64,000 nt of DNA from Photobacterium angustum (lineage in GTDB: Bacteria > Pseudomonadota > Gammaproteobacteria > Enterobacterales > Vibrionaceae). Of this stretch, positions 1-64,000 are shown piece by piece. A model generated the notes under the pieces. The model saw only the letters and a list, made by a program, of their open reading frames with translations. It was not told the DNA's origin and did not search any database. The first letter of the stretch is position 1; each line of letters opens with the position of its first letter. The position numbers and the translations under genes were made by a program. The stretch lies in assembly GCF_002954615.1 (NCBI RefSeq), contig NZ_MSCJ01000003.1, positions 248,001 to 312,000 of the forward strand, in the 5' to 3' direction.

Positions 1-1471
1 CCCCCCAGTTACCACGAAGCACTCGTCCATAATCAGGTAAACCAAACCCTTGGTTAAAAGCTGCAAATAGATTGACTTGATCCGTCAACGAATAAATTGC
101 ACCAAGGTTAAATACTGTTTCACTGTAATCATTCGTACCGCCGATTACATCATTGTAACCATATCCCCAAAGTGTTTTGGCATCTGAAGATTTAACACGC
201 ATGGTTTCATAACGTGCCCCCATTGATAGACGTAAATCTTCAGTGGCAAGAAAGTCTGCTTGTATAAACGGCGCAAGACTTTGGTATTCCATATTAGGAG
301 TTACATTCAGATCTGTATGTACTAACTTCTGAACGGTTTTATCCTGTAGCCCGTCTAAGCCAAACACCCATGAATCGTCTAAATCTAATAAGTCATAGCG
401 CTCATAAGAAAGTTTAAACCCTGATTTATCAGAAGAGATAATACCCTGATCGTTTTGAACCGTACTTGTCGCCCCCCAATTAGCATCACCAAATACAGCA
501 TCATAGTTTTGATAGAAGACTTGAGCGGTTAAAATTCCGTTCGCAAAATCATTGTGCTCATACTTCAGGTTATATAGTGCGACTTCATTCGTCACAGAAT
601 CCCCTACTGGATGCCCTTTTTCCACTGTGCCAGGGATGCCTTGATCAAAATCTCCCTTAATTGCAACATAATTATCATTACTGCCAATGTCATAGCGATT
701 AACCGTCATTTCAATACGCTGATCTAAGTCGTCACCAAAGTTATACCCACCTTTAAAGTAAATATCGCTCGCAGTGCTATCTTGCGTTTCACCTTGGATA
801 GAGTTCATGCCAACGGGGTTATTATTACCGTCATAATATAGCCCTTGTCGATCCCAAGAACCTGACAAGTAGAAGTCATAGATATTATCGAACTGGCTTA
901 GCGCGTAATAAACTTTACCACCGGTACCGTCATCATGAAGGTTGGTTGTTACACGCGTGCCGATAGTTTGTTTCCAATGGTCGCCGGGCTTCGCGGACTT
1001 AGTTACATAATTAATGATCCCGCCAGTTGCCCCCATACCTTGGGCAGCACTGGCACCGGCAATCACTTCGATCTTCTCCACCATTGATGGATCAATGGTG
1101 TAGCCATAGCGGTTACCGTTTCGTAAAGGGTTATTTTGAGGAACACCATCAACTAATATCAACGCATTTCGACCTCGTAAGCTTTCGCCTTGATTCGACA
1201 TTTTTTGACGACTTGGTGTCATACTTGGCACCATAGTCGCGATAATCGAAGTCAAATCATCAGAGACTGCTTTTTGTTGCTCAATCTCTTTAGCCGTAAT
1301 CACGGTTACTGCACCCGGGATTTTTTCTGCTTGCTGTTTTATTCTTGAAGCCGTTACAACCATGGTATCGAGTTGTTCAACATCTTGTTCATTTGACGTG
1401 TCTGCAAATGCATAGGAAGAAGCATTAAACGTTAATGCTAAAGTGATAGCCGAGAGTGTTTTTGTACTCAT
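1..1471 (-). CDS. TonB-dependent outer-membrane receptor (3' end outside window)
   Basis: Outer-membrane active transporter, probably for an iron-siderophore complex or haem. The reading frame starts at 1471 and runs off the window edge, so the C-terminal part of the barrel is missing. The start gives a signal peptide (MSTKTLSAITLALTFNASSYA), then a TonB-box-like stretch (DTMVVTASR) and a plug domain with the typical ESLRGRNALILVDGVPQ segment. The visible rest is beta-barrel-like, rich in Asp, Asn and aromatic residues. A near-perfect Fur box lies about 50 bp upstream, so the gene is probably induced by iron limitation. The family is clear; the substrate cannot be read from the sequence. Confidence 0.9.
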   Translation of the reverse strand, partial: MSTKTLSAITLALTFNASSYAFADTSNEQDVEQLDTMVVTASRIKQQAEKIPGAVTVITAKEIEQQKAVSDDLTSIIATMVPSMTPSRQKMSNQGESLRGRNALILVDGVPQNNPLRNGNRYGYTIDPSMVEKIEVIAGASAAQGMGATGGIINYVTKSAKPGDHWKQTIGTRVTTNLHDDGTGGKVYYALSQFDNIYDFYLSGSWDRQGLYYDGNNNPVGMNSIQGETQDSTASDIYFKGGYNFGDDLDQRIEMTVNRYDIGSNDNYVAIKGDFDQGIPGTVEKGHPVGDSVTNEVALYNLKYEHNDFANGILTAQVFYQNYDAVFGDANWGATSTVQNDQGIISSDKSGFKLSYERYDLLDLDDSWVFGLDGLQDKTVQKLVHTDLNVTPNMEYQSLAPFIQADFLATEDLRLSMGARYETMRVKSSDAKTLWGYGYNDVIGGTNDYSETVFNLGAIYSLTDQVNLFAAFNQGFGLPDYGRVLRGNWG

Positions 1472-1947
1472 TGGAGATACAACCTTAAAAGTTATCCAAA
1501 AATCATAGCGGCGCGAATGATAATGCAAATAATTATCACTTAATAGACTATTGTTGCGGTTGAATTTTGAACAACGAAGGAAAGGTAAATCATTAAGAAA
1601 AGTAAGATTTATAGGCTTTAACTATTGTTTTTCAATAAAAAATCACATTATTTTTTTGTTTCATGTAAGTGATAATTTGTTAAAAACAATTAAATGGAAA
1701 CTTAGTTTTTAAAAGTAAAAACTAAAAATATCTTATTTAAACATACAAAATTAAACCTTTTTCAGTAATAACATCACGCCAAGTTATTTGTTAGATAAAC
1801 AATAATGTATATATTTTTTAGTTACGATATTTTAAATTTCACGGCAATAGTGAACAAAACAGCACTTTATATTCTTCGAATATTACTTTGTGTCTAAAGC
1901 ACATAGTCATTTTTCATGCAGTAATTAACTTATTTAAAGGACTTCAA
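1472..1947. other. Divergent intergenic region, 476 bp
   Basis: AT-rich spacer between two divergently transcribed genes. It holds the Fur box at 1519-1537 close to the receptor gene and a Shine-Dalgarno (AAAGGA, about 1936-1941) for the rightward gene. I see no convincing small gene in it. Confidence 0.6.
1519..1537. promoter_or_regulatory. Fur box
   Basis: GATAATGCAAATAATTATC matches the 19-bp Fur consensus GATAATGATAATCATTATC at 16 of 19 positions and keeps the outer inverted repeat. It sits between the start of the TonB-dependent receptor (1471) and its likely promoter, which fits iron-dependent repression. Confidence 0.8.
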
Positions 1948-2784
1948 ATGAGAAAAAGTTCACTTCTCATAGCAGCGTTGCTTGCTATTAGTACCTCCAC
2001 TTTTTCAAAAGCCATGGCTGAAACCGTAACAATGCATAAAGATATTCAAGGAATATCTAAGATCTCTTTAAATTCAGCGGGTAAACTTTTCATTCAGCAA
2101 GGAAATAAGAACTCTCTTAAAATAGAAATTGATAAAGAGCTCATTCCTGAACTAAATGTATCCAAAACGTGGAACATGCTCAATTTAGGCCTGAAACATA
2201 GCTATAACTATCACCCTAACTCAGTGAAATATTATGTTGTTATGAAAGATATCAGCCAAGTCAGTACAAAAAACTCAGGGCAAGTTATTATTTCTTCAAA
2301 CATCAAGGGTAAAGATCTTGATTTAAATGTCGAAAATAGCGGTAGTATTTCGACTAAACAGATTAATGTCAGTCATTCAACCAAAATTGCACTTGCTAAT
2401 AGTGGCAGTATCTCCGTTGGTAACTTAAATACAAATGACCTCGATCTTAGTCTTAAAAATAGTGGTTCAATTGCTATCAGTAACCTTCATGCAAAAAATC
2501 TTGATTCATCACTTACCAATAGTGGTTCCGTCAATATTTATGGAGGTAAAGTAAACTTACAAACTATTAAGCTTGCCAACTCAGGAACATATAAATCACA
2601 GCTCCAAGCAAGTCGTGCAGATATTCATATTTCAGGCTCTGGCAGTGTTTATGCAGACGTTAAAGATCAAGCTTCGGTAAATATTTCAGGAAGTGGTGAT
2701 CTCTACGTTAAAGGGAAGCCTGCGTTTAAATCAGTATCAATAACAGGCTCAGGGCAAATACACTCAATGCAAACTTTCCACTAG
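1948..2784 (+). CDS. Exported GIN-domain (DUF2807-like) beta-helical protein
   Basis: The start at 1948 is chosen because it has an AAAGGA Shine-Dalgarno and gives a clean signal peptide (MRKSSLLIAALLAISTSTFSKAMA); an upstream in-frame start at 1888 would put extra residues before it. The mature part is a series of short strands around repeated N-S-G-S or G-S-G turns (KNSGQV, ENSGSI, ANSGSI, KNSGSI, TNSGSV, ANSGTY, SGSGSV, SGSGDL, TGSGQI), the pattern of the putative auto-transporter adhesin head GIN family. A right-handed beta-helix is likely. The protein is probably periplasmic or surface-located, with no known enzymatic function. It is monocistronic. Confidence 0.75.
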   Translation: MRKSSLLIAALLAISTSTFSKAMAETVTMHKDIQGISKISLNSAGKLFIQQGNKNSLKIEIDKELIPELNVSKTWNMLNLGLKHSYNYHPNSVKYYVVMKDISQVSTKNSGQVIISSNIKGKDLDLNVENSGSISTKQINVSHSTKIALANSGSISVGNLNTNDLDLSLKNSGSIAISNLHAKNLDSSLTNSGSVNIYGGKVNLQTIKLANSGTYKSQLQASRADIHISGSGSVYADVKDQASVNISGSGDLYVKGKPAFKSVSITGSGQIHSMQTFH

Positions 2785-2879
2785 AATAAACACCACTAGC
2801 ATGTAATTTGATAGCAACTGTGAATGTAAATTGCTCCTAAAAAATGTATAAAATTTCAGGTAAGAACCATAACGAAAAA

Positions 2880-2907
2880 ACGGCTCGATGCAAAAGCAAA
2901 GAGCCGT
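2880..2907 (-). terminator. Rho-independent terminator of ackA
   Basis: Inverted repeat ACGGCTC (2880-2886) / GAGCCGT (2901-2907). Read on the minus strand the second arm is followed by six T residues, so it terminates leftward transcription from ackA. Two further small hairpins (ATACTTTGG/CCAAAGTAT near 2930-2949 and CCGAG/CTCGG at 2951-2968) lie between it and the ackA stop. Confidence 0.8.
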
Positions 2908-2990
2908 CTTTCCGTTCCATATACTTTGGGGTTCCAAACCAAAGTATCACCCGAGCCGTTCCACTCGGAAATCTAGTACGTCATTGTCAC

Positions 2991-4196
2991 TTATGCGTGC
3001 AATAGCGCCATTGATTCTTTTGCAATTACCCACTCTTCATTGGTTGGGATAACCATTGCTAGCGGCGTATTTGGCTTAGTGATAATACCTTGTGCGCCAA
3101 AACGTGCAGCGGCATTACCTTCAACATCTTCTTGGTAACCAAAGATCTTCATTAAACGTAGGATTTCACTACGGATTGGCATTGCGTTTTCGCCGATACC
3201 ACCAGTGAAAATGATGCCGTCTAGTTCATCAAGTGCAACCATGTATGATGCAATGTATTTTGCTACGCGGTAAGTAAATAGCTCAAACGCTAGCTTAGCA
3301 CCATGATAATGAGGATGGTTTTCATCTTCCATTGCTTCAATGATGCCGCGACAGTCGCTTGTAAAGCCAGAAACACCTAGGAAACCAGAATTAGTAACCA
3401 ATTCTTTCTCTAGACGCTCTTTGGTCCAGCCTTTCTTTAATAGGTACTCAAGTACACTTGGGTCGATATCACCACAACGTGTACCCATCATTAAGCCAGC
3501 AAGCGGCGTGAAGCCCATTGATGTATCAATACTTTCACCGTTTTTAACCACACATACTGATGCGCCGTTACCTAGGTGAACAGAAATAAAGCTTGATGCG
3601 TCAACTGGCTTATTAACCACTTTCGCCGCTTCACGCGTTACGAAGTAGTGGCTTGTGCCGTGGAAGCCGTAACGACGGATGTTGTACTCTTTGCTAACTT
3701 CTTGAGAAATTGCGTATGTATATGCTTTTTCAGGCATTGTCTGGTGGAATGCAGTATCAAAAATTGCATACTGAGACAGTGTTGGGAATGCCTTACTTGC
3801 TGCACGCATACCAATAACGTGTGCAGGGTTATGTAGTGGTGCTAGATCGCTTAAAGACTCAATATCAGCGATAACTTTTTCATCAATCTTAACAGTATGA
3901 TCAAATAAGTTACCACCTTGAACAACACGGTGACCCACAGCGACGATATCTTCTTTTAGACCAAGTTCGTCCACTAAATCTACAATACGATCAATCGCTT
4001 GTTGATGATGGTGTTCTAAACCATCAAGCTTGTATTCGTGCTTTTCACCATTTACTTTCCAGCTAACTACTGCTTCAGGGAGGCCGAAGCACTCACCAAG
4101 GCCGCTTAACGTAGCTTCACCGTTGACAGTATCAATTAAAGCAAATTTAAGTGAAGAACTACCAGAATTGATTACAAGAACTAAAGAATTGCTCAT
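2991..4196 (-). CDS. ackA: Acetate kinase
   Basis: Cytoplasmic kinase converting acetate and ATP to acetyl phosphate and ADP, reversibly. The 401 residues match the family's usual length. The N-terminus has the phosphate-binding LVINSGSSSLKF motif. Further family signatures are visible: GHRVVQGG (substrate Arg), FDTAFHQTMP (catalytic Asp), RYGFHGTSH, HLGNGAS, the DTSMGFTPLAGLMMGTR block and FTGGIGENA. No pta lies next to it; in vibrios a second ackA copy without pta occurs on chromosome II, which fits this location. A terminator follows at 2880-2907. Confidence 0.95.
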   Translation of the reverse strand: MSNSLVLVINSGSSSLKFALIDTVNGEATLSGLGECFGLPEAVVSWKVNGEKHEYKLDGLEHHHQQAIDRIVDLVDELGLKEDIVAVGHRVVQGGNLFDHTVKIDEKVIADIESLSDLAPLHNPAHVIGMRAASKAFPTLSQYAIFDTAFHQTMPEKAYTYAISQEVSKEYNIRRYGFHGTSHYFVTREAAKVVNKPVDASSFISVHLGNGASVCVVKNGESIDTSMGFTPLAGLMMGTRCGDIDPSVLEYLLKKGWTKERLEKELVTNSGFLGVSGFTSDCRGIIEAMEDENHPHYHGAKLAFELFTYRVAKYIASYMVALDELDGIIFTGGIGENAMPIRSEILRLMKIFGYQEDVEGNAAARFGAQGIITKPNTPLAMVIPTNEEWVIAKESMALLHA

Positions 4197-4625
4197 GGTT
4201 ATCTCATCATTATTTTTAAGGGCAAATTTCGGATATCACTATCCACTTTGAAGCTAGCTCACTGAAAATGTCGAAAAAGGTATCTCTCAACAAGCTTGCT
4301 CAACCATCTTACTCAATTTATTTTGAATGTCTCAACTTTTGTTTTAAAAAAAACTCAAAAATTGAATTTTCACTGGTTCAGATCAATTTTTTAACTAAAA
4401 ATCGATTTTCACAGCATAAAAATTCATCCAAATTTCAAATTTAGTTGATCATTTACCGTAGAGTTAACCATAAAATACGAATTTTCAGCATTGAATAATT
4501 GTAAATCAATGTAATATTTTCAACTTAGGCTAGAATCAATAACAAAAAGGCATACAGGAAGGGAGCATTTCAAAATTGCGAATGCTTTTATAAAATAACT
4601 AAAAATAAGTTTAAAACTTACAATA
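4197..4625. other. Intergenic region upstream of ackA, 429 bp
   Basis: Strongly AT-rich. It holds the ackA promoter region and the end of the downstream minus-strand gene. No RNA gene, repeat or operator stood out. Confidence 0.5.
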
Positions 4626-5288
4626 TTATTTTATATAATCTAAATAATATTGATAAAGCTCATCTACTTGGGTACTACACATTAACGGCATTGCTGCTTT
4701 TAATGCAGATTTTGGCCAATTCCACCACTGCATCTCTAGCAATAAAGCGATCTGTTGCTCTGTAAATCGTTTTTTAACACATCGCGATGGGTTACCCACC
4801 ACAACAGAATAGGGTTCAACATCTTTTGTTACAACGGCACGAGTACCAATCACGGCACCATCAGCTATTTTTACTCCAGGTAAAATAACGCACTCAGCCC
4901 CAAACCAAACATCGTTCCCAACAACCGTATCGCCCGCTCGTTGGATCCCTGTTTTGACGCCATCTCCAAATTCTTGGAAATCAAATGGGAACGTCGAGAT
5001 CCAATCATGTCGGTGCCCTTGATTACCCGACAACATGAACACGACTCCTGTGGCAATTGAGCAATAACGGCCAATAATTAATTGATCGACATCACCAAAC
5101 AGACCTGACTGCCAAACTTCAATAGTGGATTTATCACCAAGTAGATAGTGAACACATTGATCTTCAAAATGGTGCTGATGGTAATAGCCAGAATAATAAC
5201 TGTAATCTCCAACTTTAATATTAGGATTAGTGATATAGCGGTTAATTTCATACCCTCCTAACCAAGAGGGAAAAATAGAGGATTCCAT
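4626..5288 (-). CDS. CatB-type xenobiotic acetyltransferase (hexapeptide repeat)
   Basis: Left-handed beta-helix acetyltransferase of the CatB/XAT family, which acetylates chloramphenicol or related hydroxyl substrates with acetyl-CoA. Family signatures: NPNIKVGDYSYYSGYYH near the N-terminus, GRYCSIATGV, GNQGHRHDWISTFPF with the catalytic His near residue 92, AGDTVVGNDVWFG, hexapeptide repeats to GTRAVVTKDVEPYSVV, and the C-terminal WWNWP. At 220 residues it is about 10 longer than typical CatB; the extra residues fall in the loop around STIEVWQSGLFG before the first hexapeptide coil. Environmental members often do not confer resistance, so substrate and phenotype are open. Confidence 0.88.
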   Translation of the reverse strand: MESSIFPSWLGGYEINRYITNPNIKVGDYSYYSGYYHQHHFEDQCVHYLLGDKSTIEVWQSGLFGDVDQLIIGRYCSIATGVVFMLSGNQGHRHDWISTFPFDFQEFGDGVKTGIQRAGDTVVGNDVWFGAECVILPGVKIADGAVIGTRAVVTKDVEPYSVVVGNPSRCVKKRFTEQQIALLLEMQWWNWPKSALKAAMPLMCSTQVDELYQYYLDYIK

Positions 5289-5364
5289 ATCAAACCTTCT
5301 TTGTGTTTATTGGTGTAAAAAGCGTATTATTAATGGTGTATTAACCTTTTTGGATATAACCACA

Positions 5365-5820
5365 ATGATTGCTCAACTCTATAACGCTTATTTAGGTGAA
5401 CTTTATGGCATTGTTTTTTTCAAGACCTTTGCTGAAAAGTATAGTGACGATAGCCATAACAACAAATGGCAAACATTAATAAAGGTTGAAGAACTAACAG
5501 CTAAATGTTTAAAAGAAGGACTTGAAGCGTTAGGACACCCTTGCCCCGATTACGATCAAGATATGGAAGATAAAGGTCTTGCAGATGCTAACAAATGGCT
5601 AGCATTACCTTGGCAAGAGTTAGTCGATACCATGGTGCCATGGGTTGCTCCCTATCAGCAGCGCTACCAACAACAGGCTGATGAAGCCTCAGAACATCGC
5701 TATTTATTTACGTTAGTCGCTGATCATGAAAATGCGATTTATGATTATTTGCTGGCAGAGCAACGAGGGGATAACAACGCCCTTGATATATTGACAACAT
5801 TTATTAATAAATACGCCTAA
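5365..5820 (+). CDS. Small ferritin-like helical protein, function unknown
   Basis: A 151-residue, highly acidic, all-helical cytoplasmic protein. The ATG at 5365 is preferred, with a GGAT stretch about 10 nt upstream; a TTG start at 5350 is also possible. Helices carry Glu and His spaced as in ferritin-like or rubrerythrin-like bundles (GELYGIVFFKTFAEKY, KVEELTAKC, ASEHRYLF, VADHENAIYDY), so a ferritin-like fold is plausible but not proven. It is transcribed divergently from the CatB-like gene with a 76-bp gap between starts. Confidence 0.6.
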   Translation: MIAQLYNAYLGELYGIVFFKTFAEKYSDDSHNNKWQTLIKVEELTAKCLKEGLEALGHPCPDYDQDMEDKGLADANKWLALPWQELVDTMVPWVAPYQQRYQQQADEASEHRYLFTLVADHENAIYDYLLAEQRGDNNALDILTTFINKYA

Positions 5821-6039
5821 TTATTTTATTAGAGCAAGATTTACCTTCCCCCTTGCTCTAATAACCTACTGATAAAAAACAAATTCCTTTTAAGTCACAT
5901 ACCTTTTTCACAGCCAGATAACCATACCCTTTCATTTACCTGACATTTGAACGATGTTTTTAATTAACAATATACAAAACACATTCAGTTGCTGAATACT
6001 CGCTATTAAACGAGGCTATTGTTTAACAAGGCTTAGATT

Positions 6040-6315
6040 TTGAAAAGAAAGTACTCTTACTTTCTCTACTTACTGCAACAGCATTTGTTGGCTGTAAATC
6101 ATTACCTATTCGCTCCAATGCAAACATAGCAACCCCTGCAGCAACGTATTGTGTTGAGAATGACGGTCAATGGTTACTTATTGAAAACATGGACGGTAGC
6201 AAAACTGGATTCCGTCGCTTCATGACGGAAGCTAATGTGACGCATGGACATTCCAACGTGGTAACTGTAAAACAAGAGTTGATACTCCATCGTTTACGGT
6301 TCAACACAATAATTG
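6040..6315 (+). pseudogene. Decayed DUF333 lipoprotein gene
   Basis: This stretch aligns along its whole length with the intact lipoprotein gene at 6966-7229. The start codon position reads TTG instead of ATG, and one base is missing about three codons in. The body then reads KVLLLSLLTATAFVGCKSLP (lipobox kept) and ATPAATYCVEN, with another one-base change before an in-frame TAA where the intact gene has a Gln codon. The C-terminal part is still recognisable in the shifted frame (DAWTFQRGNCK). Several independent lesions make this a clear pseudogene rather than a sequencing error. Confidence 0.82.
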
Positions 6316-6355
6316 ATTGTCCAATCGCTCTATTATTAATATCGGAAGGTTAATG

Positions 6356-6724
6356 ATGAAAAAATTACTACTTGTTGTTGGTTTACTGCTTTCAGGCTCT
6401 GTTTTTGCGTTTGGTAATCCAGCATCAGATTTCTGTGTTCAACATGGTGGTCATGTTGATATTCGTACTCCAATGGGTGGCGACGGTGAAAAAGGTTACT
6501 GTGTCTTTAACGACGGTAGCTCATGTGAAGAATACGCATTTATGAAAGGCCAATGTAAGCCTTCAGGTAAAACACATAAACAAAAATTAGTCGACCACTG
6601 TGTTAAAAAAGGTGGATTTGCTACAGGTGATGTATGTAAGTTCGCAAAATGGAATACAACATGTGATCTAGAAGATTTCTATAATCACAAGTGTAACCGT
6701 AAAAAAGGTAATCGCGTTTACTAA
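6356..6724 (+). CDS. DUF333-family cysteine-rich exported protein
   Basis: Small secreted or periplasmic protein. The start at 6356 gives MKKLLLVVGLLLSGSVFA, a signal peptide matching the paralogue at 7261; GGAAGG just upstream is the ribosome site. The ATG at 6353 is also possible. The mature protein has the DUF333 pattern NPASDFCVQHGG...GYCVFNDGSSCEEYAFMKGQC, then a second Cys-rich half (DHCVKKGG...DVCKFAKWNTTCDLEDFYNHKC) that looks like a diverged repeat of the first. All Cys residues are paired in spacing, suggesting disulphides. Function unknown; E. coli members are small heat- or stress-linked envelope proteins. Confidence 0.8.
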   Translation: MKKLLLVVGLLLSGSVFAFGNPASDFCVQHGGHVDIRTPMGGDGEKGYCVFNDGSSCEEYAFMKGQCKPSGKTHKQKLVDHCVKKGGFATGDVCKFAKWNTTCDLEDFYNHKCNRKKGNRVY

Positions 6725-6762
6725 GTGATTAATCTCTTCCCCCTGATTGATCACTTTTTAAA

Positions 6763-6795
6763 AATACCGCTTAACAAGTGTTAAGCGGTATTTTT
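6763..6795 (+). terminator. Rho-independent terminator
   Basis: TACCGCTTAA (6765-6774) pairs with TTAAGCGGTA (6781-6790) around a six-base loop, flanked by A and T runs. It ends the transcript of the 6356-6724 gene. Confidence 0.88.
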
Positions 6796-6965
6796 ATATT
6801 CAAACTGTTCCCCTCTTATTTTCCATTCCTTATAACCTTACTAATAGTCATGTTTTGTCATTTCGCTGACATTCGAACAGTGTTTCAAATGCACAATACG
6901 CCCGAACCATTCACCATGTGAATAGATATACAAAACGATGCCATCGTTAAAATAAGGATTAGATT

Positions 6966-7229
6966 ATGAAAAAGACAGTATTGCTACTTTCTCTTATTGC
7001 TTCAGCCTCATTGGTTGGTTGTAAAACACTACCGACTCAACCAACTGCAAACATGGCAAATCCTGCAGCAACATACTGTGTTGAACATGGTGGCAATTAT
7101 CAAATCACAACGAATAAAGATGGTAGCCAAGCTGGCGTCTGTCATTTCAAGAACGGTAGCCAATGTGATGGATGGGAATATCTACGTGGTGAATGTAAAC
7201 CTGCTGCTGACAAACCAATTTTGTACTAA
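6966..7229 (+). CDS. DUF333-family lipoprotein
   Basis: An 87-residue lipoprotein. The signal MKKTVLLLSLIASASLVGC ends in a good lipobox (LVGC). The mature part is one DUF333 unit (NPAATYCVEHGGNY...AGVCHFKNGSQCDGWEYLRGEC). AAGGAT lies just upstream of the start. It is the intact sister of the pseudogene at 6040-6315 and is followed 31 bp later by another DUF333 gene, probably in the same transcript. The family has no firmly established biochemical role. Confidence 0.82.
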   Translation: MKKTVLLLSLIASASLVGCKTLPTQPTANMANPAATYCVEHGGNYQITTNKDGSQAGVCHFKNGSQCDGWEYLRGECKPAADKPILY

Positions 7230-7260
7230 TTTCAGTCATTATTAAAAAGAGAAAATTAAC

Positions 7261-7626
7261 ATGAAAAAGTTTTTATTACTGATTGGATTATTAATTTCAG
7301 CGACCGCTTGTGCTGGCGGCCCACATGGTAATCCAGCTTCTATCTATTGCGAACACCATGGTGGTCAATCAGTTATTGTTGATGGCCAAGGTTACTGCCG
7401 TCTACCTAGCGGTCAAATGTGTGACGAGTGGGCATACAAAGAAGGCAACTGTTCACAGCACAAACAGAACAAGAAGCAAAAATGGGTGAACTACTGTGTA
7501 AAACACAAAGGTACCGCTATTGGTAACAAGTGTCATTTTAATAAACAAGGTACACAATGTAGCTTAAAATCCTTTTACAATGGCACCTGTAAAAAGCACC
7601 ACCATAAACACCCGAAAGTATATTAA
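7261..7626 (+). CDS. DUF333-family cysteine-rich exported protein
   Basis: A 121-residue paralogue of the 6356-6724 protein with the same two-half layout: NPASIYCEHHGG...GYCRLPSGQMCDEWAYKEGNC, then NYCVKHKGTAIGNKCHFNKQGTQCSLKSFYNGTC and a His/Lys-rich tail (KKHHHKHPKVY). The signal peptide is MKKFLLLIGLLISATACAGG; a Cys falls near the cleavage point but the lipobox is weak, so it may be soluble. The His-rich end could bind metal; that is inference only. Confidence 0.8.
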   Translation: MKKFLLLIGLLISATACAGGPHGNPASIYCEHHGGQSVIVDGQGYCRLPSGQMCDEWAYKEGNCSQHKQNKKQKWVNYCVKHKGTAIGNKCHFNKQGTQCSLKSFYNGTCKKHHHKHPKVY

Positions 7627-7711
7627 GATTTTTGATTCGTAATATTAAATAAAGACAGCTCAATCAAAACTCTTTCTAGTTAAAAATATATAAGAGTTGG
7701 GCTGTTTTCGT

Positions 7712-8950
7712 TTACTTCTTTATTTTATCGCTAGCTATCGATGTTGTTTGAAGCATCATATCTGACGATGATGATCCCCATGATGTCGTCCAATCATCCA
7801 GTTTCATTGCAGGCTTTTCCTCTGCGTTATCCGTTTCTATAGTGTTAGGCTCTGTCATCGATATTGCTATATCTTCCTTTATTGATGTTTCATGATTATC
7901 ACTCATGTCATCTTGAGTCTCGCCCAGTAATTCAATATCAGCAAGGGTTGGACGATACCCTTTTCGACCATAGCAATCGTCTAATAACGTAATGATCGAA
8001 TGAGGAATAACAGGTTGATTCTTTAATACTTTATAAACTTCCTTCGCAATATTTTGAACATTTAGGATAGATTCAATACCAATGAGAGGAGCCGCCTCAT
8101 CTCTTGCCACTCTTGCTTTTTTATAACCGCCAGCATATGCCATTGAAAACCAAATATAAGCAATCGCGGCATTATTTGCACATGCGCCTAAATGCATTTT
8201 ACCTATAAAATATTGTGCTTCGGGATGATTATGTTCCGCAGCTCGCTCTAACCAGTATTTGACACGCTCCACATCCCTCTCAACACCTAAGCCGGCTTTA
8301 TAGCAAAATGCCGTTTTCATTAAACCATCAAGATCATTGTGTTTTGCTGCTTGTATCCGCCAATAAAAGGCTTGTTCTGGTAAGTAATGATCGGTTTCTT
8401 CAACGACATACCAATCGGAAAGAAACAGTAAAGCAGGAAGAAAGCCTTCAGTTGCTGCTTGTTGAATATAATCAATACCCAAAGTTGAATCAGCTTCGAC
8501 TCCTTTGCCTTGGATCAGTAACAAGCCAAAATGAAACAATGATTCAGGTGATTTTTGCTTTGCATCAATAAACGCTTGCCAGTAATTAGCTTTTAGCATT
8601 GCTTGTTGATCCAAGGGATCTCGACGATATAGACGAGCCAAGGCATATTGCGCCATTTCATTATCTTGCGCCGCCGCTTTTTCGTACCATTCAATTGCCG
8701 CAATAGGATTTGTCACTTCACATTCTTTTGCTAAAGATAACTGACTCGGTATATGCCCAGTACTAGCTTTATAAATTTTTTCTTCTCGTTCGGCCTGTTT
8801 GGCCTTTTCTAATACTTGTTTATATTTAATGTCTTTCAATATTTGCTGCTGTTTTTCTTGCTGCTGCATATTTCTGGTAGCAAAGTAACGTGAAATCAAC
8901 CAGCATAAAACGATAATAGGGATAATAAACAGCCAAGTAACATCAAACAT
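7712..8950 (-). CDS. Membrane-anchored Sel1-repeat protein
   Basis: One N-terminal transmembrane helix (FDVTWLFIIPIIVLCWLISRYF) is followed by a Gln/Lys/Glu-rich coiled-coil stretch (about residues 20-60), then Sel1-like helical repeats (NPIAAIEWYEKAAAQDNEMAQYALARLY; SLFHFGLLLIQGKGVEADSTLG; VERVKYWLERAAEHNHPEAQYFIGKMHLG). The C-terminal tail is acidic and probably unstructured. The ATG at 8950 places the helix directly at the N-terminus and is preferred; a start at 8977 would add nine residues. Such proteins usually act as scaffolds for protein-protein contacts. No partner is evident nearby. Confidence 0.75.
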   Translation of the reverse strand: MFDVTWLFIIPIIVLCWLISRYFATRNMQQQEKQQQILKDIKYKQVLEKAKQAEREEKIYKASTGHIPSQLSLAKECEVTNPIAAIEWYEKAAAQDNEMAQYALARLYRRDPLDQQAMLKANYWQAFIDAKQKSPESLFHFGLLLIQGKGVEADSTLGIDYIQQAATEGFLPALLFLSDWYVVEETDHYLPEQAFYWRIQAAKHNDLDGLMKTAFCYKAGLGVERDVERVKYWLERAAEHNHPEAQYFIGKMHLGACANNAAIAYIWFSMAYAGGYKKARVARDEAAPLIGIESILNVQNIAKEVYKVLKNQPVIPHSIITLLDDCYGRKGYRPTLADIELLGETQDDMSDNHETSIKEDIAISMTEPNTIETDNAEEKPAMKLDDWTTSWGSSSSDMMLQTTSIASDKIKK

Positions 8951-9037
8951 AATCACTAACTCAAGTCGCGGACGCATAGGAGTGATTATCGGCTAACACA
9001 CAATAAACTAAAGTAACTGTCTATAACCATTAGACCT

Positions 9038-9050
9038 TGATCATTGTTCC
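9038..9050 (+). repeat. Outlying RctB-type iteron
   Basis: TGATCATTGTTCC, identical to the site at 20916-20928 near the origin. It lies between the Sel1-repeat and DUF11 genes, about 12 kb from the iteron array. GATC at the core means Dam methylation could affect binding. Confidence 0.6.
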
Positions 9051-9089
9051 AGTATTTTCATTGCCAATATTGCGATATAAACAAGTAGT

Positions 9090-9575
9090 TCAATTGTTTA
9101 TTTTCACTCGATACACCACTAACCCTGATTCACCGCCAGAGAGAACTCCCCCCAAAGACCAAAGAATATCGCCTTTATAACCAACACTATTATTGCCATG
9201 AGGTGTTGCTATTTTACAGCTCAATGAAGAAGGGAGTAATAATGCATCGCAGGTGACTGCTTGCTGAGCACTGGTAAATTCAGGTGTACTATCATGCAGT
9301 ACCATATCTCGAATATCACCAACGCCAGTATTCGTAAATTTGATACGGTATTCTAAAATATCTCCTGGATTTGCTACCGTACTTACACTTGCTGGTGTAT
9401 TTTGGGTGATATTTTGTACCGTTTTCGTCAATGTTAAATGACCACTTTCAGAGGAACTGTTCGAAATATTGCCAGCAACGCTATCATCTTCAGCAGAATG
9501 AGCGAAAGAAATAAGCGAAAGAAATATATTTGAAAATATAAATAGAGTGGAAATCACTCTTACAATGCGTTGCAT
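9090..9575 (-). CDS. Exported DUF11-like domain protein
   Basis: The start at 9575 gives the signal peptide MQRIVRVISTLFIFSNIFLSL with AHSA before the mature end; an upstream TTG at 9590 is less likely. The mature part carries one DUF11-type immunoglobulin-like domain: LTLTKTVQNIT, then NPGDILEYRIKFTNTGVGDIRDMVLHDSTP and a C-terminal SGLVVYRVKI strand. These domains occur in surface and envelope proteins of many bacteria. Single-domain, short and monocistronic; function unknown. Confidence 0.7.
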   Translation of the reverse strand: MQRIVRVISTLFIFSNIFLSLISFAHSAEDDSVAGNISNSSSESGHLTLTKTVQNITQNTPASVSTVANPGDILEYRIKFTNTGVGDIRDMVLHDSTPEFTSAQQAVTCDALLLPSSLSCKIATPHGNNSVGYKGDILWSLGGVLSGGESGLVVYRVKINN

Positions 9576-9846
9576 AATAAAAACCACCAAGACTATAAAT
9601 CAATAAGTTAAAGTTATTTTCTTTCATCTTATTTTTATTATGAAAATAAACTCAGCAACGTTGAGTATATTTAATTAACATTATTGAGTGATCTCATTTA
9701 TGAGATATTTCCTTCGCATTTAAGAATAATCTTAGGATCACGACAGCCTTTACCTAAACGGATCCCCGAATAGATCATTGTCTGTACTTAACCTTTCTCG
9801 AATTAAGATGCCGTTAAATACAAATGATCAACGTCAGATTTATCCA

Positions 9847-9859
9847 TGATCATGTTTCC
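9847..9859 (+). repeat. Outlying RctB-type iteron
   Basis: TGATCATGTTTCC; matches the origin iteron consensus TGATCATNNTTCC at all fixed positions. Same orientation as the array at 21037-21164. Confidence 0.6.
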
Positions 9860-9957
9860 ATAAACAGAACAGCACACTAAATTAATATTCACAAAATAGG
9901 CATCGAAAAGTCACTGATTTTCTTTATTTTTGCCTGTTTTACTCACAAGATCATCCT

Positions 9958-10018
9958 TGATCATCTTTCCAGTCCATTTGACACTGACCGTTAACTCAGC
10001 TCACATGATCATCGTTCC
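9958..10018 (+). repeat. Pair of outlying RctB-type iterons
   Basis: TGATCATCTTTCC at 9958-9970 and TGATCATCGTTCC at 10006-10018, same orientation, 48 bp apart. The second is identical to the origin-flank site at 20460-20472. Confidence 0.62.
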
Positions 10019-10129
10019 GTTATAAAAACAATGAGTTAAATCATTTATGGCGCGAAAGAGCCTGTTGTGTATATTGTCCTTATTAAACGAGATAGGTATT
10101 AACTAAATAATACAAATAAGGGGACTGAT

Positions 10130-10561
10130 ATGAACGAATTAAAGCATATTCAACACTTTATTGCTGAACACCATTTACTGACATTATGCGCTAGTTTTAA
10201 CGATAATATTTGGAGTGCTAACTGCTACTACGTTTTCGATAGTGACAACATGATGTTGTATATCATGACTTCTCCAGAGACACGACATGGAAGCCTGATG
10301 CTAAAGAACCACAGCATCGCAGGGACAATAGCACCTGAACCAAGTGACGTTAGTGATATTCAAGGTATACAGTTTTCTGGTCAAATTGATTTAATCGATT
10401 CCAGCAATGAACAACAAGCATTAGATCTTTATTTTGCAAAATTTCCCATCGCTAAAAATATGCCATCATCAATCTGGCAAATAACATTAAATGAAATCAA
10501 AATGACAGATAATCGAATCAAATTTGGGTTTAAGCTTAACTGGCTAAGGCATCAGTTTTGA
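10130..10561 (+). CDS. UPF0306 (YhbP-like) FMN-binding split-barrel protein
   Basis: A 143-residue cytoplasmic protein of the pyridoxamine-phosphate-oxidase-like split-barrel superfamily, closest in pattern to E. coli YhbP: ...HFIAEHHLLTLCASFNDNIWSANCYYVFD..., MTSPETRHGSLMLKN, GIQFSGQI, IWQITLNEIKMTDNRIKFG. A strong ribosome site (AAGGGG) precedes the ATG. The reaction of this family is not established; flavin binding is presumed from the fold. Confidence 0.8.
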   Translation: MNELKHIQHFIAEHHLLTLCASFNDNIWSANCYYVFDSDNMMLYIMTSPETRHGSLMLKNHSIAGTIAPEPSDVSDIQGIQFSGQIDLIDSSNEQQALDLYFAKFPIAKNMPSSIWQITLNEIKMTDNRIKFGFKLNWLRHQF

Positions 10562-10659
10562 ATATGTCATGACGTTAGAAGATAGTTATGATAGTTAGAA
10601 ATTTGTCAATAGGTGATTTCCCCCCTGTTTTGTTAATAAAAGCTTAGTTATAGTACGCC

Positions 10660-10845
10660 CGTTCGTTTTTTAAGGTGATTTCATCTAGAAAACGAGCATT
10701 ATCCAAAAGGATAAATCAGAAAAATTGATAATGTACCCTCACTTCGTTTTTCTGATTACCTCTTCTACACGTCGTACAGAATTATGCTCCTAGAGCCAAT
10801 TCTTGTTTTGCCGGCCTTAATGGCCGGCTTTTTTTATATTTATGT
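10660..10845 (+). ncRNA. Candidate structured RNA (small RNA or leader)
   Basis: A non-coding stretch holding several hairpins in a row: CGTTTT/AAAACG (about 10667-10695), TTATCC-aaaa-GGATAA (10699-10714), a perfect 11-bp stem AATCAGAAAAA (10714-10724) / TTTTTCTGATT (10747-10757), and a GC-rich terminator with seven T residues (10810-10836). No ORF fits. It lies about 100 nt after the yhbP-like gene and 90 nt before a PAS-LuxR regulator. It could be an independent small RNA or a long 3' UTR. No family was recognised. Confidence 0.4.
10810..10836 (+). terminator. Strong rho-independent terminator
   Basis: GCCGGCC (10810-10816) and GGCCGGC (10822-10828) form a seven-pair GC stem with a five-base loop, followed by a T run. 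Confidence 0.92.
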
Positions 10846-10933
10846 CTAATATATAAGCATCTTATTACCTATATATTTACAAATACAATAAAGTGATTAA
10901 AATGTCTTCGCTGACTGTATTTTTAGGCAATAT

Positions 10934-11650
10934 ATGAATAATAAAAACGCCTCATTTTCACCCCAAATTTTTGATCAGTTGCCCGGTTGCTGGGGCTGTA
11001 AAGATATAAATTCAACATTTGTTTATGTAAATCCTGAATATGGAAGAATGGTTGGATTTGATAATCATTTAGATTGTATAGGCAAAACCGATTATCAAAT
11101 GCCCATAACAACAACAGATTACGCAGATAAGTATGTTGAACAAGATCAGATTGTAATAGAAACTGAGAGAACAATTCGTGTTCTTGATATTCACCCATAT
11201 CATGATGGTAAATGGCGCGCCCACCTTTTTACCAAAACACCATGGCGTGATCATAATAATCAAGTCATTGGAACTATTTTTTCTGGCATAGAGTTAACAG
11301 ACACAGCTGTACTGGAAGTTGGACATTGGTTATGCCGTGCTATAGGGATAACTCAACAGCAAAAAAGTCCTTCAATGCTAAGAATAAACATAAAAAAGGA
11401 AGACATTGGATTAAATACTCGAGAATCTGAAGTGTTATTTCTTCTGTTACATGGAAAGAAACCGCAATATATCGCTAACACATTAGGTGTTTCTGTAAAA
11501 ACAATTGAGAATTATGTTTTGCGCTTACGAGAAAAGTTTAATGCCAATTCTAAAGGTGAGCTTTTAGATTTGGCATTAGAGTTAGGCTATGGATCAAACA
11601 TTCCAGAAAGCATGTTAAAAACCCAGTTATCGATTGTTTTAAAAGATTAA
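10934..11650 (+). CDS. PAS domain-LuxR-type HTH transcriptional regulator
   Basis: A 238-residue regulator. The N-terminal PAS domain spans about residues 10-115: LPGCWGCKDINSTFVYVNPEYGRMVGF, CIGKTDYQMP, and PWRDHNNQVIGTIFSGIELTD. The C-terminal LuxR/FixJ HTH spans about residues 160-225: LNTRESEVLFLLLHGKKPQYIANTLGVSVKTIENYVLRLREKF. The layout matches the solo PAS-LuxR regulators common in Vibrionaceae. The PAS ligand is unknown. A structured non-coding stretch ends about 90 nt upstream. Confidence 0.85.
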   Translation: MNNKNASFSPQIFDQLPGCWGCKDINSTFVYVNPEYGRMVGFDNHLDCIGKTDYQMPITTTDYADKYVEQDQIVIETERTIRVLDIHPYHDGKWRAHLFTKTPWRDHNNQVIGTIFSGIELTDTAVLEVGHWLCRAIGITQQQKSPSMLRINIKKEDIGLNTRESEVLFLLLHGKKPQYIANTLGVSVKTIENYVLRLREKFNANSKGELLDLALELGYGSNIPESMLKTQLSIVLKD

Positions 11651-11660
11651 ATAATCCATA

Positions 11661-11691
11661 CAATAAAAGAGTAGTAAGCTGCTCTTTATTG
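11661..11691. terminator. Bidirectional terminator
   Basis: CAATAAAAGAGTAG pairs with CTGCTCTTTATTG across a four-base loop with one bulge. A and T runs on both sides let it serve the convergent genes ending at 11650 and 11692. Confidence 0.65.
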
Positions 11692-12327
11692 TTATGGTGC
11701 TAATCGATCAATTGTCCATTCTTCACTTTGATCGTGATATAAAAAACGATCATGTAACCGATGTTCACCACCTTGCCAAAATTCAATCGAATTAAACTTA
11801 ACGCGAAAGCCTCCCCAAAATGTAGGTACTGGTACCTCTCCTGCTAGAAATTTTTGTTTCAATTCAAAATATTTCCCTTCCAATGCTTGTCTTGCCGTTA
11901 AGCGTTGGCTTTGCTTACTCGCCCATGCTGCTACTTGGCTTTCTTTTGGACGAGATGAAAAATAGGTAAGCACTTCACGCTTTGATAACGCTTCAACATG
12001 GCCAGTAATATGCACTTGCCTTTCCATCATATGCCATGGGAAATGTAAGCTTATCTTATTATTAATAGCAAGTTGCTGAGCTTTACGACTACCAAGGTTG
12101 GTATAAAAAACAAAACCATGCTCATCAAAGTGTTTAAGTAACACAATACGTTGAAAAGGTTGACCAGATCCATCGACTGTAGCAACAGTCATTGCAGTGG
12201 GATCAGGTAATTTTGCCTCTACTGCTTGCTTTAGCCATCGTTCAAATAAGACTAGTGGATCATTTGGTAAATCATCTCTTCGTAGCCCTCCTTTTGAATA
12301 CTCCCTGCGAATATCTGATAATTCCAT
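11692..12327 (-). CDS. pdxH: Pyridoxine/pyridoxamine 5'-phosphate oxidase
   Basis: FMN-dependent cytoplasmic oxidase making pyridoxal 5'-phosphate from pyridoxine or pyridoxamine 5'-phosphate. Start 12327 ([20 protein letters not shown]) has a GGAG site eight bases upstream. Family features: [61 protein letters not shown], the C-terminal [25 protein letters not shown] signature and the terminal RLAP. Length (211) is normal. Confidence 0.96.
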
Positions 12328-12598
12328 TTTTATCTCCATAAAGTATAAATGATTTATTCTCTACAATATTGTGACTCACTTTTGGAAGCAAACACTATTT
12401 TCTTATGAATATTAATCTTGTTTGCAAAAACAAATAGACACATCTATCGAATTTCAACAATAAATAACAAAGAGTACAGTTGCATGATGCGAGTTTTGAT
12501 AAATTAGACTCATACAAAATCAATGATTTAGTCAGCATACATAAGATATCTCTCTTTTACTGTTTATGTTGGCTAGTACTCACCTTGGTGCTCAGATT

Positions 12599-14551
12599 AT
12601 GACACTCTTTAAACGACAAATAATAAGTATTACAACACTCATGTGTTCGGTACTTAGCATTTCTGCAGGTACGCAGTTATATACTGGCTATCATGTAATC
12701 AGTGATCAACATATAACAACAGCACATGAAGATATAAATCGTGCGCTTGCTACATTACCGGACAAATTATCCATTCTTGATAGTTTAATAATTTCACGAC
12801 AGCAAGAAGTACAACTTGTTGATACGCTAAATTATTTATTCCCACCACAGCAATATAATCATGCATCACTGTTATTTGCCGATTCGACACCTTTAATACG
12901 AATAGATAATAACCGTGATATCAATAATGTTCCACAATGGTTTCAATCCTTAATTAAGATCCCAGAACATTTTGAAAAAAGAATAATAAATAATGATGAT
13001 TTTGATGTAGGTATCTTAGAGCTGAGCGCTTCATCTCGCTGGGCATATACAAAATATTGGCAATTATTTAGCAACACTCTTATTTCTCATTTACTACTCA
13101 TGTTTCTTGGCGGCTTTGCGATTTACTTTATTAGTAAAAAGCATTTCACATCGTTACGCAAGCTAACAAACCGTGCATATAACATAGATAATCTTAACCA
13201 AGCACCTTTAGCATTGCCTGATGAATCAGATATTAAAACAATTGTAAGAGCATTTAATAAGCTTAGTTATCAGTTAGATGTGAATTTTAAGAGCCAAGCA
13301 AACGAAGCTGTAAAACTACGAGAACAAGCTTACCTTGATCCTATCTCTGGATTAGGCAATCGTAGCTTCTTTATCCATCAAATTAGCTCTTGGTTAGATG
13401 AATCACATAAAGGCGGATTAGCGCTAATCCAAACGACTTTAATTAGTGATTATTATGAGCAGGAAGGCTATCAAGCGGGTGATAAACTGATAAAGCAGAT
13501 CGCAGCACGTTTAAATGATGTGATTAGCTATAATTACACCACTATAGCACGCTTATCTCGTGATGAATTTGCCATTCTTATCCCTAACCTATCTTCTGAA
13601 AAGTTAGAATTACTTGGCAAAATGGTACTAAAAATATTTGATGATATCGTTAATAATTCAAAACTAGTCAGTCCATCAACCACAGATATTGGTTTAGTTT
13701 ATAACGAAGCACAAATTACGCCGAGTCAATTATTAACACAATTAGATAACGCTTTAACACAAGCAAAGCTTACTCCTCATAAATCCATTGCTTTAATAAA
13801 AGATCCTAATAGTCATAGCAGCTTAGGTAAACAACAGTGGAAACAATTACTGGAACAAGCAATTAATGAAGATTTATTTCAATATAAATTTCAGCCTGCA
13901 ACATTAGAAAATAAAAGTGTTTATCATTATGAAGTATTCACCGCGATACAAAAAAATAAGAACTTTTATTCTGCAGGCCAGTTTTTAGGTGCCATCGAAG
14001 ATTTGAAGATAGGTAGTTGGTTTGATCGACATGTCATTGTTACGATAGTTAACCGACTTAATGCAGATAGAACAATAGGTCCATTTGCAATTAACATCAC
14101 CAACAGCAGTATTGGCGACCCTAGTTTCACTCGCTGGTTGGATAAACTATTGAGTAATAATACGCAGATAGCCTCTCGATTATTTTTTGAATTACAAGAA
14201 ATCAGTTGTATCAGAAACACAGATGCGACAAGCCTGTTGTGCAGCATTATAAAACGCTACCATTTTGGCGTAGGAATAGATAACTATGGACGTCATTTTC
14301 AATCTTTAAATTACTTAAAAGAAATCAATCCTGACTACGTAAAAATCGACTATGCATATACTTATCAGTTAAATGACCAAACAAAATCAGCTGTGTTATC
14401 TTCTATATGCCGAACAGCACATAGTTTAGATATTAAGGCTATTGCTACTCGCGTTGAAACAGAAACACAGTTAGAGCGATTATCTGATTTGTTCGTAAGT
14501 GGTTATCAAGGCTTTATTACTGAAAAATATACACAGCTAGAAACGATATAG
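12599..14551 (+). CDS. LapD-like c-di-GMP receptor with degenerate GGDEF and EAL domains
   Basis: Inner-membrane protein of the LapD/MoxY architecture. The start at 12599 (MTLFKRQIISITTL) matches the usual LapD beginning; a start at 12566 is possible. Order: transmembrane helix; periplasmic domain (about residues 35-155, containing VPQWFQSLIKI as in LapD proteins); second transmembrane helix (LLLMFLGGFAIYFI); HAMP-like linker; GGDEF domain with the active-site motif degraded to SRDEF; EAL domain with EAL replaced by EVF and the DDFGTG motif replaced by DNYGRH. Both domains are therefore probably catalytically dead and the EAL domain may only bind c-di-GMP. No lapG-type protease or large adhesin gene is nearby. 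Confidence 0.82.
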   Translation: MTLFKRQIISITTLMCSVLSISAGTQLYTGYHVISDQHITTAHEDINRALATLPDKLSILDSLIISRQQEVQLVDTLNYLFPPQQYNHASLLFADSTPLIRIDNNRDINNVPQWFQSLIKIPEHFEKRIINNDDFDVGILELSASSRWAYTKYWQLFSNTLISHLLLMFLGGFAIYFISKKHFTSLRKLTNRAYNIDNLNQAPLALPDESDIKTIVRAFNKLSYQLDVNFKSQANEAVKLREQAYLDPISGLGNRSFFIHQISSWLDESHKGGLALIQTTLISDYYEQEGYQAGDKLIKQIAARLNDVISYNYTTIARLSRDEFAILIPNLSSEKLELLGKMVLKIFDDIVNNSKLVSPSTTDIGLVYNEAQITPSQLLTQLDNALTQAKLTPHKSIALIKDPNSHSSLGKQQWKQLLEQAINEDLFQYKFQPATLENKSVYHYEVFTAIQKNKNFYSAGQFLGAIEDLKIGSWFDRHVIVTIVNRLNADRTIGPFAINITNSSIGDPSFTRWLDKLLSNNTQIASRLFFELQEISCIRNTDATSLLCSIIKRYHFGVGIDNYGRHFQSLNYLKEINPDYVKIDYAYTYQLNDQTKSAVLSSICRTAHSLDIKAIATRVETETQLERLSDLFVSGYQGFITEKYTQLETI

Positions 14552-14555
14552 ATTA

Positions 14556-14568
14556 TTTACACTGTAAA
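14556..14568. repeat. parS2 site
   Basis: TTTACACTGTAAA, a palindrome apart from the central base, matching the chromosome-II ParB2 target NTTTACANTGTAAAN. It begins five bases after the LapD-like stop codon. Confidence 0.85.
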
Positions 14569-14582
14569 TATTGCTATTCTTG

Positions 14583-14610
14583 AAAACCAGTACCTCAGTA
14601 CTGGTTTTTT
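14583..14610 (+). terminator. Rho-independent terminator of the LapD-like gene
   Basis: AAAACCAGTA / TACTGGTTTT stem with a six-base loop and a T run extending past the second arm, downstream of the first parS2 site. Confidence 0.88.
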
Positions 14611-14871
14611 TATATCTAGTTATTATCTAGCTGATTCACCATATAAGATCCAAGGCGCTATCATTACTTTTAATTTAATGAAAACAAGTTGAGAGTTCTG
14701 ACTAACTTTACTCACTCTAATCAAGGCTTGAATTGGGCCGATAAAATAAGTTTATTTTCAACTAAGTACGTATCGATATTTTAATCGTTGACCACTTTTT
14801 CAGAACTTTTAGATATTTAAAAATATCTCATTTTCGTTAAAGCAAACTTCTAAATATTGGCTCGCCATTTA

Positions 14872-14884
14872 TTTACAGTGTAAA
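14872..14884. repeat. parS2 site
   Basis: TTTACAGTGTAAA, exact match to the parS2 core; 20 bp before the ACCATCT minisatellite. Confidence 0.85.
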
Positions 14885-14903
14885 TGCACCACTTCCACTT
14901 TTC

Positions 14904-15078
14904 ACCATCTACCATCTACCATCTACCATCTACCATCTACCATCTACCATCTACCATCTACCATCTACCATCTACCATCTACCATCTACCATCTACCATC
15001 TACCATCTACCATCTACCATCTACCATCTAGTATCTAGTATCTAGTATCTAACATCTAACATCTAACATCTAACATCT
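14904..15078. repeat. Heptanucleotide minisatellite, 25 units
   Basis: 175 bp made of exactly 25 seven-base units: 18 copies of ACCATCT, then 3 of AGTATCT, then 4 of AACATCT. The variant units are grouped rather than mixed, which points to recent local expansion by slippage. No reading frame of interest. Confidence 0.97.
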
Positions 15079-15116
15079 AAAAAATAATAATAAATAATTA
15101 ACCATCATTCATATTG

Positions 15117-15163
15117 TTTACAGTGTAAATACTCGTTCTCAATTTGAATATTTACACTGTAAA
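15117..15163. repeat. Two parS2 sites
   Basis: TTTACAGTGTAAA at 15117-15129 and TTTACACTGTAAA at 15151-15163. Both keep the full palindromic arms. They lie between the two minisatellites. Confidence 0.85.
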
Positions 15164-15387
15164 TCACAAATAAGCACTGGATTGCATATTGTTCATAACG
15201 ATATTTAACTTAAACCTAATTAGACAGTTTAGTAATTACGTTAGTATCCAACCTTTCAATTAAATGAGTATCAGCTATCTCTTCATACAGACACGATTAA
15301 ATATAAAAGCAATTTTATCGCTGAAAAAAATAAGCACTATCCTACGGTCACAATAAAATATTCAAGTGAAAGTTATGGCGAGGTGCC

Positions 15388-15499
15388 AAGAAGTAAGAAG
15401 TAAGAAGTAAGAAGTAAGAAGTAAGAAGTAAGAAGTAAGAAGTAAGAAGTAAGAAGTAAGAAGTAAGAAGTAAGAAGTAAGAAGTAAGAAGTAAGAAGT
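15388..15499. repeat. Heptanucleotide minisatellite, 16 units
   Basis: 112 bp of 16 perfect copies of AAGAAGT, followed by a partial unit. The unit length equals that of the array at 14904-15078 but the sequence is unrelated. The reverse strand reads as a leucine-rich repetitive frame, which is not a credible gene. Confidence 0.97.
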
Positions 15500-15520
15500 A
15501 AGAAAATAATAATTGGATAA

Positions 15521-15587
15521 TTTACAGTGTAAAGTGAATATACAATTTACACTGTAAATAAAAGAGAGAAACAATTTACACTGTAAA
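15521..15587. repeat. Three parS2 sites
   Basis: Sites at 15521-15533 (TTTACAGTGTAAA), 15546-15558 and 15575-15587 (both TTTACACTGTAAA), with start-to-start spacing of 25 and 29 bp. They lie between the second minisatellite and the tmcA stop codon. Confidence 0.87.
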
Positions 15588-15613
15588 CAGTACTCCCCCG
15601 CTCTGAACTAACA

Positions 15614-17707
15614 CTAGATAAGATTCTCGCGGACAAATTTACGCAGAATGTTTTCAGCTTGCTTGCGTCCAGTAAATTTGAACGAAGAGATAACATCAGT
15701 CCAAGCTTGGCGCTGCATCACTTTTGCTATAGCAAAAAACAATTCTTCATTTCGAGTACAATCATCACTTAGTAAATAAGATGATAATCTTGTTTCAATA
15801 CTTGCAACCACATAATCATAGCCTAACGCACCCAAACAAAAGCCATCAAGTTGAGACTGAATAAAGCGTTCAGAAAGTTGATAATCAATTGAATGACTCT
15901 TCTTATTTCTATATAAGCGAAGAAATAACTCAGGCGCTAGCTGTTTAAACTGTTCAACTCTTTGAGCGCTAAAACTCGCAGAAAATAAAAGCGCTGCATC
16001 ATTAAACCAAATGTCATAACAGTTAGGATTGAATACCTTAACGCAGAGTAAAGAATGCAGACTACTGGCAGCATCTTTATTTATGCCTAAACGAATAGGA
16101 GTAAAACCTACGTTATGCCAAAAATTCACTAGCTCATCGGTGGCACCAAAACTTGTACCAATATAGTCAACGCCGCATGCCAAAGCGTACTGCTCAGCAC
16201 GAGATAATAATTGCTGACCAATTCCCTTGCGATGGAGTACAGGTAAAACAGCAATACGTAATATTCGATAACATGACTGTTTCGCTGCTGCTTTTAAACC
16301 TAGATGTGCTGCAATAGATTGCGCTAATAAATGCCCTTTAATTCTACGCTGCCCTAGCATAACCGCTTGTGCTAAATCATCATCAAACCCACCTTCTTCG
16401 ACTAACAAGCAACAACCAATTACGTGATGTTCAGAGCGAGCAACTAATACATGTTGGGTAGAATCATCAAGAAGTTGTTGAACGTCATTAGGAGATGTTT
16501 GGTAATGGGCATGAATTAATAGACCCACAATTTGAGACAATAAATTGTTGTTTGTAACAAGCTCTGCCTTCGTTACGAGTTCATAAGAAATCGTTGCACC
16601 AGATAATGTCTCTAATGTTGAGAACTCTGCATTAAGTAGTAATGCATTAAAAACCCACTGCTCTAACGGGTCGTTTACTTGCCAGCGAATAGGTTGCTCA
16701 ATATGAACCGCTTTCCATTGTGGCATTTTCTTATTTAGTGCTTGCTTAAATTTAATTTCAAAACCACGCCCGGTTCCTTCATAGCCATGAATCGTTGAGG
16801 CAAATACTAAACGATTATGTCTATTTAATAACGAGATCAAGGTATCACCAGGAATAGCTGCAGCTTCATCGACAAGGATAAAATCATATTTATCTGCAGC
16901 GTCACAAATAACATCTTGCGCAATAAAATGCAGCTCACTCCCTTGGCATAATAATCGATGAGGATGAGTGGTATCAGCGTCAATCAAGCGTTGCTGCGCA
17001 TGTGAAAAAACGGTAGATGCACAAGCAAAAGAAGGAGACGTCACTGCAATTTTCATTTTTCGCGCAAGCATTAACTCTGCAGCAGCGATACCTAACGCAG
17101 ACGATTTACCTCGCCCTCTATCGGCCGATAAAACTAACGGACGCTTTCTATGACCAACAGCAACTTTAATAATGGCATCAACCGCATCCTCTTGTTGCTG
17201 CGTTAAACAAAATCGAGGGGCACTTGAGGCAAAATCTACATTACTATGTGACTGACAAATCCAAGGTTTAAATACTGGAATATTAGTATTTTGGCTTAAC
17301 GTAATCACATCAGGTTCAGCACACAATAATGATAGACGCTTCATAAATGGAGAAATATTAGCATCACATTTCCAACCAAGAGGTAAGAGTAATAACATTA
17401 CCCCACCCCCTTTTATTGTGCCAGACAACGCACCAATAACGTTCGCATCAATACCGTGATGAGCGTTAATAGCAATACAATCCGTCTCTTGTCCCAACCA
17501 CTTTTTCGCTGTTTTAAAATGACAATGTACTATTGATTCAGGCGCATCTTCACCCGCCCAAAGCATCGCTGAATAGTGTTCAGAAAATAATTGCGTGATC
17601 TGAGTAGCCCAGCGAAGATCACCTTCAACAATAACAAGTCGACGGCAATTAGCAGCAAGTGAGTCCGTATGAAGCTGAGAAATAAATGTAGGAAGAAGTG
17701 ATAACAT
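15614..17707 (-). CDS. tmcA: tRNA(Met) cytidine acetyltransferase TmcA
   Basis: Makes N4-acetylcytidine at the wobble base of elongator tRNA-Met using acetyl-CoA and ATP. Domain order: N-terminal DUF1726 domain; RecA-like helicase module with Walker A near residues 195-203 (ADRGRGKSS), Walker B ILVDEAAAIP near 275 and STIHGYEGTGRGF; GNAT acetyltransferase (GCCLLVEEGG, RILRIAVLPVLHRKGIGQQLL, GTSFGATDELVNFW); C-terminal tRNA-binding tail. Length 697 is slightly above E. coli TmcA. It lies between parS2 and parB2, as in other vibrio chromosome II maps. Confidence 0.95.
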   Translation of the reverse strand: MLSLLPTFISQLHTDSLAANCRRLVIVEGDLRWATQITQLFSEHYSAMLWAGEDAPESIVHCHFKTAKKWLGQETDCIAINAHHGIDANVIGALSGTIKGGGVMLLLLPLGWKCDANISPFMKRLSLLCAEPDVITLSQNTNIPVFKPWICQSHSNVDFASSAPRFCLTQQQEDAVDAIIKVAVGHRKRPLVLSADRGRGKSSALGIAAAELMLARKMKIAVTSPSFACASTVFSHAQQRLIDADTTHPHRLLCQGSELHFIAQDVICDAADKYDFILVDEAAAIPGDTLISLLNRHNRLVFASTIHGYEGTGRGFEIKFKQALNKKMPQWKAVHIEQPIRWQVNDPLEQWVFNALLLNAEFSTLETLSGATISYELVTKAELVTNNNLLSQIVGLLIHAHYQTSPNDVQQLLDDSTQHVLVARSEHHVIGCCLLVEEGGFDDDLAQAVMLGQRRIKGHLLAQSIAAHLGLKAAAKQSCYRILRIAVLPVLHRKGIGQQLLSRAEQYALACGVDYIGTSFGATDELVNFWHNVGFTPIRLGINKDAASSLHSLLCVKVFNPNCYDIWFNDAALLFSASFSAQRVEQFKQLAPELFLRLYRNKKSHSIDYQLSERFIQSQLDGFCLGALGYDYVVASIETRLSSYLLSDDCTRNEELFFAIAKVMQRQAWTDVISSFKFTGRKQAENILRKFVRENLI

Positions 17708-17765
17708 ACAATAACCTGAACAACATGATTGTTGAGATCATAACATGTGAAGCAAAATTGAGATG

Positions 17766-17797
17766 AAAAAAAACCACGCTAGAATGCGTGGCTTTAA
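17766..17797 (-). terminator. Terminator of the parAB2 operon
   Basis: On the minus strand CCACGC and GCGTGG form a stem with a six-base loop, followed by eight T residues. It sits between the parB2 stop and the tmcA start. Confidence 0.85.
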
Positions 17798-17807
17798 TAA
17801 AAATTGT

Positions 17808-18782
17808 TTATTTTAAATAATCATTTAAATAATCAAGAATGTCACTGACTTGGCGATCGCTCATTTTTTTCAAACGTAACTGTAACTTGTCACCATCGCG
17901 GGTATAACTTACTTTACCTTTAATAAGCTCTTGAGAACTTGGTTTTTCAACAACAGCTTTCGGCTGAAGTGCATCCCCCATCTCTTCAAGTTTAACCGTT
18001 ACTTCACGAGTAATTCGGCTGATCCCTTGTGCTTTAATTGTTTTCCAGAGTGCCGTATTTTCTGAACTTAACTCTTCAATCATTTTTTTCTGTTGTTCAG
18101 CATCTAAGCCAAAAAACACACGGTGAAGTTTAACAATCGTTGGACGACCAAGCTCACCAACGCTAGGATAAGCCATAAGCAATTCCATCGGTAAACTTGC
18201 CGCTTTTAAAGCACCACTCACCAGGGCTTCACTGCATTGTAAATAACGCGCTAACTCTTTTTGATCCGCAACTTTTCCGCTATCAAGAAGATGTTGCATC
18301 TCTTTACCACGCTCAAATAAACTTAACGGTTTATGCGCGTTAGCGACGTCAGATAAAAATTTAGCGTGTTCAGTATTAATGCCTTTAGCAACATAAATTA
18401 AGAAATCTTTATGGGCTAAAATACAAGACATACGACGGCGGCTACCGTCTAAAACTTCAATACGACCATCATCTAACCAACGACCAACAGCTGGATATTG
18501 CTGTCCGCGATCTTTCAATGTCGATAATATATCAGCGAGTGCGTGCTCATTTAAAAATGCTTGTTCACGTGCATTCTCAGCAAAAACAGTGGTTTTAGTA
18601 CTGACATCGTCTGCATTAATTTTGATTAATTCAAACGCAACTGTTTCTTCACCCGCTACCGCTAATTCTATTACTGCTGCTTTATCGCGTGCAGCTGTTT
18701 GTGCTTCTGTTACATTGGTCGCGCGACGTTTGTCCGCTTTACCGAACAGACGAGCATTAAGATCAGTTGTTTTAATAGCCAT
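17808..18782 (-). CDS. parB2: Chromosome II partition protein ParB2
   Basis: Centromere-binding CTPase-type ParB. 324 residues: an N-terminal ParB/Srx-like region around VGRWLDDGRIEVLDGSRRRMSCI (about residues 100-123) with the GSRRR motif; an HTH region (LARYLQCSEALVSGALKAASLP) near residues 178-200; and a C-terminal dimerisation part (KLQLRLKKMSDRQVSDILDYL). Its expected target is the TTTACANTGTAAA palindrome, found nine times in this window. It follows parA2 with a seven-base gap and uses a GAGGAG ribosome site inside the parA2 end, so translation is probably coupled. Confidence 0.93.
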   Translation of the reverse strand: MAIKTTDLNARLFGKADKRRATNVTEAQTAARDKAAVIELAVAGEETVAFELIKINADDVSTKTTVFAENAREQAFLNEHALADILSTLKDRGQQYPAVGRWLDDGRIEVLDGSRRRMSCILAHKDFLIYVAKGINTEHAKFLSDVANAHKPLSLFERGKEMQHLLDSGKVADQKELARYLQCSEALVSGALKAASLPMELLMAYPSVGELGRPTIVKLHRVFFGLDAEQQKKMIEELSSENTALWKTIKAQGISRITREVTVKLEEMGDALQPKAVVEKPSSQELIKGKVSYTRDGDKLQLRLKKMSDRQVSDILDYLNDYLK

Positions 18783-18789
18783 CTGTTAA

Positions 18790-20004
18790 TTACTCCTCGT
18801 TAAGATTTGCCCAGTGGCTATGCATAACGCGTTCTAGTTCTAAACCAACGCGTTGAATAGCCTCTTGAGCGGTTGAAAGGGTCTTTTTACCCCCTTCAAA
18901 CTCTGCTGCCGTTAAGTCAAATACCGTACTATAGGTATCAGCACAAGTTTCAAATGCACGGCTACGTGGCACAGTGGCCATCATAACTTGATCACGAAGC
19001 AAGTAATTCATTTCAGTTAACACTGAAACTTGCTTCTTATTATCGTCTTCAAACATTGTCGGCATTAAACGAATAAATTCTAAACCATGCCAATCTTCAG
19101 GGAACATCTCGTAAACAGTCGGTAAATGCTGGAAAAAGTTAACGGTAGATGCCCAGTCAAGACGTTTTGCAGCACAAGGAATGATTAACGCATTAGATGC
19201 ATACATTGCATTCCATACCAGCGGGTCGATATGAGGACCCGTATCAATCATAATAATGTCGAACTCATCTGCAATTGGATCAATTACTTTTTCTTTGAGT
19301 AAACGAACAATATCAAGGTCTTGATTTACAGCAAGATCTTGCCATGCATCGGCATTAAACATTGCATCTTCAGGGAAAGCCGCTATCGTTTTAAGGTTAG
19401 GATATTGGGTTGGCATAACCACATTATCTTTTAAGAAATCTTTATCCATTTCAACGCCATCAGGTACGTTATCAAGCATAACGTCAACAGCTGAATAAAT
19501 CGTTTCTTGTTTTCCCACACTTATAAGAGGGTTTAAAAACAGACGTAATGAACCCTGTGGATCAAGGTCGATAAGACAAATACGATAACGTTTATCTAAA
19601 TCTAATGCTAAACAAGCAGCGATATGAACCGCTGTCATTGATTTACCCGTACCACCTTTCTGATTCTGAACATTCACAACCCAAGGTTTACGGCCAGCAC
19701 CTTCTCTCTCATGAAAAGCCGGTTTTTTTGCCGCTTTCATCAGCTTATGGGCTTCTTCTAATGTAATAGAGTAGTGATTAGCATTATTTTTCGTAAATTG
19801 ATGACCATCAGCCTCCATACGAGAAATTGCATCATCAAGTTTACGTCTTGTTAACCCTGAGCGTGTTTCCATTAAAGCTTTAGACATCGGAGGGAATAAC
19901 TCCTCACGACGCTCTTCTAAAACAATCTCAATTCGGTCCGCTTGTACTTGTTTTGTTTGCTCAGCAATATTGAGCAAATTTTGGATCGTCTGTTCCCTAT
20001 TCAT
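18790..20004 (-). CDS. parA2: Chromosome II partition ATPase ParA2
   Basis: Walker-type ATPase that moves ParB2-parS2 complexes. Start 20004 (MNREQTIQNLLNIAEQTKQ) is chosen from similarity to the V. cholerae ParA2 beginning and a GAAGAG site upstream; the longer frame to 20061 adds an unlikely hydrophobic extension. N-terminal HTH-like domain (about 1-105), then deviant Walker A NQKGGTGKS (about 114-122), LIDLDPQGSLRLF, Walker B IIMIDTGPHIDP, and the long chromosome-II-type C-terminus. First gene of the parA2-parB2 operon, next to the origin. Confidence 0.95.
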   Translation of the reverse strand: MNREQTIQNLLNIAEQTKQVQADRIEIVLEERREELFPPMSKALMETRSGLTRRKLDDAISRMEADGHQFTKNNANHYSITLEEAHKLMKAAKKPAFHEREGAGRKPWVVNVQNQKGGTGKSMTAVHIAACLALDLDKRYRICLIDLDPQGSLRLFLNPLISVGKQETIYSAVDVMLDNVPDGVEMDKDFLKDNVVMPTQYPNLKTIAAFPEDAMFNADAWQDLAVNQDLDIVRLLKEKVIDPIADEFDIIMIDTGPHIDPLVWNAMYASNALIIPCAAKRLDWASTVNFFQHLPTVYEMFPEDWHGLEFIRLMPTMFEDDNKKQVSVLTEMNYLLRDQVMMATVPRSRAFETCADTYSTVFDLTAAEFEGGKKTLSTAQEAIQRVGLELERVMHSHWANLNEE

Positions 20005-20210
20005 TATCACTCTTCGCCATGATGATAGACTGAGCAATATTGTACAGCAAATATAAAACATAACAATAAAAGGCTGAACAATCAGTGTGACATCAATCTA
20101 AAGTCAAAAAGCTTTTTTTTTGATAAAAGCAGATATAAGACCATTATTTGAACATTATTTAGCGTTAACAATGTGATTAACTACCCTAAATAATAGATAG
20201 ATTTAAAGTG

Positions 20211-20647
20211 TTACGGTGTCACAACTTTACAATGTAAATTGATTTTAGCCGGATATTTACAGAAGCATGAGAAAAATACGCTAAGTTACGGGAGATGTTA
20301 TTTCAATTTCAGATCATCCTAAAATTGAACAATAAACCATAAGATCTAACGATATGATGAAATCAATCAATTTCATAGCCATTTCATTCAAATAATTAAG
20401 AAAGAACAGAAAAAGTCAGATCTCATCACTGAAAAGGTAAAAATGAATGAGCAAAATCTTGATCATCGTTCCGAGAAAATAACGACGATCATGAAAAGAT
20501 GATCAAGTGTGATTACGGGTGATTTAAAACAGAACTTAAAGGCGATATTAGATCATATTTTTAGGAAAAATGATCAAGGTAAAAAAGGGAAAGCAGCGGT
20601 TTACAAGGATAATTACGGAAGCATGATAGAAAGGTGATAAGTTACGG
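20211..20647 (+). repeat. Five degenerate repeats with a TTACGG core
   Basis: TTACGG occurs at 20211, 20286, 20513, 20613 and 20642, always on the plus strand and mostly preceded by G or A and AT-rich sequence. The copies fall only in the parA2-side half of the origin. They may be the core of inhibitory 39-mer-like RctB sites; the assignment is a guess from position. Confidence 0.4.
20226..20238. repeat. parS2 site inside the origin
   Basis: TTTACAATGTAAA, exact match to the parS2 core, 10 bp after a TTACGG repeat. ParB2 bound here could influence RctB sites; that is known for one V. cholerae parS2 site and inferred here. Confidence 0.85.
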
Positions 20648-20928
20648 TGAATGTAGGTTCAATAAGGGTTTAGCTGACAATATTCCCCTTTGAACTTGTC
20701 TAAAAGAGCAATATTGAATGAAATGGCGAAATAATTGAAATGCAGATTCATTTACTTGATCATTTTTCCCAATATCAAACAGTAAAAAAGCACTTCTTTA
20801 GCAACATTCAGAATCAATGTAATGTGAAATAATAACTATGATAGCAATGATAGCTTTGAACCTTACTTGAAAAAGTGAATATTATTTAAACAAAAGGACT
20901 CGAACGGCACTTACATGATCATTGTTCC
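20460..20928. repeat. Scattered RctB-type iterons, regulatory half of oriII
   Basis: Plus-strand copies: 20460-20472 (TGATCATCGTTCC), 20757-20769 (TGATCATTTTTCC), 20916-20928 (TGATCATTGTTCC). Minus-strand copies: 20493-20505 (TGATCATCTTTTC) and 20564-20576 (TGATCATTTTTCC). Spacing is irregular, unlike the regular array. Such outlying sites regulate initiation in V. cholerae. Confidence 0.75.
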
Positions 20929-21000
20929 AAGTAAAAAGACCTCAATAAACGAACTTTTCAACGTGGAATGAAGTATCAATCAGTATAGAGAAACTATTCC

Positions 21001-21009
21001 TGTGGATAA
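21001..21009 (-). promoter_or_regulatory. DnaA box
   Basis: TGTGGATAA is the reverse complement of TTATCCACA, the perfect high-affinity DnaA box. It is 28 bp before the first regular iteron. V. cholerae oriII also needs a single DnaA box at this place. Confidence 0.88.
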
Positions 21010-21036
21010 CTCTGTGAGTAAGCATTTAATCTATTA

Positions 21037-21164
21037 TGATCATGCTTTCAATTGAATGTTGATCATCGTTTCATACTACAGATGATCATGCTTCCAATGC
21101 TATGATGATCATGTTTTCAATCAACTGTTGATCACACTTCCGATAAAACCATGATCATAGTTCC
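21037..21164 (+). repeat. Array of six RctB iterons, 23-bp period
   Basis: Copies start at 21037, 21060, 21083, 21106, 21129 and 21152, exactly 23 bp apart and all in one orientation, so they lie on roughly the same face of the helix. Consensus TGATCAT(N)2TTCC; the second-last copy is TGATCACACTTCC. Every copy contains a GATC Dam site; RctB binding to such 12-mers in V. cholerae requires Dam methylation. Confidence 0.93.
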
Positions 21165-21330
21165 ATAACGACACTTTTTTATCTTCTTTTAAAACATAGT
21201 GTTACCTTGTAAAATAAATCCAGATCATTAGATCAGTTAATCAAATAGATCAGAATTAATCATAAAGATCAGTATTAAAAATCTTTAAATAAAAAACTTT
21301 ATTTATTGATCTTTTTCTATTAATCTTTGC
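21165..21330. other. AT-rich unwinding element with six ATCA repeats
   Basis: After the iterons the sequence becomes very AT-rich. ATCA occurs six times at 21224, 21232, 21240, 21249, 21259 and 21268 (8-10 bp apart). ATCA repeats of this kind in V. cholerae oriII are bound as single strands by RctB during opening. Confidence 0.72.
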
Positions 21331-21361
21331 GGAAAGATGATGAATCTACGGCTAGTGATAA

Positions 21362-23362
21362 ATGAAACCACCTCGTAATAGTGAAAATACCCCAATTGAA
21401 AAAATATTGATCGAAGCCCCTAGATCGCACAAAGATGGTCATTTATTTTTGATCCATTCAAACCTTGTCGATTGGCTTCCTCAATACCAACATTTTAAAG
21501 GGGTGACCAAAAGTATTATTGAATTGCTCAATATTATTTCGCTACGTGGTTTATCAAGCAAAGATGGTTATGTATCAACAACTGAACTTGTTGAAGCAAC
21601 GGAAGGTCAATTAACGCGAGCTGCAATTCAACAACGTTTACGTGCAGCTGTGAGTGTTGGTTTATTTAATCAGCAACCTGTAAGGTTTGAAGAAGGCTTA
21701 GCAGGTAAAACCATGCTGCATCACTTCATCAATCCATCTTTGCTGATCTCTCAATTAGGCACTGGTAGTTTACAATCAGACCAATTTAAAGAAAAAGAAA
21801 AGCAAAAACGTTCTAAAGCATTAGCACAAAATCATGTTAATCGACGTTTACTGACTGAACACGGTTTAGGTACACCACCAAGTATGCCTGATGAAGCTGA
21901 TCAAATTGTTGTTTCCCCAACCAGTTGGGCAGGGATCATTGATCAAGCGTTAGCGCCACCGAGAACTAAAAAAAGTTACCAAAAATCAATGGTTGCGATC
22001 AGTGGCACTAAAGCGATCATTGAGACAAGATCATCAAAGTCGATCATGACGGTGGATGATCTAATGACATTGTTTGCGTTGTTTACCTTAACGGTTCAAT
22101 ATCACGATCACCATATCGCAGATTACGAAATTCAAGCGCGATCTATGGCAAATAAGACGCCAGTCTATATCACTGATATCTTGGCTTTACGAGGTAAAAA
22201 AGACAGTGGTCCAGCACGTGATTCTATTCGAGAAAGTATTGATCGTATTGAATTTACTGATTTTCAATTACACGAACTCACCGGTCGTTGGCTAAGCGAA
22301 AATATGCCTGAAGGGTTTAAGAGTGATCGTTTTCGTTTTATTGCTAGAACGATCACTGCTTCAGAAGAAGCGCCTCAAGAAGGGGAAGATGGTGAGATCA
22401 GGATCAAGCCTAATTTGTATATTTTGGTGTGGGAACCTTCATTTTTTGATGAACTACTAACTCGCGATTACTTTTTCTTGTTCCCTCCTGAAATTTTACG
22501 TCAGCATACGTTAGTGTTTCAGTTGTATACTTTTTTCCGTAGTCGTATGTCTCGTCGTGTTAATGATTCGATGCTTTTAAGTGATTTAAATCAAAAGCTT
22601 GCTAGAAATATTGAATGGCGACGTTTTTCTTCTGATCTCATTCGAGAACTGAAAAAATTAGCTGAAGGAAAAGTAACAGAAACGATCTTTGCGGTGAATT
22701 TATGGGGATATCATTTAACGATCAGTGCTGAAGAGCCTGATAAACGTTACACAGATTATCGTATTGATATTAAATGTGATGCTGATGAAGTGATCCGATA
22801 TTCACGTGCTAAAACGACCAATGAAGGTAAGCGTACGATGGCACCAACAATGCCAAACCCGTTACGTAATGAGATCATGCCAAAGCAAGAATTAGAACAA
22901 TTATCCGCCATTATTGATGGTGAGTTTGAACCGATTCAGCGAAAGGCTCCGCGTCCGAAAGGTCGATTAGGACGTCGTATTAAGTTGCGTAAGCATCTTG
23001 TTGAGATTAATGCAGATGAATTAACGATTGTGTTATCTAAATATACCTCACCAGAAGCGCTCCAACGAAGCATAACGGCTTTATCTGCAATGACTGGTCA
23101 TCCATCATCAGTTATTACTGAAGAGTGCCACGGATACTTAGAGAAGCTAGACTGGTTATATGTTTCTGGTCAAAAAGTCAGTTATGAAACCTTAAGTCGT
23201 ACCGTTGAGTTATATAACAGTCGACAAGACGAACGTCATTTATCGATTGAACGTTTAATTTCGGGCTTGGCTGTTAGACGAAAAGTCTGTCAACTTGTCC
23301 ATGAAGGCCATATTAATGAGCAAGTTTTAAAAGCACTTGATGATGTCGCCAAAGGCATTTAA
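21362..23362 (+). CDS. rctB: Chromosome II replication initiator RctB
   Basis: Origin-specific initiator of Vibrionaceae secondary chromosomes. 666 residues against about 658 in V. cholerae, collinear throughout: SHKDGHLF and QHFKGVTKSIIELLNIISLRG near the N-terminus, TRAAIQQRLRAAVSVGLF winged-helix region (about 80-105), RTKKSYQKSMVAISGTKAIIETRSSKSIMTVDDLMTLFALFTLTVQYHDHH in the middle, TGRWLSENMPEGFKSDRFRF, the EWRRFSSDLIRELKKL helix, and a basic C-terminal part (RPKGRLGRRIKLRKHLVEINADE). It is divergent from parA2 across the origin. RctB sites upstream suggest autoregulation. Confidence 0.98.
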   Translation: MKPPRNSENTPIEKILIEAPRSHKDGHLFLIHSNLVDWLPQYQHFKGVTKSIIELLNIISLRGLSSKDGYVSTTELVEATEGQLTRAAIQQRLRAAVSVGLFNQQPVRFEEGLAGKTMLHHFINPSLLISQLGTGSLQSDQFKEKEKQKRSKALAQNHVNRRLLTEHGLGTPPSMPDEADQIVVSPTSWAGIIDQALAPPRTKKSYQKSMVAISGTKAIIETRSSKSIMTVDDLMTLFALFTLTVQYHDHHIADYEIQARSMANKTPVYITDILALRGKKDSGPARDSIRESIDRIEFTDFQLHELTGRWLSENMPEGFKSDRFRFIARTITASEEAPQEGEDGEIRIKPNLYILVWEPSFFDELLTRDYFFLFPPEILRQHTLVFQLYTFFRSRMSRRVNDSMLLSDLNQKLARNIEWRRFSSDLIRELKKLAEGKVTETIFAVNLWGYHLTISAEEPDKRYTDYRIDIKCDADEVIRYSRAKTTNEGKRTMAPTMPNPLRNEIMPKQELEQLSAIIDGEFEPIQRKAPRPKGRLGRRIKLRKHLVEINADELTIVLSKYTSPEALQRSITALSAMTGHPSSVITEECHGYLEKLDWLYVSGQKVSYETLSRTVELYNSRQDERHLSIERLISGLAVRRKVCQLVHEGHINEQVLKALDDVAKGI

Positions 23363-23381
23363 AGCTGCTGCGTTAGAAAGA

Positions 23382-23415
23382 AAAAGAGCGTTTTGTACGC
23401 TCTTTTTTTTTTTTT
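23382..23415 (+). terminator. Terminator of rctB
   Basis: AGAGCG (23385-23390) and CGCTCT (23398-23403) form a stem with a seven-base loop, followed by a long T run. Confidence 0.9.
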
Positions 23416-23552
23416 TCATTTTATTAACGGAACATTTAGTATTTAGTGTATTTTATTAAGTTATTAGTAGTTTTTGTGAATATTTTAACGATGAGAGGAA
23501 CTCGTTAGTTAAAATATTTTCATTGTGATGGCGCTAAATGATTGGGAACTTC

Positions 23553-25838
23553 ATGGTGTTGAAAAAGCATAAAATAATAAAAACCGTATTATTTATGGCA
23601 CTCAGTGTACAGTCTCTTACTGTGTATGCGAGTGCAGATGAACGTCCCAAACTTAATCGAGAACGAATTGGACTTGTTCTTAGTGGTGGTGGTGCAAAAG
23701 GTGCTGCTCACATCGGCGTACTGGAAGTATTAGAAGAAAATCGCATTCCTGTTGATATTGTAACTGGCACCAGTATGGGCGCTTATGTTGGTGGCATATA
23801 CGCCATGGGGTTAAGTGCTAAAGAAGTGAAACGTCGTACCTTTGCCGTAGAATGGGAAGAAGGATATCTCGATCGTGCTAGTCGTAACGATCTTACCTTA
23901 CGCAGAAAACAGCAAAGTGATAGATATCAATTGCATACTGACATTGGTCTCGATCTGAATGGTGAATTTAAATCGCGTTCAGGTGCATTTCAAGGTCAAG
24001 GATTTGCTAAAATTCTACGAGATGTCACTGATAACCTCCCAGCTTTAAAATCTTTTGATCAACTCGCAATCCCGTATCGAAGTGTAGCTACCGATATTGC
24101 TAAAGTGAAACCTGTTATATTAAGTTCAGGTCATTTAGCGACAGCAATGCAAGCATCAATGACAGTACCTGGGGCGTTAAAGCCGGTTCACTTAAATGGG
24201 AAACTACTGGTTGATGGTGGTGTTGTTAACAATATGCCGGTTAATGTGGCGCAAGTTCTAGGCGCAGATGTGATTATCGCGGTAGATTTACGTGATAATT
24301 TAATGCCAAGTAAAGATCTTGATAGTGCGTTGAATATTGTTTCGCAGTTAACGACTTATATGACCAATGCGAGTGCTGATCTGCAAAAAAGTCTCATGGA
24401 CGAAGGTGATGTATATCTCCAGCCTGATGTGTCATTTATGACAGCGGCTGATTTTGACCAAATGAAAAAAGCATATTTAGCGGGAAGGAAAGTAGCAACG
24501 GCTTCGCTACCAAAATTACTTCGTTATCAATTATCAGAACACGATTACCAAGCTTATATTAAACAAAAACAAAGTCGTCGAAGCCAATTAACCGTAGCCT
24601 CTGCTTATTATATTGATAAGATAAAAATAAAGAATAATACCCGCTTACCTGAAAAAACTTTATTGTCTCAGTTGGATTTAAAAACAGGTCGAGTGATTTC
24701 TAATGAAGAATTAGAGCAAGCAGTTAAACGTCTGCAAAGTGAAGATGTTTATGGTCGAATTACTTATCAAATTAAGCAAGAAAACGGCGAGAACGTGCTT
24801 GATATGGACATAAATGAAAAATCATGGGGACCGGGGTATTTAAACTTTACCTTGGCGTTCGAAGATGATTTTGTCAATCGCTCAAACTTCTCTTTTGGTG
24901 CCCAATACCTATATACCGACCTCACAGATAAAGGGGGAGAGTGGTTAACTGAGTTCTCATTAGGTAGTTGGAAAAATATCAATACTGAATTTTATTTCCC
25001 ACTAGATTATAACCAGCAGTTTTTTACAGAAATTGGTGCCGGCGCAAGTAATGAGGTGAGGAAATTCAACCGCCCTAGTATTAATTATGTTGAGGAAAAT
25101 CGTGATGATCGGTTTAATATCGAAACTGAATATCGACACGTTAATGGCTATGCTGCCATTGGTTGGAATTTAAAATCATCAGCAGAAGCTGTTCTTGGAT
25201 ACAGTGTTCAAAAAGGCTCTATAACGATCCTTTCAAAGCGAGATAAAGAGAATTATTTTTTGCATGGCCCTTATGTAAACTTAATTTATGATGACTTAGA
25301 TAGTTTCTATTTTCCGTCAAAAGGTTTATATGCTAATGCAACCCTTGGTTATAACCAAACAACTAGTGAGTATAAAGATAATGGTGAAGTGAATGGCAAT
25401 ACTATTTCTTATAACTTATCGATAAAAAAACCGTTTACTTATGATCGACATACCTTGGTGTTAAATGCGAAAACGGCAGGATCTGATTCAGATGAAATGT
25501 TACCTATTTTTGTTCAGGCGTTAGGTGGCTTATTTAATTTATCTGGTTATCACCGTTACGAGTTAAATGGCCGTTATAGTGCGTTTACAAGTCTTGTCTA
25601 TCGATATCGTGTCATGGATAATAATTTTGGCGCGTTTAAATTACCTGTTTATGTGGGGGGATCTATAGAGCACGGTGGAGTTTGGGCTAAATCTTCAGAA
25701 ATGTCCTGGGGCTCGGCAGTGACAGCAGGTAGCATTTATGCGGCTGTTGATTCGATTATAGGCCCTGTTTACTTGAGTTATGGTCAAGCCGAAGATGGCA
25801 ACAGCTCGTTCTACCTTTCTCTTGGCTCTTCGTGGTAA
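23553..25838 (+). CDS. Patatin-like phospholipase, type Vd autotransporter (PlpD-like)
   Basis: Fusion of a lipase passenger to its own outer-membrane pore. Start 23553 gives the signal peptide MVLKKHKIIKTVLFMALSVQ...VYA; a start at 23538 is also possible. Patatin domain: oxyanion motif SGGGAKGAAHIG (about 44-55), nucleophile elbow GTSMG with Ser near residue 74, catalytic Asp near 221 in DGGVVNN. Then a POTRA-like domain (about 355-430) and a beta-barrel of the Omp85 type ending in FYLSLGSSW, with a terminal aromatic residue. The complete catalytic dyad suggests an active enzyme at or beyond the surface. Monocistronic with a terminator behind. Confidence 0.9.
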   Translation: MVLKKHKIIKTVLFMALSVQSLTVYASADERPKLNRERIGLVLSGGGAKGAAHIGVLEVLEENRIPVDIVTGTSMGAYVGGIYAMGLSAKEVKRRTFAVEWEEGYLDRASRNDLTLRRKQQSDRYQLHTDIGLDLNGEFKSRSGAFQGQGFAKILRDVTDNLPALKSFDQLAIPYRSVATDIAKVKPVILSSGHLATAMQASMTVPGALKPVHLNGKLLVDGGVVNNMPVNVAQVLGADVIIAVDLRDNLMPSKDLDSALNIVSQLTTYMTNASADLQKSLMDEGDVYLQPDVSFMTAADFDQMKKAYLAGRKVATASLPKLLRYQLSEHDYQAYIKQKQSRRSQLTVASAYYIDKIKIKNNTRLPEKTLLSQLDLKTGRVISNEELEQAVKRLQSEDVYGRITYQIKQENGENVLDMDINEKSWGPGYLNFTLAFEDDFVNRSNFSFGAQYLYTDLTDKGGEWLTEFSLGSWKNINTEFYFPLDYNQQFFTEIGAGASNEVRKFNRPSINYVEENRDDRFNIETEYRHVNGYAAIGWNLKSSAEAVLGYSVQKGSITILSKRDKENYFLHGPYVNLIYDDLDSFYFPSKGLYANATLGYNQTTSEYKDNGEVNGNTISYNLSIKKPFTYDRHTLVLNAKTAGSDSDEMLPIFVQALGGLFNLSGYHRYELNGRYSAFTSLVYRYRVMDNNFGAFKLPVYVGGSIEHGGVWAKSSEMSWGSAVTAGSIYAAVDSIIGPVYLSYGQAEDGNSSFYLSLGSSW

Positions 25839-25844
25839 TCAACA

Positions 25845-25884
25845 AATCAAGGTTAGGTAAATTTACTTAACCTTGATTATTTTA
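25845..25884 (+). terminator. Terminator of the patatin-like gene
   Basis: AATCAAGGTTA pairs with TAACCTTGATT (25868-25878), followed by an ATTTTAATT stretch. The T run is weak. Confidence 0.65.
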
Positions 25885-26241
25885 ATTATGAATGTCTTAT
25901 GTATTTACATGGCTATGACAAATGTATCTAAATATATGGCAAAATAATTATCGATATAACCTTTGTCTTATCATACTGAGGATTAATTATTTAGGAAGGA
26001 TCTTGAATAATAATCATTTTTGTATTGAATATTACTTTTGCGAGCATTTTGCTCGCTTTTTTTTTAACTAAGATTATTTTTAATTACTGGTGATTTTTAT
26101 CCTATTTTAAAATGTTAAATAGCATTTATTTATTAAATATTTTCTTTCTTTTAAACAAGACAAATAAAAATTAAACCGTTTCTATAATCACAAAGTTAAT
26201 TTGTATTCAGCAAAGTAATTAAGATGAAATAGAGGCTGCTC
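25885..26241. other. Intergenic region, 357 bp
   Basis: AT-rich. It holds a second terminator-like hairpin (26040-26066: GCGAGCA-ttt-TGCTCGC followed by nine T residues) although no gene lies between it and the patatin terminator, so a short RNA could end here. The rest should contain the promoter of the metalloprotease gene. Confidence 0.5.
26040..26066 (+). terminator. Orphan rho-independent terminator
   Basis: Seven-pair stem GCGAGCA/TGCTCGC with a three-base loop and a long T run, about 200 bp after the patatin stop codon. It may be a back-up terminator or end a small RNA. Confidence 0.85.
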
Positions 26242-29200
26242 ATGAAAATTATTCGAGTATTTATATGGCTCGCAATGCTAATAAGTATTGTGAGTTGTAA
26301 TGGTGGTAGTGAAGATACGGCGGAACCTAGCAGTGATAGCAAAACTGTAGTCGTTGATTTTACACCTGAATTCACCGCATTTCGTATGGCTGTTCCCTCC
26401 ACAAAAAACGAACAAATAGGAAAAAATGCTTCATCACCAATCTTATTAGTGGGTACTTTACAAGCAACGAATACAGCTACGAATGCTGTCGATGAGTTCG
26501 ATTGGAAAGCGTATCTACATCTTGATACTTTTAAAGTGGAATCGGAAACAACGGTTGGCCTAACACCGGGTAATTATGATCTTGTGCTTGATATTGAGCA
26601 TGATGGACAAAAATATCATGGTGAAGCGAACACCGATATCGTCGATGGTAATTCTCCTGTTGCGATGAATTTAACCCCTGTTTTAGGAAAACTTGATACT
26701 GACGTCTCTGTTAATCCTGAAATGGCTAAACTCTTTTTTAAAGTCGACCCTAACGAATTAAATTTATTAGGTTTAGGGACCCCCATTGTTGGTATTGGGC
26801 TTGATAATAATCAAGAAATGAAGTTTTTAATCAACAAAAATTCAGCACAATCTGATCTTTTTTTTAATATCCAATATGGTAGCTATTTAGTTGATATTAA
26901 TTTCTATGATGACACTGAAAAAGTGGGTCATTTAGATGTTCCCAATCAAGCATTAAATATTGATCAAAATACGACGGTTGTTAATTATGATGTGGTTCCA
27001 TTGATGGGAGTCACCGTCATTACATTTAATGAGCAAGGTGATACTACAGATATCACGGTTAAAATTCCTAACTCGATCATTACCCATGTTCAGCAATTAT
27101 CTGATCTTAATACTGAGCTTAAGCTGTTAGATCCTAACAATATGATAGTGTTTGATGATCAAGTGATATTTACCCAAGATCCAAATACACCTAATAGTTA
27201 CATCGCAACGCTACCGATGAATTTGAATTTTGCTCAAACACAGACCCATGGTTTGTTTTTAACATTAAAATTTTTCGATACAGCGGATAATCCGACTGTC
27301 GCATTTGCAAGCTGTACTTCAGAAAGTTTTCATTTAGAGCACAATGATAAAACCTTAGGTTGTCAGGTAACGTTTAACGATACAACCATTGATGTTGTAA
27401 CGGCACTTAATGCGCATTTTGTAGTGAATGTTTACGATGTAAACGGTAACCCCGTTAAAGATGCTCAAATCTTTATTGATGATGCAACAACTCCTATTGG
27501 TGTAACCGGAGAAGATCCGTTTACCAGTGAAGGTGCGGTTGTGTTTAATACATCAGTAGGTGAGCATGATATTAAGGCTAAAGCGATTGGTTATCTCGCT
27601 GAAAAAGTCGTTAATGCCGCACCTTTAAGTATCAATAATGTTGATTTATATTTAATGATCCCTGAATCGCCACCAGCAGATGCTGTTGAGCCAAGAAATT
27701 ATGATACACGGGTATCTTTAACAGAAAATGTCAATATTCCGCCTAGTACAGAGCAAACAAACCTTGCTAATGACATGATGGTAAGAATACCGCCGGTTAA
27801 AATTGACTATGAAAAACGCACAGGTGTGGCACGTGTTCTTTATAATCAGACGGGTTATTTGACTGATGCTGATCCAAGTAAAACCACAGAGCAAGTGGTG
27901 ATGGATTTTCTTGAAGATAATCGACGATTATTACATTTATCACCTACCGATATTGCCAATGTAGAACAACAAGTTTACGAAACAGCGGCGACAGGTGCGA
28001 AGCGTTTTTACCTACAACAAAAGCGTCATGGGCGTGATGTCTTTAATGCTTTGCTACAAGTTAATGTGAATCGTGATGGTCGGATCTTAAGTGTGAATAA
28101 CACCTTCTCACCACATATTGATCAAGTGATCTTGAGCAAGCAAGCACCTACCATTACGGTTAAGCAAGCGATCATTAATGCTGCTGAAAAAGTAGGGATC
28201 AAGGTTCGCCACCAGCCAGCTATTGAAAATGAAGATCTTGGTGCAGACGATCAAGCAACAAAAGTTAATGCAGCCAGTGCTTCAAGAGAGCCTATTGACG
28301 CTAAATTAGTGTATGTGCCGGTAAAAAATGATGAACTACGCTTAGCATGGTCGTTTTTACTCTTCACTCACGATCAACGTCACGTTTATCAAATGCTGGT
28401 TGATGCCAATAGTGGTGAACTTTTAGCTTACTTTGATCAGGTTGATGAGCACAGCTATGAAGTGTTCCAATATCCGGTTGAATCACCTAATCATGCAACA
28501 CCTGTTAACGCTCGCCAAATTGAAGTAAACCCTGCAGCAAGTCCCGGTTCACCATGGGCATGGCATGATCTTAATGCCACTATTGGTGATGAGTTTACTA
28601 TCATGCGTGGTAATAATGTTCACGCTTATAATGATTCAAATAACTCTGGTTCACCGACAGGACCTGAGCCTGATTGTATGGCCGGTATTACCTGTGTCTT
28701 CCCGCTTGATTTCACCCTACCACCACAAGACAGTAGTGAAGCCGCAACCGCCAATTTATTCCACTGGAATAACATTATTCACGATATCACTTACCTTTAT
28801 GGTTTTGATCAAGCATCAGGGAACTTCCAAGTTAACCAATATGGAGCACCTGGCGCTGGCGGTGATGATGTGATGGCTGAAGCGCAAGATGGCGGTGGGA
28901 TGAATAATGCGAATTTCTGGACCCCTGCTGACGGTACACGCCCTAGAATGCAAATGTACCTATGGTCATATACCACTCCACAGCGTGACGGTGATTTTGA
29001 TAATGCGATTATTGTCCATGAATATGCTCATGGTATTTCTAATCGTTTAGTCGGTGGTCCTGCAAATGTGAATTGCTTAAGTAATTACCAACGACCATCA
29101 GAAGGGATCAGTGATCTTTACGCATTGATGATGACTCAACCTACAGGACTCACAGGGGCCGATCCTCGTGCGATGGGGACCTATGTATTAGGTCAGCCAA

Positions 29201-30639
29201 CCTCGGGTGCAGGTATACGTCCGCAACGTTATAGTACTGATCCTGCCGTCAACAATTACACTTATGAAAGCATTATCTCCGGTATGTCAGTTCCTCATGG
29301 TGTCGGCTCTGTATGGGCACAAGCGGCATGGGAAGTGTATTGGGCATTGGTAGATGAACATGGTTTTGATATTAACTTGTATAATTCATTAGGGGGCAGT
29401 GGTAACCAACGTGCCATGTTGTATTTCACCGAAGGGTTGAAAAATACCATTTGTTCACCAAGCTTTATTGATACACGTGACGGTATTATCCAAGCTGCTA
29501 TCGATAATTATTCGGGTGAAGATGTTTGTTTAATTTGGCGTACGTTTGCAGGCTTTGGGCTCGGTGTTGATGCAGTATCACCAAGTAGTAATAGTTTAAA
29601 TGTTACTAATGGCTTTGGTATTCCAAGCTCATGTGATGAGACTGCTGATGTGTGGGTGGAAGATACCCATTATGATTACTTTGGCCCCGCACCAGATACG
29701 GGCAATGAGCCGGATGCCAATATGGTTGGTAAATCTATGTGGCGCAGTAAAGCGATTTGGAACCGTGTCGTTGCAGGTAGTCCTGGCCCACATCAAAACC
29801 CAGAGTTTGGTCAGAAAAATGAAATTTACGTTAATGTGAAAAATCGTGGCGCAGCAACGGCCTTTAATACCACCGTTGAAGTTTACTGGGCACATGCATC
29901 AACGGGATTAACGTGGCCTACGGGTTGGACATTGCTTGGTACTGATACCATCGGCACTCTACCTGTGGGGGCTGATGTACAAGCAACAGTAACTTGGGAG
30001 CCACCAACAACGGGACATTATTGTTTAGTGGCACGATTAATTAACCCACAAGATCCAATGAGCTTCCCTGAAACAGCGAGCATTAACTATAATACTCGTC
30101 AGAACAATAATATTGCATGGCGAAATATGAATGTGGTTGATTTATTGATTAATCAGCAGCAAAAAATATCGTTTATTGCTAGAGGGATCGATACGAGTAA
30201 TCAACAGATTGTTTTACAAATAGGTCATGATGAACAGCAACGCTTCCTCAATGATGGTGGTAGATTAGCGATTAATCTGCTTGAGTTTACAGGAGTAGAT
30301 GAATGGCAAGAGATCACGCAATTGCCATTTATTATTCGTAATTTACAAACCCCAACAGGTAATGCCAATGAAGCGAATGTGCAATTACGCTTTAGCGCAG
30401 ATCCTATGCCTATCACAGACAAAGAAAGTGCACTTTACCATCTTGATGTGATGCAGTTAGGTACAACTGCGACGGGGAGTAATCAAGAAATTGGTGGTGT
30501 ATCGTATGAAATTATTACGCGTACTCACTTAACCGATACGGATAAAGATCAGAAACCTGACATCCAAGATGATGATGATGATGATGATCAAGTCCCTGAT
30601 GAGTTAGATGCTTATCCACTTGATCAATCACGTCATTAA
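26242..30639 (+). CDS. M36 (fungalysin-type) zinc metalloprotease lipoprotein
   Basis: Large cell-surface or periplasmic protease of 1465 residues. Lipoprotein signal MKIIRVFIWLAMLISIVSC with Cys acylation expected. Residues up to about 500 form beta-rich, probably Ig-like regions; about 540-720 carry a fungalysin/thermolysin propeptide (GVARVLYNQTGYLTD, FYLQQKRHGRDVFNALLQVNVNRDGRILSVNN). The catalytic domain has HEYAHGISNRL with the zinc motif near residues 926-930 and the third ligand Glu near 954 (SEGISD). After the protease come a CARDB-like beta domain and an acidic calcium-binding tail (DTDKDQKPDIQDDDDDDD). Likely role: degradation of extracellular protein. Confidence 0.93.
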   Translation: MKIIRVFIWLAMLISIVSCNGGSEDTAEPSSDSKTVVVDFTPEFTAFRMAVPSTKNEQIGKNASSPILLVGTLQATNTATNAVDEFDWKAYLHLDTFKVESETTVGLTPGNYDLVLDIEHDGQKYHGEANTDIVDGNSPVAMNLTPVLGKLDTDVSVNPEMAKLFFKVDPNELNLLGLGTPIVGIGLDNNQEMKFLINKNSAQSDLFFNIQYGSYLVDINFYDDTEKVGHLDVPNQALNIDQNTTVVNYDVVPLMGVTVITFNEQGDTTDITVKIPNSIITHVQQLSDLNTELKLLDPNNMIVFDDQVIFTQDPNTPNSYIATLPMNLNFAQTQTHGLFLTLKFFDTADNPTVAFASCTSESFHLEHNDKTLGCQVTFNDTTIDVVTALNAHFVVNVYDVNGNPVKDAQIFIDDATTPIGVTGEDPFTSEGAVVFNTSVGEHDIKAKAIGYLAEKVVNAAPLSINNVDLYLMIPESPPADAVEPRNYDTRVSLTENVNIPPSTEQTNLANDMMVRIPPVKIDYEKRTGVARVLYNQTGYLTDADPSKTTEQVVMDFLEDNRRLLHLSPTDIANVEQQVYETAATGAKRFYLQQKRHGRDVFNALLQVNVNRDGRILSVNNTFSPHIDQVILSKQAPTITVKQAIINAAEKVGIKVRHQPAIENEDLGADDQATKVNAASASREPIDAKLVYVPVKNDELRLAWSFLLFTHDQRHVYQMLVDANSGELLAYFDQVDEHSYEVFQYPVESPNHATPVNARQIEVNPAASPGSPWAWHDLNATIGDEFTIMRGNNVHAYNDSNNSGSPTGPEPDCMAGITCVFPLDFTLPPQDSSEAATANLFHWNNIIHDITYLYGFDQASGNFQVNQYGAPGAGGDDVMAEAQDGGGMNNANFWTPADGTRPRMQMYLWSYTTPQRDGDFDNAIIVHEYAHGISNRLVGGPANVNCLSNYQRPSEGISDLYALMMTQPTGLTGADPRAMGTYVLGQPTSGAGIRPQRYSTDPAVNNYTYESIISGMSVPHGVGSVWAQAAWEVYWALVDEHGFDINLYNSLGGSGNQRAMLYFTEGLKNTICSPSFIDTRDGIIQAAIDNYSGEDVCLIWRTFAGFGLGVDAVSPSSNSLNVTNGFGIPSSCDETADVWVEDTHYDYFGPAPDTGNEPDANMVGKSMWRSKAIWNRVVAGSPGPHQNPEFGQKNEIYVNVKNRGAATAFNTTVEVYWAHASTGLTWPTGWTLLGTDTIGTLPVGADVQATVTWEPPTTGHYCLVARLINPQDPMSFPETASINYNTRQNNNIAWRNMNVVDLLINQQQKISFIARGIDTSNQQIVLQIGHDEQQRFLNDGGRLAINLLEFTGVDEWQEITQLPFIIRNLQTPTGNANEANVQLRFSADPMPITDKESALYHLDVMQLGTTATGSNQEIGGVSYEIITRTHLTDTDKDQKPDIQDDDDDDDQVPDELDAYPLDQSRH

Positions 30640-30661
30640 TTGTTAATAAGTGACACACTTA

Positions 30662-30695
30662 AGCCTCGCTATTTAGCGAGGCTTTCTTTTTTCGG
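30662..30695 (+). terminator. Terminator of the M36 protease gene
   Basis: AGCCTCGCTA/TAGCGAGGCT stem with a two-base loop and a T-rich tail. Confidence 0.9.
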
Positions 30696-30884
30696 TTAAA
30701 CCGTGTGTTTACTCTTAGCATCTAAAGTGACTATGAGGTTATCTAAATACCTGTATCAAAACATGTCTAATGGTGGGGAGATGGTAATTAACTGTAACAG
30801 TGAATAAATAGCGAAAGGGGAGTGCTTGCTGCGTCAATCGTATATTAATACCATCGCGTAAATTCAAGTTACGGACAACGTGTG

Positions 30885-31169
30885 ATGGCATTTTTTAAAT
30901 TAAAAATTACCCATGGACTTTCTCATTACCCCGATATTATTACCACAACGCGGGATCCACAGCGCGCTCTACAATTTTTAAAGTACGATGTATCACCGTA
31001 TTCGCGTGGTTTTACTAAAATCGTGATCGTTGATAACAAGCAATATGTGAAAAATTTAGCGAATAATGCCACTGCTGAATTTCAATCTGATTATATCCAC
31101 GATGGTGAATGCAGTGTATTTACTCTACTGAGTAGTAAAATTCTATTTGCTCGTTGGAATCGTAAGTAA
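30885..31169 (+). CDS. Small hypothetical protein
   Basis: A 94-residue soluble, basic protein beginning MAFFKLKITHGLSHYPDIITTTRDPQRALQFLKYD; no recognised domain. The ATG at 30885 is preferred; a GTG at 30882 is in frame. The composition looks protein-like (mixed helix and strand, few low-complexity runs). It stands alone between a terminator and a convergent AraC gene. Confidence 0.55.
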   Translation: MAFFKLKITHGLSHYPDIITTTRDPQRALQFLKYDVSPYSRGFTKIVIVDNKQYVKNLANNATAEFQSDYIHDGECSVFTLLSSKILFARWNRK

Positions 31170-31212
31170 TTTAATATCAGTAATACGGATGCGAGCAGTA
31201 CAATATAGACAA

Positions 31213-32016
31213 TTATATTTTCGGAGGCATCGCCTCATCACCTAAGCGCTGACGATATTGATCGGGTGTGCTGCCTGACTGCTTTTTAAACGCAGTAATA
31301 AAGGGAGATGCCTGATGATAGCCAAGTGTTAATGCTATTTCTTTCACGGATAACCCACTACGAAGCAAATGTAGAGAATAGATAAACTTTCGTCGTTGTC
31401 TCCACTCGGTAAAGTTCATCCCGAGTTTATCTTTGAAGTGGCGGGCAAGGGTACGCTCTGTCGTATGAAGCATTTTTGCCCATTCAGCTAAACTGCGATT
31501 ATTGGTTGGATTTTTTTCAAGTTCAATCAATATTGTTTGTAAGAGCTTATCATCACTTGTTGGTAAATATTGATGGTGTTCTTTACTCATTAATACTTGA
31601 TCAAACAGCACTTTCACTAAGCGTTTATCTTGTGGGGTTTCAGGGCTAACAATTCGACGTTCTCGTAAATCACTCACCATAGCTTGCATTAAGGGGCTGA
31701 CTTCCAATAAACAGGCATAATTCGGCAACGCATTAGCTAGTGGCTTGGTAATGTTCATTGAACAATAATTTAAACTACGACGAATATAACTTTGATGCTC
31801 CATTGCTGGTGGTACCCATAATGCAAACTGGGGAGGGGCAAGAAAGTGTTTACTCTCAGCCTTTAATTCAATGATCCCTCCACTGATCAGTTGCAATTGC
31901 CCCCACGGATGAGCATGTTTCATCGTTCCTGTATTAGGCAGAAAAATCGTATGACCAAAAAAGATATCACCGGGTGGATTATTATCATCAAATAAAGGTT
32001 GGTATACGTTTTTCAT
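31213..32016 (-). CDS. AraC-family transcriptional regulator with cupin sensor domain
   Basis: 267 residues. The N-terminal cupin-like domain begins with HTIFLPNTGTMKHAHPWGQLQLISGGIIELK (His-rich strand) and FALWVPPAMEHQSY. The C-terminal AraC DNA-binding domain (about 165-260) has two HTHs: RSLAEWAKMLHTTERTLARHFKDKLGMNFTEWRQRRKF and LSVKEIALTLGYHQASPFITAFKKQSGSTPDQYR. The ligand and target are unknown; there is no adjacent transporter or enzyme cluster. Confidence 0.9.
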   Translation of the reverse strand: MKNVYQPLFDDNNPPGDIFFGHTIFLPNTGTMKHAHPWGQLQLISGGIIELKAESKHFLAPPQFALWVPPAMEHQSYIRRSLNYCSMNITKPLANALPNYACLLEVSPLMQAMVSDLRERRIVSPETPQDKRLVKVLFDQVLMSKEHHQYLPTSDDKLLQTILIELEKNPTNNRSLAEWAKMLHTTERTLARHFKDKLGMNFTEWRQRRKFIYSLHLLRSGLSVKEIALTLGYHQASPFITAFKKQSGSTPDQYRQRLGDEAMPPKI

Positions 32017-32089
32017 TGAACTTTAGCTGTCATATGATGTGATAAGAATAGTATACGCAGGTTTTAGGTTATTGATCTACTTTGATAAC

Positions 32090-32713
32090 TTATGGGTACC
32101 AGTCGATACCGCAAGTTTGTAATGCTTTAAGGTAATCTGGGTTTAAAGGGTAGCGGCCTACTGTTGATCCATGCAATGGGGTTTGAAAAATTCGATATTC
32201 TAAAAATTTCCCCGTTAGCATTTGGTTAAATAACGATTTCGCAGCATCACCTGTTGCAACGGTATAAGGCGATCTTGAAGCCAACGCTTTTGCCGTTACT
32301 GTGCTAAAGCTGAGTTGTAATTGATCTCGTTGGTGCATTTTGCTATGACTCAAATAATGATCATATCCGGTCAGAATATGCGGTGATATATCCATCTGTT
32401 GTTTGAGGTAATAGGGCATATCACGTTGTTTGATTAGCCAACGATAATGACTATCTACCTGTAATTGGATATCGCCAACGGGTAAGGGGTTTTGATCTGG
32501 GCTGTGCATGCCGACTCTTATCTCATCATGAACCATATCAACAATCGGATAATAGCTGCTATCCGTTTGCATTGGAGAGATGGCGCGTACACGACAAACA
32601 GGCTCACCTGAGAGTTCATCAATAACAGTGATGGCTTGCCATTGAGCAGGATAGAGCGCAACACAGCCCGAACAAAAGAAGATAACAGCAATAAGTATTA
32701 TATAGAATGGCAT
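32090..32713 (-). CDS. Hypothetical lipoprotein
   Basis: 207 residues. The signal MPFYIILIAVIFFCSGC ends in a good lipobox (CSGC). The mature protein starts VALYPAQWQAITVIDELSGEPVCRVRAISP and has no motif I recognise. Two Cys residues remain in the mature part, near the middle of the first third and at the C-terminus. It lies 73 bp upstream of the AraC gene on the same strand and could share a transcript with it. Confidence 0.65.
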   Translation of the reverse strand: MPFYIILIAVIFFCSGCVALYPAQWQAITVIDELSGEPVCRVRAISPMQTDSSYYPIVDMVHDEIRVGMHSPDQNPLPVGDIQLQVDSHYRWLIKQRDMPYYLKQQMDISPHILTGYDHYLSHSKMHQRDQLQLSFSTVTAKALASRSPYTVATGDAAKSLFNQMLTGKFLEYRIFQTPLHGSTVGRYPLNPDYLKALQTCGIDWYP

Positions 32714-32981
32714 ATAACATCCTTGTGCATCTCAATAACGCTTAAAAAGCGTGATAACTGACTTTAGTATATGCAAGCTTTACACATTGTGTTTAATCCC
32801 TTGCGAGAAGAGAAGATATGTAAAGCGCGGTATTGCTTGAAAAATAAACGTCGGAATGGATAATAAATGGCGATATTGTTACCTTTATTAACACTCTGAT
32901 TATTTGTTAATCGAGTGGCGTTTTTTCTTAAAATTAGGCTTTACAGATTTTAAATCTATCGGTAATATTCGCCGCACTTAC
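32714..32981. other. tRNA operon promoter region, copy 1
   Basis: Spacer ahead of the first tRNA cassette. The duplicated segment starts at about 32903 and includes the promoter at 32940-32968. Confidence 0.6.
32940..32968 (+). promoter_or_regulatory. Sigma-70 promoter of tRNA cassette 1
   Basis: TTTACA at 32940-32945 and TAATAT at 32963-32968, separated by exactly 17 bp, then a GC-rich discriminator (TCGCCGC) typical of stringently controlled stable-RNA promoters. Confidence 0.8.
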
Positions 32982-33072
32982 GGAGAGATGGCTGAGTGGT
33001 TGAAAGCACCGGTCTTGAAAACCGGCATACGTTTATAGCGTATCTAGGGTTCAAATCCCTATCTCTCCGCCA
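32982..33072 (+). tRNA. tRNA-Ser(TGA)
   Basis: 91 nt with long variable arm; acceptor GGAGAGA/TCTCTCC, G discriminator, encoded CCA, anticodon loop CTTGAAA. First tRNA of the cassette. Confidence 0.97.
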
Positions 33073-33112
33073 TATTCTAGAGATTCGATTTATCGGGTTT
33101 CGTTAAAGAATT

Positions 33113-33189
33113 GGAGCGGTAGTTCAGTTGGTTAGAATACCGGCCTGTCACGCCGGGGGTCGCGGGTTCGAGTCCCGTCCGCTCCGCCA
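33113..33189 (+). tRNA. tRNA-Asp(GTC)
   Basis: 77 nt; acceptor GGAGCGG/CCGCTCC, anticodon GTC in CCTGTCACG, T-loop GTTCGAG, encoded CCA. Confidence 0.97.
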
Positions 33190-33232
33190 ACATTTTGATT
33201 TAACGCTTGCGTTAAATAGACGAAATTTTAGT

Positions 33233-33308
<76 letters not shown>

Positions 33309-33317
33309 TTAAATTTC

Positions 33318-33402
33318 GGTGGGGTTCCCGAGTGGCCAAAGGGAGCAGATTGTAAATCTGCCGGCACTGCCTTCGAAGGTTCGAATCCTTCCCCCACCAC
33401 CA
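33318..33402 (+). tRNA. tRNA-Tyr(GTA)
   Basis: 85 nt with long variable arm; acceptor GGTGGGG/CCCCACC, anticodon loop TTGTAAA, T-loop GTTCGAA, encoded CCA. Confidence 0.97.
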
Positions 33403-33409
33403 TTACAAT

Positions 33410-33485
33410 TCCTCCTTAGTTCAGTCGGTAGAACGGCGGACTGTTAATCCGTATGTCGCTGGTTCAAGTCCAGCAGGAGGAGCCA
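33410..33485 (+). tRNA. tRNA-Asn(GTT)
   Basis: 76 nt; acceptor TCCTCCT/AGGAGGA, anticodon GTT in ACTGTTAAT, T-loop GTTCAAG, encoded CCA. Last tRNA before the terminator. Confidence 0.97.
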
Positions 33486-33488
33486 AAT

Positions 33489-33520
33489 AAAAAAGCCCGC
33501 AAGTGATTGCGGGCTTTTTT
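33489..33520 (+). terminator. Terminator of tRNA cassette 1
   Basis: AAAAAAGCCCGCAA/TTGCGGGCTTTTTT with a four-base loop GTGA. Confidence 0.95.
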
Positions 33521-33523
33521 ACG

Positions 33524-33861
33524 TCTAAAATTTGAAAAATCGTTGCTTAGTTATCGACACCTTTCCTCCTGATCTACCTTACCATTTTCCCTTAGTTCAC
33601 TTAGTGATTATTGCTTGTGGGAGTTAATCGTTATTTTTGTTATTTGCTATGATTTTTTTGAGGCTAGGTGTTGGCGTTAGATGATCTATTTTTAGATTTA
33701 ATTGTATTATTTATTGAAGATTTAGTGATCATAACCATCTAATAACTATCAGGTTTGCAAAAAATAATATCAAAATGCGCGTTTGTTAATCGAGTGAACG
33801 TTTTTTCTTAAAATTAGGCTTTACAGGTTTTAAATCTATCGGTAATATTCGCCGCACTTAC
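33524..33861. other. Spacer between tRNA cassettes and leader of copy 2
   Basis: About 260 bp of unique AT-rich sequence (33524-33781), followed by the repeated leader. No gene or remnant was recognised in the unique part. Confidence 0.5.
33820..33848 (+). promoter_or_regulatory. Sigma-70 promoter of tRNA cassette 2
   Basis: Same TTTACA-17 bp-TAATAT arrangement as copy 1, with one base different in the spacer. Confidence 0.8.
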
Positions 33862-33952
33862 GGAGAGATGGCTGAGTGGTTGAAAGCACCGGTCTTGAAA
33901 ACCGGCATACGTTTATAGCGTATCTAGGGTTCAAATCCCTATCTCTCCGCCA
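33862..33952 (+). tRNA. tRNA-Ser(TGA), copy 2
   Basis: Identical to 32982-33072. Confidence 0.97.
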
Positions 33953-33992
33953 TATTCTAGAGATTCGATTTATCGGGTTTCGTTAAAGAATT

Positions 33993-34069
33993 GGAGCGGT
34001 AGTTCAGTTGGTTAGAATACCGGCCTGTCACGCCGGGGGTCGCGGGTTCGAGTCCCGTCCGCTCCGCCA
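33993..34069 (+). tRNA. tRNA-Asp(GTC), copy 2
   Basis: Identical to 33113-33189. Confidence 0.97.
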
Positions 34070-34112
34070 ACATTTTGATTTAACGCTTGCGTTAAATAGA
34101 CGAAATTTTAGT

Positions 34113-34188
<76 letters not shown>

Positions 34189-34197
34189 TTAAATTTC

Positions 34198-34282
34198 GGT
34201 GGGGTTCCCGAGTGGCCAAAGGGAGCAGATTGTAAATCTGCCGGCACTGCCTTCGAAGGTTCGAATCCTTCCCCCACCACCA
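34198..34282 (+). tRNA. tRNA-Tyr(GTA), copy 2
   Basis: Identical to 33318-33402. Confidence 0.97.
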
Positions 34283-34289
34283 TTACAAT

Positions 34290-34365
34290 TCCTCCTTAGT
34301 TCAGTCGGTAGAACGGCGGACTGTTAATCCGTATGTCGCTGGTTCAAGTCCAGCAGGAGGAGCCA
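34290..34365 (+). tRNA. tRNA-Asn(GTT), copy 2
   Basis: Identical to 33410-33485. Confidence 0.97.
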
Positions 34366-34368
34366 AAT

Positions 34369-34400
34369 AAAAAAGCCCGCAAGTAATTGCGGGCTTTTTT
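34369..34400. terminator. Bidirectional terminator of tRNA cassette 2
   Basis: Same stem as copy 1. The A run before the stem gives a T run on the minus strand, so it can also end the convergent phosphoesterase gene that stops at 34412. Confidence 0.93.
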
Positions 34401-34411
34401 ACATTTGAAAT

Positions 34412-36232
34412 CTAGGCTTTTGTTAACAACTCATTGGATGATAAAGGTCTATTAACTATTCTTAACTCACTGACATAACCATACAAAGGGTTATGTAATT
34501 TACTGTTAGAACATGATGATCCCACAATCCAAGCGGTATCTTCTTTGATTGAAAGGCCGTGACTTTTCTCCGTTGGGTTACGCATTACTTTGTATCCATC
34601 AATGTACATAGTGGTATGTTCGCCATCATTTATAATTGCGATATGGTACCACCTCATCAAATCGAGACTCCAAGACCACGCCGTGGTGGTATCTTGCTGT
34701 TGATTGTCCATGGTTTCCCATTGAACCTCATGAAGAGAAGATATCGCCATGACAACGGCAGGATCTTCGCCAGCATCTTTAACAAAATCATTGAGGCTGG
34801 CTTGCTGACATAAAATTCCCCCCCAACGTGATAAATCACTTTCCCAATCATCCGGTAACTGCAGGAAGGTTTCAATGGTATAACCTTGATCCCAGTTATT
34901 AGTACTGATTGCTGTTCCCAGCGTTGATAAGTATGCGCCAGTATCTTCCGCTTTATTACCCTTTAGTAGAACAGAGCCTGCTGTGTGACCGTTTTCTGGT
35001 GCAGATTCTGAGTATTCAAAATAATCTTTCAGTGCTCCAGTGTTGGCTTCTCTTGGCATCATTTTGAAATGGCTACCGTTTCCTGAAAGATCCTGAAAAA
35101 TAGATGTGACACTGCCTTCGTCATCGACTTTCATCATGTTTTGTTGATCGAACTTCCAGTAACCCACTGTGCCGTCAATAAGGGCTGGCATAGGTGATAA
35201 TTCCCCTTGATTTAAGTTACTAAAACGCTCTTCAAAATTCATGTCGAACTCAAAGTGGTTGGTCTCATTGGTTAACTCAGGTATATCAAACGGTGTTCGT
35301 TCATCGTCTGGAATCGCTTGAACCCAAGGGGAGAATGAGCGAATGACCAGTTGATTATTACTGTAATCAAAACCGACAGTACGGAGCATGCCATTGCCTC
35401 CCCAAAAGTCTGCTTGGTAATCGACAACCATCATTAGTACATCACGACCATAAGCATTTTTGGCGACCATATTAGCTGCACCATGATGGTGGCCATTCAT
35501 GGTTAGGAAGATCTGGTCATTCTTATGAATAAAATCGATCCAGAACTCAAAGCCTTTTGAGGTGATTAATGGGCTCTTTCCATCACTATCAATATTCAAA
35601 AGTTGGTGGGTTGATAAAATAGCTGGGGTGTTAGGGTATTGATCAAGTAAGTTTTGGGCCCAATCAAACGTCGCTTCTGAAGGGTTCCAATCGATCGCAA
35701 AAACTAAAAACTCGGTGTTATTGTGCGGCTCTTTGAAAAGATGACAACTATTGAAGCCACAGTCACTGACTGCGATGCATGTATTGACTTCAAAGATCTT
35801 ATTCTCTGGGAAGTGATTTAAAAATGGTTCGTTGCTTTGGCGGTCAATATCAAAATGATCACCGTTTTCAAGATCGTGATTACCACATAAGAGAGAATAA
35901 GGCGTATTGTCTGATGCGCCTAAAATATCCATTGCCTGACAGGCCACATCCCACTCTGCTGGTTGATCGTAATGCTCGACTAAATCACCAAGGTGAATAG
36001 TGAATGGAATATTCTCTTCTTTCCAATTATCTGCGATCCATTGAGTTTGAGAATAATAACGTTCAGGACTATTTTCAGAATATTTTTGAGTGTCTGGTAA
36101 AACAGCTAATTTCCAGTTTTGATGAGATTTCTTTTTATCATTGCCTGAGCTATTGTTTGATTTACATCCTGTTAAATATGTTGCAACCATAGTTGCGGCA
36201 ACACCTTTTAGGAATATTCTTCTGCTGATCAT
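34412..36232 (-). CDS. Tat-exported metallophosphoesterase lipoprotein with LamG-like domain
   Basis: The start at 36232 gives MISRRIFLKGVAATMVATYLTGC: a twin-arginine motif (SRRIFLK) followed by a lipobox (LTGC), so a Tat-exported lipoprotein is expected; the longer frame to 36268 would hide this signal. The catalytic domain (about 45-300) has calcineurin-type motifs: LPDTQ, HLGDLVEH, CGNHDLE, LSTHQLL and GHHHG. The C-terminal part (about 360-600) is a concanavalin-like LamG domain (VGYWKFDQQNMM, WYHIAIINDGEHTTMYIDGYKV, GYVSELRIVNRPLSSNEL). It probably cleaves a phosphodiester or phosphomonoester outside the cytoplasm; substrate unknown. Confidence 0.88.
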   Translation of the reverse strand: MISRRIFLKGVAATMVATYLTGCKSNNSSGNDKKKSHQNWKLAVLPDTQKYSENSPERYYSQTQWIADNWKEENIPFTIHLGDLVEHYDQPAEWDVACQAMDILGASDNTPYSLLCGNHDLENGDHFDIDRQSNEPFLNHFPENKIFEVNTCIAVSDCGFNSCHLFKEPHNNTEFLVFAIDWNPSEATFDWAQNLLDQYPNTPAILSTHQLLNIDSDGKSPLITSKGFEFWIDFIHKNDQIFLTMNGHHHGAANMVAKNAYGRDVLMMVVDYQADFWGGNGMLRTVGFDYSNNQLVIRSFSPWVQAIPDDERTPFDIPELTNETNHFEFDMNFEERFSNLNQGELSPMPALIDGTVGYWKFDQQNMMKVDDEGSVTSIFQDLSGNGSHFKMMPREANTGALKDYFEYSESAPENGHTAGSVLLKGNKAEDTGAYLSTLGTAISTNNWDQGYTIETFLQLPDDWESDLSRWGGILCQQASLNDFVKDAGEDPAVVMAISSLHEVQWETMDNQQQDTTTAWSWSLDLMRWYHIAIINDGEHTTMYIDGYKVMRNPTEKSHGLSIKEDTAWIVGSSCSNSKLHNPLYGYVSELRIVNRPLSSNELLTKA

Positions 36233-36350
36233 GCTTTTTAGTGCTATCTGTAATTTATAAAGGCACAATACTGGCAGGGTTATGTTGCATTTTTATTTAC
36301 AAAATCTAACTGAAATTAAACTTATCAATATAAATATAGCGCTCTTTAAT

Positions 36351-39233
36351 CTAAGGGTATTGCACTTTTTTAAAGCACATTAAGGTATTAAGTGATGGAT
36401 CATGTGCCTGTAACAAATACTGTTTGCTGTCTTTTAAGCCCTTTTTTTCTAGCGCAGATATCCAATAATCAATGCCTTGGAAGTTTCTCAACTCGGCTTG
36501 ATTTTCTTGCCAACTAATATGTAATCCAGCATTAAAAACGGTATGGACTAAAGAGCAAAATGTACGTTGTTGATCGGTACCTGCATCGTGATCTCGTAAG
36601 ATAAAATACCCTTCAGGTTTTAATACGCGATAAATCGAATCAATATAGGCATCGAGCTTTTCGGGCGGACAGTGATGTAGCCCTATATAACAGGTGATCA
36701 AATCTAAGCTATTATCTTCAATGATATTATCAGGGATAGGCTCATAATCATTCAGCGCAAAAAACTCACCAACTAATTTTATACTACCGCGTTCGACAAT
36801 CTCTGCAGGTGAGTTATCTGGGGCACTTTCATTAGAAATAAAAACTTTTCCTGATAGCTTCAACGCCTTTTTTAACCCATTAACATAGCGTCCTGTAGAG
36901 CCAATTTCTAAATAGCCATTAAGATGCCTGTCTGTTGGTAGAATGGTTTGGGTTTGCTCTGCCATTTCTTTTTTTTGCTTTGCTAGCGCAGGAAGCGCAA
37001 ATCGAATATCTGCAAGCGCTGGTTTGATATCTGGTAGTGAATACTGGATCTCATGATAGATAGCTTCATCAGAATTTATGTACTGACAAGCGTCCATTAT
37101 GAGCTGGTGGAATAAATGCTCGGGGTAGAGGTGATAAATATTTTGTAAAAATAGATAGAAGGCATCCCGTTGTTGAACGGTATTATAGATTTGTCGAAAT
37201 TCGGAGCCATTTATTTCTTCTGGGCTAAATAACGTCGGATCATTGTTTTGGCGATAATATTTATCCCATAAGCAGTGACGAAAACGATAATCAGAATCCC
37301 ATTTCGCTTTGAGTTCAAACAACTTTGTGGCATTAGGGTAGGCGCGATGGAATTGATCAAAACGCGCATGGGGTTGATACGGTAAGTAATAACAGCCACC
37401 CGCATTTATCGCTGCTTCAATTAATTCTCTTGTCCAAATCGCCACTTTTTCTTGTTCTGCCTTGCTTGCTCCTTGTTTGTAATAGAGTACAAACGCAAAC
37501 ACTTCTTCTCTTGCCCACGCGAGAATAGAGCCTGGATCTGGATGAGAGTGACGAATAGAAATATTCACAGTATTAACCGCATAACGGGTCAGTATTTCTG
37601 TCATTTTTGGTGTGAATTGTTCAATGTTCCCAACAGGAATAAAATACTCCTGTAGTACGTAAGTGGTTTCCGTCCGTGAGATCGGCTCGAGTTCTGCCAC
37701 ATCATAATTGGCTTCATCATTACGTGTTGTGATCTTTTTTCGCCAATAAAGGGCTGGCTCGTAAATATACTCTCGTAGCCAGTTACCAAAAGGAGCTTCA
37801 GTGATGGTCCAGAGCATATATTTTTCAGCTAAATAAAGTTTACGTGATTGCCTTGGGGCAACATTTACCGCTTGACCTGTACTGAACCAAGTAATGACTT
37901 GTACCCGATTAAACTCTGGTGGCAGCATATCAGCATTATGGAAAACAGCATCTGGGTCGCCTTTGATATTCTCGGCAAAAAAAGCGGGGTATTCCGTTAA
38001 CGGTATTTTCTTATGTAAACGTTTTATACGACTGTCGTTCGTGAGTGATAACTCTGCTTCAACAATGATTCCCAATGCGCCATAACCACCAATGGCGCCA
38101 TAAAATAGTTCGCTATGTTGCGTGGGAGAAGCAATGACAGCGGTACCGTCATCTAATAATAATTTAATTTCATTAACAGAAAGAATCAGCGGACCAAGGC
38201 TAACATAACGTCCGTGACAATTAACACTCAATGAGCCACCTATGGTGAAATTGGCATAGGTTTGCATGATTTTTACCGCGAGGCCGTAGTCTTTAATCTT
38301 GGCTTGAATATCACGCCAACGAGCCCCCGTTTGCACACGAATAGTTTGTTTGTTTATATCTAGTTCAAGGATACGGTTGAGGCCACGCATATCAATATGT
38401 AACGTATCTGGATGTGCGGTTTGTCCGCCCATGCTATAGCGTCCACCACCAATTGAAACAGGCTTGGATGTCGATTGGAGCATTGTTTGTAATTGCTCAA
38501 TCGTGCCAGGAATATAGACATCATCAACACTAACGGAATAGAGCCGAGATACTTCTTTTATAATATTGGTATTGGTCGTTTGTGATGATGTGCTTGTTGG
38601 TAACACATAGCGAAGTCTTAATAATAAAGGTAAGCCATATTGCTGGCTTAATGCTTCAGAGCCAGATTGTGATACTTGGTAAAAGCCATAGCGCTGATAA
38701 AAACGGATGGCACTTTTATTACAAAAGGTGACGTCTAATTCAATGCATCGATAACCTTGCTGATTTAATTGATGGCAAAGATCATCGAGCAATGATGTGC
38801 CAAGGCCTTGTCCTCGAGCATTTGAAAATATAGCAACATTGTTAATGTAAAAAGCATCTTTAGAGGGTAGAGGGACATAGTTAGCTAATGCTTTTCTGAC
38901 CGTCGTTAATATACGCCATTTTAAATGAAGCGGGGAGGCAAAAAGCAGTTGTATCGCGCCTGTTAACTCTTGTTGTTGTAATTGCTGACGAGAGTATCCG
39001 AGGACCGCGCCTTGGGTAATATCATTATGATTATAAAGCCACCCAAACCGATAACTAAATAGCCCTTGAGGTTGTACAACAAGTTTATGCAATACGCTCA
39101 GTGCTGTTTGTTTATCAATAAAGATGAAATTCATTAATTCATGCGAACTATCATAGATACAATTAACTATTGTTTCTATATCAGCTTGTTGTGCATGTTT
39201 TAGTGTTGTCTGCGTTTTTTGTGGCGGATTCAT
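36351..39233 (-). CDS. GNAT acetyltransferase / FAD-linked oxidase / SAM methyltransferase fusion
   Basis: One uninterrupted 960-residue protein with three enzyme-like domains. Residues about 10-205: GNAT fold with the acetyl-CoA loop near 139-145 (ARGQGLG) and CNKSAIRFYQRYGFY. About 230-700: FAD-binding type 4 (PCMH) oxidase with SIGGGRYSMGGQ, TGARWRDIQAKI, FTIGGSLSVNCHGR and GGYGALGIIVEAEL, followed by an oxidase C-terminal region. About 755-950: class I methyltransferase with LEIGSTGRYVNGL, NSLDLITCYIGLHHCPPEKLDAYIDSIYRVLKPEGYFILRD. No signal peptide. The combination suggests one biosynthetic or tailoring pathway for a small molecule, but neither substrate nor product is known. No partner genes flank it. 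Confidence 0.85.
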   Translation of the reverse strand: MNPPQKTQTTLKHAQQADIETIVNCIYDSSHELMNFIFIDKQTALSVLHKLVVQPQGLFSYRFGWLYNHNDITQGAVLGYSRQQLQQQELTGAIQLLFASPLHLKWRILTTVRKALANYVPLPSKDAFYINNVAIFSNARGQGLGTSLLDDLCHQLNQQGYRCIELDVTFCNKSAIRFYQRYGFYQVSQSGSEALSQQYGLPLLLRLRYVLPTSTSSQTTNTNIIKEVSRLYSVSVDDVYIPGTIEQLQTMLQSTSKPVSIGGGRYSMGGQTAHPDTLHIDMRGLNRILELDINKQTIRVQTGARWRDIQAKIKDYGLAVKIMQTYANFTIGGSLSVNCHGRYVSLGPLILSVNEIKLLLDDGTAVIASPTQHSELFYGAIGGYGALGIIVEAELSLTNDSRIKRLHKKIPLTEYPAFFAENIKGDPDAVFHNADMLPPEFNRVQVITWFSTGQAVNVAPRQSRKLYLAEKYMLWTITEAPFGNWLREYIYEPALYWRKKITTRNDEANYDVAELEPISRTETTYVLQEYFIPVGNIEQFTPKMTEILTRYAVNTVNISIRHSHPDPGSILAWAREEVFAFVLYYKQGASKAEQEKVAIWTRELIEAAINAGGCYYLPYQPHARFDQFHRAYPNATKLFELKAKWDSDYRFRHCLWDKYYRQNNDPTLFSPEEINGSEFRQIYNTVQQRDAFYLFLQNIYHLYPEHLFHQLIMDACQYINSDEAIYHEIQYSLPDIKPALADIRFALPALAKQKKEMAEQTQTILPTDRHLNGYLEIGSTGRYVNGLKKALKLSGKVFISNESAPDNSPAEIVERGSIKLVGEFFALNDYEPIPDNIIEDNSLDLITCYIGLHHCPPEKLDAYIDSIYRVLKPEGYFILRDHDAGTDQQRTFCSLVHTVFNAGLHISWQENQAELRNFQGIDYWISALEKKGLKDSKQYLLQAHDPSLNTLMCFKKVQYP

Positions 39234-39429
39234 AGAATTATTATTCCTGTATAAGCTAAATCAATCCACTTGGCACTATAAATAAAGATAGTGTGAGCTT
39301 AACTATTTCGCTGTATGTTTTTCTTTATTAACATCATAGAATATGTTTCTCTCGTCTCTTAACGGATGAACCAGTTAACACAAAATGGTATTATTAACGG
39401 CTGTTTTGCCTGTGACACTTGGATAACTA

Positions 39430-39990
39430 ATGAATTTTGACCGTATTGTGTGTTTCGATCTCGAAATGTGTTGTTGGAATGATGGCCGCACATCTAGAAC
39501 CGGTGAAATCATCGAAATTGGTGTGGCAGAGCTTGATCTCAACACCGGAAAAATTGTTCGTCGGGCACAACATTATGTGCGTCCTGCAAAAGATGAAATC
39601 TCTCCGTTCTGTACAGAGTTAACAGGAATTAAGCCTGAGGTTGTTGAAAAAAATGGTAAGCCGCTTTCTGTGATTTTAAAATCGATCGAACAAAAGTTTG
39701 GTGGTCGACATAAGATCTATGCAGCGTGGGGACATGACGATCGTATTTTGAAAAAGGAATGTTTAGCTAAAGAGCTAAAAGTCCCTTTTCGTGAATATTT
39801 AAATCTTGCCACTTTATTTAAATTACAGCGTCATGTGACTAATAAACGATTAGGTCAACGTGCCGCAATGGAAATTGCTGGTGTTGAATGGGAAGGGCGT
39901 CAGCATTCGGGTTATGTCGATGCGTATAACCTTGCGCGTTTAGCGGCAACCATGTTCTGCGAAAAAGACACAGATTCAACACAGGAATAG
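39430..39990 (+). CDS. DEDDh-family 3'-5' exonuclease
   Basis: 186 residues, KapD/ERI1-like. Catalytic acids: Asp and Glu in VCFDLEMCCW near residues 10-12, Asp in AAWGHDDRILKKE near 100, and His-x4-Asp in HSGYVDAYNLARLA near 159-164. TGEIIEIGVAELDLNTG and FCTELTGI are typical of the exonuclease fold. It probably trims RNA or DNA 3' ends; the exact substrate is not visible. A terminator follows at 40017-40042. Confidence 0.87.
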   Translation: MNFDRIVCFDLEMCCWNDGRTSRTGEIIEIGVAELDLNTGKIVRRAQHYVRPAKDEISPFCTELTGIKPEVVEKNGKPLSVILKSIEQKFGGRHKIYAAWGHDDRILKKECLAKELKVPFREYLNLATLFKLQRHVTNKRLGQRAAMEIAGVEWEGRQHSGYVDAYNLARLAATMFCEKDTDSTQE

Positions 39991-40016
39991 TGTTACTTCC
40001 AATCGATTTGTTTAGT

Positions 40017-40042
40017 AAAGCCGACTGATAGAGTCGGCTTTT
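40017..40042 (+). terminator. Terminator of the exonuclease gene
   Basis: AAAGCCGACT/AGTCGGCTTT stem with a five-base loop (GATAG) and T run. Confidence 0.9.
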
Positions 40043-40234
40043 TTATGTGTATGATGTAATTCGTGCGATGAAAATGCTGTTGTTTATATTTTGTGATTCG
40101 GTGCCAATGCTTGAGGAGATATTTGGATAACTAAAATATTAATATTAGTTTGTACCAAGGGATTAAGTGTTTAAACAGCAAAATATAATGCGTTATGTAT
40201 ACTGACAAAAGCCGCTCATTAAAAGGTAACTTTT

Positions 40235-42205
40235 ATGTCACAGAATACGTTTATTTTGCATTCCGCTTATCCTCCATCAGGTGATCAACCTGAAGCTTTA
40301 GCTCGATTAATCGGTAATATTCAGGATGGTGTTACACACCAAACACTGCAAGGGGTTACCGGATCTGGGAAAACTTTCACGATGGCAAATATGATCCATC
40401 GCCTTCAGCGTCCTACCTTAATATTGGCTCATAACAAGACGCTTGCCGCACAACTTTATAGTGAAATGAAACGTTTCTTTCCTGAAAATGCTGTCGAATA
40501 TTTTGTCTCTTATTACGATTACTACCAACCTGAAGTGTATATTCCTGGTAGCGATCGCTTTATTCGTAAAGATTCTGCGGTGAATCAACAATTGGAACGA
40601 TTACGTTTATCGACCACCAAATCGTTGATTGAGCGTAAAGACGTGATTGTAGTGGCATCGGTATCTGCTATTTATGGCTTAGGCGATCCAGCCCAATATC
40701 GCGCAGTACAAATTCCCTTATCGGTGGGCATGACCATCGATAGAGAAGACTTTATTCAACGTCTTGTCGCGCTGCAATATAGCCGTTGTGAGCGAACGAT
40801 TGAACGAGCAACTTTCCGTGTACACGGTGAAATATTTGATATCTATCCAGCAGATTCAGAATCAAAAGCAATACGTGTAGTGATGTTTGATGACACCATT
40901 GAGCAACTTCAATGGCTTGACCCTATTACAGGGAAAGTGTTGGGCGACATTGACCATTATTTTGTCTCTCCAAAAACCTTGTATGCCGCTTCAAAAGACA
41001 AGTTAATGAAAGCCAGCATTGAAATTCAAAAAGAATTAGAAATGCGTGTCGCTGAATTAAATAATGAAAATCGTATTGTGGAAGCGGCAAGGCTGTATGA
41101 GCGCACGACACATGATATAGAAATGATGCAGCAACTTGGATATTGTTCAGGATTAGAAAACTACTCATGTTATTTAAACGACCGCGATCCTACTTTGCCA
41201 CCGACGACCTTATTAGATTATTTACCTGAAGATGGCTTACTGTTTATTGATGAATCCCATGTGATGATCCCGCAGATTTCTGCAATGTATCGCAGTGATG
41301 TGAGTCGTAAAGAGACATTAATTGATTATGGCTTTCGGTTGCCATCAGCGAAGAACAATCGACCTTTAATGTTTAAAGAATTTGAGCAAATAAAACCACA
41401 AACCGTATTTGTATCAGCTACCCCCGGTGAGTACGAACTCAAAAAATCACAACAGCATGTTATTGAACAAATCATTCGCCCGACAGGCTTGCTTGATCCT
41501 ATTGTTGAAGTGCGTCCTTTAGCGACTCAAACAGACGATCTATTAAAAGAAATATCAGAGCGTACGCAAAAAGATGAACGAGTATTGGTGACGACATTAA
41601 CGAAAAAAAGTGCAGAGGCATTGTATGAGTTAATGGTAGAGCAAGGCATAAAGGTTAGTTATATTCACTCAGAAGTAAAAACCGAGCAACGGGTTGAAAT
41701 TATAGATGATTTACGTGCAGGTAAGTTTGATGTGCTTATCGGGATAAACCTGTTGCGAGAAGGTTTAGATATTCCTGAAGCCTCATTGGTTGCGGTATTA
41801 AATGCCGATCATGCGGGATTCTTGCGTTCAACACAGGCGCTGATTCAGATCATTGGTCGTGCTGCTCGTAATGCAAACGGTAAAGCGATTTTATATGCTG
41901 ATAAAATGACGCCAGCAATGCAGCAAGCGATGAAGGAATCACAACAACGCCGAGAGCGACAGGTGGAATATAATAAAGCACATAATATTACGCCAGCCTC
42001 TTCTCAACGTAAAAAAGCAGGAATAGATAATAATGAGCCTGCACAACATAGTGTTGAGTTCTGCTCTAATCTATCTGAGTTATGCCAGCAAATTACGGCA
42101 ACAGAAAAAGAACTACTGGTGGCTTGTGATACGAATGATGAAATACAAGTTGGTATTTTTAGAGAAAAGCTCAATGAGTTATATCGTCAGTTCATATTTA
42201 TGTAA
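40235..42205 (+). CDS. uvrB: UvrB-type excision-repair helicase, divergent
   Basis: DNA-damage verification subunit of UvrABC. 656 residues, slightly shorter than the usual 670-odd. Walker A GVTGSGKT near 40-47; the damage-sensing beta-hairpin [15 protein letters not shown] with all its Tyr; [11 protein letters not shown]; Walker B-like [46 protein letters not shown]. The C-terminal UVR domain, where UvrC binds, is kept ([13 protein letters not shown]...[11 protein letters not shown]). The linker before it is short and several conserved positions differ from E. coli UvrB, so this may be a second, chromosome-II copy. Its last about 180 bp are duplicated at 46824-47013. Confidence 0.88.
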
Positions 42206-42229
42206 AAAAGGATATTAATTGATAGGAAC

Positions 42230-42255
42230 TTAAGGCCGTAATTATTCGGCCTTAA
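42230..42255. repeat. Inverted repeat after uvrB, copy 1
   Basis: TTAAGGCCG (42230-42238) and CGGCCTTAA (42247-42255) with an eight-base loop. No T run follows, so it is not a classic terminator. The second copy at 47041-47066 has compensating changes. Confidence 0.75.
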
Positions 42256-42585
42256 TAGTAAAAACGAACTAGATAATCATGATGTTAATGATATTTATAA
42301 TATGAGTATGCTTTATTAGTCATTAATATCTTACTTCTAGATATACAGTTTAATTTTCTCAAACTTTAATCCATTCTTTCAATAGTGCTGTTTACATATA
42401 TGAAACAAAAAAGCACTACAACCCTAACATCCGCCTTTTAAAAAATGAAAAATAAAACAATAAAATAACAATGGAACGGTGTTTCATTTGTAAGGGGATG
42501 TTTCAAATAGCGTTTTTTTGTGTTCTCTTGTTATGTATTTAATTGATAAATAAGATATTTATTGAAGTTTTGTCGGAGGGGGAGT

Positions 42586-42601
42586 CGTGATTAAGATCAC
42601 G
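42586..42601. promoter_or_regulatory. CRP-like operator of the c-di-GMP operon
   Basis: CGTGATTAAGATCACG resembles TGTGATCTAGATCACA, the CRP optimum; only the outermost bases of the palindrome differ. A -10-like TATACT follows. The centre lies roughly at the -35 region, so repression, or activation from a further -10 (CATAAT), are both possible. Confidence 0.6.
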
Positions 42602-42680
42602 TTAAAAATTTATTATACTTCATAATAATTTCTTGTTGTAAGAACTTTAATGAAAATAAGCATATTTAGATATATAAATA

Positions 42681-43949
42681 ATGAATATAAACTTTATTAT
42701 CAGAGCATTTTGTTTAAATGTAGCATTAATCATGCTTGTCATTTTTTACAACTATATAAATATAAACACATTAGAATATAGAATTACTAATAATTATGAG
42801 AAGATTATATCTATAACACGGTATTTTCATCATCGTTTTTTGAATGCAGAATATAAAATGTATGAATCAGGTGTTTATAAATTTAATGATAATGATAAAA
42901 ATCAAGGTGGCGTGATTATATCAAAAGATGGCTTATATCCTGAATTATTAGAAGATTTGAATAATAATTACAAAGATATTTTAGGATTTTTACCTAAAAG
43001 TTATTTTAAATCTTTAACCTTTATTATGCCAAATGCTCATTATGTTTTACCGTTGAAAGATAAAAAATATATTATTGATAATGATTATATTAACGATGTA
43101 ATTAAAAGAAAAAAATTGAATTATAAATTTAACTTTTTCAGAGATGATGACGTAAAGGTATCAAGTAAAGATAAAAATAAAAATAGGCAAGAAATAATAT
43201 TACCTATTTATATTAAAGGCGTTATTGAAGCTATATTTATTGTTGATGTTGATATTAGTTGTATAACTAAGTATATCAATAACTATAATGATGAGATGTA
43301 TACACAATATGAAGTTGAAAATAAAGATGGATTATTAACTCAAAAAATAGAGGTACCTTATGCAAAAAATGATAAAGAATATATTTATATAGGATTGAAT
43401 TTATTTGATGTAATGTTATTAATATTTAAACTATATTTAATCATTGAGTGTATGTACCAAATACTATGTCGCATGTTTACATTTTTTTATAAAAGAATAA
43501 TGTATGACTCAATGACTCATTGTTTAAGGCGAAATATTTTTGATATGAAGTATAAAACATTGAGTTCTCGCTCTGTAATTATATTTGATATTGACCATTT
43601 TAAATTAATTAACGATAACTTCGGTCATGCTATTGGCGATCATGTTATTGGTGAGATTGGCAAAATGTTACAGCAGCAAGCAAGAAAACATCACCTCTAT
43701 TTTCGCTGGGGGGGAGAAGAGTTTTTAATATTATTACCAAAAACAAACAAGAAAGCATTACTGGACTATGCAGAGATACTTCGTCATGAGGTAGAGTCTA
43801 TGACATTATTAGATGGAAATAATGTGACGATTTCATTAGGTACTAGTGAGCAAAAGCCAAAAGAACATATATATCAGACGATTTACCGTGCAGATATGGC
43901 TCTTTATCAAGCAAAGGAATTGGGTCGAAATAAGAGTCATTATTTATGA
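42681..43949 (+). CDS. Membrane diguanylate cyclase (GGEEF), no I-site
   Basis: Makes c-di-GMP from two GTP. Two hydrophobic helices (residues about 8-24 and 240-260) frame a periplasmic sensor region of unknown fold. The cytoplasmic GGDEF domain follows (DSMTHCLRR; IIFDIDHFKLINDNFGHAIGDHVIGEIG; FRWGGEEFLILLP; RADMALYQAKELGRNK). The active site is intact. The inhibitory RxxD motif five residues before GGEEF reads RKHH, so product inhibition is probably lost. It is first in an operon with overlapping frames (ATGA overlap with the next gene). Codon use is extremely AT-rich (many AAT, AAA, ATA), unlike neighbouring uvrB, hinting at foreign origin. Confidence 0.9.
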   Translation: MNINFIIRAFCLNVALIMLVIFYNYININTLEYRITNNYEKIISITRYFHHRFLNAEYKMYESGVYKFNDNDKNQGGVIISKDGLYPELLEDLNNNYKDILGFLPKSYFKSLTFIMPNAHYVLPLKDKKYIIDNDYINDVIKRKKLNYKFNFFRDDDVKVSSKDKNKNRQEIILPIYIKGVIEAIFIVDVDISCITKYINNYNDEMYTQYEVENKDGLLTQKIEVPYAKNDKEYIYIGLNLFDVMLLIFKLYLIIECMYQILCRMFTFFYKRIMYDSMTHCLRRNIFDMKYKTLSSRSVIIFDIDHFKLINDNFGHAIGDHVIGEIGKMLQQQARKHHLYFRWGGEEFLILLPKTNKKALLDYAEILRHEVESMTLLDGNNVTISLGTSEQKPKEHIYQTIYRADMALYQAKELGRNKSHYL

Positions 43950-45247
43950 TTTTAAGACGAGTGATTATTTTTCTACTTCTTAATATAGTCTTTTTTACAT
44001 TAACGTATAGTTTATATTATAGCTATAATAAGATTAAACAGAAAGAAGTCGAAGAGTATATAAGAGTTCAACTTTATCATGTTTTTGATAATCTTGAAGT
44101 AGTCTCTTCTTTCTATGCTAATGCAAAAACGGTAACAATAGAAGGAGGTCTACACCATATAAATCATGTTGGTGTTTATACGCCTGAAAAAAATGAAATT
44201 AAATCTTTATCTCAAGGTGTTAATGCATTATCAAAAAATTTAAAAGAATTAATTGGTGATGAACTTTGGAGTTTAGGTATTATTGATAATAATAATGAGA
44301 AAATAAACACGATATACTTTTCTCCAATGAGAGTTAGCCATATACAGATATTTTTAAATAGTGATTATGACTTTTTTAATCATGTTTTAAAAAATGAAAA
44401 ACTACCTACTACATATGAAGAATCATTAGAGTATGGTCTTATAATGCAAACTGAAGCATATAAGGAAAGCTTTAATCACCAGTGTGTAAGAAGCATATAT
44501 TATCCTATTTATATTAGTAGGAAACTAAAAGCATTATTACTATTGGATGTTAAGTCTACATTATATCAAACTTGGATAGAGAAGTTTAACAACACACAAT
44601 TTACATTGTTTTCATCTGAAGAGAATTTAAATAGCAAGTTTTTGAATAAATTAGAATTACCTTATACAAAAAATGACTCTTTATCTATCTATCTTAATAA
44701 AGAGTTGTTATTAAAATACAGTTTTGTATTCTCTTTTGTGTTGGCTTTTTTAGTTAGTTATGTTTCTAATATTTTGAATTACGTTATAAATTTATACCAG
44801 AAAGACAATATGACTCAGTGTGTTAGAAGAGATATTGTTGAGCCAAAGCTAAGGAATAAAAGATTAAATAATCAAGCCGTTTTAATGGTAGATATCGATA
44901 AATTTAAAAGTATTAATGATAATTATGGTCATGATTACGGTGATCAAGTTATTACTACCGTGGCTTCAATTTTGAAAGATAATACGAGAAAAGGAGATAA
45001 GTGTATTCGGTGGGGGGGAGAAGAATTTATGCTCATACTGAATATTAAAGATATCGATGTAGTGAAAAATAAAGCAGAGCAGTTACGTATAGCGATTGAG
45101 TCTCAAAATTGCCTTGATATTAAATTTACGGTATCGATTGGTGTCGCTATGGCTGAAAATAATTGTTTTTCGCAAGTATTAGAAAGAGCGGATATGGCGC
45201 TATATCATGCAAAAAATAATGGACGAAATCAGGTCGCATATTTATGA
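43946..45247 (+). CDS. Membrane diguanylate cyclase (GGEEF) with I-site
   Basis: 433 residues; same plan as the preceding gene: N-terminal helix (VIIFLLLNIVFFTLTYSLYY), periplasmic sensor, second helix (FVFSFVLAFLVSYV), then GGDEF domain (MVDIDKFKSINDNYGHDYGDQVITTVASIL; IRWGGEEFMLIL; RADMALYHAKNNGRNQ). RKGD lies exactly five residues before GGEEF, a proper RxxD inhibitory site, in contrast to its partner. It overlaps the upstream gene by four bases and the downstream EAL gene by four bases (ATGA), so translation is coupled. AT-rich like the first gene. Confidence 0.9.
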   Translation: MILRRVIIFLLLNIVFFTLTYSLYYSYNKIKQKEVEEYIRVQLYHVFDNLEVVSSFYANAKTVTIEGGLHHINHVGVYTPEKNEIKSLSQGVNALSKNLKELIGDELWSLGIIDNNNEKINTIYFSPMRVSHIQIFLNSDYDFFNHVLKNEKLPTTYEESLEYGLIMQTEAYKESFNHQCVRSIYYPIYISRKLKALLLLDVKSTLYQTWIEKFNNTQFTLFSSEENLNSKFLNKLELPYTKNDSLSIYLNKELLLKYSFVFSFVLAFLVSYVSNILNYVINLYQKDNMTQCVRRDIVEPKLRNKRLNNQAVLMVDIDKFKSINDNYGHDYGDQVITTVASILKDNTRKGDKCIRWGGEEFMLILNIKDIDVVKNKAEQLRIAIESQNCLDIKFTVSIGVAMAENNCFSQVLERADMALYHAKNNGRNQVAYL

Positions 45248-46683
45248 ATATTAAATATATGAAGTCTTTCGCTTTAGTTATATGCTCTGTGCTATTTTTG
45301 TTTACTTTTTTAACAAGTTCTACCTTGTTGTATGAAAAATTTATTTATAAAAAAGTTCGTACGGAACATTTGTTGCAGCGTAAGATGTTTAACTTGGTAT
45401 TAAATAGCAAACAGGAATTAATTGTTAATTTTTCGAAGATGACAATCCCGAGTGTGTCGGATCAACGCGCATTAAAACGTTATGTATCTGATAACAAAGA
45501 TGTCAGCAGTGTATCTGTCATCTATAATGATCACTATGTATATAGTACCTTCGGTAATCGTTTGTATTCGATGAAAAAAACAGCGAAAGCTGGCTTGAAT
45601 ATTAAAATGCAAAGTTCACTAACCCATAGACCTACGCTGTCTTATGTTGTGCAAGTCAACCCTGAAACCTATTTAAAGGTGTACTTTAAGCCGTTTCGTT
45701 TCAACGTGGTTGATAATATTGGTTATGGTTATATCACGCTCTTTGATGTGGTTGAAATTGGCGACAATAATAAATTATTAAGAAATAGTCTTTTAAGTAA
45801 CCGTAAAGAACATCAGTTTACTTTAGATGACGTAGAGTTCTTCGTAGAGATTAATCCGACTTTAGCCGTTAAAGAGTTTGTTGCGTCACGTTATGTTTAT
45901 CTTTTGTTACTTTTCATTTTCTGTATAACGTGTACTTTTCTATTATCAGAATATCTTAAGAAGATATGGGTCGCTTACTGTATTCGTAGAAATACGATTC
46001 AACCTTACTTGCAGCCGATTGTGGATAAGCATGAAAATATTATTGGTGCTGAAGTATTGGCACGTTGGATCACTAAAAAAGGAGAGGTCATTGCACCCAG
46101 TTTATTTATTCCTTATATCGAAAAAAAGCAATTAACACCATTATTAACACAGTCTCTAATGAAGCAGATTTATCAAAGTTCGCTGATGCAACAAAGCCAA
46201 GAATTAAAGTTAAGTTTTAATTTCACAGAGTACTGTTTATTTGATAAAAATGTTTATAAGGCAAGTTTACTGATAGCACCACATTGTAAGTTAATCTTGG
46301 AGTTTACCGAATCAGCTCCATTTTCTCATTCCAATGTTAAAGAGCGTATGGAGCAGTTTCATAAAAATGGTATATTTTTCGCACTTGATGACTATGGTAC
46401 AGGCTACTCTGCACCGCACTATTTAACTGAATATGATTTTGATTATTTAAAAATAGATCGTTGTTTTATCGAACAGATTGAGCATAACCTAAAATCAATT
46501 CATGTCGTTGAGTCTTTAGTTTTACTTGCTAAGAAATTGCAACTCACAGTCATTTCAGAAGGGGTTGAGACGCTTATACAAAAGCAGATGCTAGAGCAAT
46601 GGGGAATCAAGCAATACCAAGGTTTTTACTTTTATAAACCAATGTCATTGAAAAGCTTCATGGATATATTTAGACCTTATTGA
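45244..46683 (+). CDS. Membrane EAL-domain c-di-GMP phosphodiesterase
   Basis: 479 residues. Two transmembrane helices (about 8-25 and 215-235) enclose a periplasmic sensor; the EAL domain fills the C-terminal half. Catalytic features: EVLARW (EAL variant, Glu kept), FNFTE, ILEFTES, LDDYGTGYSA, YLKIDRCFI and ISEGVET, all expected for activity. Third gene of the operon with the two cyclases, so synthesis and breakdown of c-di-GMP are encoded together. A full paralogue lies at 47636-49075. Confidence 0.9.
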   Translation: MNIKYMKSFALVICSVLFLFTFLTSSTLLYEKFIYKKVRTEHLLQRKMFNLVLNSKQELIVNFSKMTIPSVSDQRALKRYVSDNKDVSSVSVIYNDHYVYSTFGNRLYSMKKTAKAGLNIKMQSSLTHRPTLSYVVQVNPETYLKVYFKPFRFNVVDNIGYGYITLFDVVEIGDNNKLLRNSLLSNRKEHQFTLDDVEFFVEINPTLAVKEFVASRYVYLLLLFIFCITCTFLLSEYLKKIWVAYCIRRNTIQPYLQPIVDKHENIIGAEVLARWITKKGEVIAPSLFIPYIEKKQLTPLLTQSLMKQIYQSSLMQQSQELKLSFNFTEYCLFDKNVYKASLLIAPHCKLILEFTESAPFSHSNVKERMEQFHKNGIFFALDDYGTGYSAPHYLTEYDFDYLKIDRCFIEQIEHNLKSIHVVESLVLLAKKLQLTVISEGVETLIQKQMLEQWGIKQYQGFYFYKPMSLKSFMDIFRPY

Positions 46684-46823
46684 TTCGCAATTAACCAGTT
46701 TTATCGAACGATTAATTCTCCTTGTGCAGATACAAGCAGATTTTATTTCTGATTTGTAGGTAAGTGCCCGCTATTCGTTTTAACCTGTATTTTCAAAACG
46801 CTCTTTGCGAACTTACTGTTCTT

Positions 46824-47013
46824 AAAAGTAGGTATAGATAATAATGAGCCCACACAACATAGTGTTGAGTTCTGCTCTAGTCTATCTGAGTTATGCCAGC
46901 AAATTACGGCAACAGAAAAAGAACTACTGGTGGCTTGTGACACGAATGATGAAATACAAGTTGGTATTTTTAGAGAAAAGCTCAATGAATTATATCGTCA
47001 GTTCATATTTATG
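46824..47013 (+). pseudogene. Duplicated 3' fragment of uvrB
   Basis: About 190 bp nearly identical to 42014-42205. In the uvrB frame it still reads [19 protein letters not shown]... through to RQFIFM and the TAA, with two amino-acid changes and several silent ones, and no frameshift. It has no start codon and lacks the rest of uvrB. Sequence similarity extends past the stop into the hairpin at 47041-47066. Confidence 0.9.
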
Positions 47014-47040
47014 TAAAAAAGGATATTAATTAACATGGAA

Positions 47041-47066
47041 TTAAGGTCGTTATTATTCGACCTTAA
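47041..47066. repeat. Inverted repeat after uvrB fragment, copy 2
   Basis: TTAAGGTCG (47041-47049) and CGACCTTAA (47058-47066). Compared with copy 1 both arms changed at matching positions (C to T and G to A), so the stem is preserved. Confidence 0.75.
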
Positions 47067-47273
47067 TTATTAACAATTAATCTACTTATATTCATCTGTC
47101 ATGTACTTATTGAGTAATATTAGTATTGTATGCATTTTAATAAAAAGTAATAAACAATGCTGAATGTATTACTATATTTTTTTATGACAAAGATAAGTGA
47201 ATTTTATCGTGATTGTATATGGTTGATATATATAGGCTTTATTTGTAATTTTGAGCTTTTTGTATTTTTGAAT

Positions 47274-47289
47274 TGTGATTGTAATCACA
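47274..47289. promoter_or_regulatory. CRP site with downstream -10 box
   Basis: TGTGATTGTAATCACA, a perfect TGTGA-N6-TCACA palindrome, followed 12 bp later by TATAAT (about 47302-47307). Position relative to the -10 box equals that of copy 1 within one base. It may drive the EAL gene at 47636. Confidence 0.68.
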
Positions 47290-47361
47290 TTAAGTGCTGA
47301 TATAATCCGCCCGCAATTTTTAATAGATAAAAATAGTCATCATTTGATGAATATCCCTCCA

Positions 47362-47639
47362 AGTATATTGGCTTTTTTACAACGTAGCGTGCGAATAACA
47401 GCGATGTGTATTTCATATGGTAAGAAAGATCGTATGTTCATTCTTAACATAAAAGATCTTAGTTTTATCAGTCATAGTGCTGGAAAATCATGTGTTACGA
47501 TAGAAAATAGAATTTAAGTGTATTCATTTTATAAAAATGGATCTGGGTGTAAATTGCTTCACTTAGCTTGTTATAAAGAGTTGTCATGGCGTTATACAAA
47601 GCAATAAATATGGCTTTAAATGGGATTGTTCTTTTATGA
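47362..47639 (+). pseudogene. Remnant of a diguanylate cyclase gene
   Basis: Similarity to the GGDEF protein at 43946-45247 survives in two blocks. The first reads SILAFLQRS...MCISYGKKDRMFILNIKD, aligned with SILKDNTRK...KCIRWGGEEFMLILNIKD, so the catalytic GGEEF has become GKKDR. The second, in another frame from 47586, reads MALYKAINMALNGIVLL, aligned with MALYHAKNNGRNQVAYL, and keeps the ATGA overlap with the next gene. Deletions and frame changes show it is dead. Confidence 0.75.
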
Positions 47640-49075
47640 ACATTAAATACATGAAGCTTTATACACTGATAGTGTGCTCTACGTTCTTTCTCATTATTTT
47701 TGCATGCTGTACTTATCTACTTTATCAATACGATATCGATAAAAAAATTCAGAATGAGTATGAAATACAACTAAAAACCTTTAATTCAGTCGTTAATAGC
47801 AAAGAGACACTGGCCTCTATGTTTTCGAAGATGACGATACCGACCTTAGCTGAGCAGAGGGAGTTAAAACGTTATGTCTCCGATCATAAAGATGTTAGCA
47901 GCGTATCTGTGATTTATAAGGATTATTATGTATACAGTACATTTGGTAATCGTCTGTATTCAATGAAAATGAAGGCAGTAAAAGGTTTTAGTATTAAGGT
48001 AAAAAGCTTACTAACACATAAGCCAACCTTGTCTTATACGTTGCAGGTTGGAGCGAATACTTACTTAAAAATATATTTTAAACCGCTTCGTTTTAATGTT
48101 ATCGATAGTATTGGTCGAGGCTATATTACCGTTTTTGATAACATTGAAATTGGTGAAGGTAATCAGTTAGTTAGGCATGTTCTGTTGGGTCATCATGATG
48201 AGTACCATTTTCATCTCGACGACGCTGATTTTTTTGTGGTTGTTGATCCTGCACTCGCTCTAAAACAGTTTGTTGAAACTAAATATGTTTACTTGTTAAT
48301 GCTTTTATTGGTGTGCATGGTAAGTAGTTATATATCGGCAGCTTACAGTAAAAAAATCTGGGTACGGATTTGTATAAAACGTAATATTATTCGTCCATAC
48401 CTTCAACCCATTGTTAATAATGAAGGCAATATTATTGGGGCTGAAGTTTTAGCGCGTTGGATCACCAAAAAAGGTCAGGTTTTACCACCTCATGTATTTA
48501 TACCCTATATAGAGAGTAAACACTTAACATCCTTGTTAACCTGTTCTTTGATGACACAGGTTTATCAAAGTCAGTTAATGTTAGTGAGTAAACACCTAAA
48601 ATTAAGCTTTAACTTGACGGAACGTTGTTTGTTTGACGAAAGTATTTATAAAGCGAGTTTATTATTGGCGCCTAAGTTTGAACTGGTGCTTGAGTTTACG
48701 GAATCAGCACCATTTTCGAATACTCATGTGAAAGCGCGTATGGAAAAGTTTCATCAAAATGGGATGTTCTTTGCGCTTGATGATTATGGTACTGGGTACT
48801 CTGCACCGTATTATTTGACTGATTATGACTTTGATTATTTAAAAATAGATCGTTGTTTTATAGAGCAAATTGAGCATAACCCTAAATCTATTCATGTCGT
48901 TGAATCTTTAGTGCGATTAGCTCAAAAACTGCAACTTTCTGTCATTTCTGAAGGTGTTGAAACAGAAAAACAAAAACAGATGTTAGATCAATGGGGAATA
49001 AAGCAATATCAAGGGTTTTACTTTTATAAACCGATGTCAGTAGATAGCTTTATGGATATATATCGTTCTCATTAA
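47636..49075 (+). CDS. Membrane EAL-domain c-di-GMP phosphodiesterase, paralogue
   Basis: 479 residues, same length and layout as 45244-46683, clearly a duplicate (roughly two thirds identical by eye). Catalytic features kept: EVLARW, FNLTE, VLEFTES, LDDYGTGYSA, YLKIDRCFI, ISEGVET. The most divergent parts are the first helix and the periplasmic sensor, so the two enzymes may answer to different signals. Its former partner cyclase upstream is a pseudogene; the CRP-like promoter at 47274 probably serves it alone. Confidence 0.9.
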   Translation: MNIKYMKLYTLIVCSTFFLIIFACCTYLLYQYDIDKKIQNEYEIQLKTFNSVVNSKETLASMFSKMTIPTLAEQRELKRYVSDHKDVSSVSVIYKDYYVYSTFGNRLYSMKMKAVKGFSIKVKSLLTHKPTLSYTLQVGANTYLKIYFKPLRFNVIDSIGRGYITVFDNIEIGEGNQLVRHVLLGHHDEYHFHLDDADFFVVVDPALALKQFVETKYVYLLMLLLVCMVSSYISAAYSKKIWVRICIKRNIIRPYLQPIVNNEGNIIGAEVLARWITKKGQVLPPHVFIPYIESKHLTSLLTCSLMTQVYQSQLMLVSKHLKLSFNLTERCLFDESIYKASLLLAPKFELVLEFTESAPFSNTHVKARMEKFHQNGMFFALDDYGTGYSAPYYLTDYDFDYLKIDRCFIEQIEHNPKSIHVVESLVRLAQKLQLSVISEGVETEKQKQMLDQWGIKQYQGFYFYKPMSVDSFMDIYRSH

Positions 49076-49097
49076 TATAACGTGTCGTCGATATACC

Positions 49098-49133
49098 GAA
49101 CCCTTCTAGCGCTCTGTGCAAGAAGGGTTTTTT
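49098..49133 (+). terminator. Terminator of the second EAL gene
   Basis: AACCCTTCT/AGAAGGGTT stem with a 13-base loop and six T residues. Confidence 0.88.
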
Positions 49134-49179
49134 ATCTTTTAGATATAGAAGATTAATAGTAAGTGAGTATTTGCTAACT

Positions 49180-50271
49180 TTAATCTTCAACTACCTGCGT
49201 ACTTTTACCGCGTTCTTCATTATCTTGTTGCTTTGCAAAATTAGCGAGTTGTTGAAATTGAGCAGGTTGCCAGATCATGGTGTTTTTTAGCGTGGGAGGA
49301 AGCCTGTTAAACGTTTCTTCATTGCCTACATTATGTAAATACAATTCAGCCCACACACCATTATTATCACCGTTACTCAATTGGGTAGATAAAGAGAGGG
49401 GAATACCGTTTTTTACCCCATTAGGGTAGCGTGTTAATCCCAGTTGATAATCGCGTTTTAATACCACCCACTTTTGTGGCAAACGTGTATTGTGATCCCA
49501 CCATTGACCATTTAATTGCTGTATGTGGCGCTTGGTTTCTTCTGCTGAAACACTGCCTAATTGTTGTAATTGCTCTTTAAAAGCATCGGTCATGGCTTGA
49601 GAAAAACCTGAAGGTGAAAGATTGGGTTGCAGCTCTAGTACTTGTTTTGCGGTAATGGCGCCTAACATATTGGAGTACAGATCTTCAGGTGAAAAAGCAG
49701 AAACTAATTCCGGAAAGCCAACAATGGATTCATAGCCAAACCACTGCGCAATTTCATGCCATTGTGCTAACCGAAAAGCTAACAGAGCTGCAAGTTCGAT
49801 ACTTATTGCTTGTCTCTCACGATAAGTAAGTGTTTGCTCACTTTTATTTAATCTTATAAAGCGTTTACGCAGCTCTGTCGGTAATGTAATACGATAATCG
49901 GAGCCTAGATGTTGGTAGATTTGCTGATACAAATAGTAAGTAAAATCTGCGGTATCTCGAACATGGGCTGTATCAATAAACCCACCTTTAACCGTATATA
50001 TTAAGCCGTTTGATTCATCGCCTAGCCCTAATAAACTTGCAATAACGTTTTGTGAGCCATCGTTATAGATATGTTTACCAAGCCTAGACGCATCAACAAT
50101 ATTCTCTACAGAAAAAAATGGGATCGGCACGCCTAATAGTTCGGTTTTCAAATCTTGACCAAACGCACAACATGGACGTACCCCAACGGGTGCATCTAAG
50201 GCTTTACTGTGTGGGCTAACTAATGCTGCACATAAGCTGAGTACTACAATGAAAGGTTTGTGTATTTTCAT
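49180..50271 (-). CDS. Exported DUF4056 protein
   Basis: 363 residues with signal peptide MKIHKPFIVVLSLCAALVSPHSKA. Conserved-looking features: GVRPCCAFG near the mature N-terminus with a Cys pair, GGFIDTAHVRDTADF, and AQWHEIAQWFGYESIVGF, where His-Glu may form part of a metal site. It matches the DUF4056 pattern known from vibrios. Function unknown; possibly an envelope hydrolase, but that is inference. Monocistronic. Confidence 0.72.
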   Translation of the reverse strand: MKIHKPFIVVLSLCAALVSPHSKALDAPVGVRPCCAFGQDLKTELLGVPIPFFSVENIVDASRLGKHIYNDGSQNVIASLLGLGDESNGLIYTVKGGFIDTAHVRDTADFTYYLYQQIYQHLGSDYRITLPTELRKRFIRLNKSEQTLTYRERQAISIELAALLAFRLAQWHEIAQWFGYESIVGFPELVSAFSPEDLYSNMLGAITAKQVLELQPNLSPSGFSQAMTDAFKEQLQQLGSVSAEETKRHIQQLNGQWWDHNTRLPQKWVVLKRDYQLGLTRYPNGVKNGIPLSLSTQLSNGDNNGVWAELYLHNVGNEETFNRLPPTLKNTMIWQPAQFQQLANFAKQQDNEERGKSTQVVED

Positions 50272-50778
50272 TAAAAAGCTTCATTAAGGATGAAAATAAA
50301 AATCGTAACTGTCTTTGCCAATAGCGTCATCGATACGAACATTTATTCGTAGTTTAAACGAAAAACAATAGCCGATACTAAATTTGGCAATGGTTATATT
50401 GGAAGTAACTACTTACTAATATGGTTGTTTTATCTCCATTGTTACAAGTTATTATACCGTGGTGTTGATACCATTGATCATGCGTTCATTACCAGAAGTG
50501 AAAAAGCGATTAGCGGAGCAAGGCAGTCAATTAAAGTCATTATGGTAAAGACTCGTGCTGATAACTACGCTCAGAAACTCTATTAAAAGTTACTTTGATC
50601 TGAAGTTGAAATGAGGATCAAATCGCTTTATTCCGCTGATGATGTATTTATGGTTGGGTGTAACGTGTCACCGGACTAAAGAATATCGCTTGCTTTATAT
50701 CTAAATGAGATAGCCGTTAAATACGCTATCTTGTTTTATTTTAAGGGGTATTATCACCATAGGTTTTATTAGTGATAA
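50272..50778. other. Divergent intergenic region, 507 bp
   Basis: Contains a 42-codon open frame ending at about 50548 (LIPLIMRSLPEVKKRLAEQG near its end) that looks like a protein C-terminus but lacks a start and a ribosome site. It may be a gene remnant. The rest holds the promoters of the flanking genes. Confidence 0.4.
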
Positions 50779-51699
50779 ATGGTTATGTCCAATCCATTAA
50801 GTGAATTAGATCTCAACTTAATCCGACTATTAAAAGCGGTGGTTGAGCATAAAAGTATTAAGTTAGCGGCGATGCAATTGGGGATCTCTCAACCCAGTGC
50901 AAGCCGAGGCGTGGTAAAGCTTAAGCAGTTTTTTAATGATCCGTTATTTGTGCGTAAAGCCCACGGTGTAGAGCCATCTCCTTTAGCCATTCGTTTAGCT
51001 AATGAGTTTGATAATATCTTAGCGCCTATCGAGAAAGTCTTACTGGAATTTAGTGATTTTAAGCCAACTGAATATCGTGGCTCTATCGCGATTGTTATTG
51101 ATCCGTACGTGATGGATGAGCATGGTCAGCATATATTATCGTGTTGCCACCGTGCTTTCCCTTGTGCGACGTTAGTCTTTTCTAATTGGGATAGCTCAAG
51201 TCAACTAGAGATGTTAGACGGCAAATTTGATTATTGCATTCTCGATCAAGAAACCGCTATTGCGAAAGATATTTATATGCAGCCGTTATTTAGAGAAAAG
51301 CGGGTCATTTTAGCAAAACAGCATCACCCGACATTACGCATTGATCAAAATGATTGGTCACAAGTGGCGACATTACCCCTAGTGTCGCTTCCTGCTCCTA
51401 CGGCTTATAAGCCTTTGTGTACTGTCGAATCTGAATATCAGCGAATGGGATATGAGCCACAAGTGCTCTTAAAGACATTTAACTTGCGGGTTGCCTGTCA
51501 AATGTTGTTGGAAACCAATGCGATAATGTTTGCGAGTGAAAGTACGGCCGATTTGATGCCAGAACTTCATGCTTACCCAATGCCGAATGTTAACCGTAAC
51601 TTTAGCCATTTTGTTGTTTCTGGCGGTTATCTTCAAACTCATCGTAACTACCCGTTATACAAGCATTTACACCAAGTTCTCCAAGCTACATTTCGCTAA
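50779..51699 (+). CDS. LysR-family transcriptional regulator
   Basis: 306 residues. N-terminal winged HTH (about 10-70): LDLNLIRLLKAVVEHKSIKLAAMQLGISQPSASRGVVKLKQFFNDPLFVRKAHGVEPS. The substrate-binding domain follows (about 95-300). Start 50779 or the second ATG at 50785 are both possible. It is on the same strand as mdtJI 190 bp downstream, so it may control them, but LysR regulators are usually divergent from their targets. Confidence 0.9.
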   Translation: MVMSNPLSELDLNLIRLLKAVVEHKSIKLAAMQLGISQPSASRGVVKLKQFFNDPLFVRKAHGVEPSPLAIRLANEFDNILAPIEKVLLEFSDFKPTEYRGSIAIVIDPYVMDEHGQHILSCCHRAFPCATLVFSNWDSSSQLEMLDGKFDYCILDQETAIAKDIYMQPLFREKRVILAKQHHPTLRIDQNDWSQVATLPLVSLPAPTAYKPLCTVESEYQRMGYEPQVLLKTFNLRVACQMLLETNAIMFASESTADLMPELHAYPMPNVNRNFSHFVVSGGYLQTHRNYPLYKHLHQVLQATFR

Positions 51700-51735
51700 G
51701 TTTGGCTGTCATGAGGTGACCTGAATTTTGCCAAA

Positions 51736-51759
51736 GAGATATTCAGTATTGAATATCTC
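51736..51759. promoter_or_regulatory. Perfect inverted repeat before mdtJ
   Basis: GAGATATTCA (51736-51745) and TGAATATCTC (51750-51759) around GTAT. No T run follows, so an operator or attenuator is as likely as a terminator. It lies 37 bp after the LysR stop codon. Confidence 0.5.
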
Positions 51760-51888
51760 AATTACCTATTGCCAATGTTTGAGCTAGGGTAATCTTGTTG
51801 TTAGATACATTTACTTTCTGTATTTAAAGACAATGAATGCGTGAAATTTGATGCTATCTACCTAGAAAATAGCATAGCGGAGTCAATC

Positions 51889-52245
51889 ATGTGGTTAGCA
51901 CGAATATTTTTATTATTAGCCATTGCCGCAGAAGTTGCGGGTACGAGTACCATGAGTTTAATTTCCAGTGAAGGTAGTCACTGGGGATATTGGGTGATGT
52001 ATGGCTTAATTTGTATTTCATATTTTTTCTTATCGTTGGCAGCAAAAAAGATCGCAATTGGTGTGGCATATGCGGTGTGGGAAGGGCTCGGTATTGCGTT
52101 AATTACCCTCGTTTCAGTGTTTGTGTTTGATGCTCAATTAAATACGCAACAGTTGATTGGTTTAGCAATGGCAACGGTAGGGATTGTACTTGTCACCTTG
52201 GGTGAAGAGCATAAGCCATCTTTAGCAAGTAAAGCATCAGCATAG
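51889..52245 (+). CDS. mdtJ: Spermidine export protein MdtJ (SMR family)
   Basis: 118 residues, four transmembrane helices. Start 51889 (MWLARIFLLLAIAAEVAGT) has GGAG nine bases upstream; the longer frame to 51841 adds a non-membrane leader. SMR features: Glu in the first helix (AAEVAGTSTM), SYFFLSLAAKKIAIGVAYAVWEGLGIALITLVS and VGIVLVTLG. Works as a heterodimer with MdtI, 11 bp downstream, to export spermidine in E. coli. Confidence 0.92.
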   Translation: MWLARIFLLLAIAAEVAGTSTMSLISSEGSHWGYWVMYGLICISYFFLSLAAKKIAIGVAYAVWEGLGIALITLVSVFVFDAQLNTQQLIGLAMATVGIVLVTLGEEHKPSLASKASA

Positions 52246-52256
52246 GGAGGCGCAAA

Positions 52257-52586
52257 ATGAGTCAATTTTTCACATTATCATTTGGTTTTGTTGTCCTCGC
52301 GGCTTTTGTTGATATTTTAGCGAATATGGCACTGACTCGATCTAATGGCTTTAGTCATAAACGCTGGGGAACATTATCGCTGTTGTTGGTGATGCTGGCG
52401 TTTACTTTACTTGCTCAAGCAGTTAAAGAAATTGACTTAGCCGTAGCTTATGCATCATGGGGAGCAATTGGGATTTTAGGTACTGCGATTGGTGGATCGC
52501 TGCTGTTTAAGCAAAAGCTTAAGCCTATTGGTTGGATCGGCATTGCAGTGGTTATCGCTGCTGTGGTGGTGATGAAAACGGCTTAA
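52257..52586 (+). CDS. mdtI: Spermidine export protein MdtI (SMR family)
   Basis: 109 residues, four helices: FVVLAAFVDILANMALTRSNGF (an Asp where the family often has Glu), LAQAVKEIDLAVAYASWGAIGILGTAIGG, GWIGIAVVIAAVVVMKTA. Ribosome site GGAGG precedes the ATG. Partner of MdtJ in a two-gene operon closed by a terminator at 52611-52637. Confidence 0.92.
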   Translation: MSQFFTLSFGFVVLAAFVDILANMALTRSNGFSHKRWGTLSLLLVMLAFTLLAQAVKEIDLAVAYASWGAIGILGTAIGGSLLFKQKLKPIGWIGIAVVIAAVVVMKTA

Positions 52587-52610
52587 GTAAGCCTAAAAGA
52601 ATATATAACT

Positions 52611-52637
52611 AGCCCAACTTATATCGTTGGGCTTTTC
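52611..52637 (+). terminator. Terminator of mdtJI
   Basis: AGCCCAAC/GTTGGGCT stem with a seven-base loop and TTTT tail. Confidence 0.88.
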
Positions 52638-52852
52638 GTTATTAAGAACAGAAAAATATAATTATTGTATGAATTCAATATGTTCGATTTTTATGATGTT
52701 TTTGTGAGGATTGCTCGGTAAGTCAATATGTCCGACAATAGATTTAGGATGTCCGATTGGGGATATATATATCTTAAAAGACGTGACAGAATAGCCTGGT
52801 TAATAGCTCTGATGTAGGTATCTGAGCGAGTTTTTTCCAAATAAGGCAGACA

Positions 52853-53746
52853 ATGTTCTATCTATTTCCCTTAATTACAGTTGCAATATGGGCAGGGAAT
52901 GCCATTGTCAACAAGATGGCATTCAGTGTCATTGATCCCGGTGCGATATCTTTTTATCGCTGGTTCTTCGCATTAGTTGTGCTAACTCCTTTTGTTGCTA
53001 AATCTGTTTGGCGTGATCGTGCGATTATTAAACCTTACCTTACTAAGTTGGCTTTTCTTGGCTTACTTGGCATGGTTTTAAACCAATCATTAGGCTATTT
53101 TGCTGCGGCAACCACAACGGCGACTAACATCGCTTTGATTATTTCACTCGTGCCGTTGATCAGTATGTTTTTAAGTGTACCGATCCTTGGTCAGCGCTTA
53201 TCGCCATTTGCATTAATTGGTGCAGTGTTATCGCTTAGTGGTTTGGTATTAATGCTAAGCCATGGCGATGTGAAAAGCTTGATCTCACAGGGTATCAAGC
53301 AAGGCGATATGTTGATGTTGATTGCGGCAGCGGTTTATGCGCTTTACTGCGTGTTGTTAAAACGCTGGAAAATGCCATTTTCAACATGGAAATCGGTTTA
53401 CGTGCAATGCTTGTTTGCCGTTGTGATGCTAACGCCATTGTTGTTAACGAGTCATCGTATGGCGATCACTGCATCAGCTGTACCGCTAATTGCGTATGCT
53501 GCATTGTTAGCTTCTGTGATTGCACCTTGGCTGTGGATGTTATCGATTGAGCGTTTAGGCGCTGATCGCACTGCAATGTTTATGAACTTATTGCCAATCA
53601 TGGCGGCAGGTATCGCTAGTGTCATGCTTAATGAACATTTAGAGGCTTACCATTACATTGGTGGCATCATGGTTCTTACTGGTGTTGCACTTGCACAAAA
53701 ACGTATAAAAGCGAAGAAACAAGCTGCTGCGATGACAACGGCATAA
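52853..53746 (+). CDS. EamA/DMT-family transporter
   Basis: 297 residues with ten predicted helices in two EamA repeats. First repeat: LITVAIWAGNAIVNKMAFSVIDPGAISFYRWFFA and LNQSLGYFAAATTTATNIALIISLVPLI. Second: MLIAAAVYALYCVLLKRW and GADRTAMFMNLLPIMAAGIASVMLNEHL. The family exports or imports amino acids and other metabolites; substrate unknown. Followed by a long hairpin terminator. Confidence 0.9.
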   Translation: MFYLFPLITVAIWAGNAIVNKMAFSVIDPGAISFYRWFFALVVLTPFVAKSVWRDRAIIKPYLTKLAFLGLLGMVLNQSLGYFAAATTTATNIALIISLVPLISMFLSVPILGQRLSPFALIGAVLSLSGLVLMLSHGDVKSLISQGIKQGDMLMLIAAAVYALYCVLLKRWKMPFSTWKSVYVQCLFAVVMLTPLLLTSHRMAITASAVPLIAYAALLASVIAPWLWMLSIERLGADRTAMFMNLLPIMAAGIASVMLNEHLEAYHYIGGIMVLTGVALAQKRIKAKKQAAAMTTA

Positions 53747-53765
53747 TTCGAGCTATTTATAATAG

Positions 53766-53827
53766 AAACGCCGTTACTCCCATTCTCTTTCAATCAGAAA
53801 GAATAAAGGAGTAACGGCGTTTTTTTA
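53766..53827. terminator. Bidirectional terminator
   Basis: 15-pair outer stem AAACGCCGTTACTCC (53766-53780) / GGAGTAACGGCGTTT (53808-53822), then T residues. It lies between convergent genes. Confidence 0.88.
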
Positions 53828-53853
53828 TGTTTTAACCAAGAGTGATTATTGCA

Positions 53854-55176
53854 TTAAATAAAAGCAAGTAGTGGTGAGATACACAACAAAATACCAGTAA
53901 TGATGATCAAGTAGGTTGCTGCACCTTTATATTTGTTTAATGTCGATACTTTGTACACCAAGTAGGCTGGGATTAAACAACCCACAATCCCGAAGATCGG
54001 AGAACAAATTGAAGTGAACGATAAGATCGGTAGGTTTAGTGCTACTGCTGTCCATGCGACCAGAATAATAAAGACAGTAGTGAGTTTATTCACCAAGTTA
54101 GTATTGATTTCGTGGTGATCATATCTGCGTTCAAGAATGTTCATTGCTAGCCCTTTACACGCCTCTTTAAATGCTAAGAACACGCCAAAAAATGATGTTA
54201 CAACCGCGAAAATATTGATCACAATACCGACTATTGTTGCCCAACTTCCAGGGAAGTAATGCGCAATCATAGCCAGAGCTGAAATGTTTTCTTTCATCGC
54301 ATGTTGTGCTTCAGACTGGCTGATCGCAAAGGTAAACGAGACGGCAAAGAAAAAGACTACGACAAACAAAATGCTAAAGGCAATTTTCATCGCGCGTGAT
54401 GCTTTATAACGCGCTACTTCAATTGATTTTTCATGAGAGCGGTAAGAGATCACCATCGGACTCAGTGATTGAATAAATAAGATTGATGTCAGAGTAAAAG
54501 GCAATGTGATAATTGCATCTTTTAGCATTGCTCCCCAGTCACCAACAGCAGTTATATTGCTAAAATTCCATTGTGGGATCAGTAGTACGCCCATCACAGC
54601 GACTAAGGCGATCACTGTAACCGCCATAAAACCAGAGATCTTAAACAGGAATTTTTCACTTTTTGAGCCGATATAGCTCAGCAAGCAGATTAACGCTAAA
54701 CCATAGAAAATATTATGGTTTAAATGTGATTCAGTAACGCCAAAAGTATGTAGGTATGAAGCACTGTCATTAGTGATGGCGAGGGAGTAAACCAATACCC
54801 AAATGACCAACATAATAAAATACAGAATACCGAGCGCGATCCCCCAGTTTTTACCTAAATAACCGCTGATCACGCCTGGATAATCGGTACATTTCTTTGA
54901 TTCAGCAAGGGTATTGATAAACAGTTTCTGAAACAAATACATTGCAGGGTAGCCAATGACCGATGAGAGTAAAAATACCCATAATCCCATGACGCCAACT
55001 TGCACAGGGAGAAAAACAATCCCCGCGCCAATGGCCATGCCAATACTCATGACAATCCAACCGACATCAACACTGTCGAATTTTGTTGCAGTCTTCCATT
55101 GCTGAGGTGTCATGTTTGCTTGTTGGTATAGGAGGACACTGGTGTTTGAAAGGGCGGTATCTATATCAGGTTTCAT
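53854..55176 (-). CDS. dlsT: Amino-acid transporter of the SdaC/TdcC group (YhaO/DlsT-like)
   Basis: 440 residues, eleven predicted helices. Nearly collinear with E. coli YhaO (DlsT): KFDSVDVGWIVMSIGMAIGAGIVFLPVQVGVMGLWVFLLSSVIGYPAMYLFQKLFINTLAES, DYPGVISGYLGKNWG, TNDSASYLHTFGVTE, ITLPFTLTSILFIQSLSPMVISYRSHEKSIEVARYKA and SFTSICSPIFGIVGCLIPA. E. coli DlsT is linked to serine and cysteine-related amino acids; substrate here by analogy only. Sits in the inner membrane. Confidence 0.88.
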   Translation of the reverse strand: MKPDIDTALSNTSVLLYQQANMTPQQWKTATKFDSVDVGWIVMSIGMAIGAGIVFLPVQVGVMGLWVFLLSSVIGYPAMYLFQKLFINTLAESKKCTDYPGVISGYLGKNWGIALGILYFIMLVIWVLVYSLAITNDSASYLHTFGVTESHLNHNIFYGLALICLLSYIGSKSEKFLFKISGFMAVTVIALVAVMGVLLIPQWNFSNITAVGDWGAMLKDAIITLPFTLTSILFIQSLSPMVISYRSHEKSIEVARYKASRAMKIAFSILFVVVFFFAVSFTFAISQSEAQHAMKENISALAMIAHYFPGSWATIVGIVINIFAVVTSFFGVFLAFKEACKGLAMNILERRYDHHEINTNLVNKLTTVFIILVAWTAVALNLPILSFTSICSPIFGIVGCLIPAYLVYKVSTLNKYKGAATYLIIITGILLCISPLLAFI

Positions 55177-56221
55177 TATATATTCCAGCTTATTATCATA
55201 GTTATGCTGACAGCGAATAGCTGGATTATGGATCTAGTCGTATATTTGCTAAATAACTAAAAGTTATAACATATAAATCAAAGAAGCATAAAAAATGCAA
55301 TTAGGTGCTTTTAATGATTGTTTTACTTTTAGAGATGAGAGAAGAGGACAGAATGCTCTTTTTAATTAGAAAAAAGTAAATTCATTTAAGAGAAGAAAAA
55401 CCTCATTATAAAGGTTAAAGATCTGATGTTGCTGATATCGATTGTTTATTAATCATGATACCAATGGGATCAAAATCGGGATGGGTAGCGATACGATATA
55501 TTCGTTGGTTTTGCTCTATCGAAATGACTGAGCTTTTATGAGCTGACTAACATCGGTAGCATAATGAAGGTAGGGTTAAGAAAAACGATACATGTACTTG
55601 TGTGGCTGTTTATTGAATTTTCAGCATCGGTTTACATTGTCGATAAATGTGGGTAATACCGAAATGAAGCCCAATATATTTTCAAGGTGATACTGCCTTC
55701 GAGTTATTCTTCGTTCTCGCAAGGCAATTATATATTTAATATTGCTCTATCGTGCTTTTATTTATGTGGTTCAATATTAGACAGACATTAAATGTGAATA
55801 TTTATTAGTATACATATTCATCAAAAAACACGTTTAAAATAAAAAGTTATATCCCAACAATGATCCTATATTGATTTTTATTCATTTTCTTACGTTATTA
55901 AATATTGATATATATAGATATCTGGCTAATTATTGGATTTCTAATGACTAATTATGCCGTACTCTAGAATATATGAATTTAGTTTCCCTCTTGGCATTTA
56001 TAAAAAAAGCAGTATCCTTTATTTGAATTTTTATTCATTGTTGTTGTTTTTATTCCCTATTAATTAGGGGGTTATCACCAAATATTCAAAGTGAACAGCT
56101 GACGTTGTTGTTCTTTTTTTTTCGTGAGTTAGCTAAAAAGAAAGATAGAAGTCATCTACCTCTTTTCATTATGTTAGTTCGCCGTGGCAGAAAAATATAA
56201 CTAATTCAAGAAAGGAAAAAT
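55177..56221. other. Long intergenic region, 1045 bp
   Basis: Between divergent transporter genes. AT-rich; no credible gene, RNA, repeat or operator was recognised. The length is unusual for two promoters only. Confidence 0.5.
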
Positions 56222-57676
56222 ATGAGCAATATTTCTCATCCACGAGGTCTACTTTACGTAATCAGTGTACAGGCTTGGGAGTATTTCAGTTATTACGGAA
56301 TGCGTGCCTTACTGATTCTTTATTTAACAAAACAGCTCCTTTTTTCTGATGCACATGCTTATGCACTGTACGGTGCTTACACATCGCTTGTTTATGTGAC
56401 GCCAATCATTGGTGGGTATATTGCAGACCGATACTTAGGGAACTTTTGGTCTGTAGCAATAGGCGCTTTGCTTATGGTTGCAGGTCACACCGTATTATCC
56501 TTTCCAACGTCAGGGCACTCTACTTTATATATAGCTCTTGCTCTAATTATTGTTGGATATGGTTTCTTCAAGACTAACTCTAGCTGTTTGCTGGGTGAGC
56601 TTTATCATGATCGTGAATCAATCCGAGATTCCGGTTTCTCGTTATCTTATGTTGGCGCTAACCTTGGTGCTTTTCTCGCTCCGATTGCTACTGGCTACTT
56701 TGCTGAAACTTATGGCTGGCATATTGGATTTGGTATCGCGGGATTGGGTATGTTTGCTGGCCTTTTAGTGTTTCTTTCTGGTCGTAATGCCTTTAAAGAT
56801 GTAGCCGGTCTTAAAAAAGAAGCACTGTCGGCCAAAACCGCAGGCATTTCGCACTCAATGCTGTTAATTGCTGGTGTGATATTAAGTGTTGCATTCTTTG
56901 CCGTCATCCTTGCGCAACTCTGGGCTGGCTTTGTTCTCATTGTGATCGGTATTGTCTCACTATTTTTAATGGGCCGTATTTATGCTCGTTGCGATGTTCA
57001 AGGTAAGAAAAACATATGGGCAATTGTATTGTTTATGATGTTTGGTACGTTATTCTGGGCATTTGACCAACAAGGTGGTAGCTCTATTACCTTATTTATT
57101 GAGCGCAACGTAAATAAAGATCTATTTGGCTTCAATATCCCTACCAGCTTCTATCAATCAATAAACCCATTTGCCGTTATCTTTGGCGGGGCATTGGTTG
57201 CTTGGGCGTGGAAATTACTGGCACGTTTCAATATACAGCCCAAAACGTTGTCTAAATTAGGTATTGGTTTCTTGTTCCTGACTGCGGGTTTTCTCTTGAT
57301 CAATATTGCGTCTAGACTCGCAATGCATTCGGGCCACACTTCAATGCTATGGGTAACAATTGGTTTAGGTCTAATTGGTTTAGCGGAAATGTTTATCGAT
57401 CCCGTTGCGTTGGCGGCAATCACTCGTTTGAACCCTGCAAACTCTACAGGTACGCTTGCGGGTATTTACATGTTGGTATCAGGCTCTATCGCTAACTTTG
57501 TAGCAGCTTGGATTGCAACGGCAACAGCGGTGACGACAGAAGATGGTAAGGTGCAGAGCCTGACTCAGGCGGCGAGCAGCTACCATGATGTATTCCACAC
57601 CATTTTCTTGATTGCACTATCAGCTTTCATTTGTTTGATTATATTAAAGATGTTTACTAAGAAACTGTTGCCATAA
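56222..57676 (+). CDS. Proton-dependent di/tripeptide transporter (POT family)
   Basis: 484 residues, about fourteen helices. POT signatures: the first-helix motif reads QAWEYFSYYGMRALLILYLT, a variant of ExxERFxYYG; then GGYIADRYLGNFWSV, and FKTNSSCLLGELY with SYVGANLGAFLAPIATGYFAE. Later FWAFDQQGGSSITLFIERNV is the PTR2 substrate-binding segment. Ribosome site AAAGGAA lies just upstream. Imports di- and tripeptides with protons; DtpA/DtpB-like, specificity open. Confidence 0.92.
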   Translation: MSNISHPRGLLYVISVQAWEYFSYYGMRALLILYLTKQLLFSDAHAYALYGAYTSLVYVTPIIGGYIADRYLGNFWSVAIGALLMVAGHTVLSFPTSGHSTLYIALALIIVGYGFFKTNSSCLLGELYHDRESIRDSGFSLSYVGANLGAFLAPIATGYFAETYGWHIGFGIAGLGMFAGLLVFLSGRNAFKDVAGLKKEALSAKTAGISHSMLLIAGVILSVAFFAVILAQLWAGFVLIVIGIVSLFLMGRIYARCDVQGKKNIWAIVLFMMFGTLFWAFDQQGGSSITLFIERNVNKDLFGFNIPTSFYQSINPFAVIFGGALVAWAWKLLARFNIQPKTLSKLGIGFLFLTAGFLLINIASRLAMHSGHTSMLWVTIGLGLIGLAEMFIDPVALAAITRLNPANSTGTLAGIYMLVSGSIANFVAAWIATATAVTTEDGKVQSLTQAASSYHDVFHTIFLIALSAFICLIILKMFTKKLLP

Positions 57677-57912
57677 AGCGTGCTGGTTTCAGTAAAGGCT
57701 CTTAGTGCGATTCATTCGTCCCTATTTTTCTGTAAGCGTTCTAATCGTTATTTGTTGGGCTTTTACATAATTAGACGGATAGTTGAAACTTGCCAACGAC
57801 TGGAATAATCATGTTTCTCTTGCAATAAATGTAATAAAACGAAATTTTAAATAATAATTGTCAATTATTTATAGCGCGAGATACCTGTTTGTAGGTATGA
57901 TCGTTACGAAAT

Positions 57913-57946
57913 AAAAGGCTGATGTCGACATCAGCCTTTTATTTTT
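57913..57946 (+). terminator. Terminator of the POT gene
   Basis: Perfect palindrome 57913-57940 with arms AAAAGGCTGATGTC and GACATCAGCCTTTT, then ATTTTT. The flanking A and T runs make it work in both directions. Confidence 0.85.
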
Positions 57947-57953
57947 CCAAAAA

Positions 57954-57969
57954 AAGAAAACGTTTGCGT
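57954..57969. promoter_or_regulatory. PurR operator
   Basis: AAGAAAACGTTTGCGT is the reverse complement of the PurR consensus ACGCAAACGTTTTCNT at every fixed base. It is 64 bp before the permease start, so repression by PurR with hypoxanthine or guanine is expected. Confidence 0.85.
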
Positions 57970-58033
57970 GTGTTTGTTACACGTGATTTTAACTGTAAAA
58001 AGCATAGTAATATTGATCAAATAGGAATTTACC

Positions 58034-59401
58034 ATGTCTGCTGATAGCACACATCAACGCCCTTCTCATTTAGAGCCTAAGAGTAAACTAGATAGCTATT
58101 TTGAAATTACAGCTCGTGGCAGTAATGTCAAACAGGAAATAATTGCGGGTTTAACTACATTTCTAGCTATGGTGTATTCCGTTATTGTGGTGCCTAGCAT
58201 GTTAGGTGCCGCGGGTTTTAATCAAGGTGCGGTTTTTATCGCAACCTGTTTAGTGGCAGCATTTGGCTCATTACTCATGGGTTTGTGGGCGCGTTTACCA
58301 ATGGCCATTGGTTGTGCTATTTCACTTACAGCATTTACTGCATTTAGCTTAGTACTTGGGCAAGGCGTGAGTGTGCCTGTTGCCTTAGGCGCCGTATTCT
58401 TAATGGGTGTTGTCTTTACATTAATAACGGTAACGGGTGTGCGTACTTGGATCATGAAAAATATGCCAAATGGTATCGCTCATGGAACAGGTATTGGTAT
58501 TGGATTATTTTTACTTTTGATTGCAGCGAATGGCGTTGGGCTAGTGATCAAAAACCCAGCTGAAGGCTTACCCGTTGCTTTTGGTGATTTCACCGCGTTT
58601 CCAGTCTTCATGTCTATTTTAGGCTTGGCGGCTATCTTAGGATTAGAAAAGCGCCGTGTTCCGGGTGGCATTTTATTAGTGATTATTGCCATTTCTATCA
58701 TTGGCCTTATTTTTGATCCAAAAGTGACGTTCCACGGCTTCTTCGCAATGCCGACATTTGGTCATGAGGGGGAATCCTTATTAGGCACAATGGATATTAT
58801 GGGTGCCCTAAACCCAGTTATTTTGCCTACAGTATTAGCGCTAGTGATGACTGCGATTTTTGATGCAACAGGTACTATCCGTGCGGTAGCAGGACAAGCA
58901 AACCTGCTAAATAAACGTGGTCATATTATCAGTGGTGGTAAGGCATTAACGTCAGATTCTGTAAGTAGTATTTTTGCCGGTCTTGTTGGTGGTTCTCCTG
59001 CTGCGGTATACATTGAATCAGCTGCAGGTACAGCTGCAGGTGGTAAAACAGGCTTAACAGCAACTACGGTAGGTGTACTGTTCATCTTCATGTTATTTCT
59101 TGCACCATTAAGCTACTTAGTCCCTTCTTATGCGACAGCTCCTGCACTGATGTATGTTGGCCTATTAATGCTAAGTAATGTTAGCAAGTTAGATATGGAA
59201 GATTCTGTTGATGCATTATCTGGCTTACTGTGTGCTGTTTTCATTGTTCTAACGAGTAATATTGTTACTGGTATTATGCTTGGTTTTACTGCATTAGTTA
59301 TCGGTCGAATAGTTTCTGGCGAAGTGAAAAAGCTCAATATAGGTACAGTCGTTATTGCGATTGCCTTGGTTGCTTTTTATGCTGGTGGTTGGGCTATCTA
59401 A
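58034..59401 (+). CDS. NCS2 purine permease (AzgA/GhxQ-like)
   Basis: 455 residues, about 12-14 helices. Azg-like signatures: [111 protein letters not shown] and [25 protein letters not shown]. Imports adenine or guanine/hypoxanthine with protons. The PurR box upstream supports a purine substrate. Confidence 0.93.
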
Positions 59402-59429
59402 CGACGAGCCTTATAATAAAGTGTATTTT

Positions 59430-59456
59430 AAGCCCACTAAATGTGGGCTTTTTTAT
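59430..59456 (+). terminator. Terminator of the purine permease gene
   Basis: AGCCCAC/GTGGGCT stem with a five-base loop and T run. Confidence 0.92.
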
Positions 59457-59546
59457 ATCTAGACACATATAAAACATTGTTTTTATTTTCCACAATAGAC
59501 TATTATTAAAGATTGATTATATGCGTTTACATTCACAGGCATATTT

Positions 59547-60632
59547 ATGAAAAAAACTTTATTAACATTGTTGTTGGCGTCATGTTTTAGCTCCGCAGCG
59601 AGTGCTTGTACTGGAATTACACTTGGCACCACAGGTAATGATCATATTCAAGCTCGTACCATCGAGTGGGGCCATAGCGATTTAAATAGTAAGTTAATTG
59701 TTTCTCCTCGTAATTACAGCTATACCTCGACAATGCCAGATCAAAAGCAAGGTCTAACTTGGAAGAGTAAATATGGCTTTGCTGGGATCTCTGTTAGTGA
59801 TGATCGTTTTATTGCCGAAGGTATTAACGAAAAAGGTTTAACAGCAGGTTTATTCTATTTCCGTGGTTATGGCTCACTTGCGAAATATGATCCAAAAAAT
59901 ACCGCGAATAACATCACGGATATGGATTTTGTACGTTGGATGTTAAGCCAATATTCAACGGTTGCAGAAGTTGAAGCTGCGTTAAGCAAGATCAAGATTG
60001 TCACTGTTTACTTTGATGCTGAAGGTAATCCATCCCCAACAGCGCACTGGCGTGTGTCAGATAAGCAAGGTAACAGCATCGTGATTGAGATAATGGATCA
60101 CGGTAAGATCAATATTCATAAAAACACGGCTAAAGTGTTAACTAACTCGCCAGATTACAATTGGCAGGTAACGAACTTAAATAATTATATTAACCTTCAC
60201 CCAGGTATCAGTGCGCCACAAAAGATCAACGGGGTAGAAGCTCAGTCGTTTGGTGTCGGCTCAAACTTTGTGGGTTTACCCGGTGATATTTCTCCGCCGT
60301 CACGTTTTGTTCGCGCAGCATTTTATGTTAACAGCGCACCTGTATTGAAGACATCGCAAGAGGCAGTATCACAAGCTTTTCATATTTTGAATAACTTCGA
60401 TATCCCAATTGGCAGTGAGTTTAACGATAAGTCACACATCCCTGATTTACCGAGTGCGACTCAGTGGACATCAGTTATCGATCAAGGCAATGGTGAGCTG
60501 TTCTACAAAACGATGCATGACAGTACTATTCGTCGTGTAGAGTTATCTAAATTAGATTTCAATGTGAAGACAGAACACAAGCAACCACTTGATAATGGTA
60601 AGTTTACTGCTCAAGATGTTGTGATTAAGTAA
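59547..60632 (+). CDS. Secreted choloylglycine hydrolase-family (Ntn) amidase
   Basis: 361 residues. Signal peptide MKKTLLTLLLASCFSSAASA is followed directly by Cys21 (CTGITLGT), the N-terminal nucleophile expected after cleavage in penicillin V acylase/bile salt hydrolase enzymes. Other active-site features: ARTIEWG (Arg), INEKGLTAGLFYF, and VLTNSPDYNWQ (Asn). Acts in the periplasm or outside the cell on N-acyl amides; Gram-negative members often cleave acyl-homoserine lactones or penicillin V, so quorum-signal breakdown is possible but unproven. Monocistronic. Confidence 0.88.
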   Translation: MKKTLLTLLLASCFSSAASACTGITLGTTGNDHIQARTIEWGHSDLNSKLIVSPRNYSYTSTMPDQKQGLTWKSKYGFAGISVSDDRFIAEGINEKGLTAGLFYFRGYGSLAKYDPKNTANNITDMDFVRWMLSQYSTVAEVEAALSKIKIVTVYFDAEGNPSPTAHWRVSDKQGNSIVIEIMDHGKINIHKNTAKVLTNSPDYNWQVTNLNNYINLHPGISAPQKINGVEAQSFGVGSNFVGLPGDISPPSRFVRAAFYVNSAPVLKTSQEAVSQAFHILNNFDIPIGSEFNDKSHIPDLPSATQWTSVIDQGNGELFYKTMHDSTIRRVELSKLDFNVKTEHKQPLDNGKFTAQDVVIK

Positions 60633-60658
60633 TCATAAATTGCTACTAGATATTTACG

Positions 60659-60685
60659 AGGGCAACAGTGTGTTGCCCTTTTTCA
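60659..60685 (+). terminator. Terminator of the amidase gene
   Basis: AGGGCAACA/TGTTGCCCT nine-pair stem with a three-base loop and T run. Confidence 0.93.
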
Positions 60686-61077
60686 TACCTCAAAAATGGA
60701 TATAGAAACGATCATTTATGCAATCTTGCATTCTATTCATAAATGGTCGTTATTTATTCACTAATATTATTGCGTATAACATATTGTTTAATCGTTGCTT
60801 TGTTATTCGAGATTATATTTTTACGAATTATACCTATGTTTTTAAATGAATTATTCGTTTCTATTAAGAAATAGTGGGGGGAACGTGTATTTATAACCCC
60901 CAATGTAAATATACAAAAAGGTTAAAATTATTTGAATGTACCATTTATGAATAACTAACGTTGCATTTTTGTTGTAATGACAATTAATCAAAACGAGGTA
61001 AATTAAAAAGACCAACAGAGGAACCGCAAAGTGTTTCGGTAGGGTTGTTTAAAATATTCATTTAAGGTGCAGTGATT
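60686..61077. other. Intergenic region, 392 bp
   Basis: Contains a 13-bp inverted repeat, ACGATCATTTATG (60708-60720) and CATAAATGGTCGT (about 60738-60750), pairing with one G-T; no T run follows. The rest is AT-rich without a recognised feature. Confidence 0.5.
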
Positions 61078-61263
61078 ATGAAAGTTGTAGTAGAGATTTT
61101 AGAAGCAGGTAAATACCGAGATGTTGCTTGGGAAGGTCAATTTGTATCAGTGAAAGGTGAGCTACGCGCTGTTACACCTTCATATGCAGCACAGTTGATC
61201 AAACAATCTAAAGCATCCTTATATACAGATGCTAATGGCGAAATGGCGTTTACTTATAAATAA
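61078..61263 (+). CDS. Small hypothetical protein
   Basis: 61 residues, beginning MKVVVEILEAGKYRDVAWEGQFVSVKGELRAVTPSYAAQLIKQ. The ATG at 61078 has AAGG ten bases before it; a GTG at 61072 is in frame. The composition suggests a compact beta-rich soluble protein. No known family recognised. A terminator-like inverted repeat (AAGTCACCTTTTTT and AAAAAGGTGACTT, about 61304-61336) follows. Confidence 0.6.
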   Translation: MKVVVEILEAGKYRDVAWEGQFVSVKGELRAVTPSYAAQLIKQSKASLYTDANGEMAFTYK

Positions 61264-61303
61264 CTTAAATATGTTAAATAGTATATTTAAGTTTTTTGGT
61301 TAA

Positions 61304-61340
61304 TAAAAAGGTGACTTATTATTCAAGTCACCTTTTTTGT
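61304..61340 (+). terminator. Terminator after the small protein gene
   Basis: AAAAGGTGACTT pairs with AAGTCACCTTTT around a short AT loop, with a T run. Confidence 0.85.
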
Positions 61341-61376
61341 ATTTCACCATCGTAGATGGGTAAAAAATAACCACTA

Positions 61377-61389
61377 TTTACAATGTAAA
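61377..61389. repeat. Solitary parS2 site
   Basis: TTTACAATGTAAA, identical to the origin copy at 20226-20238. It lies 2 bp from the stop codon of the rof-like gene, about 46 kb from the main cluster. Confidence 0.78.
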
Positions 61390-61390
61390 T

Positions 61391-61633
61391 TTAAAAATTA
61401 ACCGTCTCAAAATGTGGATTCGCGGTGAGTGCCTGCATAGATGCGAGATGATCGAGTACGATTGTTGAAACGGTATTATTCATTTTTAATTCGATACATT
61501 CTTCTCGATGCGCATTATAACAAGTATCTTGGGCAATCCCTGATACTTTCTCTCCATTTTTATACGTTAAACTCACATCAAGATGGAGCATGCAGGCTAT
61601 CTCAATATAGTCATGTTGATGACAACTTATCAT
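61391..61633 (-). CDS. rof: Rof-like Rho-binding antiterminator
   Basis: 80 residues. Resembles E. coli Rof in length and pattern: ISCHQHDYIEIACMLHLDVSLTYKNGEKVSGIAQDT corresponds to CDDYDNLELACQHHLMLTLELKDGEKLQAKASD, and the end LDHLASMQAL to the LDKITSF strand. Rof binds Rho and blocks its RNA-binding site. GGAG precedes the start. Identification is by eye and moderate in strength. Confidence 0.72.
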   Translation of the reverse strand: MISCHQHDYIEIACMLHLDVSLTYKNGEKVSGIAQDTCYNAHREECIELKMNNTVSTIVLDHLASMQALTANPHFETVNF

Positions 61634-62517
61634 TATTACTGCTCCTTAAGTTACTGTTCACTACCATTTTAGATTACTCCCAGTGTTTTAAAACTTCAAA
61701 ATATATACCTTAATAATCTCAATATGTTTGGTTTAGAAAGGGCAGGTGATAGATGATGAGAAATATTGATAGTTATAACTGAAGTAAAGTTAACTTTTGA
61801 GTTAGTGTCAGTGGCTTTATTCTAGCGTTAAGATGCGTTGATTTAGCGTACTTTTACAACGTGTTACTATGTTTAAGCGAGATTAAAAATAAAACTCGAA
61901 ATTATATTTTAAGATGTTTGATATGATACTTGTATTATTTACAACGCTAAAAAATCTGCTTATTAATACTTTATCTCCGATAAAACTAAAATATGACGCT
62001 CCAATTTATTAATATTTTTGTTATTTAACTTTATTTTAGCGCGGTATTCATTTCTTATTATTAACTTTATCATATCCTAAATATATTAATCATAATGATG
62101 TGCAACTCAATTCACTTTTTTCTATTGCTATCCACCTCTTAAATGAATAATATAAAAACGATATTTTTCAATGTTTTATGTTTTTCATTGGTGATTTTAA
62201 GCATTTTAAATAAAAACAATCATGAATAAGCTTTGTTAGCCTTCATTATTATGTTTTCAAAATTTGTGTACAGTGTGACAGCCAAAGATATTAATTGAAT
62301 CAACTCATTACAGCGTACATAAAAATAAGTTATGTAACACGGTTTTAACATTTGGACGTTGCTGTTATTAAGTAATTATTTGTAAATGTATTGATAGCTA
62401 GGATGAGTTTTGAATATTAAAAATTATTAGCGTCACATTAAATAGAACTGTTTGATGAGTATGCCGACTTATTTTAGCTCTGAAAGATAGATAATTCGTA
62501 CTTAAAAGGAATTTATA
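61634..62517. other. Long intergenic region, 884 bp
   Basis: AT-rich stretch between divergent genes. No reading frame, RNA gene or terminator was found. It should carry the chitinase promoter near its right end; the Shine-Dalgarno AAAAGGA is at about 62504-62510. Confidence 0.5.
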
Positions 62518-64000
62518 ATGGCGAAAATAAGTCAATTAGCATTACTGATTGCTGGTTTATCCGCGACAAGCAGTTATGCGATGAATCCACAGCCTGATCC
62601 CGAAAATCCAGGTGGCTACATAATTGAACGAGCAGAAATAACAGCCGCGGAAGATGCAAAGACGTTAGATCCTATGTATGACGTATGGGCTAAAGCACTT
62701 GAAACACGCCCAAATACAGAGGTTGAAGCGATCTACCCTGATGCTGTAACTAACCCTGATAACGTAAAACGTGTTGAGCGAGTATTTCCTGAAACAGAGT
62801 GGAATTTCTTGACACAAATGGCAGCGCCTGAATATACCTATACCCGTTTTCTCCGTGCAATTGGTAAGTTTCCAGCATTCTGTGGTGACTATACCGATGG
62901 ACGTAATGCTGATGAGATCTGTAAAACCTCTATCGTGACGGCATTTGCTCATTTCTCACAAGAAACGGGCGGCCATATCAGTATCGACAATTATTCAGAT
63001 AACCCGCTGGCATTAGAAGAATGGCAACAAGCCCTTGTTCATGTGCGTGAAATGGGATGGTCTGAAGGCCAAGCGGGTTATACCACGGGCTGTGGGCAAG
63101 ATGATTGGCAAAATAAACGTTGGCCATGTGCTGACGGTGAAGGGTATTTTGGGCGAGGCGCTAAACAGCTTTCTTACCATTTTAACTATGGCGCTTTCTC
63201 TGAAGTGATGTTTGATGGCGACGCAACGGTATTATTAAATGATCCAGGGCGTGTTGCTGATTCTTGGTTGAACCTTGCCTCTGCAATTTGGTTTTTCTTA
63301 ACCCCACAAGCACCTAAGCCTGCGATGCTTCATGTAATTGATCGTACATGGAAACCATCACAACGTGAAATTGATGCGGGTATTACTTATGGCTTTGGTA
63401 CCACCATTAATGTGATTAATGGCGGTATCGAATGTGGTGAGCAAAACAAAGAGAAAGGACAACCTGTTAACCGTATTCGTTACTGGGAAGGTCTTGCAGA
63501 GCATTACGAAATTGCTATTGCAGCAGATGAGAAAAACACCTGCTGGCAGCAAACACCCTATGGTAGTTTAAATCTTAATGGCGCAACTGATGTGCTTTAC
63601 ACCAACTGGGATGCAAACTGGAAATATTACTCTGATCGTCCTGGCGGTGTTTCTTTTGAATGTGAATTGGTAGGTTTCCAAACGGCGTATTCAGCGTTAG
63701 TTGAAGGCGATTACGAACAATGTGTTGCCAATGCATATGGTTCTCATGCTAACTGGCCTGCTGTTCGAATTGTCGATAAATTACCTGATACGGGTAAACC
63801 TGTTGATCCTGTCGACCCGCCAGTAGATGGTGTGGCTACATGGGAAAGCAATAAAGTTTATACTGGCGGCGATAAAGTAAGTTACCAAGGCGCAGTATAT
63901 AAAGCCAAGTGGTGGACACAAGGTGATAACCCTACAAGTGGGGGGCCTTGGGCGCTAGAAAGCGGCACACCAGTTACACCTGAGCCTATTGATCCAGTCG
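62518..64000 (+). CDS. GH19 chitinase with chitin-binding domain (3' end outside window)
   Basis: Secreted chitin hydrolase, open at the window edge. Start 62518 with ribosome site AAAAGGA; signal peptide MAKISQLALLIAGLSATSSYA. The GH19 catalytic domain has FAHFSQETGGH with the proton donor Glu near residue 149, KRWPCADGEGYFGRGAKQLSYHFNYGAFS and FGTTINVINGGIECG. After a Pro/Asp linker (DPVDPPVDG) comes a CBM5/12-type domain (WESNKVYTGGDKVSYQGAVYKAKWWTQGDNP) with its surface aromatics. A second repeat may follow outside the window. Fits a marine chitin user. Confidence 0.93.
   Translation, partial: MAKISQLALLIAGLSATSSYAMNPQPDPENPGGYIIERAEITAAEDAKTLDPMYDVWAKALETRPNTEVEAIYPDAVTNPDNVKRVERVFPETEWNFLTQMAAPEYTYTRFLRAIGKFPAFCGDYTDGRNADEICKTSIVTAFAHFSQETGGHISIDNYSDNPLALEEWQQALVHVREMGWSEGQAGYTTGCGQDDWQNKRWPCADGEGYFGRGAKQLSYHFNYGAFSEVMFDGDATVLLNDPGRVADSWLNLASAIWFFLTPQAPKPAMLHVIDRTWKPSQREIDAGITYGFGTTINVINGGIECGEQNKEKGQPVNRIRYWEGLAEHYEIAIAADEKNTCWQQTPYGSLNLNGATDVLYTNWDANWKYYSDRPGGVSFECELVGFQTAYSALVEGDYEQCVANAYGSHANWPAVRIVDKLPDTGKPVDPVDPPVDGVATWESNKVYTGGDKVSYQGAVYKAKWWTQGDNPTSGGPWALESGTPVTPEPIDPV

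Follow-up and report, generated by a model that had tools for sequence, protein, structure and literature searches.

Genes and sites at the locus

The window, i.e., the whole stretch of 64,000 nucleotides of Photobacterium angustum DNA that was analysed, represents positions 248001–312000 of contig C3 (1.62 Mb) in a four-contig assembly. C3 was taken as chromosome 2, because of the partition and rctB genes which it carries. Two tandem arrays are situated in the gap between a pair of convergent genes, an EAL gene on the forward strand and tmcA on the reverse strand. The features of the region are given in the order of their coordinates:

12566–14551, forward strand: GGDEF-EAL gene with a LapD/MoxY-type N-terminal domain, left convergent neighbour (open reading frame and domain search)
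14556–14568, no strand: parS2 site 1, TTTACACTGTAAA (pattern search, as for all parS2 sites below)
14582–14609, forward strand: intrinsic-terminator-like hairpin behind the EAL gene, the sole one found in 14300–15900
14872–14884, no strand: parS2 site 2, TTTACAGTGTAAA
14904–15079, no strand: array 1, 7-bp tandem repeat (TRF: 25.1 copies, score 282)
15117–15129, no strand: parS2 site 3
15151–15163, no strand: parS2 site 4
15388–15504, no strand: array 2, AAGAAGT (TRF: 16.7 copies, 100% matches, score 234)
15521–15533, no strand: parS2 site 5, first of the right-hand trio
15546–15558, no strand: parS2 site 6
15575–15587, no strand: parS2 site 7
15614–17707, reverse strand: tmcA, tRNA(Met) cytidine acetyltransferase-like, right convergent neighbour (Pfam above cut-off; NCBIfam TmcA below cut-off)
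17808–18782, reverse strand: parB2, ParB/RepB/Spo0J family (TIGR00180 above cut-off)
18790–20061, reverse strand: parA2, ParA-type ATPase (AAA_31 above cut-off, HTH_54 below cut-off)
20226–20238, no strand: isolated parS2 between parA2 and the origin repeats
21028–21165, no strand: repeats of about 23 bp with TGATCATG cores before rctB, called origin repeats by their position
21362–23362, forward strand: rctB, chromosome-2 replication initiator (PF11826, PF18622)

The encoded ParB2 is 100% identical to those of P. angustum ATCC 25915 and of Photobacterium sp. Ph5. On the tmcA side, the scanned range of 14300–15900 contained no intrinsic terminator. A search of positions 12000–22000 against Rfam gave four matches, all under the gathering score. 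A sub-threshold match to the V. cholerae sRNA MicX (14459–14613, forward strand; 31.9 bits with a gathering score of 75, E 5e-4) lies at the 3' end of the EAL gene and ends behind the terminator of that gene.

The parS2 cluster

Perfect TTTACANTGTAAA palindromes, which we take to be parS2 by applying the 15-bp consensus, were present seven times within 14556–15587, and the sites at 20226 and 61377 bring the total of the window to nine. This compares with an expectation of 0.06, and none of 100 shuffles reached nine. The genome contains 11 perfect sites in total, every one on contig C3; those lying singly away from the cluster are at 61377–61389 of the window and at positions 236550 and 1503136 of the contig. 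With one mismatch allowed, 37 places were found genome-wide versus 38 for the mirror pattern, i.e., not above the mirror, and it is therefore the perfect sites and their clustering which stand out. TRF listed no array adjoining the site at 61377, and none is present at 20226.

The cluster is about 5–6 kb distant from the origin repeats and rctB, and parA2, parB2 and rctB are its neighbours. Of the 65 rows compared (see below), 63 have a parS2 at most 1.1 kb from the end of tmcA; the short contigs L061 and L072 showed no parS2 in the sequence covered. Judged by its sequence, this is the parS2 centromere cluster of a Photobacterium chromosome 2, with predicted ParB2 sites. An earlier note on this DNA had placed the cluster in a bacterial partition locus, and the adjoining parB2, parA2 and rctB genes support a partition locus of chromosome 2. 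The arrangement resembles ParABS2 of V. cholerae in its palindrome, in having parAB2 next to ori2 and rctB, and in a single parS2 that lies between parA2 and the origin, with the others a few kb off; the position of the site at 20226 is similar to that given for V. cholerae parS2-B (PMC3688505). It differs in that seven sites occur within about 1 kb and are split by tandem arrays. For V. cholerae, 10 consensus parS2 sites were reported, most of them near oriCII, with the nearest neighbours of parS2-B kilobases off (PMC3141006, PMC3688505), and parS2 was described there as restricted to vibrio and photobacteria (PMC3141006).

The two 7-bp arrays

Array 1 consists of 25 full heptamers arranged in blocks (18 ACCATCT, 3 AGTATCT, 4 AACATCT) and contains 65 C and 3 G on the forward strand. 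Array 2 consists of 16 full AAGAAGT units and a part unit, contains 33 G and no C on the forward strand, and abuts the right-hand parS2 trio; it is this array whose place is kept across a clade of relatives. Both are non-coding and composed of near-identical tandem units, as are bacterial minisatellites or long simple sequence repeats (SSRs, VNTRs). Pattern search, TRF and the unit map thus confirm the original description of a parS2 cluster with two 7-bp arrays (25 and 16 full units) between convergent genes; the block-wise homogeneity of the units also supports the expansion by slippage which had been proposed.

Three-unit patterns of either array, with up to two mismatches, had no match elsewhere in the genome, and for both units an origin as copies of a family dispersed in the own genome was therefore rejected. 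Likewise, no parS2 half-site was present in any array of the gap, in window or relatives, the units having at least 5 mismatches of 12 to parS2; additional ParB2 sites were rejected for this reason, and on their letters the arrays are not ParB2 sites.

Comparison with relatives

The comparison comprised 65 rows with one genome per species, namely the window, 52 loci from a ParB2 scan of genome contigs, and 12 further ones; arrays were called with all repeat periods allowed, at three or more copies and a score of at least 50. In one clade of 18 rows (damselae, angustum/lucens and phosphoreum groups), 17 have an array directly beside the right-hand parS2 group, and in the 18th, L044, the assembly ends inside a 13-bp repeat. 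The unit measures 7 bp in seven rows (window, L037–L041, L198), 13 bp in nine (L042, L043, L045–L050, L219) and 8 bp in one (L052, P. damselae). In 16 of the 17 rows the array ends 3–27 bp from the right-hand parS2 group; in L038 the distance is 123 bp, with a run of N between. The 18 rows form one branch of the ParA2+ParB2 tree (SH-aLRT 93, or 96 for the 17 rows without P. damselae; the tree is from a quick search with SH-aLRT support only). Of the 47 rows outside the clade 45 were usable, L061 and L072 being too short. In these 45 Photobacterium and Vibrio rows, which have parS2 by tmcA, no such array was found in the 1.8 kb left of tmcA, with the exception of a weak 8-mer in L065 (3.9 copies, score 62; 451 bp from a parS2).

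Array length within the clade ranges from 53 bp (L040) to 693 bp (L219, in a seven-contig assembly), the copy numbers of L038, L042, L045 and L046 being lower bounds due to a run of N or a contig end which cuts the array. Five genomes of the angustum group carry 16.7, 11.7, at least 8.9, 18.6 and 7.6 copies of AAGAAGT, a variation among relatives like that of a VNTR. The blocks of identical units, together with this change of copy number, point to slippage and unequal exchange. Array 1 was found only in the window, L037, L038 and L039 among the 14 clade rows which cover the left side; L040 has a short remnant-like stretch at its place.

Some of the earlier expectations have to be modified by these results. 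Nothing sets the 7-bp length apart, as units of 8 and 13 bp occupy this gap in relatives and heptamers appear to be the commonest long SSRs in the surveys cited below; heptamer length as the key feature was rejected once these other arrays had been found. The variation in array length which had been suggested among strains was seen here in a between-species comparison, in which copy number differs between related genomes. A minisatellite in a partition locus had been called unusual; the right-hand array is not peculiar to the P. angustum genome, its place being conserved in the clade of 18 rows.

The units themselves may be related. Right-hand arrays have AAGAAGT in the angustum group, GAGTATT and then TGAGCAG in P. 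lucens, and GAGTATT/GAGTAAT and then AGCAGTA in genome G020; by eye, GAGTATT, GAGCAGT, AAGCAGT and AAGAAGT look like stepwise changes in one frame. The unit of P. damselae, rotated to AAGAAGGT, can be read by eye as AAGAAGT plus one G, and the 13-bp units as 7+6 (GGTTGTT+GGCTGT); in L050, part of the array consists of the 7-mer by itself. On these grounds all arrays may share one ancestor; the 7-, 8- and 13-bp arrays may also be separate births. When the 13-bp unit was sought in 52 genomes of the genus, five matched, each only at the parS2 gap or at contig ends within the gap. Searches of plasmid records with the window, L052 and L049 found no copy of the gap; the six records which matched the window did so only in the parA2-parB2 part.

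The assemblies of five of the 18 clade rows are interrupted at the arrays, L042, L044, L045 and L046 ending in them and L038 having runs of N in both. In genome G029, contig C46, which carries the parB2 gene behind row L046, has a 13-bp array at both ends; this suggests that the assembler cut a circular chromosome open within the array.

A partition locus with uninterrupted 7-bp repeats is known from pSM19035, the parS sites of which consist of 7–10 such units in a row, bound by a ribbon-helix-helix ParB (PMC9499535). The heptamers considered here could by analogy be binding sites of a second centromere protein. This appears extremely improbable and is largely refuted by the turnover: sequence and length of the unit are replaced among clade members with 84–100% identical ParB2, whereas the pSM19035 unit is itself the ParB site. 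Moreover, the encoded ParB2 belongs to the ParB/RepB/Spo0J family (it matches TIGR00180) and not to the ribbon-helix-helix type, and its predicted sites are the separate palindromes. In pSM19035 the array of the partition locus is thus the binding site; here an array devoid of predicted binding sites persists inside a chromosomal centromere.

Probable gene loss and spacing of the parS2 groups

In P. profundum (L053), P. indicum (L051) and P. galatheae (L066) a gene of 558–576 codons for a FapA/DUF342-type product, recognised by eye from the protein, separates the two parS2 groups, and in L053 and L051 a small gene lies beside it. The array-bearing loci L049, L052 and L041 have no FapA-like gene between the groups. 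From this comparison of three outgroup and three clade loci, the array probably occupies the place from which a gene was lost.

As the earlier note had supposed, the arrays alter the spacing of parS2: the left and right groups are 178–856 bp apart, measured between their starts, in 14 of 18 clade loci, namely those which cover both groups (the value for L038 includes the run of N), and about 2.7 kb apart in L053 and L051. A selected spacer, parting the two groups for bridging or looping with some length needed and the sequence irrelevant, would fit the observations that parS2 groups flank the array in all 14 of these loci and that a gene parts them in L051, L053 and L066. We regard it as very unlikely, since no preferred length is seen, either within the clade or towards the 2.7 kb of the outgroups.

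Short-unit arrays elsewhere in the genome and family

Background was sampled in 60 stretches of 20 kb from both large contigs (1.2 of 4.89 Mb). No 7-bp array with a score of at least 50 was present in them; at three or more copies and a score of at least 60 there were eight arrays, none with a 7-bp unit. Twenty stretches of 20 kb from three relatives contained nine such arrays, two of them 7-mers (scores 64 and 84; G028), and nine more stretches (G038, G051) contained three, one being a 7-mer of 6.9 copies in G038 (score 96). Among the arrays of relatives was a 9-mer with a score of 144 and no open frame of more than 69 codons across it; the background also includes a 15-mer array, possibly coding, with a score of 286. 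Short-unit arrays are thus not confined to the centromere, and large ones outside long open frames are rare.

Arrays of AAGAAGT occur in 24 of 329 genomes of the family, versus three for the mirror pattern. Five of the 24 are the angustum-group genomes with the array in the parS2 gap; from 17 of the other 19 genomes 19 loci were read (2.6–5.5 kb per locus), none of which had a parS2. Several of these Vibrionaceae arrays (L179–L197) overlap the TAA by which an open frame is terminated, as though gene ends had seeded them.

With respect to persistence, a control 9-mer array (L203) was retained, at 5–18 copies, by seven of 10 phosphoreum-group orthologs; of the three orthologs which lack it, one breaks off after 105 bp. 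It is absent from all 10 other hits, paralogs among them. Two control 7-mer arrays are kept in one of 18 genomes (one more has a different 7-mer, score 50) and in two of 15; another control array was left out of this comparison, since its gene occurs in only two of 18 genomes. Persistence within a subclade is therefore not special to parS2 arrays, and persistence as proof of function was rejected in view of the L203 9-mer. Among the four arrays followed, only the parS2 array spans the entire clade of 18 rows.

A further 40 Vibrio loci were inspected, at least three of which repeat genomes of the first ParB2 scan (the genus name rests on the V. proteolyticus member). They contained two arrays of three or more copies, and 39 of the 40 had no array near parS2. 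In the remaining one, L322, GAAGGTT is repeated 9.4 times within a parS2 cluster, 5 bp from a parS2. As an independent parallel, one case in 40 is a hint and no proof. L322 has retained a FapA-like gene left of its cluster, so gene loss was not the trigger there.

The closeness of arrays to parS2, i.e., the short distances in 16 of the 17 clade rows and the independent case of L322, would be expected if the ParB2-parS2 complex destabilised DNA, replication past dense ParB2 promoting slippage and arrays being reborn beside parS2. We consider this distinctly unlikely, because parS2 sites are generally without arrays: in L051 and L053–L088 no array with a score of at least 60 lies within 400 bp of any parS2 (that of L065 is the nearest), and neither the other Vibrio loci nor the site at 20226 has one.

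Base composition and transcription

Both arrays could be inward-facing, rut-like Rho-loading sites, which would act as transcription insulators and shield the ParB2 domain from convergent transcription; only a C-rich, G-poor, unstructured transcript would then be selected, leaving unit sequence and length to drift. Read from the tmcA side, array 2 has 23 C and no G per 78 nt, and array 1, read from the EAL side, has 34 C and no G. Among 2,390,760 segments of 78 nt (1.2-Mb sample, both strands), 0.009% reach the C-minus-G value of array 2 and none that of array 1. Right-hand arrays have more G than C on the forward strand in all 17 clade rows having one, as does the GAAGGTT unit of L322; the transcript of the arrays is predicted to be unpaired, and the lack of an intrinsic terminator in the scanned range on the tmcA side would also be in accordance with such a role. 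The required profile is thus present, but any G-free array of short units yields it, and the sign is inherited, hence there are only two to three independent data points. The 45 non-clade rows have no tract of excess C at this place, their median of 9 equalling that of random 300-bp stretches versus 24 in the 17 clade rows; a Rho/rut insulator as the ancestral function of the place is therefore not supported. On balance, insulation by the arrays appears unlikely.

Origin and maintenance of the arrays

Eukaryotic centromeric satellites are tandem repeats which keep their place, while sequence and length of their units turn over. The likeness to the present arrays, in kept place and unit turnover, is an analogy only, since here the centromere protein has sequence-specific sites of its own. 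Nevertheless, a satellite component of the centromere may be conceived, kept beside parS2 for its physical character (insulating or spacing) with the unit free to change; the maintenance of the place through an 18-species clade, with units of 7, 8 or 13 bp, and the Vibrio parallel would be in line with it. This seems rather unlikely to us.

The explanation which we favour, and which appears somewhat probable though by no means certain, is that of a long-lived and fast-evolving satellite inside the parS2 cluster, grown by slippage, born in a gap left by gene loss, and tolerated. The ancestor of the damselae-angustum-phosphoreum clade would have lost the FapA-like gene (in some outgroups accompanied by a small gene) between the two parS2 groups. 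A tandem array would then have been born in the gap, against the right-hand group, and since then have lengthened, shortened and exchanged its unit via replication slippage and unequal exchange; array 1 would be a second and younger birth within the angustum group. The arrays determine how far apart the left and right parS2 groups lie, and this spacing could drift because ParB2, when occupying the locus, would spread over kilobases. For V. cholerae it was reported that ParB2 spreads across the origin and that single parS2 sites are non-essential (PMC3688505, PMC3141006), which makes tolerance of a variable spacer plausible. Against tolerance, an array in every readable member of the clade is more than plain neutrality predicts, and the clade-wide array taken together with that of L322 hints at a locus-specific cause. 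The arrays probably represent tolerated repeat slippage, but they could be a spacer or insulator aiding the centromere.

Heptanucleotides were found to be the most abundant class of long SSRs in most bacterial genomes surveyed, for which a link to the polymerase contact length was proposed; known examples are GGGAATC in Xanthomonas, GGGGA(C/T)T in Nostoc and TAACTGA in Beggiatoaceae, 7-bp tandem arrays like the present ones and mostly intergenic (PMC4679880, PMC4692102). In Xanthomonas, most heptameric arrays were described as lying between the same genes in two species, with very variable length and sequence (PMC4692102), so that there is a precedent for an array position which is maintained while its content changes. 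In these three groups one unit family is dispersed over many genomic loci, whereas the units considered here occur at one place, in a centromere, and relatives within Photobacterium differ even in unit length. Among the literature matches listed, which leave most subscription papers outside, there was no description of a position-conserved array inside a chromosomal parS cluster.

The clade provides a natural comparative series, with arrays of 53–693 bp and 178–856 bp between parS2 groups, by which one may ask how far the spacing of ParB sites and the DNA between them matter for segregation. The arrays are also a candidate typing locus, besides being a break point in five of 18 assemblies.

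Other observations: In all six phosphoreum-group loci which cover that side (L043, L047, L048, L049, L050, L219), a longer perfect inverted repeat is built around the second parS2 of the left group, its arms reaching 6–10 bp past that site. The letters of the arms vary among species, both arms being altered together, and a T-rich tail follows most of them; this parS2 may double as an intrinsic terminator of the EAL gene. Similar inverted repeats with a parS2 core are present in L070 (13-bp arms) and, at another parS2, in L063 (9-bp arms). In G020 (L198, reversed, about 5850–7190) an IS-like insert of about 1.3 kb, recognised by eye, lies between the first and the later parS2 sites of the gap. 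Finally, in two Photobacterium genomes (L183, L184) arrays of the unrelated heptamers TTCTTAC and AGCCAAT share an intergenic gap with no parS2 nearby.
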